NCBI RefSeq assembly: GCF_019039255.1 | Contig: NZ_CP077062.1 | Span: 4,464,001 to 4,528,000 of the forward strand | Direction: 5' to 3' | DNA from: Nocardioides panacis | GTDB lineage: Bacteria > Actinomycetota > Actinomycetes > Propionibacteriales > Nocardioidaceae | DNA: 64,000 nucleotides | In this document: positions 1-64,000 of the stretch, in pieces | How positions within the stretch are numbered: the first letter of the stretch is position 1 | Layout of the letters: the number at the start of each line of letters is the position of its first letter | Program-made: the position numbers and the translations under genes | The notes under the pieces: model-generated | The model's input: the letters and a program-made list of their open reading frames with translations, nothing else | What the model was told of the DNA's origin: nothing | Databases searched by the model: none

Positions 1-1664
<1,664 letters not shown>

Positions 1665-1668
<4 letters not shown>

Positions 1669-2261
1669 CCTCAGGCCACGAGCAGGAGCCGGCCGAGTTC
1701 ACCGACGCCGAGGGACGGGACCCGCAGGAGACTGCGGGCCCCGTGCCCGGGGCGGCCGGGGAGCCGGCCCCGTCCGAGGAGCCCGTCGAGGCGCCGGCCG
1801 AGCCGGGGTCCGAGGAGTTGCTGGCGGCGCAGGCCAAGGTGGGTGCGCTCACCGAGGACCTGCAGCGGCTGCAGGCGGAGTACGTCAACTACAAGCGCCG
1901 GGTTGACCGGGACCGCGAGCTGGTCAAGCAGAACGCCGTCTTCGCGGTGCTCTCCTCGATGCTCCCGGTGCTCGACGACCTGGACCGGGCGCGCGAGCAC
2001 GGTGAGCTGGAGGGCGGCTTCAAGGCCGTCGCCGACTCGCTCGAGCGGATCGTCGCGGCCCACGGGCTGGTCAAGTTCGGCGCCCCCGGCGACGAGTTCG
2101 ACCCTCGCTTCCACGAGGCGCTGATGCACGCGCACTCCGCGGACGTGACGACGACGACCTGCCAGAACATCGTGTCCGCCGGCTACATGATCGGCGAGCG
2201 CGTCGTACGACCGGCCAAGGTGACCGTGGTGGATCCTGAGCCGGAGGGCCCCGGGGCCTAG
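1665..2261 (+). CDS. grpE: Nucleotide exchange factor GrpE
   Basis: 198-residue GrpE that releases ADP from DnaK. The first ~55 residues are an acidic/Pro-Ala-rich disordered extension, followed by a coiled-coil ([21 protein letters not shown]) and the beta domain with the typical [12 protein letters not shown] and [12 protein letters not shown] segments. The GTG start lies in the overlap GTGA with the dnaK stop, so it is chosen by coupling rather than by a separate ribosome site. It belongs to the dnaK-grpE-dnaJ-hspR(-clpB) run. Confidence 0.96.
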
Positions 2262-2334
2262 CCCCGGTGGTCGGCAGCATGACCCAGCTTGACCCCAGCA
2301 CGACGACGAACCGAGAGGGAGAGGGGGTGCGCGG

Positions 2335-3525
2335 ATGACCAGTGCAGACTGGGCGAACAAGGACTTCTACAAGGTCCTGGGCGTCGCCAAGGACGCGTCG
2401 GCGGCCGACGTGAAGAAGGCCTACCGCAAGCTCGCCCGTGAGAACCACCCCGACTCCCACCCGGGCAACCAGGCCGCGGAGGACCGCTTCAAGGCGATCG
2501 CCGAGGCCTACGACGTCGTCGGGGACGCCGAGAAGCGCAAGCAGTACGACGAGCTGCGGGCCGGCCTGGCCGGCGGTTTCGGGCCGTTCACCACCAGCGG
2601 CGGCGGGGCGGGGACCCAGGGGTTCGACTTCAACGACCTGTTCGGCGGCGGCACCGGTCGCGGCGGCGCGGGCGGTGGCGGGTTCGGCGACGTCTTCGGC
2701 GGCATGTTCGGCGGCGGCGGGGGCCGCACCCGCACCACCACGCAGGCCCGCCGCGGCTCCGACATCGAGACCGAGGCGACGATCGGGTTCGCGGACTCCA
2801 TCGAAGGCGTGACCGTCTCGCTGCGGCTCACCTCCGACGCGCCCTGCCCGGACTGCTCCGGCACCGGGGCCCGCGCCGGCACGATGCCGCGGGTCTGCCC
2901 GGACTGCGAGGGCGTCGGGATGCGCGCGGCCTCGGTCGGCGGCGCGTTCACCATGAACGAGACCTGCCCGACCTGTCGCGGTCGCGGCCTGGTCGTCGAC
3001 GACCCGTGCCCGACCTGCCACGGCTCCGGGCGGGGGCTGTCCAACCGGACCATCTCCGCGCGGATCCCCGCCGGCGTCAAGGACGGCCAGCGGATCCGGC
3101 TGCGCGGCAAGGGCGCGAACGGCGAGCGCGGCGGCCCGCCCGGCGACCTCTACGTCACCGTGCACGTCGCCGGTCACCAGCTGTTCGGCCGCAAGGGCGA
3201 CAACCTCACCCTGACGGTGCCGGTCAGCTTCGCCGAGGCGGCGCTGGGCGCGGACATCAAGGTGCCCACGCTCGGTGGCGCCCCGGTCACCCTCAAGGTG
3301 CCCGCGGGCACGCCCAACGGCCGGTCCTTCCGGGTCCGCGGCCGGGGGGTGCAGCGCAAGGACGGCCACACGGGCGACCTGCTGGTCACCGTCGAGGTGC
3401 AGGTCCCGCCCCGGCTCGACGACCAGGCCCGCGCCGCCGTCGAGGCGCTCCGCGACGCCACCGCCGGGACCGACCTGCGCGCCAACCTCTTCGACGCGCG
3501 CACCACCCCCGGCAGCACGTCATGA
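2335..3525 (+). CDS. dnaJ: Co-chaperone DnaJ (Hsp40)
   Basis: 396-residue type I Hsp40 that stimulates DnaK ATPase and delivers substrates. It has an N-terminal J domain with the HPD motif (ENHPDSHPG), a long Gly/Phe-rich linker (about residues 80-140) and four zinc-binding CxxCxGxG repeats ([32 protein letters not shown]), followed by the substrate-binding C-terminal domain. A purine-rich stretch, gagagggagaggg, lies ~12 bases before ATG. It follows grpE after 73 bases and precedes hspR by 21 bases. The exceptionally Gly-rich linker is ordinary for actinobacterial DnaJ. Confidence 0.97.
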
Positions 3526-3546
3526 CCGGGCCGGGCGGGGGGACCG

Positions 3547-3948
3547 ATGCCGGGGCCCGAGGTCCCGGTCTACGTCATCAGCGTCGCCGCCGAGCTCACC
3601 GGCCTGCATCCGCAGACCCTGCGGACCTACGACCGGCTCGGCCTGGTCCGGCCGGGCCGCACCGGGGGCGGCGGCCGGCGCTACTCGTGGCGCGACATCG
3701 AGCTGCTCCGCGAGGTCGCCGAGCTGAGCGCCACCGGCATCGGCCTGGAGGGCGTGCGCCGGATCCTCGACCTCGAGCACCAGGTCGACGCGCTCCGGCT
3801 CCGGGTCGTCGAGCTGGAGCACGACCTGGCCTCCGCCGAGTACACCCTGCAGGCCGCCCTGACGCAGCCCACCAAGAACCTGCCCGCCGTGCGGGCCACC
3901 ACGGCGACCGGCCAGTCGGTCACCGTGTGGCGGCGCGGCGCGCGCTAG
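3547..3948 (+). CDS. hspR: Heat-shock repressor HspR (MerR family)
   Basis: 133-residue MerR-family winged-helix repressor. In actinobacteria HspR binds HAIR inverted repeats and represses the dnaK operon and clpB, using DnaK as co-repressor. The helix-turn-helix and wing are seen in VISVAAELTGLHPQTLRTYD and GRRYSWRDIELL, followed by a dimerisation coiled-coil (LDLEHQVDALRLRVVELEHDL) and a short basic tail. It is 21 bases after dnaJ and 81 bases before clpB. I could not find a convincing HAIR (CTTGAGT-N7-ACTCAAG) in the gap to clpB, so the operator is presumably upstream of dnaK, outside the window. Confidence 0.93.
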   Translation: MPGPEVPVYVISVAAELTGLHPQTLRTYDRLGLVRPGRTGGGGRRYSWRDIELLREVAELSATGIGLEGVRRILDLEHQVDALRLRVVELEHDLASAEYTLQAALTQPTKNLPAVRATTATGQSVTVWRRGAR

Positions 3949-4029
3949 CTCTATCCCCTCGCCGCGATTCGTCTGCGGTCGCCCGGCGAGAGACCCAGCA
4001 GGACCGCAGGCACACGACGGGAGACCGAC

Positions 4030-6606
<2,577 letters not shown>

Positions 6607-6621
<15 letters not shown>

Positions 6622-6675
6622 CGTTCCTGCTGTCCGAGGGGCCCCTGCACGACAAGTCCGTCACGGACTATCGGG
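6607..6675. terminator. Bidirectional inverted repeat between clpB and idi
   Basis: A perfect 17-bp inverted repeat (CCCGATAGTCCGTGACG at 6607-6623; complement at 6659-6675) with a 35-base spacer. The left arm contains the clpB stop and the right arm contains the idi stop, so each convergent gene ends inside one arm. The symmetry suggests a shared terminator. No T-run is present, as is common in high-GC actinobacteria. Confidence 0.6.
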
Positions 6676-7252
6676 CGGCGGGGGGCAGGAGGCCCACCGG
6701 GTCGCCCGCCTCCCAGGGGTCCGCTCCCATCGCCTGGAGCTGCTCGCGGCACCACGGGCTGATCTCCCGCCCGCCGCTCAGCACCGACGTCCGGAACTCC
6801 GGCCACGGCACCCACGCGAAGTCGTCGACCTCGTCGGGATCCGGGCGTACGGCGTCCGCGGTCGTCGCGACGAACACCGGGCACATCTCGTTCTCGACCG
6901 TCCCGTCGGCCATCACCGCGCGGTAGCGGAACGCCGGCAGCACCAGGGACATCGCCTCCAGCCGCAGCCCGAGCTCCTGGGCCGCCCGGCGGCGCACGGC
7001 GTCGGCGAGGTCCTCGCCGGGGGCCGGGTGCCCGCACACGCTGTTGGTCCAGGCGCCCGGCCAGGTCGGCTTGTGGGTGGCCCGCCGGGTGACCAGCACC
7101 CGGCCGTCGGGGTCGCGGACGTAGCAGGAGAACGCCAGGTGCAGCGGGGTGGCGCGGTGGTGCACGGTCGCCTTGTCGGTGACCCCGACGGCGTGCCCCT
7201 CCTCGTCGAGCAGCACGACCTGCTCGGCGCCGCCGCTCGTGGGGGTGGTCAC
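6668..7252 (-). CDS. idi: Isopentenyl-diphosphate delta-isomerase (type I)
   Basis: 194-residue Nudix-fold isomerase interconverting IPP and DMAPP. Signatures: the catalytic-Cys segment TNSVCGHPAPGED, the Nudix-like helix AVRRRAAQELGL and the catalytic-Glu segment ENEMCPVF. GTG start at 7252 overlaps the stop of the preceding FAD oxidoreductase (GTGA), so translation is coupled. It is the last gene of a minus-strand run with a UbiA prenyltransferase and a type III PKS, which suggests it supplies prenyl donor to that pathway rather than serving only general isoprenoid needs. Confidence 0.93.
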   Translation of the reverse strand: MTTPTSGGAEQVVLLDEEGHAVGVTDKATVHHRATPLHLAFSCYVRDPDGRVLVTRRATHKPTWPGAWTNSVCGHPAPGEDLADAVRRRAAQELGLRLEAMSLVLPAFRYRAVMADGTVENEMCPVFVATTADAVRPDPDEVDDFAWVPWPEFRTSVLSGGREISPWCREQLQAMGADPWEAGDPVGLLPPAAR

Positions 7253-8271
7253 GCCGGCCTCGCGAGCTGGTTCACGGCCGCGTCGAACACCCAGGGCAGC
7301 GCCGCGGCGGCCGGCACGATCCGGCTGCGCAGGGCGCGGTGCCGGGTGACGGTGAGCAGCCCCTGGGTGAGCAGGTCGTGGCGCCGGGTGACCCGCCGCC
7401 AGTCGCGCTCGTAGCGACCGGCGTGCCCCGCGGCGATCGCCGCGACCGCGGCCCGGGCCTGCGCGATGCCGATCGCGATGCCCTCGCCGGTCAGCGCGTC
7501 GACGTACCCCGCGGAGTCGCCGACCAGCAGCACCCGGCCCTGCACCCGCCGGGTCGACCGCTGCCGGAGCGGCCCCGCGCCGCGCACCCGGGTCATCGGG
7601 TGGCCGTCGAGGTGCGGGGCGAGGGTGGAGAACGCGCTGAGCAGCTCGGCGAAGGTCGCCCGGCGGTCGGTGAGCACCGCGATGCCGACCAGGCCGTCGG
7701 CCACCGGCGTGACGTAGGCCTCGCCGACCCGCGACCAGTGCACCTCCACGAAGCCGGACCAGGGCGGGACGGCGACGTGCGCGCGCTGGCCGTACCTCCG
7801 CGCGGTGCCCGCGGGGGCCTCCAGGCCGAGCATCCGGCGGATCGGCGAGTGCAGCCCGTCGGCGGCGACCAGGTGCCGCGTCGGCTCCCCGTCGACCAGG
7901 ACGTGGTCGCCGGCGTCGACGACGTTGCGCACGGCCCGCTGCTCGACGGGGATGCCGGCCAGCAGGACCGCCCCCTGCAGCGCGCGCAGCAGCGCCGTGC
8001 GCCGTACGCCGCGGCCGGCGCCGCACCGGAACGACGCGTCCACCGCGTGCGAGCCGTCGACGTAGCGGATCCCCTCCAGCGGCCGGCCCTCGAGGGTCAC
8101 GCCGAGGTCGAGGAGGTCCGAGACCGCCGCGGGCATCAGGCCCTCGCCGCAGGCCTTGTCGATCACCCCCTTGCGGGGCTCGAGCACCACCACGTCGAGA
8201 CCGGCCCGCGCGGCGTACAGCGCGGTCACCAGGCCGATGGGTCCGCCGCCGGCCACCACGAGGTCGCGCAT
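7249..8271 (-). CDS. FAD-dependent oxidoreductase, geranylgeranyl-reductase/hydroxylase family
   Basis: 340-residue flavoprotein. The N-terminus has the Rossmann FAD motif VVAGGGPIGLVTALYAARAG and the C-terminal half has the second FAD motif LLVGDSAGYVDALTGEGIAIG, as in geranylgeranyl reductases and aromatic monooxygenases. The substrate is not provable from sequence. Its position between an ICMT-like methyltransferase and idi in a prenyl/PKS cluster suggests it either hydroxylates the alkylresorcinol ring or saturates the prenyl chain. The ATG at 8271 overlaps the upstream stop by one base (TGATG). Confidence 0.85.
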   Translation of the reverse strand: MRDLVVAGGGPIGLVTALYAARAGLDVVVLEPRKGVIDKACGEGLMPAAVSDLLDLGVTLEGRPLEGIRYVDGSHAVDASFRCGAGRGVRRTALLRALQGAVLLAGIPVEQRAVRNVVDAGDHVLVDGEPTRHLVAADGLHSPIRRMLGLEAPAGTARRYGQRAHVAVPPWSGFVEVHWSRVGEAYVTPVADGLVGIAVLTDRRATFAELLSAFSTLAPHLDGHPMTRVRGAGPLRQRSTRRVQGRVLLVGDSAGYVDALTGEGIAIGIAQARAAVAAIAAGHAGRYERDWRRVTRRHDLLTQGLLTVTRHRALRSRIVPAAAALPWVFDAAVNQLARPA

Positions 8272-8792
8272 CAGGCGCCCACCCCGGCGAGCGCGGTGTT
8301 CTCGGCCCGGAGCCGCACCGTGAGCAGCGCGGCGTTGAGCAGCGTGAACACCAGCGCGGTCACCCACGCGGCGTGCACCAGCGGCAGCGCGACACCCTCG
8401 ACGACGACCGCGACGTAGTTGGGGTGGCTCAGGAAGCGGTAGGGGCCGGTCCGCACCAGCGGCAGCCCCGGTACGACGATCACGCGGGTGTTCCAGTGCC
8501 GGCCCAGCGTGCGGATGCACCACCACCGCAGGCCCTGCGACGCCACCGCCAGCACCAGCATCACGCCGGCGAGCAGGGCCGGCACGTCGGGCCGCACCAC
8601 CCAGGCCTCGACGAGCATCCCGACGAGCAGGCCGGTGTGCAGCACGACCATCGCCGGGTAGTGCCCGCGGCCGGTCTCGAAGCCGCCCTGCTCGAGGCTC
8701 CATGCCGCGTTGCGCTTCGAGACGACCAGCTCGGCCAGCCGCTCCAGTCCGACGAGGGCGACCAGGACGGTGAAGAACGCGAGGCTCGTCAT
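8271..8792 (-). CDS. Isoprenylcysteine carboxyl methyltransferase-like membrane protein
   Basis: 173-residue integral membrane methyltransferase with about four hydrophobic helices. The family signature sits at the C-terminal third ([20 protein letters not shown], then [20 protein letters not shown]). Bacterial members next to type III PKS genes are thought to O-methylate polyketide phenols rather than prenyl-cysteine; that role is inferred here from context. The start ATG at 8792 overlaps the stop of the PKS gene by four bases (ATGA). Confidence 0.85.
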
Positions 8793-9860
8793 GCCGTCCC
8801 CGCGGCCCGCAGCAGGACCAGCTCGGAGCAGAAGCCGGGTCCCATCGCCATCAGCAAGCCGTAGGAGCCGGGGCGCGGGGGCCGCTCGCGCAGGGTGTCG
8901 GCGAAGACGTGCAGCACCGAGGCCGAGGACAGGTTGCCGATGCGGGCCAGCGAGTCCCAGGTCATCTCGACCGCCGAGCGAGGCAGGTCGAGCGCCTGCT
9001 CGATGGCCTCGAGGACCTTGGGGCCGCCGGGGTGGCAGACCCAGAACTCCACGTCGTCGCGGGACAGCCCGGCGTCGGCGAGGAAGCCGTCGACGTCCTC
9101 GCCGAGGTGCCGCCGGACCAGGTCCGGGACGTGCGCGTCCAGCACGATCCGCAGGCCGGTGGCGCCGACGTCCCAGCCCATGGTGCGCTCGGAGTCCGGG
9201 TAGAGCCGGCTGCGGGACCCGAGCACCTCCACGCCGCCGGCGTCGGGAGAGCGGTGCGCGCCAACCGCGACCACGGCGGCCGCGCCGTCGCCGAACAGCC
9301 CGCTCGCGACCAGGTTCGCGACGGTGGTGTCGTCGCGCTGCACGGTCAGCGAGCAGAGCTCGGCGGACACCAGCACCGCGACGTCGTCGGGATGCCCGAC
9401 CAGGTAGTCCTGGAGCCGGGCGACCCCGGCCGCGCCGGCGACGCAGCCGAGCCCGACCAGCGGCACCCGCTTCCACGTCCGGCCGCAGGCCGATCACCGC
9501 GGCGATCCGGGCGTCCAGGGACGGTACGGCGAGCCCGGTGACCGTCGTGGACACGATCAGGTCGACGTCGGCGGGCGTGAGGTCGGCGGCCTTGAGGGCG
9601 TCGACCAGCGCCTGGGCGCCGAGCTGCACGGCCACCTCGATGAACCGGTCGTTCGCCTCCCCGAAGTCGCGCAGCGCGGCGTACGCCTCGAGCGGCAGCG
9701 CGAGGTGCCGCTGCCGGACGCCCGCGTTGGCGTGGAACCGGCGCAGCAGCCGCTCGTCGAGGCCGCCGCCGCTGGCGATCACCTCGACGAAGGCGTCGGT
9801 GATCTGCTCCTGCGGGTAGCAGTGCTCGGGCAGGGTGCCTCGGACCGACAGGATCTGCAT
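8789..9860 (-). CDS. Type III polyketide synthase (chalcone/alkylresorcinol synthase family), apparent frameshift
   Basis: Condenses an acyl-CoA starter with malonyl-CoA units to alkylpyrones or resorcinols. After correcting one base the protein is ~356 residues, a normal length. The Cys-His-Asn triad is visible: Cys in [13 protein letters not shown], His in [12 protein letters not shown] and Asn in [12 protein letters not shown]; the C-terminal signature [20 protein letters not shown] is intact. The N-terminal part ([16 protein letters not shown]...IGLRPDV) and the rest ([16 protein letters not shown]...) are in different frames. The junction is TTCCAC at 9471-9476 on the plus strand, where one extra C would explain the break. 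I consider this an error and not a pseudogene. Confidence 0.88.
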
Positions 9861-9913
9861 GGGGGGTGTCCCTCTCACTGGACTGACCGGTGGGCGGAGC
9901 TGCGGGGCGGGCC

Positions 9914-10735
9914 TCATCGGGCCCCCGCCAGCAGGGCGACGTCGAGCAGCGCGATCGCGACGGCCGCCCGGAACGGCGTGCGTCCCCGGCCGCGCAGGCC
10001 GACGGCGGCCAGCACGACGACGAGGGGCAGCCCGAGCCAGGACAGCCACCGGTGCGAGCCGGTCGCGCTGAGCGCGATCAGCACCGATGCGGCGACCAGC
10101 ACCGCGGTCGCGGCCGGCCCGGTGCGGCGGGCGCCGATCCGGTGCGGGAGGCCGTGCACCCCGGTGGCCGCGTCGTCGTCGAGGTCGGGCAGCGCGTTGA
10201 CCAGGTGCGCGCCGACGCCGAGCAGCGCGCCCGCGAGCGGCACCCACGGCGGCGGCAGCTCACCCGGCGTGCCGGCCAGCGTCACGAACACCGGCAGCGC
10301 GCCGAACGCGACGGCGTAGGGCAGCCACGACCAGGCCGTCGACTTCAGCCCCAGGTTGTAGGCCCAGCCCGACCCGACTGTGAGCAGGTGCACCAGCCCG
10401 GCGACCAGGCCGCAGGCCAGCGAGAGCGGCACGGTCGCGACCAGGGCCAGGGCGCAGGCGACCCGGACGACCCCGACCCCGACCTCCCCGGTGGCGAGCG
10501 GCTTGTCGGCGCGGTGCACCGCCCGGTCCCGTCGTACGTCGACGAGGTCGTTGGACCAGCCGATCGAGAGCTGTCCGGTGAGCACGGCCGCGACGACGAG
10601 CGCCGAGGTGCTCGGGGGGAGACCGGCGGTGACCGCCAGCAGCCCGGCCACCGCGGTGACCGCGAGCGCGGGTCCGGCGTGCGCGCTGCGGAGCAGGGCG
10701 GGGACCGGGCTGCCGGTCGTGCGCTGCTGGTCCAC
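9914..10735 (-). CDS. UbiA-family prenyltransferase
   Basis: Membrane prenyltransferase that attaches an isoprenoid chain to an aromatic acceptor. Both Asp-rich Mg-diphosphate motifs are present: [18 protein letters not shown] and [13 protein letters not shown]. About eight hydrophobic helices. I chose GTG at 10735 ([10 protein letters not shown]...) giving 273 residues; an ATG 135 bases upstream would add a Pro/Arg-rich stretch unlike the family. It heads the minus-strand cluster UbiA-PKS-methyltransferase-oxidoreductase-idi, 53 bases before the PKS. UbiA proteins of menaquinone and heme pathways differ in context, so a specialised metabolite role is more likely. Confidence 0.88.
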
Positions 10736-10868
10736 GCTCTCGTCCGATCCTCGTGCCGACGCCGGCCGCCTGTCGCGGGCCGGACGGGGCGGCGGTGTAC
10801 TGCCGAGCCTGCCACGGGCGGTGAAGGCAGCGACAGGGACCGACCGGCCGCGTGGTGGAATGGGCGCC

Positions 10869-11975
10869 ATGAGCGAGCCGGACGGAACGAAGGCGCCCGC
10901 CCGCCCGCGTCAGGTGACGGTGGCCGGCGTGACGGCAGCCGCCGCCTGCCTGCTGCTGGTGGTGACCCTGTTCGACTCGATGGCGACCGTCCGCTCGGCG
11001 GACATGCGGGACCGGGTCGCGAAGTTCCTCAGCACCCCGCCCGGCGACGGTCTCGGGCTGTCGGCGGACGCCGTCGTCGACCTGCTCCGTGCCGTCGTCC
11101 TGGTCAGCGGCGCGCTGGCCGCCGCCGGTGCCGTGCTTGCGATCTTCGCGCTCCAGCGGCACCGCGGGGCCCGGGTCGGGCTCGCGGTCGCCGCGGTGCT
11201 GATGCTGTTCTCCGCCACGTTCGTGTCCGGCATCCTCCCGCTGGTCGTGGCGGTGGCCGCCGCGATGCTGTGGGGCCGCGAGGCGCGTGACTGGTACGAC
11301 GGACGCCAGCCCCGTCCCGCCCCGCAGGCGCCCGGGCCGCTGCCGCCCCACCTGTCGCACCCGCAGGCCGGTGCCCCGCAGGCCGGGTCGACGTACCCGC
11401 CGGCCGGCTCGCCGTGGGCCACGCCCGCCCCGCAGGGCGGTGGCCCCGGACACCCGGCGCCGGCGGCGTTCCGCGCGGCCCCGCGGACCGGCCGCCCCGT
11501 GCAGGTCACCGCCGCGGTCTGGCTGACCTGGGTGTTCTCCGCGTTCGTCGCGTTCGTCTTCGTGCTGGTCGTGCTCACCATGCTGCTCGACCGGGACCGG
11601 CTGCTCGAGGAGATCCAGCGCACCCCCACCCTGACCGACGCCGGGTTCACCACCCGGCAGATCCTGGGCTTCATGTGGGTGCTCAGCGCCGTCGCGATCG
11701 CCTGGTCGCTGGGCGCCATGGCGCTCGCCGCGCTGGCCTTCCGGCGGGTGGAGATCGCCCGTGTCGTGCTGGTGGTCTCGGGGATCGTCGCGGGGCTGGT
11801 GTGCCTGGCCGCCGTACCCGTCGGCTGGCCCGGGGCGGTCGCCGCCTTCACGACCGTGGCGCTGCTCAGCCGCCGCCCGGCGCGGGACTGGTTCGCGGGA
11901 CGGGGCCTGCCGCCGGGCCCGCCGCGGCAGTCGCTCCCGCAGCCGCCGCCCCGGAGCAAGCCGCCGGTCTGGTGA
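10869..11975 (+). CDS. Hypothetical multi-pass membrane protein with Pro-rich loop
   Basis: 368 residues, function unknown. The N-terminal half has about three transmembrane segments (the first, ~residues 17-36, begins VTVAGVTAAAACLLLVV), then a long Pro/Gly/Ala-rich hydrophilic stretch (~150-215: QPRPAPQAPGPLPPHL...), then three more membrane segments and a Pro-rich tail. The low-complexity loop is typical of actinobacterial membrane proteins of unknown role. It is divergent from the UbiA gene (133 bases apart) and convergent with the aminotransferase, whose stop is one base away. No family assigned. Confidence 0.7.
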   Translation: MSEPDGTKAPARPRQVTVAGVTAAAACLLLVVTLFDSMATVRSADMRDRVAKFLSTPPGDGLGLSADAVVDLLRAVVLVSGALAAAGAVLAIFALQRHRGARVGLAVAAVLMLFSATFVSGILPLVVAVAAAMLWGREARDWYDGRQPRPAPQAPGPLPPHLSHPQAGAPQAGSTYPPAGSPWATPAPQGGGPGHPAPAAFRAAPRTGRPVQVTAAVWLTWVFSAFVAFVFVLVVLTMLLDRDRLLEEIQRTPTLTDAGFTTRQILGFMWVLSAVAIAWSLGAMALAALAFRRVEIARVVLVVSGIVAGLVCLAAVPVGWPGAVAAFTTVALLSRRPARDWFAGRGLPPGPPRQSLPQPPPRSKPPVW

Positions 11976-11976
11976 C

Positions 11977-13152
11977 TCAGGCGTGCAGGTCGGCCTGACG
12001 GAGCCGGCGCACGCCCTCCTCGACGACCGAGGTCTCCTTGCAGAAGGCCCAGCGCACCTTGTGCCGGCCCTCCTCGTGGTCGTCGTAGAACACCTGGCTC
12101 GGGATCGCGACCACGCCGGCCCGTTCCGGGAGGGCGAGGCAGAACGCCATCCCGTCCGGGTAGCCGTAGGCCCGCACGTCGGTGGTCACGAAGTACGTCG
12201 CCTCGGGCGGGTAGACCTCGACGTCGAGCCCGCGCAGGCCCTCGACGAGCAGGTCCCGCTTGGCCTCGAGCTCCTTGGCGAGCCCGTCGTAGAAGCCGGC
12301 CTCCTGGCGCAGGGCGTGCGCGACCGCCGGCTGCAGGGGCGCGGCGTTGCTGAACGTCAGCCACTGCTTGGCGGCCATCACGGTGCTCACCAGGTCGGCC
12401 GGCCCGGTCACCCAGCCGACCTTCCAGCCGGTGAACGAGAACGTCTTGCCGGCGCTGGAGATGCTCACCGTGCGCTCCCACATGCCCGGCAGCGTGCAGA
12501 TCGGGACGTGCGCGCGGCCGTCGAACAGCAGGTGCTCGTAGACCTCGTCGGTCACCACCACCAGGTCGTGCTCGATCGCCACCTCCGCGACCGCCTCGAG
12601 CTCGGCCCGGGTGAGCACCGCGCCGGTCGGGTTGTGCGGGGTGTTCAGCAGCAGCGTCGTGGTGCGCGGCGTGACCGCGGCCCGGAGCGCGTCGACGTCG
12701 AGCCGGAAGTCCGGGGCGCGCAGGGTCACCGGGCGACGTACGCCGCCGGCCATCTCGATGCACGCGACGTAGGAGTCGTAGAACGGCTCGAGCACCACCA
12801 TCTCGTCGCCGGGGTTCACGAACGCGAAGATCGCCGCGGCCAGCGCCTCGGTCGCCCCCGCGGTCACCACCACCTGCGAGGTGGGGTCGAGCTCGAGGCC
12901 GTAGTGCCGGGCCTGGTGCTCGGCGACCGCCTCGCGCAGCTCGGGGAGGCCGGGGCCGGGCGGGTACTGGTTGCGGCCGGCGCGCAGCGCCTCGACCGCC
13001 GCCTCGACGGCACCGGGCGGACCGTCCCGGTCCGGGAAGCCCTGGCCGAGGTTGAGGCTGCCGGTGCGCACGGCCAGCGCGGACATCTCGGAGAAGATCG
13101 TCGGCGGGATCGACCGGAGCCGGGTCGCCATCCTCGGGGAGGTCGCAGACAT
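11977..13152 (-). CDS. PLP-dependent aminotransferase, class I/II (DapC-like)
   Basis: 391-residue fold-type I aminotransferase. The PLP-lysine segment is SISSAGKTFSFTGWKVGWVTG; LLLNTPHNPTGAVLT holds the conserved NPTG; the C-terminal VRWAFCK carries the substrate-carboxylate Arg. Closest family type is the actinobacterial N-succinyldiaminopimelate aminotransferase/kynurenine-aminotransferase-like group, which would place it in lysine/DAP biosynthesis, but the substrate cannot be read from the sequence. I chose ATG at 13152 (MSATSPRMATRL). It lies head-to-head with the sortase gene. Confidence 0.88.
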   Translation of the reverse strand: MSATSPRMATRLRSIPPTIFSEMSALAVRTGSLNLGQGFPDRDGPPGAVEAAVEALRAGRNQYPPGPGLPELREAVAEHQARHYGLELDPTSQVVVTAGATEALAAAIFAFVNPGDEMVVLEPFYDSYVACIEMAGGVRRPVTLRAPDFRLDVDALRAAVTPRTTTLLLNTPHNPTGAVLTRAELEAVAEVAIEHDLVVVTDEVYEHLLFDGRAHVPICTLPGMWERTVSISSAGKTFSFTGWKVGWVTGPADLVSTVMAAKQWLTFSNAAPLQPAVAHALRQEAGFYDGLAKELEAKRDLLVEGLRGLDVEVYPPEATYFVTTDVRAYGYPDGMAFCLALPERAGVVAIPSQVFYDDHEEGRHKVRWAFCKETSVVEEGVRRLRQADLHA

Positions 13153-13210
13153 ACCGCGACTGTACGGCGTTCGTGTGCAGCCGCTGACGGGCATGAGGGA
13201 TGATCGCCGC

Positions 13211-13911
13211 ATGGCCACCCAGACCGTCGCACGCCCGCCCGCGCAGCCGAAGCGGCGGCGCGGAGCCGCGTTCTGGCTCGGCATCGCCCTGATCCTCGCC
13301 GGCCTCGCGGTGCTCGCCTACGTCGCCTGGCAGTTCTTCGGCACCAACGTGGTGGCCCACCAGAAGCAGCAGAAGATCGTGGAGAGGACCGAGAGCGCCT
13401 GGCGGTCGCAGGGCACCGCCGGCGCGTCCGGGACCGCGCAGGGCGTGGAGCTCGACGGCGCCCAGGCGCTGGTCCGGATCCCGCGCTTCGGCAAGAAGTA
13501 CGTGATGCCGGTGCAGGCGGGTGTCTCCGAGGCGGTGCTCGCCGAGGGCTTCGGGCACTTCCCGGGGACCGCCGACCCCGGCCAGGTCGGCAACTACGCG
13601 ATCGCCGCGCACCGGGTCACCCACGGGGAGCCGCTGCGGGACATGCCCCGGCTGCGGCCCGGCGACACCGTCGTGGTCGAGACCCGCAAGGCGACCTACA
13701 CCTACCGGCTCGACACCGACCCCGACAAGCTGATCGTGACGTTCGCCGACGTGTGGGTGATCGACCGGCTACCGACGAACCCGCGCGGCGGCGTGCAGCC
13801 GGCCCAGCGGCCCGGCCAGAAGCTGATCACGCTGACCACCTGCGCGGAGCTCTTCCACACCGACAACCGGATGATCGTGTTCGGGCACCTCGTCGGCACC
13901 ACCCCCGCTGA
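13211..13911 (+). CDS. Class E sortase, stop codon probably lost to an indel
   Basis: Membrane-anchored transpeptidase linking sorting-signal proteins to the cell wall. Basic N-terminus, one transmembrane helix (~residues 20-42), then the sortase barrel with His134 (AIAAHRVTHG), Cys211 (LITLTTCAELFH) and Arg220 (TDNRMIVFGHL). As read, the frame runs on into pyrE without a stop. One additional C in the C5 run at 13902-13906 would end the protein at a TGA at 13909-13911, a normal sortase E length, and pyrE has its own -10 box and start. I therefore annotate two genes. A possible substrate in this window is the LPETG protein at 42981. Confidence 0.82.
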
Positions 13912-13935
13912 CCCGGGGCCCGGCAGGCCGGCCAC

Positions 13936-13941
13936 TAGGGT
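13936..13941 (+). promoter_or_regulatory. -10 box of pyrE (TAGGGT), leaderless
   Basis: TAGGGT fits TANNNT and ends 7 bases before the pyrE ATG. Transcription would begin at or near the start codon. This supports pyrE as a separate gene from the sortase reading frame that overlaps it. Confidence 0.55.
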
Positions 13942-13948
13942 GGCGCGC

Positions 13949-14497
13949 ATGAGCGATCGGGACGCGTTGCTGGACCAGGTCAGGACCAAGGCCGTCGTGC
14001 ACGGGCGGGTGACGCTGTCCTCCGGCAAGGAGGCCGACTACTACGTCGACCTGCGCCGGATCACCCTCGACGCGCAGGCCGCGCCGCTGGTCGGCCGGGT
14101 GATGCTCGACCTCACCGCCGGCTGGGAGTACGACGCGGTGGGCGGTCTCACGCTCGGCGCCGACCCGGTGGCCACCGCGATGCTGCACGCCGCCGCCCAG
14201 CAGGGCCGCTCGCTCGACGCGTTCGTGGTCCGCAAGGAGGAGAAGGCGCACGGCCTGCAGCGCCGGGTCGAGGGACCCGACGTGCGCGGCCGCCGGGTGC
14301 TCGCGGTGGAGGACACCTCGACGACCGGCGGGTCGGTGCTCACCGCCGTGCAGGCGCTCCGCGAGGCCGGTGCCGAGGTGGTCGGCGTCGCGGTGATCGT
14401 GGACCGCTCCACGGGCGCGAAGGAGAAGGTCGAGGCCGCCGGCTGCGACTACCTCGCCGCGTTCGGGCTCGACGAGCTCGGGCAGTCGCAGACCTGA
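13949..14497 (+). CDS. pyrE: Orotate phosphoribosyltransferase
   Basis: 182 residues; transfers orotate onto PRPP to give OMP in pyrimidine biosynthesis. The PRPP loop VLAVEDTSTTGGSVLTAV and the catalytic loop RKEEKAHGLQRRVEG are intact. The internal ATG (MSDRDALLDQ) is chosen because it is the family's normal N-terminus and sits 7 bases after a TAGGGT box; the upstream in-frame sortase sequence is attributed to an indel. It converges with the DedA gene across a hairpin. Confidence 0.95.
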   Translation: MSDRDALLDQVRTKAVVHGRVTLSSGKEADYYVDLRRITLDAQAAPLVGRVMLDLTAGWEYDAVGGLTLGADPVATAMLHAAAQQGRSLDAFVVRKEEKAHGLQRRVEGPDVRGRRVLAVEDTSTTGGSVLTAVQALREAGAEVVGVAVIVDRSTGAKEKVEAAGCDYLAAFGLDELGQSQT

Positions 14498-14501
14498 GCC
14501 G

Positions 14502-14525
14502 CCGGGAGGAGCTCAGTCCTCCCGG
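14502..14525. terminator. Hairpin between convergent pyrE and DedA gene
   Basis: Perfect 9-bp stem CCGGGAGGA / TCCTCCCGG with a 6-base loop GCTCAG, five bases after the pyrE stop and overlapping the last codons of the DedA gene. No T-run. Confidence 0.5.
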
Positions 14526-15187
14526 ACCTCCTCGATCTTCTCCACGGCCCGGGCCCGGAGCACCTCGACGGCGATCGGGACGACCGAGATCGCCACGATC
14601 GCGAGCAGCATCACCTCGAGGTTGTTGCGGACGAACGAGATCTGGCCCAGGAAGTAGCCCAGCACCGTCACGCCGCTCGCCCAGACCGCGCCGCCGATCG
14701 CGCTGTAGACCATGAACCGCCGGAAGCCCATGTCGCCGACCCCGGCCATCACGGTGATGAAGGTGCGCACGATCGGCACGAAGCGGGCCAGCACGATGGC
14801 CCGGTTGCCGTACTTCTCGAAGAAGTCGTGGGTCTTGTCGACGTACTTCTTCTTGAAGATCTTCGAGTCCTCGCGGTGGAAGATCGACGGCCCCGCCACG
14901 GCGCCGATGGCGTAGCCGCTCGCGTTGCCGAGCATCGAGGCGGCGAACAGCACCAGCGCACACACCCACAGCGGCTGCGGCACGTCGCCCTTGGAGACCA
15001 GCAGGCCGACCGTGAACAGCAGCGAGTCGCCGGGCAGGAAGAAGCCGACGAGCAGGCCGCACTCGGCGAAGATCACCGCCGCCGCGCCCCAGAGTGCGTA
15101 GTCGCCGAACTGGTCGAGGAGGTACTGCGGGTCCAGCCACTGGATGCCGAGCAGCATCGGGGCGACCAGGGCGTGGATGTCCGTCAC
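14513..15187 (-). CDS. DedA family (SNARE-associated) membrane protein
   Basis: 224-residue inner-membrane protein of the DedA/VTT family, thought to flip or translocate phospholipid or polyprenyl-phosphate carriers. Five to six hydrophobic segments; the family signatures FLPGDSLLFTVG and ARFVPIVRTFITVMAGVG are both present. GTG start at 15187 follows a TATCCT -10 box by eight bases, which points to a leaderless transcript. In several actinobacteria DedA, fba, pyrE and a SpoU methylase are neighbours, as here. Confidence 0.92.
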   Translation of the reverse strand: MTDIHALVAPMLLGIQWLDPQYLLDQFGDYALWGAAAVIFAECGLLVGFFLPGDSLLFTVGLLVSKGDVPQPLWVCALVLFAASMLGNASGYAIGAVAGPSIFHREDSKIFKKKYVDKTHDFFEKYGNRAIVLARFVPIVRTFITVMAGVGDMGFRRFMVYSAIGGAVWASGVTVLGYFLGQISFVRNNLEVMLLAIVAISVVPIAVEVLRARAVEKIEEVRED

Positions 15188-15195
15188 GTCGAGAA

Positions 15196-15201
15196 GGATA
15201 G
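15196..15201 (-). promoter_or_regulatory. -10 box of DedA gene (TATCCT)
   Basis: On the minus strand TATCCT lies eight bases before the GTG start, the same arrangement as at several other genes in the window. Confidence 0.45.
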
Positions 15202-15234
15202 AGGTGGCACCTGAACGCAGCCTGGCCGCGGCCT

Positions 15235-15240
15235 AGGGTC
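15235..15240 (+). promoter_or_regulatory. -10 box of SpoU methylase gene (TAGGGT), leaderless
   Basis: TAGGGT ends 5 bases before ATG 15246, so the message is probably leaderless. It fixes ATG 15246 as the true start despite the later frame break. Confidence 0.5.
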
Positions 15241-15245
15241 GCACC

Positions 15246-15951
15246 ATGGCCGACCCCGCGACCGACCCCGCGACCGACCCCCCGACCGATGAAGCGCGTC
15301 GTGCGCCCTACGACCCGATGCCGCACGGCCCGGCCGAGGTCGGGGTGGGGCCGTGGCCCGGCGAGCCGCCGGTCGGGGAGCAGTACGACGAGCGGCTGCT
15401 CGCCGAGGGGGGACCGGCGCAACGTCGTGGACCGCTACCGCTACTGGACGATGGAGGCGATCGTCGCCGACCTGGACACCCGGCGGCACGACTTCCACGT
15501 CGCGATCGAGAACTGGCAGCACGACTTCAACATCGGCACGATCGTCCGCTCGGCCAACGCGTTCCTGGCCCGCGAGGTGCACATCGTCGGGAACCGGCGG
15601 TGGAACCGTCGCGGCGCGATGGTGACCGACCGCTACCAGCACGTCCGGCACAGCCCGGACGTCGCGGCGCTGGCCGAGCACCTGCACGCCCAGGACGTGG
15701 TGCTGCTCGGCATCGACAACCTGCCCGGGTCGCGGCCGATCGAGACCCTCGAGCTGCCGCGCCGGGTCTGCCTGCTCTTCGGCCAGGAGGGCCCGGGCCT
15801 CTCCGACGCGGCCCGCGAGGCGTGCGACGGCACGTTCTCGATCGCGCAGTTCGGCTCCACCCGCTCGATCAACGCCTCGGCGGCCGCGGCCATCGCGATG
15901 CACGCCTGGGTGCGCCAGCACGCCGACCTCGGCGAGTCCTGGCGCGGCTAG
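15246..15951 (+). CDS. SpoU/TrmH-family RNA 2'-O-methyltransferase, apparent frameshift
   Basis: SPOUT-fold RNA ribose methyltransferase (tRNA or rRNA). The conserved motifs are all there: NIGTIVRSANAF, CLLFGQEGPGLS and the knot segment SINASAAAAIAMH. The N-terminal ~55 residues (MADPATDPATD...ERLLAEG) are in one frame and the rest (DRRNVVDRYRYW...) in another. Removing one G from the G6 run at 15407-15412 joins them as LLAEGDRRNVVDRY, giving ~234 residues. A sequencing indel is the likely cause. The Asp/Pro-rich N-terminal extension precedes the catalytic domain. Confidence 0.88.
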
Positions 15952-15956
15952 GCCGC

Positions 15957-16406
15957 TCAGCAGCGGATGTCGAAGATCGGGTCGGCGGCGGTGACCGTGG
16001 AGCCCGGGCGCTGCAGCGGCTCGGAGGGGGCCGGGCAGTCGAGCACCACGACCGCGCACACGGCCGAGCGGCCGGTGCCGGTGACGTAGCCGGGGTCCCA
16101 GGTGACGATCTCCTGCCCGGCGCGCACCACGTCGAGCTCGTCGGCGAGCAGGGTGAACCCGTCGCCGTGCATCTGGACCGTGTCGATCCCGAGGTGCACG
16201 AGCACCCCGGGCCCGGTGTCGCTGACCACCAGGAACGCGTGCGGGTGCAGCTTGGCCAGCCGGCCCGCGATCGGTGCCACCGCGCTCTGCGGGCCCGGGC
16301 GCGGCTCGATCGCCAGGCCCGGGCCGACCATCCCGGAGGCGAAGACCGGATCGGGCACGTCGGCCACGTCCAGGCTGGTGCCGGTGACCGGTGCGAGGAC
16401 CTGCAT
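15957..16406 (-). CDS. PTS EIIA component, glucose family
   Basis: 149-residue EIIA(Glc)-type phosphocarrier. The phospho-accepting His is His71 in GVLVHLGIDTV; the partner His is in KLHPHAFLV. It passes phosphate from HPr to the EIIB encoded just upstream on the same strand (16420-16650). Together with the divergent EIIC it makes a complete sugar-specific permease from three separate polypeptides. EI and HPr are not in the window. Confidence 0.93.
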   Translation of the reverse strand: MQVLAPVTGTSLDVADVPDPVFASGMVGPGLAIEPRPGPQSAVAPIAGRLAKLHPHAFLVVSDTGPGVLVHLGIDTVQMHGDGFTLLADELDVVRAGQEIVTWDPGYVTGTGRSAVCAVVVLDCPAPSEPLQRPGSTVTAADPIFDIRC

Positions 16407-16419
16407 CAGGGGCGGTCCA

Positions 16420-16650
16420 TCAGAGGAGGTCCTCGATCTCGCTGGCGACGGTGTCCGCCTCGGGGCCGAGGACCACCTGGACGACCACGCCGGACCGCAT
16501 GACGCCGTGCGCGCCTGCCGCTCGCAAGGACGCCTCGTCGACCAGCGAGGCGTCCTGGATCTCGGTGCGGAGGCGGGTGATGCAGGCTTCGATCTCTACG
16601 ATGTTCCCGGGCCCGCCGAGGGCCGCCAGGATCGCCGCTGCTTGGCTCAT
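16420..16650 (-). CDS. PTS EIIB component, glucose/GlcNAc type
   Basis: 76-residue single-domain EIIB. The phosphorylated Cys23 is in IVEIEACITRLR. Single-domain EIIB of this size occurs in actinobacterial N-acetylglucosamine systems (NagF type). The ATG at 16650 has no obvious ribosome site. It is 13 bases upstream of the EIIA gene and divergent from EIIC, whose start is only 36 bases away. Confidence 0.92.
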   Translation of the reverse strand: MSQAAAILAALGGPGNIVEIEACITRLRTEIQDASLVDEASLRAAGAHGVMRSGVVVQVVLGPEADTVASEIEDLL

Positions 16651-16686
16651 GGCTGCATCTAACCATTCGGGAGGGAGGTGCCCGCG

Positions 16687-18000
16687 GTGAGCGCCGGACC
16701 CTCGTCCGCCCCGACCGGAACCGCGGCCCGGACCCCCGGGCTGGGCGTCCTGCAGCGCCTCGGACGCAGCCTGATGCTCCCGATCGCGGCCCTGCCGGTG
16801 GCCGCGCTGATGCTGCGGCTCGGCCAGCCCGACATGCTCGGTGACGGCGACACCGGGCTCGCGCTCGGCGCCCGCTGGAGCTGGCTGACGCCGGTCGCCG
16901 ACGTGCTCGCCGCGGCCGGCGGCGCGCTGTTCGAGAACCTCGGGCTGCTCTTCGCGGTGGGCGTCGCGATCGGGTTCGCCCGCCGGTCCGACGGGTCGAC
17001 GGCGCTCGCCGCGGTCGTGGGCTACCTCGTGTTCGGCGCGGTGACGGACGCCATGTCGCCGTACGTCCTGCCGGAGGGTGCCGACGCCCTCGACTACGGC
17101 GTCTTCGGCGGGATCCTCGTCGGGCTCACGGCCGCCCTGCTCTGGCAGCGCTTCCACCGGATCCGGCTGCCGCCGTACCTCGCGTTCTTCGGCGGCCGGC
17201 GCTTCGTCCCGATCGTCACCGCCGCCGCCGCGCTGGCGCTCGGCGTGCTGCTCTCCTTCGCCTACCCGGCCTTCGACTCCGCGCTGACCCGGCTCGGGGG
17301 GTGGCTGGTCGGCAACGACATCCTCGGGGCCGGCGTCTACGGCGTCGCCAACCGGCTGCTGGTCCCGTTCGGGCTGCACCACCTGCTCAACTCGGTGCCC
17401 TGGTTCGTGGTCGGGTCCTACCAGACCCCGGGGGGCACGACCGTGCACGGCGACGTCGCCCGGTTCCTGTCCGGGGACCCGACGGCCGGCTCGTTCATGA
17501 CCGGCTTCTTCCCGATCACGATGTTCGCGCTGCCCGCCGCCGCGCTCGCGATCTACCAGGAGGCCGCGCCCGGGCGCCGCAAGGTGATCGGCGGCGTGAT
17601 GCTGTCCGGCGCGCTCACCTCGTTCCTGACGGGGGTCACCGAGCCCCTCGAGTTCGCGTTCATGTTCGTGGCCTGGCCGCTGTACCTCCTCCACGCCGTG
17701 CTCACCGGTACGTCGATGGCGCTGGTCAACGCGCTGGGGATCCGCGACGGTTTCGGGTTCTCGGCCGGCGCGATCGACTACACGCTGAACTTCACCACCG
17801 CCACGCACCCGCTCGCGCTGCTGGTCGTCGGGGCCGGCTACGCGGTGGTCTACTACCTGCTGTTCCGGTTCGCGATCCGGCGCTTCGACCTGGGCACGCC
17901 GGGCCGGGAGCGCGACGAGCAGCCGTCCGAGGACGCCGCCGGGGTCCCCTCCGGTCCGACGACGGACGGTGGGTCGCCCCGGGCGGGGTACGCCTCCTAG
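16687..18000 (+). CDS. PTS EIIC sugar permease (GlcNAc/glucose family)
   Basis: 437-residue membrane permease with about ten hydrophobic helices. Family features include GVYGVANRLLVPFGLHHLLN and FLTGVTEPLEFAFMFVAWPL. It resembles the NagE-type EIIC without fused EIIA/EIIB domains, matching the separate EIIA and EIIB genes next door. A GTG at 16678 is in frame, but GAGGGAGG at 16671-16678 abuts it; the second GTG at 16687 has proper spacing, so I use it. Substrate (GlcNAc versus glucose) is an inference from family resemblance. Its stop overlaps the predicted -10 box of fba. Confidence 0.9.
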   Translation: MSAGPSSAPTGTAARTPGLGVLQRLGRSLMLPIAALPVAALMLRLGQPDMLGDGDTGLALGARWSWLTPVADVLAAAGGALFENLGLLFAVGVAIGFARRSDGSTALAAVVGYLVFGAVTDAMSPYVLPEGADALDYGVFGGILVGLTAALLWQRFHRIRLPPYLAFFGGRRFVPIVTAAAALALGVLLSFAYPAFDSALTRLGGWLVGNDILGAGVYGVANRLLVPFGLHHLLNSVPWFVVGSYQTPGGTTVHGDVARFLSGDPTAGSFMTGFFPITMFALPAAALAIYQEAAPGRRKVIGGVMLSGALTSFLTGVTEPLEFAFMFVAWPLYLLHAVLTGTSMALVNALGIRDGFGFSAGAIDYTLNFTTATHPLALLVVGAGYAVVYYLLFRFAIRRFDLGTPGRERDEQPSEDAAGVPSGPTTDGGSPRAGYAS

Positions 18001-18003
18001 AGT
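17998..18003 (+). promoter_or_regulatory. Probable -10 box of fba (TAGAGT)
   Basis: TAGAGT overlaps the TAG stop of the EIIC gene and is 50 bases before the fba ATG, leaving a ~40-base leader with an AGGAG ribosome site. Confidence 0.4.
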
Positions 18004-18053
18004 GAGGGCGAACACGTCCGACCCCGCTGGCCCGAGACCACAGGAGACCGCTG

Positions 18054-19088
18054 ATGCCCGTCGCGACGCCCGAGGTGTACGCCGAGATGCTCGACAAGGC
18101 GAAGCGTGACGGCTTCGCCTACCCGGCCATCAACGTCAGCTCCTCCCAGACCCTGAACGCCGCCCTCAAGGGCTTCGCCGACGCCGGCAGCGACGGGATC
18201 GTCCAGGTCTCCACCGGCGGCGCGGACTACCTGTCCGGGCCGACGGTGAAGAACATGGTGACCGGCTCGGTCGCGTTCGCGGCGTACGCCGCCGAGGTGG
18301 CCAAGAACTACCCGGTGAACATCGCGCTGCACACCGACCACTGCCCGCAGGACAAGCTGGACGGCTTCGTCCGCCCGCTGCTCGACATCTCCATCGAGCG
18401 CGTCAAGAACGGCCAGGCACCGCTGTTCCAGTCGCACATGTGGGACGGGTCGGCGATCCCGCTCGAGGAGAACCTGCAGATCGCCCAGGAGCTGCTCGCC
18501 AAGGCGGCCGCAGCGAAGATCATCCTGGAGATCGAGGTCGGTGTCGTGGGCGGCGAGGAGGACGGCGTCGAGGGCGGCGCGGGCGACAAGCTCTACAGCA
18601 CCGCGGACGACGCGCTGGCCACCGTCGAGGCGCTCGGCCTGGGCGAGAAGGGCCGCTACCTGACCGCGCTGACCTTCGGCAACGTGCACGGCGTCTACAA
18701 GCCCGGCAACGTCAAGCTCCGCCCGGAGATCCTCCAGCAGGCCCAGCAGGCCGTCGTCGAGAAGCTCGGCCTCGAGCCCGGCGCCAAGCCCTTCGACCTG
18801 GTGTTCCACGGCGGCTCCGGCTCGCTGGCCGAGGAGATCGCCGCCGCGGTGTCCTACGGCGTCATCAAGATGAACGTCGACACCGACACGCAGTACGCCT
18901 TCACCCGACCGGTCGCCGGGCACATGTTCGCGAACTACGACGGCGTGCTGAAGATCGACGGCGAGGTCGGCAACAAGAAGGCCTACGACCCGCGGGCCTG
19001 GGGCAAGGCGGCGGAGGCCGGCATGGCCGCCCGCGTCGTCACCGCCTGCGAGAACCTGAGCAGCACCGGCACCAGCGTCAGCCGCTGA
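18054..19088 (+). CDS. fba: Fructose-bisphosphate aldolase, class II
   Basis: 344-residue zinc aldolase of glycolysis/gluconeogenesis splitting fructose-1,6-bisphosphate. Zinc and phosphate-binding segments are present: ALHTDHCPQDKLDGF, the active-site loop EIEVGVVGGEEDG, LTFGNVHGVYKPGN and LVFHGGSGS, then IKMNVDTDTQYAF. ATG is preceded by CAGGAGA. A strong hairpin follows the stop. Confidence 0.97.
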   Translation: MPVATPEVYAEMLDKAKRDGFAYPAINVSSSQTLNAALKGFADAGSDGIVQVSTGGADYLSGPTVKNMVTGSVAFAAYAAEVAKNYPVNIALHTDHCPQDKLDGFVRPLLDISIERVKNGQAPLFQSHMWDGSAIPLEENLQIAQELLAKAAAAKIILEIEVGVVGGEEDGVEGGAGDKLYSTADDALATVEALGLGEKGRYLTALTFGNVHGVYKPGNVKLRPEILQQAQQAVVEKLGLEPGAKPFDLVFHGGSGSLAEEIAAAVSYGVIKMNVDTDTQYAFTRPVAGHMFANYDGVLKIDGEVGNKKAYDPRAWGKAAEAGMAARVVTACENLSSTGTSVSR

Positions 19089-19097
19089 CCCCACCGG

Positions 19098-19123
19098 CCC
19101 GCACGGCGGCAGCGCCGTGCGGG
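19098..19123 (+). terminator. Terminator after fba
   Basis: Perfect 11-bp stem CCCGCACGGCG / CGCCGTGCGGG with a 4-base loop GCAG, ten bases after the fba stop. No T-run, as expected at this GC content. Confidence 0.65.
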
Positions 19124-19127
19124 CACA

Positions 19128-19562
19128 ATGGCGGGCATGACCTTCCAGGACCTGATGGCCGGACCGCCGCCCACCCACCTGCCCGTCGACCCGGCCGCGG
19201 CCGAGCTCGAGTCCGGCACCCCTGCGGTGGAGGTCGTCCGCAGCCACCCCGAGTCGCCGATCGCCTGGGCCACGCTGGCCGAGCAGGCGCTCGCCACCGA
19301 GGGCACCGAGGGCCTCATCGAGGTGACCGCCTACGCCTACGCGCGGGTCGGCTACCACCGCAGCCTCGACCAGCTGCGCCGCAACGGCTGGAAGGGCAAC
19401 GGCCCGGTCCCGTGGGAGCACGAGCCGAACCGCGGCTTCCTGCGCGCGCTGGCGGCACTGGCCCGGGCCGCCGACCGGATCGGCGAGGCCCCCGAGGCGC
19501 AGCGCTGCGCCGACTTCCTCCGTGACAGCAGCCCCACCGCCTACGAAGCCCTCCTGGCCTAG
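19128..19562 (+). CDS. DUF3151 family protein
   Basis: 144 residues, cytosolic, function unknown. The conserved features WATLAEQAL, AYAYARVGYHRSLDQLRRNGWKG and the GFLRALAALARAADRIGE segment identify DUF3151, which in actinobacteria commonly sits beside fba. ATG at 19128 and ATG at 19137 (MTFQDLMAGPP) are both possible; no ribosome site precedes either and the fba terminator ends at 19123, so the second may be the real leaderless start. Alpha-helical composition suggests a repeat-like or adaptor role, which is only an inference. Confidence 0.85.
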   Translation: MAGMTFQDLMAGPPPTHLPVDPAAAELESGTPAVEVVRSHPESPIAWATLAEQALATEGTEGLIEVTAYAYARVGYHRSLDQLRRNGWKGNGPVPWEHEPNRGFLRALAALARAADRIGEAPEAQRCADFLRDSSPTAYEALLA

Positions 19563-19579
19563 GGGGCGGAAGCCGCCCC
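19563..19579 (+). terminator. Terminator after DUF3151 gene
   Basis: Perfect 7-bp stem GGGGCGG / CCGCCCC with loop AAG immediately after the stop codon. Confidence 0.55.
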
Positions 19580-19584
19580 GCAGC

Positions 19585-19639
19585 TGTAACGCGGGGTTAT
19601 GGACGCTCCACCCGAGGTACGACGGGCGCGAACCGTCCA
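19585..19639 (+). repeat. Left arm of 55-bp inverted repeat flanking the nuclease-like gene
   Basis: Begins TGTAACGCGGGGTTATGGAC and ends CGAACCGTCCA. It matches the reverse complement of 20770-20824 at 50 of 55 positions: the first 29 and last 11 bases are identical, and all five mismatches lie in the middle 15. It begins six bases after the terminator of the preceding gene. Confidence 0.9.
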
Positions 19640-19745
19640 CCGCACGTGCACAGCCGGCCGTCCCGCACCCCCGACCCGCCTCGGCCGGTTTTCCTCCCCA
19701 GGGCGCGACCGGCGCGGTTCGTCCACCGGCTCGGCGCCGGACCGG

Positions 19746-19771
19746 CCTCGGACGGCCGGAACCGTCCGAGG
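19746..19771 (+). promoter_or_regulatory. Perfect 10-bp palindrome just before the nuclease-like gene
   Basis: CCTCGGACGG-CCGGAA-CCGTCCGAGG, ending eight bases before the ATG at 19780. The 3' arm supplies the only ribosome-site-like bases (GAGG). It could be a protein-binding operator for autoregulation or an RNA hairpin occluding translation. Confidence 0.5.
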
Positions 19772-19779
19772 CTGCTGGT

Positions 19780-20748
19780 ATGCGCCCCGAGCTCCGAGCC
19801 GTCGCCGCCCGTCACGGCGGGGTCTTCCGCCGCTCCGAGGCCGTCGCCTGCGGCTGCACCGAGCGCGAGATGAAGACGGCGACCGGTCCGGGCGGCTCCT
19901 GGGTCGTCGTCCGCCGGGGTTGCTACGCCGAGCGCGCGCTGTGGGAGCGGCTCGACGACGAGGGCCGCTACGCCCTACGGGTGCGCGCGGCCGCCCTCGC
20001 CCAGGCCCGCCACGGCGTGCCGTCGCACGGCTCGGCGGCGGTGCTGCTCGGGATGCCCACCCGGCCCCGGTGGCGCGAGCTGGTGCACGTCACCCGCCCC
20101 GGCGTCACCGGCTCCCGGACCGAGAACGGCGTCAAGCACCACCTCGCGGCGTACGGCGAGACGGACCTGGCCACCGCGGACGGCCGGCGCGTGCTCGCGC
20201 TGGCCCGGACCGCGGTCGACCTCGCCCGTGAGCACGGCTTCGAGGACGGGGTGGTGGCGTGCGACGCCGCGCTGCGGATGGGGGTCTCGCGCCCGGCACT
20301 GGCCGCGGCGCTGCTGCCGATGACGTACTGGCCGCACGTCACCCGGGCCCGCGCGGCGGTCGAGGCGGCCGACGGCGGCGCCCAGAACGTCGGCGAGTCG
20401 CTGCTGCGGCTGATGGTGCTCGAGCTCGGCATCGGCCGTCCCGAGACCCAGTACGTCGTCACCGAGGGCTCGCGCCGGGCCGAGGTGGACCTGCGGGTCG
20501 GGCGGCACCTGTTCGAGTTCGACGGGCGGGTGAAGTACGTCGACCGGGAGCACGGCGGGGTCGCCGACCGGCCGGTGACGCAGGTGCTGTGGGAGGAGAA
20601 GCGCCGCGAGGACTGGCTGCGCCGGGTGCACGGCGGCCACGGGATGTCCCGCGTGGTGTGGGACGAGCTGTTCGGGGAGGCGCGCCGTCGCACGTTGAGA
20701 CGCCTCCGCGAGGAGTACCGCCACACGGAGCAGCGATTCGGCCGCTGA
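19780..20748 (+). CDS. AbiEi-like/DUF559-type protein with nuclease-like C-terminus
   Basis: 322 residues. The N-terminal ~60 residues look like the winged-helix domain seen in AbiEi antitoxin-like proteins (HGGVFRRSEAVACGCTEREM). The C-terminal third carries a PD-(D/E)XK/Vsr-like pattern: E at RAEVDLRVG, then the strand HLFEFDGRVKY, as in DUF559 proteins. Biochemical role unknown; nuclease activity is an inference from these residues. No partner toxin or antitoxin gene is adjacent. The gene stands alone between two arms of a 55-bp inverted repeat and behind a palindrome. Proteins of this kind are numerous in some actinobacteria. Confidence 0.75.
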   Translation: MRPELRAVAARHGGVFRRSEAVACGCTEREMKTATGPGGSWVVVRRGCYAERALWERLDDEGRYALRVRAAALAQARHGVPSHGSAAVLLGMPTRPRWRELVHVTRPGVTGSRTENGVKHHLAAYGETDLATADGRRVLALARTAVDLAREHGFEDGVVACDAALRMGVSRPALAAALLPMTYWPHVTRARAAVEAADGGAQNVGESLLRLMVLELGIGRPETQYVVTEGSRRAEVDLRVGRHLFEFDGRVKYVDREHGGVADRPVTQVLWEEKRREDWLRRVHGGHGMSRVVWDELFGEARRRTLRRLREEYRHTEQRFGR

Positions 20749-20769
20749 GGCCGTTCCTCGCGAGTGGTC

Positions 20770-20824
20770 TGGACGGTTCGCACGCGTCATACCGTGGGTG
20801 GAGCGTCCATAACCCCGCGTTACA
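20770..20824 (-). repeat. Right arm of 55-bp inverted repeat
   Basis: Reverse complement of the arm at 19585-19639 with five mismatches. It starts 21 bases after the stop of the nuclease-like gene. Target-site duplication was looked for outside both arms and not seen. Confidence 0.9.
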
Positions 20825-20999
20825 AGGGTGGGGCCACGCAGCGGAGCGCCGGAATCGTCCCCTGCTGCGATTCCGACGCTCCGACGTGAAGGGGCCGGCC
20901 CGGGGATCCTCGGATTCCCCCCGAACGGAGGACCACCCGGTCGGCCACTGGGAAAACCTTCTCAGCAAACGACCAGGATCCCGTGACCGTTTGATGCCA

Positions 21000-21017
21000 C
21001 TGACACTAACCTGTCAG
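21000..21017 (+). promoter_or_regulatory. Operator-like palindrome over the -10 box of the TrmB/LuxR-like gene
   Basis: CTGACA-CTAACC-TGTCAG, a perfect 6-bp inverted repeat with a 6-base centre, overlaps TAACCT (21007-21012), a TANNNT -10 box ending six bases before ATG 21019. GTGACC 18 bases upstream could serve as -35. Binding here would block transcription, so autoregulation is plausible. Confidence 0.45.
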
Positions 21018-21018
21018 C

Positions 21019-22020
21019 ATGACCTCCCTGCCGCTCTCCTCCGACGAGATGTCCACCCTCGGGGTGCTCGGTTTCAGCGCCCCGCAGGAGGAGATCTACC
21101 GGCTGCTGCTGCGGCACTCGGGCAGCACCCTGGCCGAGCTCGGCGCCCTGGTCGGGCTGCCTCCCGACGAGCTGCGCGACACGGTGGCCCGCTTCGCCGG
21201 GGCCGGCGTCGTCGACCTGCGGGGGGACGTGGTGCTGGCGCGGCCGCCGGCCGAGGCGATCTCCCGCCTGGTCACCGAGGAGACCCGGCGGCTGCAGAGC
21301 CGGGGGGCCCAGCTCGAGGCGGTCCGGCGGATGCTGCCGTCGCTGAGCGCCGAGCACCTGACCGCCTCGGCGCCCAAGGGCCAGCCGGTGACGCTCGAGC
21401 TGGTCGACGGCGGGGACATCGCGCAGCTGGTGCGCAGCCTCTCGGCCGCCTCGACCGGCGACCTGCTGTGGCTGCGGCCCGACGAGTGGAAGCTGCCGGA
21501 GGGGGTGCAGGTCGACGACTGGGTCAAGGACCTGATGCGCACCGGCCGGCGGTCCCGGGCGATCTACCCGGCCCGGGTGCTCGAGGAGGCCCCGGACATG
21601 ATCCGCAGCCGTGCGGAGGCGGGGGAGCACGTGCGGATCCTCGCGGAGGTGCCGTGCCGGCTGGCGATCATGGGCAGCTCGGCGGCGCTGGTGACCGAGC
21701 GGTTCGGGAAGCCCTCGCAGCGCCGGCTGGTGATCCGCCAGCACTCGCTGATCGGGTCGCTGACCCTCCTGTTCGAGAGCCTGTGGGAGAAGGCGATGGC
21801 CGTGCCCGGCCTGGACGGTCAGCGCCCCGCGGAGGGGGCCAGCGACCAGCGGCTGCTGCTCGGCCAGCTCGCCGGCGGCGCCAAGGACGAGCAGATCGCG
21901 CGGGCGCTCGGCCTCAGCGTGCGCACGGTACGGCGCCGGGTGGCCGAGCTGCTCGGCGAGCTGGGCGCCGACTCGCGGTTCCAGGCCGGCGTCGAGGCGG
22001 TCCGGCGCGGCTGGATCTAG
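21019..22020 (+). CDS. TrmB-like/LuxR-type transcriptional regulator
   Basis: 333 residues. The N-terminal winged helix (~residues 12-75: LGFSAPQEEIYRLLLRHSG, LAELGALVGLPPDELRDTV) is of the TrmB type. A middle domain resembling the TrmB/phospholipase-D-like effector fold follows (~130-260). The C-terminus has a LuxR-type HTH (QIARALGLSVRTVRRRVAEL). Such orphan regulators are numerous in actinobacteria; target genes are unknown. It is convergent with the lipid kinase gene, whose stop overlaps its own by four bases. Confidence 0.85.
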   Translation: MTSLPLSSDEMSTLGVLGFSAPQEEIYRLLLRHSGSTLAELGALVGLPPDELRDTVARFAGAGVVDLRGDVVLARPPAEAISRLVTEETRRLQSRGAQLEAVRRMLPSLSAEHLTASAPKGQPVTLELVDGGDIAQLVRSLSAASTGDLLWLRPDEWKLPEGVQVDDWVKDLMRTGRRSRAIYPARVLEEAPDMIRSRAEAGEHVRILAEVPCRLAIMGSSAALVTERFGKPSQRRLVIRQHSLIGSLTLLFESLWEKAMAVPGLDGQRPAEGASDQRLLLGQLAGGAKDEQIARALGLSVRTVRRRVAELLGELGADSRFQAGVEAVRRGWI

Positions 22021-22905
22021 GCCGGCGGCAGCGGCATGGAGAACGCCGCGGGCTCGACGTGCCAGGTGCGGTTCCGCTCGGGGCCGTAGAGCTCGCCGTC
22101 GGCGCTGCAGTAGAAGTCCTGCCCGGAGACGCTGACCCGGTTCGCGCGCAGGTAGAGCACGTCGTCGCGCTCGTGGTGCGTGCCGAGGCGGAACCGGACG
22201 GCGTACCCGACCTTGGCCCACAGCGACGTCGAGTAGGAGACCATCACGTCGAGCTTGCCGTCCTCGGGCGTCGCCTCCGGGGTGATCGCGGCGCCACCTC
22301 CGACCCGGGAGCCGTTGCCGATCGCGACCATCAGGATCGGGTGCGCGAAGTCCGCCACCACGTGGTCGTCGACCTCGATCCGGAGCCGCACGAACGGCGG
22401 CTTCCACGGCGGCCTTGAGCGCGCCCAGCACGTAGCCGAACCGGCCCAGGACCTTCTTGAGGTTCTGCGCGTTGTGGCTGGCGGTGGCGCCCACGCCGAC
22501 GTGCACGTTGTTCACCACGACCTCGCCGAGGCAGTCCACGATCAGGTCGACCGGCCGGATGTCGCCGGTCACGATCACCCGGGCGGCCTCCTCGGCGTCG
22601 AGCGGGATGCCGGTGCCGCGGGCGAAGTCGTTGCCGGTGCCCAGCGGGACCAGGCCGAGGACGGTGTCCTGGAGCTCGTGGCGCCGGTGCAGCGCCGCGA
22701 CCACCGCGTGCAGGCTCCCGTCGCCGCCGGCGACCACCACCTGCCGGCCGCCGCGGCGGTGCAGCACGCCGTCCAGCTCACCCTGGTTCGAGGTCGCCGC
22801 GACCTCGACGTCGGTGGCGGCCCGCAGCACGGCGAGGGCCCGCTCGAGGGTCTCCTCGTCGTTGCTCCCGGCCTCGGAGTTGGTAATCATCAGCAGAGGT
22901 TCCAC
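22017..22905 (-). CDS. Diacylglycerol/lipid kinase (DagK-YegS family), apparent frameshift
   Basis: Phosphorylates diacylglycerol or a related lipid with ATP. The catalytic domain is clear: MITNSEAGSNDEETL at the N-terminus, VVAGGDGSLHAVVAAL and GLVPLGTGNDFARGTGIP. The C-terminal domain (MVAIGNGSRVGGGAAITPEA, KLDVMVSYS) is in a different frame. The break is at TTCCAC 22402-22407 on the plus strand, where one extra C would account for it; correction gives ...LKAAVKPPFVRLRIEVDD and ~295 residues. GTG start at 22905. The same CTTCCACG octamer surrounds the break in the type III PKS gene. Confidence 0.88.
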
Positions 22906-22987
22906 GGGGCGGAGGCTACCGCGCCGGCCCCGGGGCTGTCCGTGCTCACCAGGAGATCGGTCCTCGGAGCAGCACCGCGCGCTCTGC

Positions 22988-22993
22988 TAACGT
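22988..22993 (+). promoter_or_regulatory. Candidate -10 box of purA (TAACGT)
   Basis: TAACGT within TGCTAACGT, about 120 bases before the purA start, in the only AT-richer stretch of this gap. It would give a leader of ~113 bases. Confidence 0.4.
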
Positions 22994-22999
22994 TGGTTT

Positions 23000-24392
<1,393 letters not shown>

Positions 24393-24393
<1 letters not shown>

Positions 24394-25632
24394 TGAAGGT
24401 CCTGGTCGTCGGGGGCGGCGGCCGTGAGCACGCGCTCGCCCTCGCCCTGTCCCGCGACCCGAACGTCACCGAGGTGCACGCCGCCCCGGGCAACCCGGGC
24501 ATCGCGGCGGTGGCCACGCTGCACGCCGTCGACCCGGTCGACGGCGCGGCGGTCACCGCCCTGGCCCGCGAGGTCGGCGCCGAGCTGGTGGTGATCGGCC
24601 CCGAGGCGCCGCTGGTCGCCGGGGTCGCGGACGCCGTGCGCGCCGCCGGGATCTCCTGCTTCGGGCCGTCCGCCGCGGCCGCGCACCTCGAGGGCTCCAA
24701 GGCCTTCGCCAAGGAGGTGATGGCCGCCGCCGAGGTGCCCACCGCGATGGCCCACGTGTGCACCAGTCCCGAGGAGGTCGCGAGCGCGCTCGACGCCTTC
24801 GGGCCGCCGTACGTCGTCAAGGACGACGGGCTCGCGGCCGGCAAGGGCGTGGTGGTGACCGACGACCGCGACGAGGCGCTGGCGCACGCGGCGATCACCC
24901 AGCGGGTGGTCGTGGAGGAGTTCCTCGACGGTCCCGAGGTCTCGCTGTTCGCGGTCACCGACGGCACCACCGTCGTCCCGCTGATCCCGGCCCAGGACTT
25001 CAAGCGCGCGCTCGACGGCGACGCCGGCCCGAACACCGGCGGCATGGGCGCCTACGCCCCGCTGCCCTGGGCCCCCGAGGGCCTGGTCGCCGAGGTCACC
25101 GAACGGGTGCTCCAGCCGACCGTCGACGAGATGGCCAAGCGCGGCACGCCGTTCGCCGGCCTGCTGTACGCCGGCCTCGTGCTGACCGAGCGCGGGGTCA
25201 AGGTCATCGAGTTCAACGCCCGGTTCGGCGACCCGGAGACCCAGCCGCTGCTCGCGCTGCTCGCCTCCCCGCTCGGCATCCTGCTCAAGGCGGCGGCCGA
25301 GGGACGGCTGCACCAGCTCAGCCCGCTGCTGTGGCACGACGGGGCGGCGGTCGCCGTCGTCGTCGCCGCCGACGGCTACCCCGCGTCCCCCCCGCACCGG
25401 TGACCGGGTGCACGGCCTCGCGGAGGCCGACCGGGTGGACGGGGTCGACGTGCTGCACGCCGGCACCGCCACCGACGGCGAGGGGCACGTGGTCACCTCG
25501 GGCGGCCGGATCCTGGCCGTCACCGCCCGTGGCGCGGACGTCGCGGACGCCCGGGCCAAGGCCTACGCCGGGGTCGCGGAGATCCGCGTCGACGGCAGCC
25601 ACCACCGCACCGACATCGCCGCAGGAGTCTGA
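24393..25632 (+). CDS. purD: Phosphoribosylamine-glycine ligase, apparent frameshift
   Basis: GAR synthetase, second step of purine synthesis, ATP-grasp fold. Starts MKVLVVGGGGREHALALAL; ATP-grasp features YVVKDDGLAAGKGVVV and VEEFLDGPEVS, and the metal-site segment IEFNARFGDPETQ, are present. The frame breaks in the C7 run at 25387-25393: with six C the protein continues as DGYPASPRTGDRVHGLAEADR and ends at 25632, ~412 residues, which is normal. As written it stops about 80 residues short. Start overlaps purA and stop overlaps purB by one base each. Confidence 0.94.
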
Positions 25633-27050
25633 TGACCGTCCCGAACGTCCTCGCCACGCGGTACGCCGCCGACGACCTGGTCCGGATCTGGTCCCCCGAG
25701 CACAAGATCGTGCTCGAGCGGCAGCTCTGGATCGCCGTGCTCAAGGCCCAGCGCGACCTCGGCGTCGACGTGCCCGACGGGGTGGTGGAGGCCTACGAGG
25801 CGGTCGTCGACCAGGTCGACCTGGCCTCGATCGCGGCCCGCGAGCGGGTCACCCGGCACGACGTGAAGGCGCGCATCGAGGAGTTCTGCGCGCTCGCCGG
25901 CCACGAGCACATCCACAAGGGCATGACGTCGCGGGACCTCACCGAGAACGTCGAGCAGCTGCAGATCAAGGCCTCGCTCGGGCTGGTCCGCGACCGGGTC
26001 GTCGCGGCGCTGGCCCGGCTGGCCCGGCTGGCCGCCGAGCACGAGTCGCTGGTGATGGCCGGCCGCTCCCACAACGTCGCCGCGCAGGCCACCACGATGG
26101 GCAAGCGGTTCGCCACGGTCGCCGACGAGATGCTGGTCGCGCTGGCCCGGGTCGAGGACCTGCTGGCGCGCTACCCGCTGCGCGGCATCAAGGGCCCGGT
26201 CGGCACCGCCCAGGACATGCTCGACCTGCTCGACGGGTCCACCGACCGGCTCGCCGAGCTCGAGCAGCGGGTGGCGGCCCACCTCGGCTTCGAGCAGGTG
26301 CTGACCAGCGTCGGCCAGGTCTACCCGCGCTCGCTGGACTTCGACGTCGTCTCCGCGCTCGTCCAGGTCGTCGCCGGCCCCTCCAACCTGGCCACCACGA
26401 TCCGGCTGATGGCCGGCATCGAGCTGGTCACCGAGGGGTTCAAGGAGGGCCAGGTCGGCTCCTCGGCGATGCCGCACAAGATGAACACCCGCTCCTGCGA
26501 GCGCGTGAACGGGCTGGCCGTCGTGCTGCGCGGCTACCTCTCCATGGTCGGCGAGCTGGCCGGCGACCAGTGGAACGAGGGCGACGTCTCCTGCTCCGTC
26601 GTCCGCCGGGTGGCGCTGCCGGACGCGTTCTTCGCCTGCGACGGGCTGTTCCAGACCTTCCTCACCGTGCTCGACGAGTTCGGGGTGTTCCCGGCCGTGG
26701 TGCAGCGCGAGCTCGACCGCTACCTGCCGTTCCTGGCGACCACCAAGGTGCTGATGGCCGCGGTCCGCAACGGGGTCGGCCGGGAGGTCGCGCACGAGGC
26801 GATCAAGGACGCCGCCGTCGGGGTGGCGCTGGCGATGCGGCAGGGGCAGGCCGTCAACGACGTGTTCGACCGGCTCGCCGCCGACGAGCGGCTCGGGCTC
26901 ACCGAGGCGCAGCTCGCCTCGCTGGTCGCCGACCCGATCACCTTCACCGGTGCCGCCGTGGACCAGGTGCAGGTCGTCGTACGGCGCGTGGGCGAGGTCG
27001 CGAAGGCGCACCCGGAGGCGGCGGCCTACACGCCCGGCGACATCCTCTGA
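25632..27050 (+). CDS. purB: Adenylosuccinate lyase
   Basis: 472 residues; cleaves adenylosuccinate and SAICAR. The fumarase/aspartase-superfamily signature GSSAMPHKMNTRSCERVNGL is intact, and earlier motifs (HEHIHKGMTSRDLTENV; AGRSHNVAAQATTMGKRF) supply catalytic residues. ATG overlaps the purD stop (TGATG). Third gene of the purA-purD-purB run. Confidence 0.97.
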   Translation: MTVPNVLATRYAADDLVRIWSPEHKIVLERQLWIAVLKAQRDLGVDVPDGVVEAYEAVVDQVDLASIAARERVTRHDVKARIEEFCALAGHEHIHKGMTSRDLTENVEQLQIKASLGLVRDRVVAALARLARLAAEHESLVMAGRSHNVAAQATTMGKRFATVADEMLVALARVEDLLARYPLRGIKGPVGTAQDMLDLLDGSTDRLAELEQRVAAHLGFEQVLTSVGQVYPRSLDFDVVSALVQVVAGPSNLATTIRLMAGIELVTEGFKEGQVGSSAMPHKMNTRSCERVNGLAVVLRGYLSMVGELAGDQWNEGDVSCSVVRRVALPDAFFACDGLFQTFLTVLDEFGVFPAVVQRELDRYLPFLATTKVLMAAVRNGVGREVAHEAIKDAAVGVALAMRQGQAVNDVFDRLAADERLGLTEAQLASLVADPITFTGAAVDQVQVVVRRVGEVAKAHPEAAAYTPGDIL

Positions 27051-27108
27051 GGTCTGCCGGTTCCTGCACTGCACGATCGTGAGGCTGCCGGTGACCGGCC
27101 GGCGGGCC

Positions 27109-27114
27109 TAGGTT
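27109..27114 (+). promoter_or_regulatory. -10 box of small secreted protein gene (TAGGTT), leaderless
   Basis: TAGGTT ends seven bases before ATG 27122; no ribosome site is visible, consistent with a leaderless message. Confidence 0.5.
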
Positions 27115-27121
27115 CGCGAGC

Positions 27122-27637
27122 ATGACCCACCTCGAGACCGTCCCCGCCACCCGCCGCGTCCGGCCACGCTCGCTGCTCGCCGCCGTGCTGCTCGCGCTCA
27201 CCGCCCTGCTGGCCGGTGCCCTGCCCGCCTCGGCGGTGACCCAGGCCTCGGCGGAGAGCCAGTTCCGGGCGGCCGGGATCACCTGGTCCTCGTCGGGCGG
27301 CTGCACGACCCGCAGCAACTCGACCTGCACGTCCTTCGACGGGATCCGGCAGACCACCGTCGACGGGGCGGTCACGCTGCGCGGCTCCAGCGGCTGCGCC
27401 CTGAACATCACCGGCGGCACCGAGGTCGGCCACGCGAGCGGCACCTACAGCCACTACAACGGTTACAAGCTGGACTTCGCCAAGACCACCTGCCTGACCA
27501 GCTACGTGCACAACAGCTTCACCTACATCGGGCTGCGCGGCGACGGCTACCCGCAGTACCAGTCCGGCGCCGGGAACGTGTACGCCGACGAGGGCAGCCA
27601 CTGGGACGTGACGTTCTACAGCTGCGGCGGCTGCTGA
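27122..27637 (+). CDS. Small secreted protein with M15-peptidase-like metal motifs
   Basis: 171 residues with a Sec signal peptide (basic n-region to residue ~16, hydrophobic core ~17-33, cleavage near ALPASA-V). The mature part has six Cys (61, 69, 92, 124, 168, 171), so up to three disulfides. His111-x6-Asp118 (SHYNGYKLD) and Glu157-x2-His160 (DEGSHWDV) reproduce the order of zinc ligands and catalytic Glu in M15/D,D-peptidase-like enzymes (HxxGxxxD ... ExxH). A cell-wall hydrolase role is therefore inferred; the protein is shorter than typical members. Its last 22 bases overlap, tail to tail, the UvrA-like gene. Confidence 0.75.
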   Translation: MTHLETVPATRRVRPRSLLAAVLLALTALLAGALPASAVTQASAESQFRAAGITWSSSGGCTTRSNSTCTSFDGIRQTTVDGAVTLRGSSGCALNITGGTEVGHASGTYSHYNGYKLDFAKTTCLTSYVHNSFTYIGLRGDGYPQYQSGAGNVYADEGSHWDVTFYSCGGC

Positions 27638-30096
27638 GCGTCCAGCCGGGCCGCGAGGTACGGCGCCGTACGGCTGCTGCCTGACCGGGCCACGTCGTGC
27701 GGCGGGCCCGCGGCGACCAGCCGGCCGCCGGCACCGCCGCCGCCCGGCCCCAGGTCGAGCACCCAGTCCGCCCCGGCCACCACGTCCATGTCGTGCTCGA
27801 CGACCACGACCGTGCTGCCCGCGTCGACCAGGGCGTGCAGCTGGCGCACCAGCAGCGCCACGTCGGCGGGGTGCAGCCCGGTGGTCGGCTCGTCGAGCAG
27901 GTACAGCGTGTGCCCGCGCCGGACCCGCTGGAGCTCGGAGGCCAGCTTGATCCGCTGCGCCTCCCCACCGGACAGCTCGGTGGCCGGCTGGCCCAGGGTG
28001 AGGTAGCCCAGGCCGACGGCGAGCAGCGTCGCGAGGCTGCGGGACACGGCCGGCACGTCGGCGAAGAACCCGGCCGCCTCCTCGACGGTCAGCGCGAGCA
28101 CCTCGGCGACCGACCGGTCCCGGTAGCGCACCTCCAGCGTCCCGGGCTCGTAGCGGGCGCCGTGGCAGACCGGGCAGGGCGCGTAGGTTCCCGGCAGGAA
28201 CAGCAGCTCGACGGCGACGAAGCCCTCGCCCTGACAGGTCTCGCACCGGCCGCCGGCGACGTTGAAGGAGAACCGCCCGGCGGACCAGCCGCGCTCGCGG
28301 GCCAGGTCGGTGGCGGCGAACAGCTTGCGGACCCCGTCGAACAGCCCGGTGTAGGTGGCCAGGTTGGACCGCGGGGTGCGCCCGATCGGGCGCTGGTCGA
28401 CCTGCACCAGGCGGTCGACGGCGTCGAGCCCGGTGACGCCCCGCAGCCCGGTGCGCCCGACCGGCGCGGGGGCGGCGTCCCCGCCCTCCTCGCCGGCGTC
28501 GTCGTCCCCGTCGTCGGGCTCCGGGGCGTCGGCGCCGAGGTGGTCGCGCACCGCGTCGGCGAGCACCTGGGTGACCAGGGTCGTCTTGCCGGAGCCGGAC
28601 ACCCCGGTGACGGCGGTGAAGACGCCCAGCGGGACCTCGACGTCGAGGTCCTCCAGGTTGTGCCGGGTGACCCCGGTCAGCCCGATCGTGCTGACGGCGG
28701 TCCGCGGGACCCGTGCGGGCACCGGGGAGGCACCGAGCAGGTAGGGCCGCGTCGCGGACTCCTCGACGCCGGCGAGACCGGCGACCGGCCCGCTGTGCAG
28801 CACCCGGCCACCGAGCGTGCCGGCGCCCGGTCCGACGTCGACCAGCCAGTCGGCGCGCCGCATCACCTCGACGTCGTGCTCGACGACCATCAGCGAGTTG
28901 CCGCTCCGCCGGAGCCGGTCGAGGACGGTCAGCAGCGGCTCGGTGTCGGCGGGGTGCAGCCCGGCGGACGGCTCGTCGAGGACGTAGAGCACCCCGAACA
29001 GGTGCGACCGCAGGGCGGTCGCGAGCCGGAGCCGCTGCAGCTCGCCGGCCGACAGGGTCGGCGTCGGTCGCCCGGTGCTGAGGTAGCCCAGCCCGAGCTC
29101 GGTCAGCACCCCGATCCGGGCCAGGACGTCCGGCACGATCGTGGCCGCGACGTCGCCGGAGGACCCGGCCGCGCGCAGCGTCGCCGCCAGCCCGTCCAGC
29201 GGCAGCGCGGTGAGGTCGCCGATCGTCAGCCCGGCGAACCGCACCGCCAGCGCCTCGGGCCGCAGGCCGGTGCCCGCGCAGCGCGGGCAGGCCGTCACCT
29301 CGACGTACTGCAGGACCCGGCGGCGCAGGGTGGCGCTGCCGGTGCTCGCCAGCGTGTGCAGCACGTAGCGCCGGGCGCTCTGGTAGGTGCCCTGGTAGGG
29401 CCGCTGGATCCGGTGCGCCTCGCGGTGCGCGTGCACGGTGACCACCGGCTGCTCGTCGGTGAACAGGATCCAGTCCCGGTCGGCCTGCGGCAGGTCGCGC
29501 CACGGCCGGTCCACGTCGTAGCCCATCGTGGCCAGGATCTCGCGCAGGTTCTTGCCCTGCCAGGCTCCCGGCCAGGCCGCGATGGCCCGCTCCCGGATGG
29601 TCAGCGACGGGTCCGGCACGAGGGAGTCCTCGGTGGCGTGGTGCACCCGGCCGAGGCCGTGGCACTCCGGGCAGGCACCGGCCGGGGTGTTCGGGGAGAA
29701 CGCGTCGGAGTCCAGGCGGGGCGCGCCCGGCGGGTAGCTGCCGGCCCGCGAGAGCAGCATCCGCAGCGAGTTCGACAGCGTGGTCAGCGTGCCGACGGTC
29801 GAGCGCGCCGTGGGCACGCCGCGGGCCTGCTGGAGGGCGACGGCCGGCGGCAGCCCGGTGATCTCGTCGACCTGGGGCGCACCGACCTGCTGCAGCAGCC
29901 GCCGGGCGTACGGCGCCACCGACTCGAAGTAGCGCAGCTGCGCCTCGGCGTAGATCGTGCCGAACGCGAGCGAGGACTTGCCGGAGCCGGAGACGCCGGC
30001 CACCACCACGAACGCGTCGCGCGGCACGTCGACGTCCACGTCGAGCAGGTTGTGCTCGCGCGCGCCGCGGACCCGGATGAAGCCTTCGGTGCTCAG
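27616..30096 (-). CDS. UvrA-like ABC ATPase (short, class II), probable CTG start
   Basis: 826 residues, shorter than ~950-residue UvrA. Two ABC modules: Walker A VVAGVSGSGKSSLAFGT near the N-terminus and AVTGVSGSGKTTLVTQV in the middle, with signature sequences LSAGELQRLRLATAL and LSGGEAQRIKLASEL and Walker B LYVLDEPSAGLHP / LYLLDEPTTGLHP. Zinc-binding Cys pairs (CPECHGLG; CPRCAGTG; CETCQGEG with CPVCHG) remain. Such proteins are linked to excision repair or antibiotic self-resistance; which applies here is unknown. The only family-like N-terminus (STEGFIRVRGAREHNLLDV) begins at a CTG at 30096, with AGGAGAGG eight bases upstream. The first conventional start (GTG 30039) would remove the first strand. 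Confidence 0.88.
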   Translation of the reverse strand: MSTEGFIRVRGAREHNLLDVDVDVPRDAFVVVAGVSGSGKSSLAFGTIYAEAQLRYFESVAPYARRLLQQVGAPQVDEITGLPPAVALQQARGVPTARSTVGTLTTLSNSLRMLLSRAGSYPPGAPRLDSDAFSPNTPAGACPECHGLGRVHHATEDSLVPDPSLTIRERAIAAWPGAWQGKNLREILATMGYDVDRPWRDLPQADRDWILFTDEQPVVTVHAHREAHRIQRPYQGTYQSARRYVLHTLASTGSATLRRRVLQYVEVTACPRCAGTGLRPEALAVRFAGLTIGDLTALPLDGLAATLRAAGSSGDVAATIVPDVLARIGVLTELGLGYLSTGRPTPTLSAGELQRLRLATALRSHLFGVLYVLDEPSAGLHPADTEPLLTVLDRLRRSGNSLMVVEHDVEVMRRADWLVDVGPGAGTLGGRVLHSGPVAGLAGVEESATRPYLLGASPVPARVPRTAVSTIGLTGVTRHNLEDLDVEVPLGVFTAVTGVSGSGKTTLVTQVLADAVRDHLGADAPEPDDGDDDAGEEGGDAAPAPVGRTGLRGVTGLDAVDRLVQVDQRPIGRTPRSNLATYTGLFDGVRKLFAATDLARERGWSAGRFSFNVAGGRCETCQGEGFVAVELLFLPGTYAPCPVCHGARYEPGTLEVRYRDRSVAEVLALTVEEAAGFFADVPAVSRSLATLLAVGLGYLTLGQPATELSGGEAQRIKLASELQRVRRGHTLYLLDEPTTGLHPADVALLVRQLHALVDAGSTVVVVEHDMDVVAGADWVLDLGPGGGGAGGRLVAAGPPHDVARSGSSRTAPYLAARLDAQQPPQL

Positions 30097-30148
30097 GCGC
30101 GTGCCTCTCCTCGACGGTGAGCGCCGATGCTAACCGGCGCCGCGGCGC

Positions 30149-30700
30149 TCACCGCTGGCGGGAGAGCAGGGCGTCGAGCTTGGCCTCCAGCCGCTCGACG
30201 TCGGCCCGGGTGGCCGACTCGGCGCCGGGCAGCAGCGTGGTGACCACCGCCCCACCGGGCTCGAGGCTGACGGTCTCGACGTCGTCGACGCCGTTGGCGT
30301 TCTGCCGGCGCAGCGCGGCGTCCACGTCCGCCTGCCGCAGCCCCTCGCGGCGCAGCGCCCGGTGGTCCCACGCCCCGTGCCGGGCGAGCAGCGTCGAGGT
30401 TCCCTCCATCAGCCGGTAGGCCCGGTCCGAGGTCAGCGACGCACGCACCACCAGGGCGTTGAACGCGACCAGGACGGTCGCGCCGACGATGCCGCCGAGC
30501 AGCGAGTTGTCCGGGCCGATGACCGCGTTCTGCACCACGTTCGACAGCAGCAGCATCACCACGAGGTCGAAGGAGTTCAGCTGGGCCAGGTCGCGCTTGC
30601 CGGCCAGCCGCAGCAGCACCGCGAGCACGAGGTAGATCACGATCGTGCGCAGGATCTTCTCGGGCGCGCTGACCCCGAGGCCCATCAGGTCGTTCCACAT
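30149..30700 (-). CDS. DUF421 family membrane protein (YetF-like)
   Basis: 183 residues. Two to three N-terminal transmembrane helices (TIVIYLVLAVLLRLAGKRDLAQ, VVMLLLSNVVQNAVIG) followed by the soluble DUF421 domain and a C-terminal coiled-coil (VERLEAKLDALLSRQ). KRDLAQLNSFDLVVMLLLSN is the family hallmark. Function unknown; Bacillus homologues have been linked to spore or stress physiology. It is divergent from purC and 52 bases upstream of the UvrA-like gene on the same strand. Confidence 0.88.
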   Translation of the reverse strand: MWNDLMGLGVSAPEKILRTIVIYLVLAVLLRLAGKRDLAQLNSFDLVVMLLLSNVVQNAVIGPDNSLLGGIVGATVLVAFNALVVRASLTSDRAYRLMEGTSTLLARHGAWDHRALRREGLRQADVDAALRRQNANGVDDVETVSLEPGGAVVTTLLPGAESATRADVERLEAKLDALLSRQR

Positions 30701-30717
30701 GCGTCCAGCATGTCCCC

Positions 30718-30723
30718 TACGCT
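30718..30723 (+). promoter_or_regulatory. -10 box of purC (TACGCT), leaderless
   Basis: TACGCT ends seven bases before ATG 30731, matching the leaderless arrangement seen at other genes here. Confidence 0.45.
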
Positions 30724-30730
30724 CGTCGCC

Positions 30731-31621
30731 ATGAGCGCAGGCACGCACGGCATTCCCGAGGCACCCGTCGTCGAGGGCGCCGAGCACGTCCACTCCGGCA
30801 AGGTCCGCGACCTCTACCGGCTGCCCGGCGGTGAGCTGCTGATGGTGGCCAGCGACCGGATCTCGGCCTACGACTTCGTGCTGGGGACCACGATCCCCGA
30901 CAAGGGCGCGGTGCTCACGCAGATGTCCCTGTGGTGGTTCGAGCAGCTCGCCGACCTGGTCCCGAACCACGTGCTGTCGGTCGACGTACCGGCGGCGGTG
31001 CAGGGCCGCGCGGTGGTCTGCGAGACCCTCGCGATGTACCCCGTCGAGTGCGTGGCCCGCGGCTACCTCACCGGGTCGGGCCTGCGGGAGTACGCCGCCA
31101 CCGGCGAGGTGTGCGGCCTGGCGCTGCCCGACGGGCTGGTCGACGGGAGCCGGCTGCCGGAGCCGATCTTCACGCCCGCGACCAAGGCGGAGCTCGGCGA
31201 CCACGACGAGAACGTGTCGTACGACGCGGTGGTCGGCGAGGTCGGCGCCGACGTGGCGGCCGCCCTGCGGGACCTGACGCTGCGGGTCTACGGCCGGGCG
31301 GAGGGCGTCGCGCGCGAGCGGGGCATCCTGCTGGCCGACACCAAGCTCGAGTTCGGCGCCCGGCCGGACGGGACGATCGTGCTGGCCGACGAGGTGCTCA
31401 CCCCCGACTCGTCGCGGTTCTGGGACGCCGCGTCGTGGTCCCCGGGCCGCGCGCAGCCGTCCTACGACAAGGACATCGTGCGCGGCTGGCTGACCTCCCC
31501 GGCCAGCGGCTGGGACCGGACCTCCGGGGAGGCCCCGCCGCCGCTGCCCGACGAGGTCGTCGAGCGCACCCGGTCCCGCTACGTCGAGGCCTACGAACGC
31601 CTCACCGGCCGCACCTTCTGA
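30731..31621 (+). CDS. purC: SAICAR synthetase
   Basis: 296 residues; ligates aspartate to CAIR in purine synthesis. The N-terminal SGKVRDLYRLPGGELLMVAS and SDRISAYDFVLGTTIPDKG, plus ECVARGYLTGSGLREY and DTKLEFG(ARPDGTIVLADEVLTPDSSRFW), are diagnostic. ATG 30731 is chosen over longer in-frame extensions because of the TACGCT box and family length. It converges with eccC, 20 bases apart, and is the last purine gene before the secretion locus. Confidence 0.97.
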   Translation: MSAGTHGIPEAPVVEGAEHVHSGKVRDLYRLPGGELLMVASDRISAYDFVLGTTIPDKGAVLTQMSLWWFEQLADLVPNHVLSVDVPAAVQGRAVVCETLAMYPVECVARGYLTGSGLREYAATGEVCGLALPDGLVDGSRLPEPIFTPATKAELGDHDENVSYDAVVGEVGADVAAALRDLTLRVYGRAEGVARERGILLADTKLEFGARPDGTIVLADEVLTPDSSRFWDAASWSPGRAQPSYDKDIVRGWLTSPASGWDRTSGEAPPPLPDEVVERTRSRYVEAYERLTGRTF

Positions 31622-31641
31622 CCCGTCGACCCGGGCCCCGC

Positions 31642-34600
31642 TCAGAGGGTCGGATCGGTCCAGGCCGTCTGGACGACCTCGACCCCGCGGTCCCGGGTGA
31701 CCAGCTGGGCGCGGCCGGGCACCGACTTGCGGGGCTTGGCCGTGCCGATCAGCGGGCCCTCGTCGGGGCTGCCGGAGAGCAGCACGCCCGGCATCGCCAG
31801 GTCGCGCAGGCTCTGGATCACCGGCTCGTACAGCGCGCGGGCGGCGCCGCCGGAGCGCCGGGCCAGCACCAGGTGCAGCCCGACGTCGCGGGCCTGGGCC
31901 AGCAGCGGGACCAGCGGCAGGATCGGCGAGCCGGACTGGGTGGCGACCAGGTCGTAGTCGTCGATCACGACGTAGACCTCGGCGCCGGTCCACCAGGACC
32001 GGTTCCGCAGCTGGTCGGGCGTGACGTCCGGGCCAGGCAGCCGCTGCTGGAGGTACGCCGCCAGCTCGGCGATCGCGGGCTCGGCCTGCGTCGCGCTGGT
32101 GAGGTAGTGCAGCTGGTACTCCTCGGGGACCTCGCCGAGCAGCGAGCGCCGGTAGTCGACGACGACGACCTGCGCCTCCGCGGCGGTGCGGGTCCGCATC
32201 ACCTCCTGGGCGTAGGTGCGCAGCAGCGCGCTCTTGCCCGAGCGGCTGTCGCCGAACGCCAGCAGGTGCGGCTCGCGGTCGATGTCGAGACCGACGGGCG
32301 CCAGGTCCCGCTCGTCGACGGCGAGGTAGACGGTCGGGCCGGCCAGCGACCCGGTGCGCTCGACCTGCTCGCGCAGCCGGGAGAGCTCCAGTCGCTCGGG
32401 GAGCAGGCGCAGCTTGGGTCCCTGGCTGCCGCCCCACGCCTTGCGGGACCGCTCGACGAGGTCCTCGACCCCGACGCCGACCGCGTGCGCGTCGGGCTGC
32501 CCGTCCACGCGGGGCAGGGCGGCCAGGAAGTGCAGCTTCGAGGCGACCAGGCCGCGTCCGGGACGACCCGTCGGCACCAGCTGGGCGAGCTTGCGGTCCA
32601 CCTCGGAGTCGTTGGGGTCGCCGAGACGAAGCTCGAGACGGGTCCCGAAGACGTCGCGGATCGCCGCCCGGAAGTCGGCCCAGCGGGCGGCCCCGGCGAC
32701 CAGGTGCAGGCCGAAGGTCAGGCCGCGCTGGGCGAGCGCCTGCAGCTCCATCTCGATCTCGTCGAAGTCGGCCCGCAGCGTGCTCCAGCCGTCGACGACC
32801 AGGAACACGTCGCCGTAGCCGTCGTTGGCGGTGCCCTGTTTGCGCCGCGAGCGGTAGGTCTCGATCGAGTCGATGCCCTCGCGGCGGAAGTACGCCTCAC
32901 GACGGTCGACGATGCCCTGGACCTCGGCCACCACGCGGCGTACGACGTCGGGCTCGGACCGGGTCGCGACGCCGGAGACGTGCGGCAGCTCGGTCATCGG
33001 GGCGAACGTCCCGCCGCCGAAGTCGAGGACGTAGAACTGCGACTCGTTCGGGGTCGTGGTCAGCGCGAGGCTGCTCACGATCGTGCGGAGCAGCGTGGAC
33101 TTGCCGCTGCGCGGTCCGCCGACCACGGCGACGTGGCCGCCGGCACCGGCGAGGTTCACCCGCATCACGTCGCGGCGCTGCTCGCGGGGCCGGTCGACGA
33201 TGCCGAGCGGCACGTCCAGGCCCCCGCGGGCCCGCCAGGACGGCGAGACCAGGCCCAGGTCCGGGTCCTCGACGAGGTCGCCCATCAGCGCGTCGAGGGT
33301 GTCCGGCACGTCGAGCGGCGGCAGCCAGACCTTGTGCGCCTCGGGGCCGTGGCCGAGCATCCGGTCCACGGCGATGTCGAGCACCGCGCGGGAGTCGACC
33401 GGGGCGGCGCTGGCCACGGTCTCCTCGACGAGCTCGGGCTCGAGCTCGCGCGGGGCGAGGACGTGGCCGACCGTGAACGGCAGGATGCTGCGCGCGCGCA
33501 CGCCGGAGCGGGTGGAGGCCGGCCCGCCCAACCGGGGCGGGGGTCCGGACACGTAGGCGGCCTTGAACCGCAGCAGCGTCGACTGGTCGGGCTTGAGGTA
33601 GCCCAGGCCCGGGACCGGCGGCAGCTCGTAGGCGTCGGGGACGCCGAGGACCGCGCGCGACTCCGCGCTGGAGAAGGTGCGCAGGCCGATCCGGTAGGAC
33701 AGGTGGCTCTCGAGGCCGCGCAGGCGGCCCTCCTCCAGGCGTTGCGAGGCGAGCAGCAGGTGCAGGCCGAGCGAACGGCCCAGCCGGCCGATGGCGACGA
33801 ACAGGTCGATGAACTCAGGCTTGGCGGAGAGCATCTCGGAGAACTCGTCGACGACGATGAACAGGCTGGGCAGGGGCTCGAGGGGCTCGCCCGCGGCGCG
33901 CGCCTTCTCGTAGTCCCGCACCGAGGCGTAGTTGCCGGCCTCGCGCAGCAGCTCCTGGCGGCGCACCATCTCACCGGACAGCGCGTCCTGCATGCGGTCG
34001 ACGAGCGTGAGCTCGTTCTCCAGGTTGGTGATCACCGCCGAGACGTGCGGCATGTCCGACAGGCCGGCGAAGGTCGCGCCGCCCTTGAAGTCGACGAGGA
34101 CCATGTTGAGGACCTCGGGCGAGTGCGTCATCGCGAGGCCGAGGACCAGCGTGCGCAGGAACTCCGACTTGCCGGAGCCGGTGGCGCCGATGACCAGGCC
34201 GTGCGGGCCCATGCCCTGCTGGGCGGACTCCTTGATGTCGAGGTAGATCGGGGCGCCGGTGTCGCCGACCCCGACCGGGACCCGGAGCCGGTCGCGGGCC
34301 GGACGGGGCTGCCAGGCGGCCGCCAGGTCGAAGGTGCGGACGTCGCTGAGACCGAGCAGGTCGTGCAGGTCGGGGGTGCCGGAGAGCGAGTCCTCGCGGA
34401 CCGGTCCGTCGTTGGTGTGCAGCGGGGCGAGGCGCCGCGCGAACGCCTCGGCGCTGGCCAGGTCGAGCTGGTCGCCGGCCGCCCGGGAGGCGCCCTCGCG
34501 CACCCGCAGCGCGGTGACGGCGGCCAGGCCGTCGGGAAGCAGGCCGGGCTCGATGTTCAGCCGCAGCCGGGTGGGGTCGTCCAGCTCGTCCCACCGCTCG

Positions 34601-35626
34601 GGGAGGTCGAGGACGGTCACCCCGTGCACGCCCTCGTCGGGGATCAGGTGGTTGCCCGGGGGCAGCGTGGCGCCGTCCACCAGCACCAGGACGTGCGGGG
34701 CCGCGGCGCGCTGGTCGGCGCCGAAGCGCGGCCGGTCGACGAGGTCCTTGGGCAGCATCGCCGCCAGGTCGTCGAGGGAGGTGGTGACCATCCGGCTGGG
34801 GCCCAGCGCGTCGCTGTCCTCGGTGCTCTGGGCGTGCGGCAGCCACTTGAGCCACTCCCACTGCGGGAGCGTCTCGTCGGTGGCCAGCACCGCGACGAGG
34901 AGGTCCTCGGGGGAGTGGAACGCCGCCATCGAGCAGACCATCGCGCGGGCCAGCGACCGGGCCTGGCCGGCCTCGCCGGTGACCTCGACGCGGCTGAACG
35001 CGCGCAGGTCGAGCGCGGCCGGCAGGTTGGGCTGCACCCGGTGCACCACCAGCAGCCGGTGCAGGGCCGAGGCGGCCACCGGGTCGAGCTGCTCGACGGG
35101 GGCGGTCTCGGGGGGCAGCAGCTCGAGCGCGAGCGGCTGCGAGGTCAGGCCGTAGCGGACCTGGAGGTGCTGGGGGCTGTCGGGCGTGCGCTCCCACAGC
35201 CGCGTGCGGTCCTCGGCGATCGCCGGCAGCGAGGTGGGCAGCGGGTGGTGCCACAGCAGGCTCCGGCGCTGCTGGGTGGCGGTCTCGCGGACCACCTTGC
35301 GCACGCCGCTGAGGTACTGCAGGTACTCGCGCCGCGCGCCGGTCACCTTGGCGGCCCGCTGCTTGCGCTGCCGGTCGATGCTCACCCCGACGAAGCCGAG
35401 CGTGGCGACCAGGAACATGCCGGCGGCGATCATGCCCTTGCCACCCGGCTGTGCGGCCGCGACGAACACGATCGAGCCGACGCTGCCCAGCATCGGCAGC
35501 GCCATCATCAGCGCGCCGCCCGCGCCCTCGTGCGGTGCGAGCTCCGGAGGCGCCTGGAGGACGAGCTGCCCCCCCGGGCATCGTCGGCGGCTCGAGCTTC
35601 TGGCCGCGGCCCAGCGTCGTGGACAA
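31642..35626 (-). CDS. eccC: Type VII secretion ATPase EccC, apparent frameshift near start
   Basis: FtsK/SpoIIIE-type motor of the ESX secretion machine. Correcting one base gives ~1327 residues, matching full-length EccC with fused Ca and Cb parts. Order: short cytosolic N-terminus, two transmembrane helices (~40-90), then three ATPase domains with P-loops GATGSGKS (~residue 478), GGPRSGKS (~838) and GDSRSGKS (~1126). Walker B VLVDFKGGATF of domain 1 is intact. The break is the C7 run at 35569-35575; with one C fewer the N-terminus reads STTLGRGQKLEPPTMPGG followed by QLVLQAPPEL. The start is a TTG at 35626 with GGGGAGG seven bases upstream. It is divergent from the first eccD. Confidence 0.94.
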
Positions 35627-35710
35627 GCGATGACCTCCCCGTCGTCGACGGAGCGGCCGAGAAGTAATCCGACTTGTCTTCGATGTCCGGTTCGACGCTC
35701 CGTCGTGCAT

Positions 35711-35717
35711 GATAGTA
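35711..35717 (+). promoter_or_regulatory. GATAGTA motif upstream of first eccD
   Basis: GATAGTA within CATGATAGTAGG, 55 bases before the GTG of eccD. The same heptamer occurs 114 bases before the WXG100 pair (37189-37195). CATGAT (35708-35713) resembles a -10 hexamer. Confidence 0.3.
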
Positions 35718-35772
35718 GGCCGACGACTGCGGGCTGGACGTCGGAAGCCGGAAAGCCACGGGGAGGTCGCAG

Positions 35773-37149
35773 GTGTCGGCAGGAATCGTCTCGGCGACCA
35801 TCCGGGTCACGGTGGTCGGCAGCGCCGGCCGGGCCGACCTGGCCGTCCCGCTCTGGGTCGACGTCGACACCCTCGCGCACAGCTACGCCGACCTCGTCGG
35901 CGCCTCCGCGCCCCCGCCCCTCACCACCAGCGGCGGCGTGCTGCTGGACGGCACCCGCACCGTCGAGCTCGCCGGCCTGCGCCACGGCGATGTCGTGGTC
36001 GCCCTGGACGAGGCCGACGGGCCGCAGCCCGGCCGCCGCCGCCGTGAGGTGCGGCGCGGGCTGTCCGGCGCCTTCGACCGGCAGCCGCTGCTCCTCGCGC
36101 TCGCCGCGCTGTGCGGCCTGGCCGGGGCCGGCGTGCTGGCCGCCACCGGTGGCGCGGGTCCGGCCCGGGTCGTCTGCCTGGTCCTCCTGCTCCTGTGCGC
36201 CCTGACCTGCGTGGCGCCGATGGCCGGTGCGAGCGGTGCCGCCGCGCGCGCCCGCAGCGCGGCGGCCCCGGCCTTCGCGGCCGGTGCCGGCTTCGTGGCG
36301 GCGTACTCCTCGGCGCCGGGCGGCCTGCTGCTCGGGCTCGCCGTCGCGGCCCTGGCGGCCGCCGTCCTCGCCGCGGTGGGCCGCACCTTCCTGGACTCCG
36401 AGCACGACGAGCTCGTGGAGATCTGGCTCGCGGTCGCTGCCGCGCTGGCGCTGCTGACCGTGCTGCTGCTGCTCCTCGGCGGCTCGGTGCAGGGCCTCTG
36501 GGCGGTGCTGTTCGCGGCCGCCGTCGTGGGCGCCCGCCTGCTGCCGTACACCGTGGTCGACGTGCCGGACCAGGCCCTGCTCGACCTCGACCGGCTGGCG
36601 GTGACCGCCTGGTCGGCCCGCGAGCAGCCGCGGGGCAGCCGGCGCCGTCGCAGCATCGTCCGCCTCGACGGCGTCACCGAGGTGGTCCGTCGCGGCCTCC
36701 GGCTGGTCGCCGCGGGCACCGTGGTGATCGCCGTCGTCGCCGCGGTCACCGGCCCGCTGCTGGCGCTCGGCGCCGGCCGCGGCCTGCAGGGCCTCAGCAC
36801 GCTGGTGATGGTCGGCCTCGGCGGTGCCGCGCTCGCGCTGGTCGCCCGGTCGTTCCGCTCGGCCCTGCCGCGGGTGGCGCTGCGGTGCGCGGCGGTCTGG
36901 GTGCTCGCCTTCCTGGGGTACGACGTCCTGGACACCTACGGACGCACGGCGGACTGGGTCACGTTCGCCGCGGTGCTGGCACTCGCCCTGGTGGTCACGC
37001 TGTCCGCCGTCTCGCTGGGACGCGGCTGGCGGTCGGTGTGGTGGGCCCGGGTCGCGGACCTGGTCGAGGGGCTGTCGATCGTGCTGGTGGTCGCGGCGGT
37101 CCCGCTGGCCTCGGGCTTCTACGAGGTGGTACGCGGGTTTACGGCCTGA
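35773..37149 (+). CDS. eccD: EccD-like type VII secretion membrane protein (first copy)
   Basis: 458 residues. An N-terminal ubiquitin-like (YukD) domain of ~90 residues (IRVTVVGSAGRADLAVPLWVD...HGDVVVALDEAD) is followed by a linker and about eleven hydrophobic helices from residue ~105. In ESX complexes EccD forms the channel-like dimer around the other Ecc subunits. GTG start at 35773. The gene lies head-to-head with eccC and ahead of the WXG100 pair. A second EccD-like gene is at 41525. Confidence 0.88.
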   Translation: MSAGIVSATIRVTVVGSAGRADLAVPLWVDVDTLAHSYADLVGASAPPPLTTSGGVLLDGTRTVELAGLRHGDVVVALDEADGPQPGRRRREVRRGLSGAFDRQPLLLALAALCGLAGAGVLAATGGAGPARVVCLVLLLLCALTCVAPMAGASGAAARARSAAAPAFAAGAGFVAAYSSAPGGLLLGLAVAALAAAVLAAVGRTFLDSEHDELVEIWLAVAAALALLTVLLLLLGGSVQGLWAVLFAAAVVGARLLPYTVVDVPDQALLDLDRLAVTAWSAREQPRGSRRRRSIVRLDGVTEVVRRGLRLVAAGTVVIAVVAAVTGPLLALGAGRGLQGLSTLVMVGLGGAALALVARSFRSALPRVALRCAAVWVLAFLGYDVLDTYGRTADWVTFAAVLALALVVTLSAVSLGRGWRSVWWARVADLVEGLSIVLVVAAVPLASGFYEVVRGFTA

Positions 37150-37188
37150 TCAATACGGGAATAACGCTTCTCGCCACGTAGGTGGTGA

Positions 37189-37195
37189 GATAGTA
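37189..37195 (+). promoter_or_regulatory. GATAGTA motif/promoter region of WXG100 pair
   Basis: The 159-base gap between eccD and the first WXG100 gene holds an AT-rich patch (37150-37200, e.g. CAATACGGGAATAACG and GATAGTACAG), rare in this DNA, so a dedicated promoter is likely here. Confidence 0.35.
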
Positions 37196-37308
37196 CAGTT
37201 TCGGGCGGAAAGTCCAGGCGTCGCTGTGACGGGCGCACAGACAGTCTCGAGCGGGGGCTCGGCTACGCAGCTGACCTTCGAACGGGGGATCGAAAGGAGG
37301 CTGGCTAG

Positions 37309-37620
37309 ATGGCCGGCGAAGTTACCAAGCAAGACCAGGCACTGACGCGGGGCGCACAGATGGTGTCGTCCGCGCGGGGTGACCTGGAGCAGCAGCTCAG
37401 CGGTCTTCGGGGCAAGCTGTCGGGGATCGGGCAGCAGTGGCGCGGCGCGGGTTCGTCCGCCTTCCAGCAGGTGATGGTCCGGTGGGACGAGGACTCCCGC
37501 AAGATCATCTCGGCGCTCAACGAGTTCGAGGCCAACCTCCGCTCGTCCGAGCAGACCTACAACGCCAACGACGAGGCGCAGTCCTCCTCGTTCGGCAAGC
37601 TGTCCGGCCGTCTCGGCTGA
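37309..37620 (+). CDS. WXG100 family secreted protein (EsxB-like)
   Basis: 103 residues, helix-turn-helix hairpin. The WXG turn is WRG (44-46), and the C-terminal secretion signal YxxxD/E is Tyr84-Asp88 (YNAND). An exceptionally strong ribosome site, GAAAGGAGG at 37292-37300, eight bases before ATG, fits an abundant secreted substrate. It is followed after 34 bases by a second WXG100 gene, the usual EsxB/EsxA arrangement, and the two products are expected to dimerise. Confidence 0.92.
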   Translation: MAGEVTKQDQALTRGAQMVSSARGDLEQQLSGLRGKLSGIGQQWRGAGSSAFQQVMVRWDEDSRKIISALNEFEANLRSSEQTYNANDEAQSSSFGKLSGRLG

Positions 37621-37654
37621 CGCTCGACTCTCGAAGAAACAGGGGAACCCAGAC

Positions 37655-37948
37655 ATGAACGCAGGAGAGCTGAAGGTCAACTTCGGCGGCCTGGACGCGG
37701 CTGCGGCCGACATCCAGGCGTCCGCCAACCAGATCGAGGGTCGTCTCGACGCCCTCGAGTCCGAGCTCGCTCCGCTCCGCTCCGACTGGACGGGTTCGGC
37801 GTCCGCGTCGTACCAGCAGGCGAAGACGAAGTGGGACCAGGGCATGGCCGACATGAAGGCGCTGCTCGCCGAGATCGGCACCGCCGTGACGACCTCGAAC
37901 AGCGACTACCAGTCGACGGAGAACCAGAACCAGTCCCGCTGGGGCTGA
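37655..37948 (+). CDS. WXG100 family secreted protein (EsxA-like)
   Basis: 97 residues. WTG turn at 45-47; C-terminal Tyr85-x3-Glu89 (YQSTE). Partner of the preceding WXG100 protein in a presumed heterodimer recognised by the third ATPase domain of EccC. A strong hairpin (37983-38015) lies just downstream and may limit read-through into later genes. Confidence 0.92.
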   Translation: MNAGELKVNFGGLDAAAADIQASANQIEGRLDALESELAPLRSDWTGSASASYQQAKTKWDQGMADMKALLAEIGTAVTTSNSDYQSTENQNQSRWG

Positions 37949-37982
37949 CCGAACGACCGTCGGTCCGTCCGGACCGGCACCC

Positions 37983-38015
37983 GTGGAGCCGGGCGCCTCG
38001 CGCGCCCGGCTCCAC
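37983..38015 (+). terminator. Strong hairpin after WXG100 pair
   Basis: Perfect 14-bp stem GTGGAGCCGGGCGC / GCGCCCGGCTCCAC with 5-base loop CTCGC, 35 bases after the second WXG100 stop. The next gene begins 37 bases later, so partial termination or mRNA end-protection is likely. Confidence 0.65.
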
Positions 38016-38051
38016 GCAGGCTCCACCGCACTTCACATGGGGGTAGGACAG

Positions 38052-38561
38052 ATGATTCCGGAGATGGCCCTCGCGGCCGCGGCCCACGACGTCGAGGTCA
38101 CCATCGACGCCATCCGCCAGATCGCGAACTCGACGCTGACCAAGGCCGAGACCGACGCGTCGCACTCGAGCTCGAGCTTCAAGAACCTGACGCTGGACGT
38201 CTCCGCCTTCGGGGCCAGTCCGCTCGGCCAGGAGCTCGGTCACCAGCACCGCGGCGCCCACGAGGTGTTCGTCGAGACGATCGACGGCACCATCAAGGAC
38301 CTGCAGGACTTCCGGCAGAAGCTCCTCGACGCGATGAACAACCACGAGAGCACCGATGACGCGGCGCAGCAGCTGCTGCTGGGCATCTCGAAGAAGTACG
38401 ACGGCCACACCTTCCACTCGTCGCGGTCCTACGACCAGGCCCGGCACGACCAGGCCGAGAACCTCACCACCTCCACGACGCCCGTGGACGGCGTTGCTCC
38501 GCCCGCCGAGACCGAGACTCCTGCCCCGGCGGACCCGCCCGGTGGCGCGACGTTCTCCTGA
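38052..38561 (+). CDS. Putative ESX-associated (EspC-like) protein
   Basis: 169 residues, no signal peptide. Residues ~1-95 are helical and resemble EspC/WXG-like hairpins without a WXG motif (ALAAAAHDVEVTIDAIRQI, then ETIDGTIKDLQDFRQKLLDAM); the tail is Pro/Thr-rich (ETETPAPADPPGG). ATG at 38052 is preceded by TAGGA five bases upstream; an ATG at 38037 is less well placed. Its setting between the WXG100 pair and a mycosin-like protease suggests a secreted substrate or chaperone. Family assignment is tentative. Confidence 0.7.
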   Translation: MIPEMALAAAAHDVEVTIDAIRQIANSTLTKAETDASHSSSSFKNLTLDVSAFGASPLGQELGHQHRGAHEVFVETIDGTIKDLQDFRQKLLDAMNNHESTDDAAQQLLLGISKKYDGHTFHSSRSYDQARHDQAENLTTSTTPVDGVAPPAETETPAPADPPGGATFS

Positions 38562-38574
38562 GGACCCGAGGAAC

Positions 38575-39933
38575 ATGAGCCTTCTCCGTCGTACCCCCGA
38601 CCGTCGTGCGCGCGTGGCCCGCGCGACGGCGCTGGGGCTGTGCGCGCTGCTGCTGAGCGGGTCAGCGGGGGCGCTGGCCCCGGCCTCCGCCGCGCCGGTG
38701 ACGCAGGAGAAGGGTCTGAAGACCTGGTGGTACACCGCGCTCGGTCTGGAGAAGGCGCACCGGGAGACCACCGGCAAGGGCGTGAAGATCGCCGTCATCG
38801 ACGAGGCGATCGACCCCACCGCGCCGGAGCTCCGGGGCGCGAACGTCAAGCTGGGCAAGGACTGTGACGGCAACCGGGTCAAGCCGGCCACCGGGACCAA
38901 GGCCGACCACGGGACGGCCGTGACCACGCTGATCTCCGGGACCGGCCGGGGCACCGGCCCGGGCGGCCGGGGCATCCGCGGGGTCGCCCCCGGCGCCGAG
39001 GTGACGTTCTACGCCGACGACTCGGACCCGAGCGACGAGCCGGTCGACTGCTTCACGAGCGAGACCTACTCGCTGATGAAGCTCGCCCTCAGCGACCACC
39101 CCGACATCATCACCACCTCGCTCGACCTGGGCTACAACGGCTCGATGCGCCCGGTCGTCAAGCAGGCCCTCGACCAGGGCATCGTGCTCGTCGGCGACGC
39201 AGGCCAGAAGGGCCGGGTCCTCGTGCCCGGCGTCACCATGACCTTCCCGGGAGCCGTGCCCGGGGCCGTCGCGGTCCTGGCCGGCGACCGGAACGGGCGG
39301 GCCTGGAGCCAGAACCCCCGTCCGTTCCGCAGCTTCATCAACGGCAACCCGGTGATCACCGGCCCCGGTGTCGACGTACCCGGCATCGCGTGGGTCCCCG
39401 GTGTGGGCTGGCAGTCGGGGCGGAGCCTCACCGGCACGTCCTTCTCGGCACCGATCGTGGCCGGCGCCCTCGCCCTGGTGAAGTCGAAGTACCCCGACGC
39501 CACCGGCAACCAGCTGATCCAGCAGCTGATCCACAACCCGTCGTCGGGGAAGTACGCCTGGGACCGCGACTACGGCTTCGGGCTGCTCTCGATGTCGAGG
39601 ATGCTCGCCACCGACCCGACCGCGTGGCCCGACGTCAACCCGCTGCGCAAGGGGCCCCGCGCCGCACTCGCCGACTACCCGATGAGCAGCCGGGGCGCCT
39701 CGGCCTCGGCCTCACCGTCGCCCAGTGCGGCCGAGAGCCCGTCCTCCGACGCCTCCGCGGTGCCGGACGAGACGACCCGCGCCTCGGCGGCGACCGCGGA
39801 CAGCGGCGGGGTCCCGGTGTGGGTGTGGCCGCTCGGCGCGGTCGTCGTGCTGGCCGGAGCCGGCGCAGGAGTCGCAGCGAACAAACGGGGGAGCCGCTCG
39901 TCCACGAGTGGTCGCACCAGAGAGGAAGGCTGA
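38575..39933 (+). CDS. Mycosin-like subtilase, membrane-anchored, altered active site
   Basis: 452 residues. Signal peptide (~1-40), S8 catalytic domain (~50-365), Ser/Ala-rich linker and C-terminal transmembrane helix (WVWPLGAVVVLAGAGAGVAA) with basic tail, the mycosin layout. Asp76 (AVIDEAID), His112 (DHGTAV) and Ser289 (GTSFSAPI) are present, but Asp is followed by Glu-Ala instead of Ser-Gly, and the oxyanion-hole Asn of the usual AGN is Gln211 (GDAGQKG). It may be weakly active or a structural paralogue of the second mycosin at 45626. ATG is preceded by GAGGA. Confidence 0.85.
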   Translation: MSLLRRTPDRRARVARATALGLCALLLSGSAGALAPASAAPVTQEKGLKTWWYTALGLEKAHRETTGKGVKIAVIDEAIDPTAPELRGANVKLGKDCDGNRVKPATGTKADHGTAVTTLISGTGRGTGPGGRGIRGVAPGAEVTFYADDSDPSDEPVDCFTSETYSLMKLALSDHPDIITTSLDLGYNGSMRPVVKQALDQGIVLVGDAGQKGRVLVPGVTMTFPGAVPGAVAVLAGDRNGRAWSQNPRPFRSFINGNPVITGPGVDVPGIAWVPGVGWQSGRSLTGTSFSAPIVAGALALVKSKYPDATGNQLIQQLIHNPSSGKYAWDRDYGFGLLSMSRMLATDPTAWPDVNPLRKGPRAALADYPMSSRGASASASPSPSAAESPSSDASAVPDETTRASAATADSGGVPVWVWPLGAVVVLAGAGAGVAANKRGSRSSTSGRTREEG

Positions 39934-39938
39934 CCGAG

Positions 39939-41528
39939 ATGGCAGGCTCTTACGAGGCGAAGCTGGACCAGGCGACGGACGCGCAACCCGTCGTGGTCAT
40001 GCAGGCCGCGGACACCTGGACCAAGGCGGCCGAGGGTCTCGGCAAGGTGGCCGAGCAGATCGACAGCGCCAGGCAGTCCATCGCCGAGTCCTGGAAGGGC
40101 GACGACGCCGACGCGGCGACCGCGGCGTTCACCAGCCTGAGCGCCAACGTGCGCAAGAACCAGGACAGGATGGTGAACGCGAGCAGCTCGCTGAACACCG
40201 CCGCGCAGACCCTGATGGACGCCCAGAAGGCCTACAACACCCTGCCCCCGCCTGGCGTCATGCCCGGAGCCGTGCACCCTGGCCTCGACGGCCAGTCCCA
40301 GCACGAGGCGCAGATCCAGCACTCGCAGGCCGTCGACGCGGCCGCTTCCGACGATGCTGCGCGTGAGCAGGCCGCGAAGAAGGCCTACCTCGAGCTCAAG
40401 AGCGGTCTCACTGACTCTCAGATCCTCATGAACGGTGCCGCTCCGCCGCGCTTCAGCGGCGGTGGCGGCGGTGGCGGCGACCAGACCCTGCCCCCGACCG
40501 GCGGACCCGGGTCGGGTCCCTACGTGCCGCTTCCCGGTTCCACCGGTGGGGGACCGGTCGGTCCGTACTCCACGAGCACCAACGGCACCCACGTGCACGC
40601 CGAGCTGCTCACCGGCGGCGTCAAGCACGTGCCGGGTCTCGACCCGCTCGTGCACCCGGTCGTCGGAGGGACCACGCACTCCCACGGCGGCATCACCGGG
40701 GGCATCACTGGGGGCACCACGGCCGACGGTGTCGTCGACGGGCTCGTCGGTGGCGCGCACGGTGCCGCGGGCGGCTCCGCCCTGGGCACCCCGGGCAGCC
40801 TCGGTGGCGCACCCGGAGCCATCGGCGGCTCCTCCGGCAGCCTGGCGGGCGGCGCGGTCGGCGGTCTCGCGGGCATGCTCGGCGGCGCCGGTGGCGCCCT
40901 GGGCGCGCTGCGCGGCGGGGCCACCTCGCGCGGCGGCATGCTGGCCGGACGGCTGGGTGGCGCCGCGGGCGCGGTCGGCGGCAAGACCGGCACCGCGCTG
41001 GGTGGCAGCACCCGCGCGGGTGCGCTGGGCACCGCCAAGGGCGGCGTCCTGGGCGGCTCGCCGACGAGCACGACGGCCGGCACGGGCACGACCGGGACCA
41101 CCGGGGGCAAGTCCGCCACAAGCACGACTGCCGGCAAGGGCACGACCGCCGGCAAGGGCACGACCGGCTCCAGCGCCGGCCGGCCCGCCACCACGACCAC
41201 CGGCGGCAGCGGTGCGGGCGGCCGGGGCACCTCGACGAGCGCCGGTGGCCGGTCGACGAGCAGCCGCTACAGCGCCGGTGCGACCGAGGAGGAGACCGCC
41301 GCAGGACGGGGCGGTCGGACCACCTCGGGCAGCGGCGCCCGCTCGGGCGGACGGGCCGGGACCGGGACGGCTGCAGGCGAGGAGCGCGCGGGTGGCCGGG
41401 GCACCGGACCCCACGGCTCCACGGGCAGCGGGCGCGACGAGAAGAACGCCAAGCGCAAGTCGATGGTCTTCGAGGACGACGAGGCCTGGCTCGACGACGA
41501 CGAGGCCGGACCGGACGTGATCAGGTGA
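39939..41528 (+). CDS. WXG-like N-domain protein with long Gly/Thr-rich tail (putative T7SS substrate)
   Basis: 529 residues. The first ~105 residues form a WXG-like hairpin with WKG at 52-54 (SIAESWKGDDADA). A short helical region follows (~115-155), then ~350 residues of low-complexity Gly/Ala/Thr/Ser sequence (runs such as GGITGGITGGTTADG and TTAGKGTTAGKGTTG). It ends in a charged segment, KRKSMVFEDDEAWLDDDEAG. No signal peptide. The layout is reminiscent of PPE-like or large WXG substrates. It starts five bases after the protease stop, and its stop overlaps the second eccD start (GTGA). Confidence 0.75.
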   Translation: MAGSYEAKLDQATDAQPVVVMQAADTWTKAAEGLGKVAEQIDSARQSIAESWKGDDADAATAAFTSLSANVRKNQDRMVNASSSLNTAAQTLMDAQKAYNTLPPPGVMPGAVHPGLDGQSQHEAQIQHSQAVDAAASDDAAREQAAKKAYLELKSGLTDSQILMNGAAPPRFSGGGGGGGDQTLPPTGGPGSGPYVPLPGSTGGGPVGPYSTSTNGTHVHAELLTGGVKHVPGLDPLVHPVVGGTTHSHGGITGGITGGTTADGVVDGLVGGAHGAAGGSALGTPGSLGGAPGAIGGSSGSLAGGAVGGLAGMLGGAGGALGALRGGATSRGGMLAGRLGGAAGAVGGKTGTALGGSTRAGALGTAKGGVLGGSPTSTTAGTGTTGTTGGKSATSTTAGKGTTAGKGTTGSSAGRPATTTTGGSGAGGRGTSTSAGGRSTSSRYSAGATEEETAAGRGGRTTSGSGARSGGRAGTGTAAGEERAGGRGTGPHGSTGSGRDEKNAKRKSMVFEDDEAWLDDDEAGPDVIR

Positions 41529-42877
41529 CCCAGACGTTGACCGGCAGCGCCGGACTGGTGCGGGTGTCGGTGGTCGCCGGTGAACGGCGCGCCGACCTCG
41601 CGCTGCCCGGTGCCCTCCCGGTGGCCGAGCTGCTCCCCGAGCTGGCGCGCGCCGTCGGGGTGCTGGACGCGCAGACCGCCTACGGCGGCTACGCCCTGCT
41701 GACCTCCGACGGCCGACGGCTCTCGGAGGACACCGGCCTGACGTTCCAGGGCGTCGAGGACGGTGGCGTGCTGACCGTCACCGTCGGCGTCGACGAGGAG
41801 TCCCCGCGGGTCTACGACGACATCGTCGAGGCGATGGCCGACGCCGTCGAGAAGGACATGCGCCCGTGGGAGCCCGCGGCCGGCCGCCGTACGGCGCTCT
41901 CCACGGCCGCGCTGCTCCTCGGTCTCGGGGCGCTCGCCCTCGCGCTGCAGCGGCCCGACGTGGTGGCCGGCGCGGCCGCCGGCGTGGCCGCGCTGGTGCT
42001 CGTCGCCTCCGCGCTGGTGCTCTCCCGCGTGCAGGCCGAGCACGAGGCGGCCGCGACCCTGGCCTGGGCCGGGGTGGCCTACGCCGTCGTCTGCGGCCTG
42101 ACCGCCGCCCCTGCGGGACCGCTCCTCGAGGCCCCGGCCGCGCTGGCCGGCGCCGGTGCGGTCCTGGTCGGGCTGGTCGGCCTGGTCGGCCTCGCCGAGC
42201 GCCGCACGCTGATGCTGCCCGCCGTCTCCGTCGGCGGCGTCGTCGCGGCCGCGGGTGGGGTGCTGACCGTCTCGTCGTTCTCCGCAGGCGCCGTCTACAC
42301 CGTCGCGCTGGTCCTCGCGGTCGTCGTCGGCAGCGCCCTGCCCTGGGTCGCCCTCGGCACCACCGCGACCCGCGTCGACCAGGCCCACACCGACGCGGAC
42401 CTCACCGCCGAGCCGCGCGAGGTGCAGCCGGGCCAGGTGCGCCGGGACGCCCGGATGGGTCATGAGATCCTGCTCGCCGTCACCTCCACCGTCGGCCTGC
42501 TGGTCGTCCTGGTGAGCCCGCTCGCGGTCAGCCTCGGCGTGACCGGTGCCCTGGTCGTGGTCTGCGCCTGCGTCGTGCTGATGCTGCGCACCCGCCAGTA
42601 CCGCGTCGGCAGCGAGGTGGCGGCCGGGCTGCTCTGCGGGATCGCCGGACTGGTCGCCCTGGCCGTGAGCGTCATCGTCGAGCAGCCGACCTGGCACGTG
42701 GCGCTCGCGCTGCTGCTGGCGATCACCGGTGCCGTGCTGCTGGTCTTCACCCTGGTCCCGATGGCCCCGTCGGTCCGGCGCGGCCGCCTGGGGGACATCA
42801 GCGAGCTCGTCGCCCTCGTGGCGATGCTGCCGCTGCTCGTGCTCGCCATCGGCCTCGTCGGCGCGGTTGGCGGCTGA
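41525..42877 (+). CDS. eccD: EccD-like type VII secretion membrane protein (second copy)
   Basis: 450 residues. YukD ubiquitin-like domain (~10-95: VRVSVVAGERRADLALPGALPV...GGVLTVTVGVDEES), linker with RVYDDIVEAMADAVEKDM, then about eleven hydrophobic helices. The family VYDD motif in the linker is clear here, so this copy is the more canonical EccD. GTG start overlaps the previous stop by four bases. It precedes the LPETG protein and eccB. Confidence 0.9.
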   Translation: MTQTLTGSAGLVRVSVVAGERRADLALPGALPVAELLPELARAVGVLDAQTAYGGYALLTSDGRRLSEDTGLTFQGVEDGGVLTVTVGVDEESPRVYDDIVEAMADAVEKDMRPWEPAAGRRTALSTAALLLGLGALALALQRPDVVAGAAAGVAALVLVASALVLSRVQAEHEAAATLAWAGVAYAVVCGLTAAPAGPLLEAPAALAGAGAVLVGLVGLVGLAERRTLMLPAVSVGGVVAAAGGVLTVSSFSAGAVYTVALVLAVVVGSALPWVALGTTATRVDQAHTDADLTAEPREVQPGQVRRDARMGHEILLAVTSTVGLLVVLVSPLAVSLGVTGALVVVCACVVLMLRTRQYRVGSEVAAGLLCGIAGLVALAVSVIVEQPTWHVALALLLAITGAVLLVFTLVPMAPSVRRGRLGDISELVALVAMLPLLVLAIGLVGAVGG

Positions 42878-42980
42878 CCTTCCTGGGAACAATCGCGACC
42901 TTCGTGGCTCCATCCGCACCGGAACACCACCACCTGCACCACGTCACCACCGGCCGAGCACGGCCTTGAGAAGGGGAATC

Positions 42981-44144
42981 ATGAGAAACGGTCGCAGACT
43001 GACCGCAGTAGGGATCATCACCGGGGGACTTCTGCTCGTCGGTCTCGCGGCATCCTCCCTGGCAGACGCCACCAGCGGTACGACGGGAACGAGCCTCACC
43101 GCGGTCGCTCCCGTCACGGACCAGGCCGCGACGTCCTCGGACGCCGCCGCCCAGGACAGCACCATCCCGGCCAGCGGCGACACCGCGCCGCCGTCGGCCC
43201 GCACGCCGGCGCCGTCCCTCGCGCTCGCTGCCGTGGAGTGCTCGTTCCCGGACGACGCGAACTGCACGCCCGACGGGGCCTGCATCCCGCGGGACTACAA
43301 CGGGAGCGACTCCGGCTGCGGAACCGCGCCGGAGATCTGCATCCCGCAGGACTACAACGGCAACGACCCCGGCTGCGGAACCGCGCCGGAGATCTGCATC
43401 CCGCAGGACTACAACGGCAACGACCCGGGCTGCGGCAACCCGCCGCCCCCGGCGTGCGACTCCGCCGACACGGACCCGAACACCCCCGGCTGCCAGACCG
43501 ACCCCCAGCCGCCCACCTGCGTACCGGTGGACTTCGACCCGTCGGACCCTGACTGCGACCTGCCTCCGGGCAACCCGAACCCGGACCCCACCAACCCCGG
43601 CAACGGCAACGGCGGGAACGGCAACGGGAACGGGAACGGCAACGGCAACGGGGGCGGCACCCCGGTCCCGGTCCCGGTCGTCCCGGCCCCGGTCACCCCC
43701 GCGCCGAGCACCCCGGTGCCCAGCGGCACCACCGGCGGCGGCAGCCCCACCGGCGGCGGCAACACCGGCTCGACCCCGGCCAGCCACCACGGCGGCACGC
43801 ACCACAACCAGGGGCCGAGCATCAGCGCCGGCGGCTCGCTGGGCAGCAACGGCTCGGGCGCCGAGGGCACCGTCCCCGGCAGCGGAGGCACCTCGTCCCC
43901 CGGGACGTCGGCCTGTGGCGACCCGGCGATCTGCAGCGACAGCGGCATCCTCGGTGTCGACGCCAGCGCCTCGGTCCCGACGACGAGCACGCCGTCCGTC
44001 TCCGCCTCGGCCGACGACGGTTCGGTCCTGCCCGAGACCGGCGCCCCCGCAGGCACGCAGGGCCTCCTGGTCCTGGGCCTCGGACTGCTGGTCGCCGGCT
44101 TCGTGCTGGTGCGTCCGCGCCGGCGGGCGCTGCACAAGGCCTGA
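42981..44144 (+). CDS. LPETG cell-wall-anchored protein with Cys-containing tandem repeats
   Basis: 387 residues. Signal peptide/anchor at the N-terminus (VGIITGGLLLVGLAASSLA), a Cys-rich region with tandem 19-residue repeats GCGTAPEICIPQDYNGNDP (112-130 and 131-149) plus a degenerate copy before, a long Asn/Gly and Pro/Ser/Gly-rich stalk, then LPETG (350-354), a hydrophobic helix and RPRRRALHKA tail: a complete sortase sorting signal. It was probably exported by Sec and anchored by a sortase. The class E sortase at 13211 would normally favour LAXTG, so the cognate enzyme is uncertain. Ribosome site AAGGGG. Function unknown; it lies between eccD and eccB. Confidence 0.82.
   Translation: MRNGRRLTAVGIITGGLLLVGLAASSLADATSGTTGTSLTAVAPVTDQAATSSDAAAQDSTIPASGDTAPPSARTPAPSLALAAVECSFPDDANCTPDGACIPRDYNGSDSGCGTAPEICIPQDYNGNDPGCGTAPEICIPQDYNGNDPGCGNPPPPACDSADTDPNTPGCQTDPQPPTCVPVDFDPSDPDCDLPPGNPNPDPTNPGNGNGGNGNGNGNGNGNGGGTPVPVPVVPAPVTPAPSTPVPSGTTGGGSPTGGGNTGSTPASHHGGTHHNQGPSISAGGSLGSNGSGAEGTVPGSGGTSSPGTSACGDPAICSDSGILGVDASASVPTTSTPSVSASADDGSVLPETGAPAGTQGLLVLGLGLLVAGFVLVRPRRRALHKA
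43314..43427 (+). repeat. Two tandem 57-bp repeats within the LPETG gene
   Basis: Copies at 43314-43370 and 43371-43427 differ only in the last base. A diverged partial copy precedes (43271-43313). The unit encodes GCGTAPEICIPQDYNGNDP. Near identity at the DNA level implies recent duplication or ongoing copy-number change. Confidence 0.92.
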
Positions 44145-44158
44145 GTCAGCGCCGGGGG

Positions 44159-44187
44159 GGGCCCGACCGCCGAGCGCGGCCGGGCCC
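44159..44187 (+). terminator. Terminator after LPETG gene
   Basis: 10-bp stem GGGCCCGACC / GGCCGGGCCC (one mismatch) with a 9-base loop, 15 bases after the stop. Confidence 0.55.
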
Positions 44188-44258
44188 TCCGGTCCCTGAT
44201 GGACAACGATCGTGGCGAACCGACCCGCTGACGGGTCACGGACAGGTACGAAGGAAGC

Positions 44259-45629
44259 ATGTCGAGCAAGAAGGACCTGGTTGAGGCACACTCCTTCAAC
44301 CGCCGTCGCCTGATCACCGCGTTCGTCAGCGGTGCACCGGGCGGTCGCGAGGTCGAGCCGGTGCGCTACGGCCGCACGCTGGTGGGCGGTCTCGTCCTGG
44401 CCCTGCTCATCGTCGCCGGTGCCGCGGTCGCGCCGCTGCTGAAGCCCGCGCTGCCCAAGGACTGGCAGCAGAAGGGTCTGGTGGTCGGCAAGGAGAGCGG
44501 CTCGCGGTTCGTCGCGTTCAAGGGGACGCTCTACCCGGTCATCAACACCACCTCCGCGCGGCTGATCCTTGGCTCCGAGGGCGACTTCGACGTCAACTTC
44601 GTGCCCGACGACGAGATCGCCAAGCAGAAGCAGGGCGACACGATCGGCATCCCCGGGGCTCCCGACCTGCTGCCCACCCCCGCCAAGCTGATCCAGAGCG
44701 GCTGGAGCGCGTGCACCGGCTCGTCGCAGGGCGTCACCGTCGCGCTCTCCACGCGCGACCAGGTGACCACCAGTCCCGGCAGTGCGTTCGTGGTGACGTC
44801 CGGACGGGCCGGCGAGGTGGAGGTCATCTCGGGGGAGCACCAGTACGCGGTCCCCGCGGGTGCTCGTGGCAACGCGGTGCTGCGGGCCCTCGGCCTCGAC
44901 GGCGACGCCCCCACCACCGTGCCGGGTCTCTGGCTCGACCTGGTCCCACCCGGCAAGGAGCTCGAGCCGTTCACGGTCGACGGCGAGGGCGACACCGTGG
45001 ACACCGGGGTCAGCGGCTTGGACACCGTGGGCACCCCCGTCAAGGTGGACGGACGGCCCTACGTCCTGAGCAAGAAGGGTCTGCTCCCGCTCACCGACTT
45101 CGCCTACACCGTCTACCGGTCCGCCGGTCCCGGCGCCGAGCTGCGGCAGCGTGAGGTGCAGAGCGGCCAGATCTCCTCGCTGCGCACCGTCAACGACCCC
45201 GGGGCCCGGCCCTACCCCTCCGACTGGCCGGAGCAGGACGTCACGCCGTTCGACGGCGTCGACGCACCCTGCCTGCTGCTCGACACCGACGCGGACAAGG
45301 CAGCCGGCGTCAGCCTGGGCACGCCCCGGACCGACTCGCTCGCCGCCAGCACGGGCCCCGGGATCGTGCGGACCGTGGAGAGCGGGCACGGCGCCCTCGT
45401 GCAGGCCACCAGCGGCGGAGTCATCGGTTCCGGCACCACCTTCCTGGTCGACTCCACGGGCACCCGTTACGCCGTGGGCAGCAAGAGCGACGTGCAGGGC
45501 GCGCTCTCGGCCCTGGGCTACTCCGCCGACAAGCCGAGGCCGGTGCCGTCCGCGTGGCTCGCGCTGTTCGCCGACGGCCCGGCGCTGACCTCGCAGGCGG
45601 CCACCCAGGCGAGCGGCAGCCAGTCGTGA
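44259..45629 (+). CDS. eccB: Type VII secretion protein EccB
   Basis: 456 residues, bitopic. A cytosolic N-terminus (SSKKDLVEAHSFNRRRLITAFVSG) is the EccB hallmark; one transmembrane helix (~49-70) and a large periplasmic/extracellular domain with R1-R4-type repeats follow (Cys pair at ACTGSSQG and APCLLLD). In ESX complexes EccB caps the EccCDE membrane ring. ATG at 44259 is preceded by ACGAAGGAAGC. Stop overlaps the mycosin GTG start. Confidence 0.95.
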   Translation: MSSKKDLVEAHSFNRRRLITAFVSGAPGGREVEPVRYGRTLVGGLVLALLIVAGAAVAPLLKPALPKDWQQKGLVVGKESGSRFVAFKGTLYPVINTTSARLILGSEGDFDVNFVPDDEIAKQKQGDTIGIPGAPDLLPTPAKLIQSGWSACTGSSQGVTVALSTRDQVTTSPGSAFVVTSGRAGEVEVISGEHQYAVPAGARGNAVLRALGLDGDAPTTVPGLWLDLVPPGKELEPFTVDGEGDTVDTGVSGLDTVGTPVKVDGRPYVLSKKGLLPLTDFAYTVYRSAGPGAELRQREVQSGQISSLRTVNDPGARPYPSDWPEQDVTPFDGVDAPCLLLDTDADKAAGVSLGTPRTDSLAASTGPGIVRTVESGHGALVQATSGGVIGSGTTFLVDSTGTRYAVGSKSDVQGALSALGYSADKPRPVPSAWLALFADGPALTSQAATQASGSQS

Positions 45630-46916
45630 CGGTCCGCAGCCCCCGCAGGGCCACCGCGGCGGCGGCGCTGTCGGTGGCGCTGGTCGGCGTCGCCGCCCCG
45701 GCTCCGGCCGCCCCGTCGGTGCCGGTGGCAGCCGAGGGGCAGCAGTGCGAGGTCGGGAAGACCCGCTACGTCGCGGAGTCGTCCGCCGCGCTCAGCAGCC
45801 TCAGCGTCCCGCAGTCCTGGGCCCTGGCCACCGGCAAGGGCGTCACCGTCGCGGTGGTCGACTCGGGCGTGGACGCCGGGAACGCCCACCTCGGCCGGGC
45901 CGTGCTGCCGGGCACCTCGTTCGTGCCGGGTGCCCCGACCGACGACCTGCTCGGCCACGGCACGGGCGTGGCCGGGATCATCGCGGCCCGCTACGTCCGC
46001 GGGTCTGCCCTCATCGGGGTGGCGCCCGAGGCCAAGATCCTGCCGGTGCGGGTCTTCCAGGACGAGGACTCCACCGGGACCCAGCCGGTCGCGTACCCGC
46101 CCGACACCGGCCGGATGGCGGCCGGCATCGCCTGGGCGGTCCGCCACGGCGCCGACGTGGTCAACGTGTCGATGAGCACCCGCCCCAGCGATGCCGCGCT
46201 GCCGCGGCTCAAGGCCGCGCTCGACCTCGCGCACCGCAAGGACGTGGTCGTCGTCGCGTCCGGGGGGGAACCAGGACCAGGACGCCCCGTTCGCCCAGGT
46301 CCGCTACCCCGCGGGTGGCCGGGGCGTGATCGGGGTGGCCGCGTCGAGCGGCGTGGGCGAGGTGGACAACTGGTCGATCCACGGGCCGCAGAACGACGTG
46401 TCCGCGCCGGGCTCCGAGGTGCTGATCGCGTTCCACGCCAACGGCGACTGCATCGCCGGGCAGGACCACGCCTACACCAGCTGGGCGACCGGCTTCGTCA
46501 GCGGACTCGCCGCCCAGCTCCGCGAGCGCTACCCGAAGGAGTCCGCGGACCAGATCGCCTACCGGATCATGGCCTCCGCCGACCGGCCGCGGCTCTCCGA
46601 GCGGGACGACGTGCAGGGCTGGGGCGAGATCCGGCCCTACTCCGCGCTCACCATGTCGATCGACCCGAACCGGCCCGGCCCGCCGCTGCCCGGTGCCGCC
46701 GCCGGTCCGGAGCAGGCCGCGGTGACGTCGCCGGTGACCCCGCTGGCCGCCCGCAGCGACCCGCTCGCCCCCGCCCGCGAGCAGGCCCTGTGGTGGGGCC
46801 TCGCCGCGGTCGGGCTCTGCGCCCTCGCGCTCGTGGTGCGCCCGTGGCTGGGTGGGGTCAGGCTCGGGCGTCGTACGACGCGCGGCCGGCGTCGCCGCAC
46901 CCCGGACGTGGTCTGA
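45626..46916 (+). CDS. mycP: Mycosin protease MycP, apparent frameshift
   Basis: Membrane-bound subtilase of type VII systems, needed for complex stability and substrate processing. Corrected length ~429 residues: signal peptide (~1-32), catalytic domain with Asp79 (AVVDSGVD), His111 (GHGTGVAG), an Asn at SGGNQDQDAPF and Ser in HAYTSWATGFVSGL, then Pro-rich linker and transmembrane helix (LWWGLAAVGLCALALVV) with basic tail. The break is the G7 run at 46262-46268; six G would join VVVASGG to NQDQDAPFAQV. GTG start overlaps the eccB stop (GTGA). Confidence 0.92.
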
Positions 46917-46925
46917 GGGAAGGCG

Positions 46926-47333
46926 TCAGCCCTCCATCTCCTCACGCAGCCGGACCTGCGCCGCCCGGGCCTCGAGGTCCGCCTCGACGACGTCCGGGTC
47001 CTGCTGGGCCTGGGCGGCCATGAGCGGCAGGTTCCGCTGCAGGTCGTGCCGGGCCCGGGCGGCGCTCGGGTGCGTGTCGCGGCCGGACAGGACGTCCTCC
47101 CAGGTGGTCTCGCGCAGGTCGATGCGCTGCTGCAGGCGCTGGGCGTCGCGTCCCAGCTCGCCGTCGCGCGCGGCCTTCACGCGGTCCTCCTGGCGCTTGT
47201 CGCGCTCCTGCTTGAACTTCTCGTGCTCCTGACGGATGGACGCCGCCATCGAGCGGAGCGACGAGACGGCGTCCGCGGTCTCGCGACGGGAGCTCTCCAG
47301 CGCGGCGCGGAGCCGCGGATCCTGCTCGGGCAT
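46926..47333 (-). CDS. Hypothetical charged coiled-coil protein
   Basis: 135 residues, almost entirely helical and charged, no signal peptide. A central heptad-like stretch (SIRQEHEKFKQERDKRQEDRVKAA) suggests a coiled-coil. An AGGAGGCAGCAGCTC leader precedes ATG at 47333. It is the last gene of the minus-strand block behind the secretion genes, facing mycP tail to tail. It may be a cytosolic chaperone or accessory factor for the adjacent WXG-like proteins; no family recognised. Confidence 0.65.
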   Translation of the reverse strand: MPEQDPRLRAALESSRRETADAVSSLRSMAASIRQEHEKFKQERDKRQEDRVKAARDGELGRDAQRLQQRIDLRETTWEDVLSGRDTHPSAARARHDLQRNLPLMAAQAQQDPDVVEADLEARAAQVRLREEMEG

Positions 47334-47385
47334 GAGCTGCTGCCTCCTGGCTGGTGGGTGGATCGACGTACCGCGGACCGGTGGG

Positions 47386-48132
47386 TCAGCCGAAGCCGTG
47401 CTGGCTGGTGTCGTCCATGTGGGTGCCGGCCCGGGTGCTCTCCACGACGTTCCCGAAGTCGAGCACGGTGTCGGCGGCGTTGAGCGCGACGTTGACGTAG
47501 CGGAGCACGGTCACCACCGCCTTGACGGCGCGGGTGAACTTCTCGATCGCCTCGATGCCCCGGTGGATCAGGTTGATCACCTTGCGGGCCTTGCCCGGTG
47601 CGCTGAACGCACCCTTGGCCCAGCCGAGCGGCCCGGAGGCGGCGTCCAGCAGGAGCTCCTGGATCACGTCGTTGACGAAGCTGACCGCTGCGGCCACCAC
47701 CTCCGCCGTGGCCTGCGCGACCTCGAGCACGTGTCCCAGCTGGTCCTGGATGTGCTGCGAGGCCTCCTTCTGGCCGTCGTGCATGTCCGCGATGTCGTGC
47801 AGCCGCCGGCCGGCCGCGTGCGCGGCGTGGCCGGTCCACACGGACGGGAGCTGGTCGGCGACGCCGTCGTAGTTGTCGGCGATCGCGCCGACCGCCGACC
47901 CGACGTTGCCCCACGCCTTCTGCATCGACGCCAGGGCGTTGAAGTCGCCGGCGATGGGCTCGAAGAGCGCCTCGAGCATGCTCCAGCCGGTGAGCTGGTC
48001 CACGGCCCAGTCGATGGAGCTGATCAGGAAGCCGCACTGGTCCTTGAGGCCCTCGATGTACTCGCCCATGCCGCCGTCCGGCTGACCGCCGCCGACGGGG
48101 GAGCTCGCGTCGTACGTCTCCGAGATCGTCAT
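47386..48132 (-). CDS. WXG-like protein, putative type VII substrate
   Basis: 248 residues, helical, no signal peptide. WTG at 99-101 (LPSVWTGHAAHAAGRR) sits between two long helices, the WXG-hairpin pattern, followed by a hydrophobic helical stretch (VVAAAVSFVNDVIQELLLDAA) and a C-terminal tail, TRAGTHMDDTSQHGFG. It is longer than WXG100 and lacks a polymorphic toxin domain. Its ATG overlaps the stop of the upstream 331-residue gene by four bases, suggesting the two are made together. Confidence 0.72.
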   Translation of the reverse strand: MTISETYDASSPVGGGQPDGGMGEYIEGLKDQCGFLISSIDWAVDQLTGWSMLEALFEPIAGDFNALASMQKAWGNVGSAVGAIADNYDGVADQLPSVWTGHAAHAAGRRLHDIADMHDGQKEASQHIQDQLGHVLEVAQATAEVVAAAVSFVNDVIQELLLDAASGPLGWAKGAFSAPGKARKVINLIHRGIEAIEKFTRAVKAVVTVLRYVNVALNAADTVLDFGNVVESTRAGTHMDDTSQHGFG

Positions 48133-49124
48133 GGCCGCGCCCAGTCCTGCGCGCTGCGGTCCTCGGGCTGGTCCTCGTAGTCGTCGTACTCGCCGAGGTC
48201 CTCGTTGGTCTCGTGCAGCTGCTCGGCACCCGCGACCACGTCGTCGACGTTCGCGACCACGTCGGCGACCTGGTCGTAGGCGCCCTTGTAGGTGCCGGCC
48301 GTGCTGAGCACGTCCTGGCGGTGGTGGTAGTCGGCCGAGTCGCCCTGGCGCTGGTCGCTCGCCGCCTCGTGACCTGCCTGGGTCGCCTCCGCCGGGGTCC
48401 GGCCGCCGGCGATGGCGTCGTCGTAGGCCCGGGTGAACGCGCCGGCCTGCCGGTCCTGCAGGGAGTCGTAGACCCGACCGTCGGCGACCGAGTCCACGTC
48501 ACGCTGGGCGTGGCTGAGCGCCTCGGCGGGCGTCATCCCCTGGGAGCGGTACTCCAGGTAGTCGTGGCGGGTCTGCGCGTCGCGGACGTAGGCGAGGACC
48601 TGGTCCTTGGCGTAGGTGCGTGGTGACAGGCCGGGTGCCAGCGTGCTCGGGTCGCCGGGGGCGACGCGGTTGACCGGTTCGCTCATCCAGGGCGGCAGCT
48701 TGGCCAGCCCGAACGGCTCCCCGTCCTCGCCGGGCGGGACGGCGCCGGCGGGACAGCTCGGGCCCCCGGGCGTGGTGGCGCCGCTCCCCGGGGCGACGTA
48801 CGGCGGCAGCGCCATCTCGTCGCCGAAGAGCTTCTCGAACACGCGGTGGGAGGAGCGGTCGGACTCCAGGTAGTCGTCCCTGCAGGCGGTGAAGGTCTCG
48901 GCGACGGTGTCGGCGACCTTCTTCGAGGTCCGCATGCCTTGCTGGGCGTTGTGCACCGTATCCCGGTAGTTGCCCTCGAAGATGTTCAGCACCCCGCGGA
49001 AGGCGTCGAAGCGCGAGCACGCGCTGTCGACGTAGTCGGACACCGCTGCGACGTGGTCGTGCTGTCGTCTGCCCACCTCCGCCGCGGCGGTCAGGCTGTC
49101 CGGATCGACGTGGAACTGAACCAT
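48129..49124 (-). CDS. Hypothetical ESX-associated protein
   Basis: 331 residues. The N-terminal ~105 residues form a helical hairpin-like region typical of type VII substrates (VQFHVDPDSLTAAAEVGRRQ...GNYRDTVHNAQQGM), though without WXG. A Pro/Gly-rich linker follows (PGSGATTPGGPSCPAGAVPP), then a helical C-terminal region with two imprecise repeats around GMTPAEALSHAQRD and GRTPAEATQAGHEA. Acidic tail. No known domain. First gene of a coupled pair with the WXG-like gene; together they may be a substrate and partner. Confidence 0.68.
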   Translation of the reverse strand: MVQFHVDPDSLTAAAEVGRRQHDHVAAVSDYVDSACSRFDAFRGVLNIFEGNYRDTVHNAQQGMRTSKKVADTVAETFTACRDDYLESDRSSHRVFEKLFGDEMALPPYVAPGSGATTPGGPSCPAGAVPPGEDGEPFGLAKLPPWMSEPVNRVAPGDPSTLAPGLSPRTYAKDQVLAYVRDAQTRHDYLEYRSQGMTPAEALSHAQRDVDSVADGRVYDSLQDRQAGAFTRAYDDAIAGGRTPAEATQAGHEAASDQRQGDSADYHHRQDVLSTAGTYKGAYDQVADVVANVDDVVAGAEQLHETNEDLGEYDDYEDQPEDRSAQDWARP

Positions 49125-49194
49125 GGTTGAACTCCCCCGTGACGTCTACCGCGGGCAGTCTTCCCGGCGCAGCCGCGCGTGAAACCTGACGGCG

Positions 49195-49395
49195 TCAGGA
49201 CTCGTGGGTGGGCGGCAGGGCGTCGCGCTCGGCCTGCTCCTTCTGGTAGCGGCGCTCGAGGCGGTCGCCGAGCTGCGCCTTCTGGCGCTGCTCCTCGGTC
49301 TCCCAGTCCTTGGACCGGTCGCGCTTGAGGTAGGCGACCAGGGCGGCGCCGAGGCACACGACGAGCACGACAGCGACGAAGATCCAGGTTCCCAT
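49195..49395 (-). CDS. Small single-pass membrane protein
   Basis: 66 residues: one N-terminal transmembrane helix (TWIFVAVVLVVCLGAALVAYL) followed by a charged helix (RSKDWETEEQRQKAQLGDRLERRYQKEQAERD). No family recognised. It is located between the DUF3592-like gene and the ESX-associated pair on the same strand. Confidence 0.6.
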   Translation of the reverse strand: MGTWIFVAVVLVVCLGAALVAYLKRDRSKDWETEEQRQKAQLGDRLERRYQKEQAERDALPPTHES

Positions 49396-49431
49396 GGGTG
49401 AGACCTTCCCGACCGGGCGGCCGGTGAAACG

Positions 49432-50076
49432 TCAGCGGAGAGCGCGGGCGCGCCGGAGCGAGCGGAGGTAGCCCACGGTGATCGCCGGCCACAGCACGAG
49501 GCAGACCAGTCCAGCGGCCAGGTAGCCCGGCGACGTCCTGGACGGTGACTCCCAGCCTCCGTCCTGCCGGTAGACGTCGACGCGGTCGCCCGGGCCGGGA
49601 CCGAACAGCTGCGGCTCGGCGTAGAAGCTGCCGGTGCGGCCGTCGGCCAGCCGGAAGGTCAGCACCGAACCGGTGTTGCGCGTCGTGCGGGTGCGCGAGG
49701 CGGAGCTCCGGTCGACGACGGTGGCCGGCAGCACCCGGGTGCCGGCGGGGACGTCGTGGTGATCGACGTACATCCAGACGGGCACCACACCGCTGAGCAG
49801 CGTGAGGGCGACGCACGCCACGACGGCGCCGGCGACGCCGCGGCGGGGTGCGGCCGGCCGGGGTACGTCGGGCAGCGACGCCAGGTCGACGACCGACCCG
49901 TCGGCACGTTGCACGACGCGGGCCCCGCGGCCCCCGCCGGGACGCTCGAGGACCTGGCGCGCGTCGGCTCCCGGGTCGCGTGGGCGGTCCCGCCGGAGCG
50001 ACCGGGCGAGCAGGCCGAGGGCGACGAGCACGCCGAGCGCCGCGGCTGCCATCGGGAGGAGGTCCACGCCCGCCAT
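49432..50076 (-). CDS. DUF3592-like membrane protein
   Basis: 214 residues. Three hydrophobic segments: N-terminal (LLPMAAAALGVLVALGLLA), middle (GAVVACVALTLLSGVVPVWM) and C-terminal (YLAAGLVCLVLWPAITVGYL). Between the last two is a beta-rich extracytoplasmic region (GTRVLPATVVDRSSASRTR...GDRVDVYRQDGG) like DUF3592 proteins. Function unknown. ATG at 50076 is chosen; the in-frame region upstream overlaps the purS promoter. Confidence 0.65.
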   Translation of the reverse strand: MAGVDLLPMAAAALGVLVALGLLARSLRRDRPRDPGADARQVLERPGGGRGARVVQRADGSVVDLASLPDVPRPAAPRRGVAGAVVACVALTLLSGVVPVWMYVDHHDVPAGTRVLPATVVDRSSASRTRTTRNTGSVLTFRLADGRTGSFYAEPQLFGPGPGDRVDVYRQDGGWESPSRTSPGYLAAGLVCLVLWPAITVGYLRSLRRARALR

Positions 50077-50120
50077 GCTCTCCTCGCGGACGTGCCGCGA
50101 AACGTCGGGAGGACCCGCCC

Positions 50121-50126
50121 TAGACT
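50121..50126 (+). promoter_or_regulatory. -10 box of purS-purQ (TAGACT)
   Basis: TAGACT is 34 bases before the purS GTG; an AGGAG ribosome site at 50151-50155 lies in the short leader. Confidence 0.5.
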
Positions 50127-50160
50127 GACCCGAGTCGTTCCCCCCCACCCAGGAGTAACC

Positions 50161-50403
50161 GTGGCCCGAGTCGTCGTCGACGTCATGCTCAAGCCGGAGA
50201 TCCTCGACCCGCAGGGCAAGGCGGTGCAGGGCGCCCTGCCGCGGCTCGGCTTCGAGGGGGTCAGAGAGGTGCGTCAGGGCAAGCGCTTCGAGCTCGAGGT
50301 GGACGGCGAGGTCACCGAGGAGCGGCTGGCCCAGCTGCACGAGATCGCCGAGAAGTTGCTGTCCAACCCGGTCATCGAGGACTTCGAGGTGCACGTCTCG
50401 TGA
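50161..50403 (+). CDS. purS: FGAM synthase subunit PurS
   Basis: 80 residues; small structural subunit bridging PurL and PurQ in the three-part formylglycinamidine synthase. [20 protein letters not shown] and the GKRFELEV strand are diagnostic. GTG start after AGGAG. Its stop overlaps the purQ GTG by four bases. Confidence 0.95.
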
Positions 50404-51065
50404 AGGTCGGCGTGGTCACCTTCCCGGGCTCCCTCGACGACGTCGACGCCCAGCGCGCGGTCCGGCTCGCCGGCCACGACGTGGTCACCCTCTGGCACCG
50501 TGACCACGACCTGCAGCAGGTCGACGCGGTCGTGCTCCCGGGCGGCTTCTCCTACGGCGACTACCTGCGGTGCGGGGCGATCTCCCGGTTCTCCCCGCTG
50601 ATGACGGAGATCGTCGCCGGCGCGGAGGGCGGGCTGCCCGTGCTCGGCATCTGCAACGGCTTCCAGATCCTCTGCGAGTCCCACCTGCTGCCCGGGGCGC
50701 TGGTCCGCAACCAGGCGATGAAGTTCATCTGCCGCGACCAGAGGCTGCGCATCGAGAACACCGGCACGCCCTGGACCGCGTCGTTCACCGCGGGCCAGGA
50801 GATCGTCGTGCCGCTGAAGAACGGCGAGGGCTGCTACGTCGCCTCCGAGCCGACGCTCGACGAGCTGGAGGCCGAGGGCCGGGTCGTGGCCCGCTACCTG
50901 GGCGCGGACCCCAACGGCTCGATGCGCGGCATCGCCGGCATCACCAACGCCCGCGGCAACGTCGTCGGGCTGATGCCGCACCCCGAGCACGCGGTCGAGG
51001 AGGGCTTCGGCTCCGGCGTCGACGGACTCGGGTTCTTCCGGCTCCTCGAGCAGCTCGTCGGCTGA
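50400..51065 (+). CDS. purQ: FGAM synthase subunit PurQ (glutaminase)
   Basis: 221-residue class I glutamine amidotransferase supplying ammonia to PurL. The catalytic Cys is in [12 protein letters not shown]; the His-x-Glu dyad is in [12 protein letters not shown] near the C-terminus. GTG start overlaps purS. purL itself is 5 kb downstream, separated by three unrelated genes. Confidence 0.97.
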
Positions 51066-51072
51066 CGCTGTC

Positions 51073-51088
51073 GGTGGCGGCTGCCACC
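51073..51088. terminator. Small hairpin between purQ and LLM oxidoreductase gene
   Basis: Perfect 6-bp stem GGTGGC / GCCACC with loop GGCT, then TT, between two convergent genes. Confidence 0.35.
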
Positions 51089-51093
51089 TTGGG

Positions 51094-52104
51094 TCAGGCG
51101 GAGTAGGCCTTCGCGATCAGCTCGTAGGACAGGGCGCGCTCCGCCGCGTCGTGGATCTGCGTGGTGATGACGAGCTCGTCGGCGTCCGCGTAGGTGCGCC
51201 GGCGCTCCAGGTCGTCGCGGACCTGGCCGGGCGTGCCGACCGACATGAACCGCCGGCGCTGGGCGGCGAGCTGGAGCTCCTGCTCGCTCCAGTCGTGGGC
51301 GGCCGCCTCCTCGGGGGTGGGCAGCGGGCCGGGGCGGTTCTGCATCAGCCGCACCATCGAGAGGTCGTTGGCCCGGGCGAGCGCCTCGGCCCGCTCCTCG
51401 GTCTCCGCGGCGATCGCGGCCACCCCGAGGATCGCCCGCGGCTCGGCCAGCCGGGTGGACGGCTCGAAGCGCTCCCGGTAGCCCGCCACCGCCTCGGCCG
51501 GGTCGGCCGACCCGAAGTGGCCCGCGAACGCGAACCCGGTGCCGAACGCGGCAGCCGCGTGGCCGCCGTACAGCGACGAGCCGAGGATCCACAACGGCGG
51601 CAGCGGTACGTCGTCCGGGATCGCGCGCAGCGGGGCGAAGGGATGGTCGTCGGGGAAGCCGTCGACGTAGGCGAGCAGCTCGGACAGTTGCTGGGGGAAC
51701 TCCTCGGACTCGACGCGGCCGCGCCGCAGCGCGTAGGCGGTGAGCTGGTCGGTCCCGGGGGCCCGGCCCAGGCCCAGGTCGATCCGGCCGGGGTGCAGGC
51801 CCTCGAGGACCCGGAACGACTCGGCCACCGCGAGCGGAGCGTGGTTCGGCAGCATGATGCCGCCGCTGCCGACGCGGATCGTCCGGGTCGCCGCGGCCAC
51901 CGTCGCGATCATCACCATCGGCGCGCTGCTCGCCACGCTGCCGATGTTGTGGTGCTCGGCCAGCCAGTAGCGCTGGTAGCCGAAGGACTCGGCGGCCCGG
52001 GCCAGCGCGACGGTCTCGTGCAGCGCCGCCGAAGCGGGCCGCCCGGACGGGATCGGCGAGAGGTCGAGCACGGACAGCGGGACGGTCGTCGGCAACGGGG
52101 TCAC
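51094..52104 (-). CDS. LLM-class flavin-dependent oxidoreductase (luciferase-like)
   Basis: 336 residues, FMN-dependent TIM-barrel monooxygenase of the MsnO8/YhbW type. Features: [38 protein letters not shown] and [15 protein letters not shown]. Substrate unknown. GTG start at 52104. It follows the PQQ-type dehydrogenase gene by 55 bases on the same strand; no functional link is evident. Confidence 0.88.
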
Positions 52105-52159
52105 GTGTACTGCGAACGCCGCCGGGCGCCCGCGGATTCCCGGGACCCGGCCCGCCGGC

Positions 52160-53194
52160 TCAGCCGAAGGTGACGCGCAGGACCTTGTCGGTGCCGCCGC
52201 CGTTGCTGGTGGTCAGCCACAGCGACCCGTCGGGCGCCCGCTTGACGTTGCGGATCCGGCCGAACGTCCCGTGGAAGTAGCGGGTCTTGCGGCGCAGCCC
52301 GCGACCGTCGATGTCGACCGACCAGAGGCACTCCCCGCGCAGCGCGCCCACCCAGGCCCGGCCGTGCAGCGTCGTGACGCCGCTGGGCGAGCAGTCCGCG
52401 GGGTGCCACTGCACGAGCGGGTCGCGGAACCCGCCGGCCCGGTCGGTGCCCTCGACCCGCGGCCAGCCGTAGTTGCGGCCCGGGAGGATCCGGTTGAGCT
52501 CGTCCCAGGTGTTCTCGCCCAGCTCGCTGGCCCAGAGCCGGCCGCTCGCGTCGACGGTGATGCCCTCGACGTTGCGGTGGCCGAAGGAGTAGACCCGGTT
52601 GCCGAACGGGTTGCCCCGCTGCGCCGTCCCGTCCGGCTTCAGCCGCAGCACCTTGCCGGCCAGGGACCCCTTGTTCTGGGCCAGGGCGCTGTTGCGGGTG
52701 TCGCCGGTGGTCGCGAACAGGCTGGGGTAGCTCGTGAACCAGAGACCGCCGCCGTTGTGCGTGGAGTCGCTCGGGATGCCGGTCAGGATCGGGTGCGGCG
52801 CGCCGGACAGCCGCCCGTCGACGTACCGGATCCGGACGATGCGGTTGTCGCTCGGGGTGGTGAGGAAGAAGTACACCCACCGGTCGCGGCTGAACGTCGG
52901 GGAGACCGCCACCCCCATCAGGCCGCCCTCGCCGCCGTCGTTGTGGACGTCGGGCACCACGCCCGCCACCGTGGCCCCGCCGCCGGGCCGGACGTGCAGC
53001 ACCCGGCCGCTGTTCCGCTCGCTGACCAGCGCACCGCCGCCGGGCAGGAAGTCGAGGCCCCAGGGGTAGTCCAGGCCGGTGGCCAGCGTGCCGCCGAGGC
53101 GGGGACGGGCGTCGGCCGGTGCGGCGGCAAGCGCCGAGCCGGTGACCGCAGCGGGCGCCACGAGGCCCGCCTTCAGGACGGTACGACGTTCCAC
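52160..53194 (-). CDS. PQQ-dependent sugar dehydrogenase-like protein, Tat signal
   Basis: 344 residues, six-bladed beta-propeller of the soluble glucose/sorbosone dehydrogenase family, secreted. The N-terminus has a twin-Arg signal ([22 protein letters not shown]). Propeller features: [42 protein letters not shown] and the C-terminal [19 protein letters not shown]. The true cofactor and sugar are not determinable; many actinobacterial members are annotated only by fold. Confidence 0.85.
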
Positions 53195-53358
53195 GGGGGG
53201 CCTCCGAGCGCGTTGTGCTCACCGTAGCCACCGCCCACCAGCGCTTGACCCCCGACCCGATCCACCGGGTTCTCCCCGGTCCGGTCCAGCCTGGGGTCGC
53301 CCGGAGCCGGCACCGGGGGAATCTGACCGATTTAGCCGCGTTCCGCCGCTTGTGCCCC

Positions 53359-53364
53359 TAGCCT
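53359..53364 (+). promoter_or_regulatory. -10 box (TAGCCT) upstream of leader ORF and GGDEF-EAL gene
   Basis: TAGCCT ends seven bases before an ATG at 53372 that opens a 33-codon ORF. The position suits a leaderless transcript. Confidence 0.4.
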
Positions 53365-53371
53365 GGTGGGG

Positions 53372-53473
53372 ATGGACCGAACGCTCGCGGGTTCTGGCAC
53401 GTCGCGGCCCGGCCGCGCGCCAATCACGGGAGGCACGACGCGACACCGGTCGCCCGAGGGGAGCACGCCATGA
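53372..53473 (+). CDS. Possible 33-residue leader ORF coupled to GGDEF-EAL gene
   Basis: Begins MDRTLAGSGTSRPG and ends at TGA 53471-53473, overlapping the ATG of the GGDEF-EAL gene (ATGA). It starts seven bases after a TAGCCT box. Basic and Gly/Thr/Arg-rich; no known peptide family. It may only be a leader whose translation couples to the next gene. Evidence is positional. Confidence 0.35.
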   Translation: MDRTLAGSGTSRPGRAPITGGTTRHRSPEGSTP

Positions 53474-55989
53474 GCTCCGCGACGGCGCTGCCCTTCGACG
53501 GTCCCGGGCGCCCGGCTGTCGAGGCGGACGAACCCGCGACCCCCTCCACGATCCCCGCGGACGTCGCCCAGCAGGTGCCGGCGGCCGTCTACACCGCATG
53601 CACCGGTGCCGACGGGGCCTGGCTCTACGCCAGCCCGCAGATCGAGGCCATCTTGGGCTACGGCCCGCAGGAGTTCGTCGACGACCCCGGGCTCTGGGCC
53701 CGCCTGCTGCACCCCGAGGACCGGGACTGGGTCCTGGCCGACGAAGAGGCGGCCCACGCACCGGAGGTACGCCGGTCCTACGCGGAGTACCGCCTGATCG
53801 CCCGCGACGGTCGCGTGGTCTGGGTGCTCGACGACATCACGGTGCTGCACGAGCCCGGCCACGGCTCGGTGCAGCACGGCCTGCTGTTCGACATCACCGC
53901 CCGCAAGCGCACCGAGCTGCTGCTGGCCGAGCAGGCCGCGCTGATGGAGCACATCGCCCGCGGCGGGACCCTCGCGGCCACCCTGCAGGCCCTGGCGGAC
54001 TCGGTGCTCCGGGTGACGGGAGCCCAGGGCTGTGCGGTGGTGGTGGACCCCGTCGACGACGGTCACGACCGCGACGTCCGCACCTACGTCGCCGGCGCGA
54101 CGTACCTCGCCCCGACGGCCGCCACCGAGCGGCTGGCGTTCGCGGACCTCGACGGGGTGCCGCTGGGACACCTTGTCCTGCTCGGGCTGCCGGCCGGGCC
54201 GGACCTTCGGAGCGAGAGCGGGGCGCCGGCGGTCGGGTGGGCCGGCCGCATCGCGGCCCTGGCGGTGGGCCGCTCCCGTCAGGAGCAGCGCGAGGCCCGG
54301 TCCTACTCGCTCCTGGAGGCCACGTTGGAGTCGACCGCCGACGGCATCCTGGTCGTCGACGGCGCCGGCCGGATCGCCGACTTCAACCGCACGTTCAGCC
54401 GCATGTGGAACATCCCCCCCCGGAGCTCGTGCAGGCCGGTGACGACGACGCGATGCTGTGCTTCGTCAAGGCTCAGCTGCGGGATCCGGAGGACTTCATG
54501 CGCGAGGTGCGCCGGCTCTACGCCCATCCTGAGCTGTGCAGCGACGAGGAGCTCGTCTTCGCGGATGGGCGCGTGTTCCAGAGGTACAGCCAGCCGCAGC
54601 TGCTCGACGACGTGCCGGTCGGACGGGTCTGGAGCTTCCGGGACGTGACCGACTACCGCAAGCTGGAGACTGAGCTCAGGCACCAGGCCCACACCGACGC
54701 CCTCACCGGACTGGCCAACCGCTACCGGTTCATGGACCAGCTGTCGGGTCTTGCGGTCGGGGACGCCGACGGGGTCGCCGCAGGCCACGCCCTGATCCTC
54801 ATCGACATCGACGACTTCAAGACCGTCAACGACGGTCTCGGCCACGTCGCGGGTGACGCCGTCCTCGTCGCCCTGGCCGAGCGCGTTGCGGACTGCGTCG
54901 GCGCGGGCGATGTCGCGGCCCGGCTCGGAGGCGACGAGTTCGCCGTCCTGCTGCGGGACGCACGGGACGCGAACGGCGCACGCGCCGTCGCCGACCGCAT
55001 CATCGAACGCCTCGCGCGCCCCGTCGACCTCGAGGGGCGCCGGCTGTCGATCCGGGCGAGCATCGGGATCGCCCTGACCGACGACGTCACCCCGGCCCTC
55101 GACCTGGTGCGCAACGCGGACCTGGCGATGTACACCGCGAAGCGCGACGGGGGCGCCTGCCACCGGGTGTACGTCGACAGCATGCACGACGCGGCCATTG
55201 CCCGCCTCGACCTGACCGCCGACCTCGACCGCACCCTGGAGGAGGGCGGACTCGACGTGGCCTACCAGCCCGTGGTCGTCCTCGGCACCGGGGCCGTCAC
55301 CGGCTTCGAGGCGCTCGCCCGCTGGCAGCACCCGGTCCTGGGCGCGATCTCCCCGGCCGAGTTCATCCCCCCTGGCCGAGGAGACCGGCCTGATCGACCG
55401 GTTGGGACACTTCGTGCTGTCCCGGGTGTGCGCCGACCTCGCCGCGTGGCGGCACGAGCTCGGCCCCGACGCCGTGCCCGTGGTGAGTGTGAACCTGTCG
55501 CCCCAGCAGCTCGCCGACCCGCACCTGCCAGGCCTCGTGGGCGAGGTCCTGAGGACCACCCGGGTCCCCGCCGACCGGCTGTGCCTGGAGGTGACCGAGA
55601 GCGGGCTCGGTGGTTCGGACGCCGAGGTGAGCCAGGCCCTCCGGAAGATCCGGGACCTGGGGGTGCAGCTCTCGCTCGACGACTTCGGCACCGGCCACTC
55701 GTCCCTGTCGCGGCTCGGCGGCTATCCCTTCGACGTGGTGAAGATCGATCGCAGCTTCGTGTCCCGGCTCGCCGACGGGGTCCAGGACCGCGCGGTCGTG
55801 GAGGCGGTCCTGCGGCTGGCCGCGGCCTTTGACCTGGACGTGGTCGCCGAGGGGGTTGAGACCGTGGAGCAGGCGGACATCCTCGCAGCGCTCGGATGCG
55901 AGCGCGTCCAGGGCTTCCTGTTCTCGCGCCCCGTCCAGGCCGAGGCCGCCCTGGCCCTGCTGCGCTCCGCGACCATCTTCCGGCGCTGA
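53470..55989 (+). CDS. PAS-GGDEF-EAL cyclic-di-GMP protein, two apparent frameshifts
   Basis: Signalling protein of ~838 residues after correction. Order: PAS domain (~40-155), GAF-like region (~160-275), second PAS (~285-395), GGDEF diguanylate cyclase (intact GGDEF in RLGGDEFAVLL near 486) and EAL phosphodiesterase (intact EAL in GFEALARWQHP near 611; later DDFGTGHSSLSRL and VKIDRSFV). Both catalytic motifs look active. Break 1: C8 run at 54414-54421, where six C would give MWNIPPELVQAGDDD. Break 2: C6 run at 55367-55372, where five C give EFIPLAEETGLIDRL. ATG is preceded by GAGGGGAGC. No transmembrane segment, so cytosolic sensing is likely. Confidence 0.88.
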
Positions 55990-56025
55990 CCGGGAGGTAG
56001 GCGGTCCCGGCGAGCCCGGCACCGG

Positions 56026-56031
56026 TAGATT
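56026..56031 (+). promoter_or_regulatory. -10 box of purL (TAGATT)
   Basis: TAGATT is 48 bases before the TTG start of purL; CTGGAG (56065-56070) could be the ribosome site. Confidence 0.45.
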
Positions 56032-56079
56032 GAGCGCGCCGACCTCCCGCACCAGCCATCCGATCTGGAGCCTCCCGCG

Positions 56080-58362
<2,283 letters not shown>

Positions 58363-58386
58363 CCGCCCGGCCGGAGATTCGGGGGG

Positions 58387-59745
58387 TCAGGGGGTGCCGG
58401 CCACCAGCCTGGACCAGACGGCCGGGGTGACCACGCCGGTCTGCGCGAGGCCGTGGCCGCGCTGGTACGTCTTCACCGCTGCGGTGGTGGCCGCCTCGAA
58501 GACCCCGGTGACCGGGAGGCCGGCGGCGTCGGCGGCGTTCAGCCCGCGCTGCACCCGGCGGACGGCCGAGGAGGCGGCGCCGAACTTGAGCAGCGGCGTC
58601 GTGCCCCGGGAGAGCAGGGCGACCCACACCCGCGGGCCGACCGTGCCGCCGGCGGGCAGCCGGGTCGCCGCGCGGTAGCGCCGGGCCGCGGCGGACACGT
58701 CGGCGTCGTAGGTGCCGTCCACGGGACCGGTGTAGTAACCCTTGGCCTTCAGCAGGCACTGGGCGGCGCTCACCAGCGCGCCGGTGTGGCCGGCACGACG
58801 GGTGGGGTAGCGCGGGAAGTTGTACGTCGCCGCGCCGGCGCAGTGCCGCGGCTCCGCGGCGACCGTCGAGCCCCGCCCGACGTCGACCCAGTTCGTGTCG
58901 ATGTTGATCGTCACGCCGCCGTACGTCTCGTTGTGCCCGCCGCGGTACTGGTGCACCCGGCGGTGCGGGGCCCAGCCGTCGGAGCGGAGGTAGCTCGACC
59001 CGGTGTCCGCGCGGCCGTTCCAGTCGGCGACCCAGAGGTGGTCGGGCATCACGTAGGCGCCGGGACGCGTGGCCCGGGCGTCGTCGAGGATCTTGGTGCC
59101 GGAGGCGGCGCTGGAGTAGACGCCGGACACGTAGCCCTGGGCGTGCAGCTGCTCGGTCCACCCGGACAGGAACGTCAGCGCGGACTCGCGGCAGTCGGTC
59201 TTGGTGATCGCGAAGGCCTCGAGGTCGTACCACAGCGTGCTGCCGGGCGAGATGCCCAGCGCCTGGGCGGCGCCGACGGTCTTGGCGGCCTCGGCGCGGC
59301 CCTGGCTGCGGGCGGCGGCGTAGGACGAGGTCGGCGAGGGGTTGATCCGCACCTGGCGCAGGTACCGCTCGCGGGTGGTGCAGGAGGCCTGCGGGCCGAG
59401 GGTGATCGGCAGCAGCCGCCAGCCGTTCGCGAGCTGGGTGCCGACCCACGTCGGGGACAGGTTCGGCTGGCTGGTGCAGGCCCGCGAGTCACCGGAGACG
59501 TAGATCCCGACCGCCCAGTACGGCGAGCCGGTCAGCCAGGCGTCCATCGCCTTCTGGGTCGGCGCCGTGCACTGGTCGAAGCCGTAGCCGGTGAAGCTGC
59601 CGGGCGTCACCCGGTTGCCGGCCTGGGCGGGCGCGGCGAGCACCAGGCCGGCGGCCAGGGTGGCCAGGCAGGCGAGGGCGGCGGTCGCCGTGCGGGCGAT
59701 CGCCCGGGCGGTCGGGCGTCGCGGGGACCGGGAGAGACGGTGCAT
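58387..59745 (-). CDS. Secreted DUF1906 glycoside-hydrolase-like protein with two peptidoglycan-binding domains
   Basis: 452 residues. Signal peptide (~1-42, cleavage near APAQAG). DUF1906 domain of GH25-like TIM-barrel fold (~45-280: GSFTGYGFDQCTAPTQKAMD, YDLEAFAITKTDC, DHLWVADWNG, RRVHQYRGGHNE), then two PG_binding_1 repeats (AAQCLLKAKGYYTGPVDGTY and VRRVQRGLNAADAAGLPVTG). A cell-wall binding or muralytic role is inferred. The upstream region (59770-59830) is AT-rich, with a TAGAGT -10 box. Confidence 0.88.
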   Translation of the reverse strand: MHRLSRSPRRPTARAIARTATAALACLATLAAGLVLAAPAQAGNRVTPGSFTGYGFDQCTAPTQKAMDAWLTGSPYWAVGIYVSGDSRACTSQPNLSPTWVGTQLANGWRLLPITLGPQASCTTRERYLRQVRINPSPTSSYAAARSQGRAEAAKTVGAAQALGISPGSTLWYDLEAFAITKTDCRESALTFLSGWTEQLHAQGYVSGVYSSAASGTKILDDARATRPGAYVMPDHLWVADWNGRADTGSSYLRSDGWAPHRRVHQYRGGHNETYGGVTINIDTNWVDVGRGSTVAAEPRHCAGAATYNFPRYPTRRAGHTGALVSAAQCLLKAKGYYTGPVDGTYDADVSAAARRYRAATRLPAGGTVGPRVWVALLSRGTTPLLKFGAASSAVRRVQRGLNAADAAGLPVTGVFEAATTAAVKTYQRGHGLAQTGVVTPAVWSRLVAGTP

Positions 59746-59777
59746 CGGGGCTCCTGCTCGTCGGGGAAGCAGGCGTC

Positions 59778-59783
59778 ACTCTA
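59778..59783 (-). promoter_or_regulatory. -10 box of DUF1906 gene (TAGAGT)
   Basis: On the minus strand TAGAGT lies 32 bases before ATG 59745, in one of the most AT-rich patches of the window. A TTACCT -35-like element is 16 bases upstream. The leader has GGAG. Confidence 0.5.
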
Positions 59784-59878
59784 GTCACAAAACCATCAAA
59801 GGTAACAAGAGTTTCGCCGATTGCCGGTGAATGACACGCCGGTGGTTCGGGGGTCGCGGGCGGGCGGATACTGGGGTC

Positions 59879-60247
59879 GTGCCCGTCCGCCTGCGCCCCG
59901 CCGACCCCGCCGTCGTGGGTCCCGCGCTGGCCCGGTTCCGGGACGGTGCCGCGGACCGGGACGACCTGCGGCTGCTCACCAAGCACCTGCTCGCGCTGCT
60001 GGTCGCCAAGGCTCCCGGCGGCGCGGTCGAGGTGCGGGTGCCGCCGTACGCCGCCGCCCAGTGCCTCACCGGCACCCGGCACACGCGCGGCACGCCGCCG
60101 GCCGCCGTCGAGATGGACGCCGCCACCTGGATCGCGCTGGGCACCGGCGACCTGGACTGGGCCGAGGCCGAGCGCGACGGCCGGCTCCTGGCCTCCGGCG
60201 AGCGCTCCGGCCTGGGCCCGCTGCTGCCCCTGCTCACGGTCGAGTGA
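59879..60247 (+). CDS. Sterol-carrier-like family protein
   Basis: 122 residues, small cytosolic protein (VPVRLRPADPAVVGPAL...RVPPYAAAQCLTGTRHTRGT...AEVEMDAATW-type pattern; C-terminal GLGPLLPLLTVE). It matches the actinobacterial 'sterol carrier family' type often encoded just upstream of purF/purM; lipid binding is not demonstrated. GTG at 59879 chosen over an upstream ATG at 59831 because the extension (MTRRWFGGRGRADTG) is not family-like. Confidence 0.7.
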   Translation: MPVRLRPADPAVVGPALARFRDGAADRDDLRLLTKHLLALLVAKAPGGAVEVRVPPYAAAQCLTGTRHTRGTPPAAVEMDAATWIALGTGDLDWAEAERDGRLLASGERSGLGPLLPLLTVE

Positions 60248-60277
60248 GCCCCCGCCCGACCCGTCGGCACCGCGTCC

Positions 60278-60283
60278 TAGGGT
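60278..60283 (+). promoter_or_regulatory. -10 box of M20 dipeptidase gene (TAGGGT), leaderless
   Basis: TAGGGT ends six bases before ATG 60290. Confidence 0.5.
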
Positions 60284-60289
60284 GTCGCC

Positions 60290-61645
60290 ATGACGAAGAC
60301 TCCTGACCAGATCCGCGCCGCGGTGCGCGACGTGATGCCGTCCGTGCGCGCCGACCTCGAGGCCCTGGTCCGGATCCCCTCGGTCAGTGCCGACCCCGCC
60401 CGCGCCGGCGACGTACGCCGGTCCGCGGAGGCCACCGCGGAGCTGTTCCGGGCCGAGGGCTTCGACGACGTGCAGATCCTGACCGCCGCCGGGGGAGCCC
60501 CGGCCGTGGTGGCCCGCCGGCCCGCCCCCGCCGGCGCCCCGACCGTGCTGCTCTACGCCCACCACGACGTGCAGCCCGTCGGCGACCCGGCCGACTGGGA
60601 CAGCGAGCCGTTCGAGCCGACCGAGCGCGGGGAGCGGCTCTACGCCCGCGGCGCCGCGGACGACAAGGCCGGCATCGCCGCCCACCTGGCGGCGATCCGG
60701 GCGCACGGCGACGAGCTCCCGGTGGGCATCACCGTGCTGGTCGAGGGCGAGGAGGAGGTCGGCTCACCGACCCTCGAGGCGTTCCTCGACCAGCACCAGG
60801 GCCTGCTGGCCGCCGACGTGATCGTGATCGCCGACTCCGGCAACTGGGACATCGGCGAGCCCGCGCTGACCACCAGCCTGCGCGGCCTGGTCGACTGCTT
60901 CGTCGAGGTCCGCACGCTCGACCACGGCGTGCACTCCGGCATGTGGGGCGGCGTCGTCCCGGACGCGGTCACCGTGATGGTGCGGCTGCTCGCCAGCCTG
61001 CACGACGACGCCGGCAACGTCGCCGTGGAGGGCCTGCACGCGGGCCCCGCCGCGGACGTGGACTACCCGATGGACCGGATCCGGGCCGAGTCCGGCCTCG
61101 CCGAGGGCGTCGAGCTGATCGGCAGCGGCTCGGTCGTCGAGCGGCTGTGGACCAAGCCCGCGATCGCGACCATCGGGTTCGACGCGACCCGCACCGCCGA
61201 CGCCAGCAACACCCTGATCCCCACCGTCAAGGCCAAGCTCTCGGTGCGGCTCGCCCCCGGCGACTCCTCCAAGGCGGCCATGGAGCGGCTCCGCGAGCAC
61301 CTCGAGAAGCACGTCCCCTGGGGCGCGCAGCTGACCTTCACCGCCGGCGAGTTCGGCGAGCCCACCCAGATCGACGCCACCGGGCCGGCGTACGACGCCG
61401 CGCGGGCCGCCTTCCGCGACGCGTGGGACGGCGTCGAGCCGGTCGACATGGGGGTCGGCGGCTCGATCCCGTTCATCGCGGCGTTCAACGAGGCGTTCCC
61501 GGACGCGGCCGTGCTGGTCACCGGCGTCGAGGACCCGGACACCCGGGCGCACGGCGCCAACGAGGGCCTGCACCTGGCGGAGTTCGAGCGGGTCTGCCTG
61601 GCCGAGGCGCTGCTGCTGCACAACCTCGCGGAGGCCCTCGGCTGA
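60290..61645 (+). CDS. M20 family dipeptidase/metallopeptidase
   Basis: 451 residues, cytosolic zinc dipeptidase. Metal ligands and catalytic residues: LLYAHHDVQPVGD (His and Asp), RGAADDKAGIAAHL (bridging Asp), VEGEEEVGSP (catalytic Glu-Glu) and the C-terminal HGANEGLHL. A dimerisation domain is inserted at ~190-310. Substrate unknown. It sits 68 bases before purF. Confidence 0.92.
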   Translation: MTKTPDQIRAAVRDVMPSVRADLEALVRIPSVSADPARAGDVRRSAEATAELFRAEGFDDVQILTAAGGAPAVVARRPAPAGAPTVLLYAHHDVQPVGDPADWDSEPFEPTERGERLYARGAADDKAGIAAHLAAIRAHGDELPVGITVLVEGEEEVGSPTLEAFLDQHQGLLAADVIVIADSGNWDIGEPALTTSLRGLVDCFVEVRTLDHGVHSGMWGGVVPDAVTVMVRLLASLHDDAGNVAVEGLHAGPAADVDYPMDRIRAESGLAEGVELIGSGSVVERLWTKPAIATIGFDATRTADASNTLIPTVKAKLSVRLAPGDSSKAAMERLREHLEKHVPWGAQLTFTAGEFGEPTQIDATGPAYDAARAAFRDAWDGVEPVDMGVGGSIPFIAAFNEAFPDAAVLVTGVEDPDTRAHGANEGLHLAEFERVCLAEALLLHNLAEALG

Positions 61646-61701
61646 TCCCGACCGTCGAGCGCGGGGCATGGACTGATTCGTCGGAGGCCAGGGACCGGCC
61701 G

Positions 61702-61707
61702 TAGACT
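61702..61707 (+). promoter_or_regulatory. -10 box of purF (TAGACT), leaderless
   Basis: TAGACT ends six bases before GTG 61714, so the GTG is probably the first codon of a leaderless message. Confidence 0.55.
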
Positions 61708-61713
61708 CGAGCG

Positions 61714-63303
<1,590 letters not shown>

Positions 63304-63337
63304 CCGGCCCCCGAACGCACGCGAAGGCAGGAGCCCC

Positions 63338-64000
63338 ATGACCGAGCAGCAGCCGCCGAGCGGTGCGACGTACGAAGCGGCCGGGGTGTCCATCGACGCC
63401 GGGGACAAGGCCGTCGAGCTGATGAAGGTGTGGATCGACAAGGCCCGCCGCCCCGAGATGCTGGGCGGGATCGGCGGCTTCGCCGGCCTGTTCGACGCCA
63501 GCGCGCTGAAGTCCTTCGACCGCCCGATCCTGGCCACCTCGGCCGACGGGGTGGGCACCAAGGTCGCGATCGCGCAGGCGATGGACATCCACCACACGAT
63601 CGGCTTCGACCTGGTCGGGATGCTCGTCGACGACCTCGTCGTGTGCGGCGCCGAGCCGCTGTTCCTCACCGACTACATCGCCACCGGCCGGGTCGTCCCC
63701 GAGCGGGTGGCCGCGATCGTGCAGGGCATCGCCGAGGCCTGCGTGCAGGCCGGCTGCGCCCTGGTCGGCGGCGAGACCGCCGAGCACCCGGGGCTGCTCG
63801 GCCCCGACGAGTACGACGTCGCGGGCTCGACCACCGGCGTGGTGGAGGCCGCCGACCTGCTCGGCCCCGGCCGGGTCGAGGCCGGCGACGTGGTCATCGC
63901 GATGGCGTCCAGCGGACTGCACTCCAACGGCTACTCCCTGGTCCGGCACGTGCTGCTGAGCACCGCGGGCTGGTCCCTGGAGCGGCACGTCGACGAGCTC
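63338..64000 (+). CDS. purM: AIR synthetase, 3' end outside window
   Basis: First 221 codons of phosphoribosylformylglycinamidine cyclo-ligase. Features: SADGVGTKVAIAQAMDIHHTIGFDLVGM, VVCGAEPLFLTDYIA, ALVGGETAEHPG and VIAMASSGLHSNGYSLVR. GGCAGGAG precedes ATG. The frame remains open at the window end. It runs with purF and is probably co-transcribed. Confidence 0.97.
   Translation, partial: MTEQQPPSGATYEAAGVSIDAGDKAVELMKVWIDKARRPEMLGGIGGFAGLFDASALKSFDRPILATSADGVGTKVAIAQAMDIHHTIGFDLVGMLVDDLVVCGAEPLFLTDYIATGRVVPERVAAIVQGIAEACVQAGCALVGGETAEHPGLLGPDEYDVAGSTTGVVEAADLLGPGRVEAGDVVIAMASSGLHSNGYSLVRHVLLSTAGWSLERHVDEL

Follow-up and report, generated by a model that had tools for sequence, protein, structure and literature searches.

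A predicted AbiEi- and Vsr-type nuclease and the dispersed repeat that flanks its gene look like partners in Nocardioides panacis and other Actinomycetes

In a window of DNA from Nocardioides panacis (the whole stretch analysed, 64,000 nucleotides, positions 4,464,001 to 4,528,000 of NZ_CP077062.1) a single gene for a protein with an AbiEi-like part and a Vsr-like nuclease domain lies between two inverted copies of a repeat that is also dispersed through the genome. We interpret this as a REPtron-like unit with a nuclease other than a RAYT, flanked by inverted copies of its proposed target palindrome, while gene-less copies of the palindrome occupy intergenic sites elsewhere; we consider this reading probable (roughly 0.6). 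The repeat and the protein look like a partnership whose members spread or persist jointly. We infer recognition of the palindromes by the protein, with its nuclease as the putative force behind their dispersal or maintenance.

The features of the locus are as follows, in positions of the window.

19128-19562: DUF3151 gene, the upstream neighbour
19562..19580, no strand assigned: short G+C-rich hairpin GGGGGCGGAAGCCGCCCC, downstream of the DUF3151 stop codon and ahead of the left arm, without a T-run
19585..19639, plus strand: left arm, one member of the dispersed repeat family, TGTAACGCGGGGTTATGGACGCT...GAACCGTCCA; other copies remain homologous to it as far as about 19660
19780..20748, plus strand: gene of the repeat-associated protein (322 aa, AbiEi-type DNA-binding module and Vsr-like nuclease), from the ORF and its homologues
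19780..20373, plus strand: AbiEi-like part, residues 1-198, an N-terminal winged helix and a C-terminal domain (PADLOC AbiEi, 6y8q)
20386..20733, plus strand: Vsr/I-Bth0305I-like nuclease domain, residues 203-318 (3r3p, 1cw0, alignment)
20770..20824, minus strand: right arm, an inverted copy of the left-arm repeat
21019-22020: HTH regulator gene, the downstream neighbour

In a whole-genome search the arms match each other over 55 nt with 50/55 positions identical (90.9%, 77.9 bits, E ~2e-14), and this value, together with the control intervals described below, rules out a chance inverted repeat. Between the arms there is a single ORF, from the ATG at 19780 to the TGA at 20748, and among the ORFs of the arm-to-arm interval there is no second gene and no transposase. 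The sequence and the genome search therefore bear out the original prediction of one gene framed by inverted arms, in a unit that encodes no transposase. The prediction had also placed the arms directly after a terminator; a hairpin does follow the DUF3151 stop codon, but it lacks a T-run and a terminator scan was empty. No target-site duplication was seen when the repeat copies and the empty sites were read. Next to the window gene there is no AbiEii nucleotidyltransferase toxin gene, the neighbours being the DUF3151 and HTH regulator genes.

Within the window the repeat occurs solely as these two arms. When the species' own genome was searched (4.9 Mb, one contig), the repeat core, TAACGCGGGGTTA, was found in 16 copies at 11 loci, the arms included, as five inverted pairs and six single copies. 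The pairs without a gene span 70, 163, 164 and 186 bp and the gene-bearing pair spans 1240 bp. The copies are intergenic and mostly start about 15-25 bp past stop codons, and those that were aligned have in common TGTAACGCGGGGTTA.GGACGCT and a block around ACCGTCC. The 70-bp pair (G000:C1:4665093-4665162; L022:1505-1574) is a near-palindrome of two repeat halves set head to head, without a gene, and is possibly the shortest paired form of the repeat. The 16 copies rule out the arms as private ends of a cassette. A cassette with such ends, one of the readings first put forward, is not supported because the arms occur alone at many intergenic sites, an outcome that the original prediction had itself named as counting against it, and in Cryobacterium the gene is confined to a single locus across several species. 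A second reading, that the arms belong to a repeat family tied to this type of gene, is strongly supported by the layout across genomes.

The initial description of the protein as AbiEi-like or DUF559-type was correct in outline, the two names applying to different parts. Residues 1-198 resemble AbiEi both in sequence (PADLOC AbiEi, E 7.1e-11) and in fold (6y8q, Z 10.8, rmsd 5.6 over 178 residues). In fold comparisons residues 203-318 resemble the catalytic domain of I-Bth0305I (3r3p, Z 12.1, rmsd 2.1 over 96 residues) and Vsr (1cw0, Z 9.9), and this nuclease part is also described as DUF559 or MTES_1575-like. The AlphaFold2 model, built from a 99-sequence alignment, has a pLDDT of 95.5. Residues E206, D237, E246, D248, G249, K252, E273, K274 and R276 are invariant in 99/99 homologues, which indicates that a nuclease-type site is under selection. 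In the alignment the H of the EDxHD motif appears to be replaced by K252. No HUH or Y1 transposase domain was found among the Pfam, NCBIfam or fold matches of the protein, NCBIfam gave no meaningful family, a sequence search of solved structures returned nothing relevant, and no homologue was found in plasmids and phages. The window gene falls in a large, undescribed family of actinobacterial proteins of putative DNA-cutting type.

The same layout is found across the Actinomycetes. In a family-level search arms flank the gene at 30/30 loci, and in six genomes 28/30 paralogue loci, a set that takes in weak homologues, are arm-flanked. In a class-wide test with an arm threshold of >=34 bits (Nocardioides, Jiangella, Kribbella, Nocardia, Rhodococcus, Cryobacterium and others) flanking inverted repeats were present at 53/80 loci, compared with 4/435 control intervals, which were shifted intervals in the same loci; the remaining 27/80 loci had no detectable arms. 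The strongest control interval comes from two LysR-like regulator genes that form an inverted pair in Pseudonocardia nigra (L165:2629-4382) and give a 226-bp inverted repeat unrelated to the arms. Arm sequences are unrelated between lineages, and in 14/14 genomes (the window genome, G001, four more species of the genus and eight distant genomes) they are multicopy in the genome of their own gene. For the eight distant genomes, all of the matches listed fall in the genome's own segment of the concatenated query.

Within the genus, the closest orthologue is that of another species (G001), which is 61% identical to the window protein and has different neighbours. The first 25 nt of its arms are identical to those of the window arms, and its genome has 33 repeat matches; repeat numbers here and below are counts of matches, to which one palindrome contributes about two, and the candidates scored were capped at 40 for each genome. 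The dispersed copies in G001 share an interior of their own. Among these copies (loci L055-L069) the interior seemingly has two subtypes, and a second shared segment, GGGGCAGGACGCGCCGACTCG, follows several copies. Four further species of the genus have homologues that are 33-35% identical, each between arms of another sequence and with that arm type multicopy in its own genome; the arms of G004 and G005 are alike and cross-match between both genomes. G003 has no close homologue and, apart from one weak match, none of these repeats; its distant homologues are arm-flanked. Several gene-repeat pairs may coexist in the window genome, since it has at least four further distant homologues (L255, L261, L267, L272) with inverted arms of other sequence (38-77 bits).

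Across 70 gene-arm pairs the similarity of the arms rises with the identity of the proteins (Mantel rho 0.21, 0/2000 permutations as high). Clearly shared arms were found in none of the pairs below 40% protein identity, in 71% at 60-80% and in all above 80%. Recognition of the arm by the protein would lead one to expect such co-divergence, and linkage alone would give some of it too. The stronger point is that the dispersed copies resemble the arm of the local gene.

Cryobacterium allows closely related species to be compared. At several orthologous sites (flanks 85-95% identical) some species have the palindrome and others lack it. G249, G253 and G260 carry the gene-bearing unit at a common site (protein 88-89% identical), and the unit is missing from the orthologous locus in G254 (flanks 91-93% identical), an empty site of the kind that the original prediction proposed to look for in relatives. 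At the same site G261 has the gene reduced to a remnant, and in G257, G258 and G262 the orthologue adjoins the same flank. Some of the empty sites may represent losses. Six species with an intact gene (73-100% identity) have 61, 66, 35, 26, 12 and 7 repeat matches and those with a remnant, frameshifted or absent gene have 14, 7, 6 and 0, counts that also drop with distance from the query arm and that come from species that are not independent points. The flank distance of G254 and G261 to G249 is about as small as that of G253 and G260. In G257 and G258 the gene is present and repeat matches are few, and in G255 and G263 (62% identical proteins) there are none, presumably reflecting diverged arms. 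The homologue in G262 (G262:C1:257485-258473; L342, L346) is broken, being split into two frames, and repeat matches there are few. Short ACGGATGC-type motifs recur beside several Cryobacterium palindromes (L285, L279, L329) and seem to be common intergenically in the genus.

Many of the arms are themselves palindromes of about 55-110 nt. The median fold z of arms is -3.8, compared with -0.2 in neighbouring sequence, and 62% of arms fall below -3 compared with 2%. Autocorrelation over 42 arm families is highest at lags of 19 (mean z 1.06 +/- 0.26) and 20 (mean z 0.85 +/- 0.31), which corresponds to a motif that recurs at a distance of about two turns of the helix; a 19-bp period is not obvious in the repeat of the window species. 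Across 35 Cryobacterium copies, four GGCGCA/TGCGCC motifs make up the invariant blocks, and the stem between them is variable. A conserved hairpin as the main constraint is disfavoured: 84.5% of cells pair, yet covariation is marginal, barely above that of shuffled alignments (28/500 shuffles). Duplex-DNA recognition is suggested because the motif repeats 19-20 bp apart and compensatory pairing is weak, and our reading is that the feature under selection may be a dyad-symmetric duplex site and not a hairpin. An Rfam search of the repeat returned no hit close to threshold, and no GTAG/GTGG foot was seen by eye in the aligned arms.

We propose, as a mechanism, that the AbiEi part would bind the palindrome in its duplex form, through motifs spaced by about two turns of the helix, and that the Vsr-like nuclease would nick or cut at or near the bound repeats or their targets. 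Repair or replication after the cut could then copy repeats to new intergenic sites or keep existing ones intact, and the repeats would be non-autonomous elements that depend on the protein. The earlier suggestion that the arms are recognition sites of the encoded protein gains indirect support from the co-divergence, the motif spacing and the inverted-repeat binding of AbiEi; for the window protein itself, binding is a prediction from these likenesses.

The protein may instead be an AbiEi-derived repressor or architectural protein, with the arms as its operators and the dispersed palindromes as a regulon or scaffold, the nuclease acting on foreign DNA or staying repressed until needed and the repeats spreading by other means. 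For AbiEi proteins, autoregulation and binding to 23-bp inverted repeats are documented (PMC7319586), some 140 bp separate the end of the left arm from the start codon, and the motif spacing with weak covariation suggests a duplex binding site. However, the second arm is always downstream of the gene, the copies in the window genome mostly follow stop codons and are not in promoters, and the nuclease residues are invariant. Repeats that are specific to a lineage, occur in many copies and differ in presence from one close species to the next also imply active copying, and we consider the regulatory explanation unlikely. Still less probable is a MITE with cargo, in which an unrelated transposase elsewhere moves the palindromes and the nuclease gene has been trapped between two of them as a passenger. 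Although the arms are long inverted repeats and the gene-less pairs that span 163-186 bp in the window genome resemble short elements, one protein family lies between unrelated arms in lineage after lineage, where passengers should vary, and species without the gene have fewer repeats; there is also neither a transposase between the arms nor a visible target duplication, as would be found in a classical insertion sequence or MITE. A self-contained homing or transposing unit, in which the 1.2-kb arm-gene-arm segment is moved whole by its own endonuclease and gene-less palindromes are remnants, would account for the nuclease fold being closest to a homing endonuclease, for the related arms and differing neighbours of the window gene and its G001 orthologue and for the empty site in G254, but is equally improbable given that the Cryobacterium orthologue keeps one site in G249, G253 and G260 with a remnant there in G261, that it lies beside the same flank in G257, G258 and G262, that one close gene copy accompanies tens of palindromes and that the observed palindromes are complete repeats, with no fragments of the gene in them.

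The known systems closest to this REPtron-like unit include the RAYT (TnpA-REP) systems with their REP, BIME and REPIN repeats. There, each repeat type has a single full-length nuclease gene, mostly at a fixed locus and with inverted repeat copies on either side, several types are possible in a genome, and the repeats are palindromic, intergenic, often paired and multicopy and co-vary with the RAYT (PMC6006769, PMC3733652, PMC2817692). The layout here is the same, with one nuclease gene, mostly constant in position, between inverted copies of multicopy, often paired intergenic palindromes that co-vary with the protein, and by this analogy the unit appears to work like a REPtron. It is not a member of the REPtrons because the defining HUH nuclease is absent, its nuclease being of AbiEi plus Vsr-like type and not HUH/Y1. 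Its repeats are also larger than REPs (55-110 nt), have no visible GTAG/GTGG foot and, in place of strong compensatory pairing, have a motif period of 19-20 bp. CGTC-tagged REP families are dispersed intergenic palindromes that PMC3733652 describes without a dedicated transposase; they are 20-40 bp long with a CGTC tag, unlike the arms here, and a search of that paper's text found no actinobacterial example named. With AbiEi antitoxins of type IV toxin-antitoxin systems (S. agalactiae AbiEi, M. tuberculosis Rv2827c) residues 1-198 share both fold and sequence, but here no AbiEii-type toxin gene lies between the arms, a nuclease domain is added and the repeats are dispersed through the genome. 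The C-terminal domain shares the fold of Vsr and of the EDxHD or Vsr-like homing endonucleases such as I-Bth0305I, as well as the conserved acidic and lysine residues of their active site. Unlike those genes, the window gene is chromosomal, outside any intron or intein and not beside a methylase, and its protein combines an AbiEi-like DNA-binding part with many genomic repeats in place of one target site.

Intergenic palindromes are common in bacteria, and to our knowledge the enzyme tied so far to their spread is the HUH-type RAYT. No paper linking AbiEi/DUF559-type proteins to dispersed repeats was found in the open-access literature. We put forward tentatively, at a little under even odds, that the family is a second, independently evolved class of repeat-dispersing nucleases, AbiEi-guided, of Vsr or homing type and found throughout the Actinomycetes, which would act on duplex DNA, unlike the nucleases of HUH-driven REPs. 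If this is true, partnerships between repeats and nucleases arose more than once, many actinobacterial repeats would be accounted for, and a role would be suggested for a large group of genes annotated merely as AbiEi- or DUF559-like. The dozens of protein-repeat pairs offer material for testing how repeats are recognised and copied.
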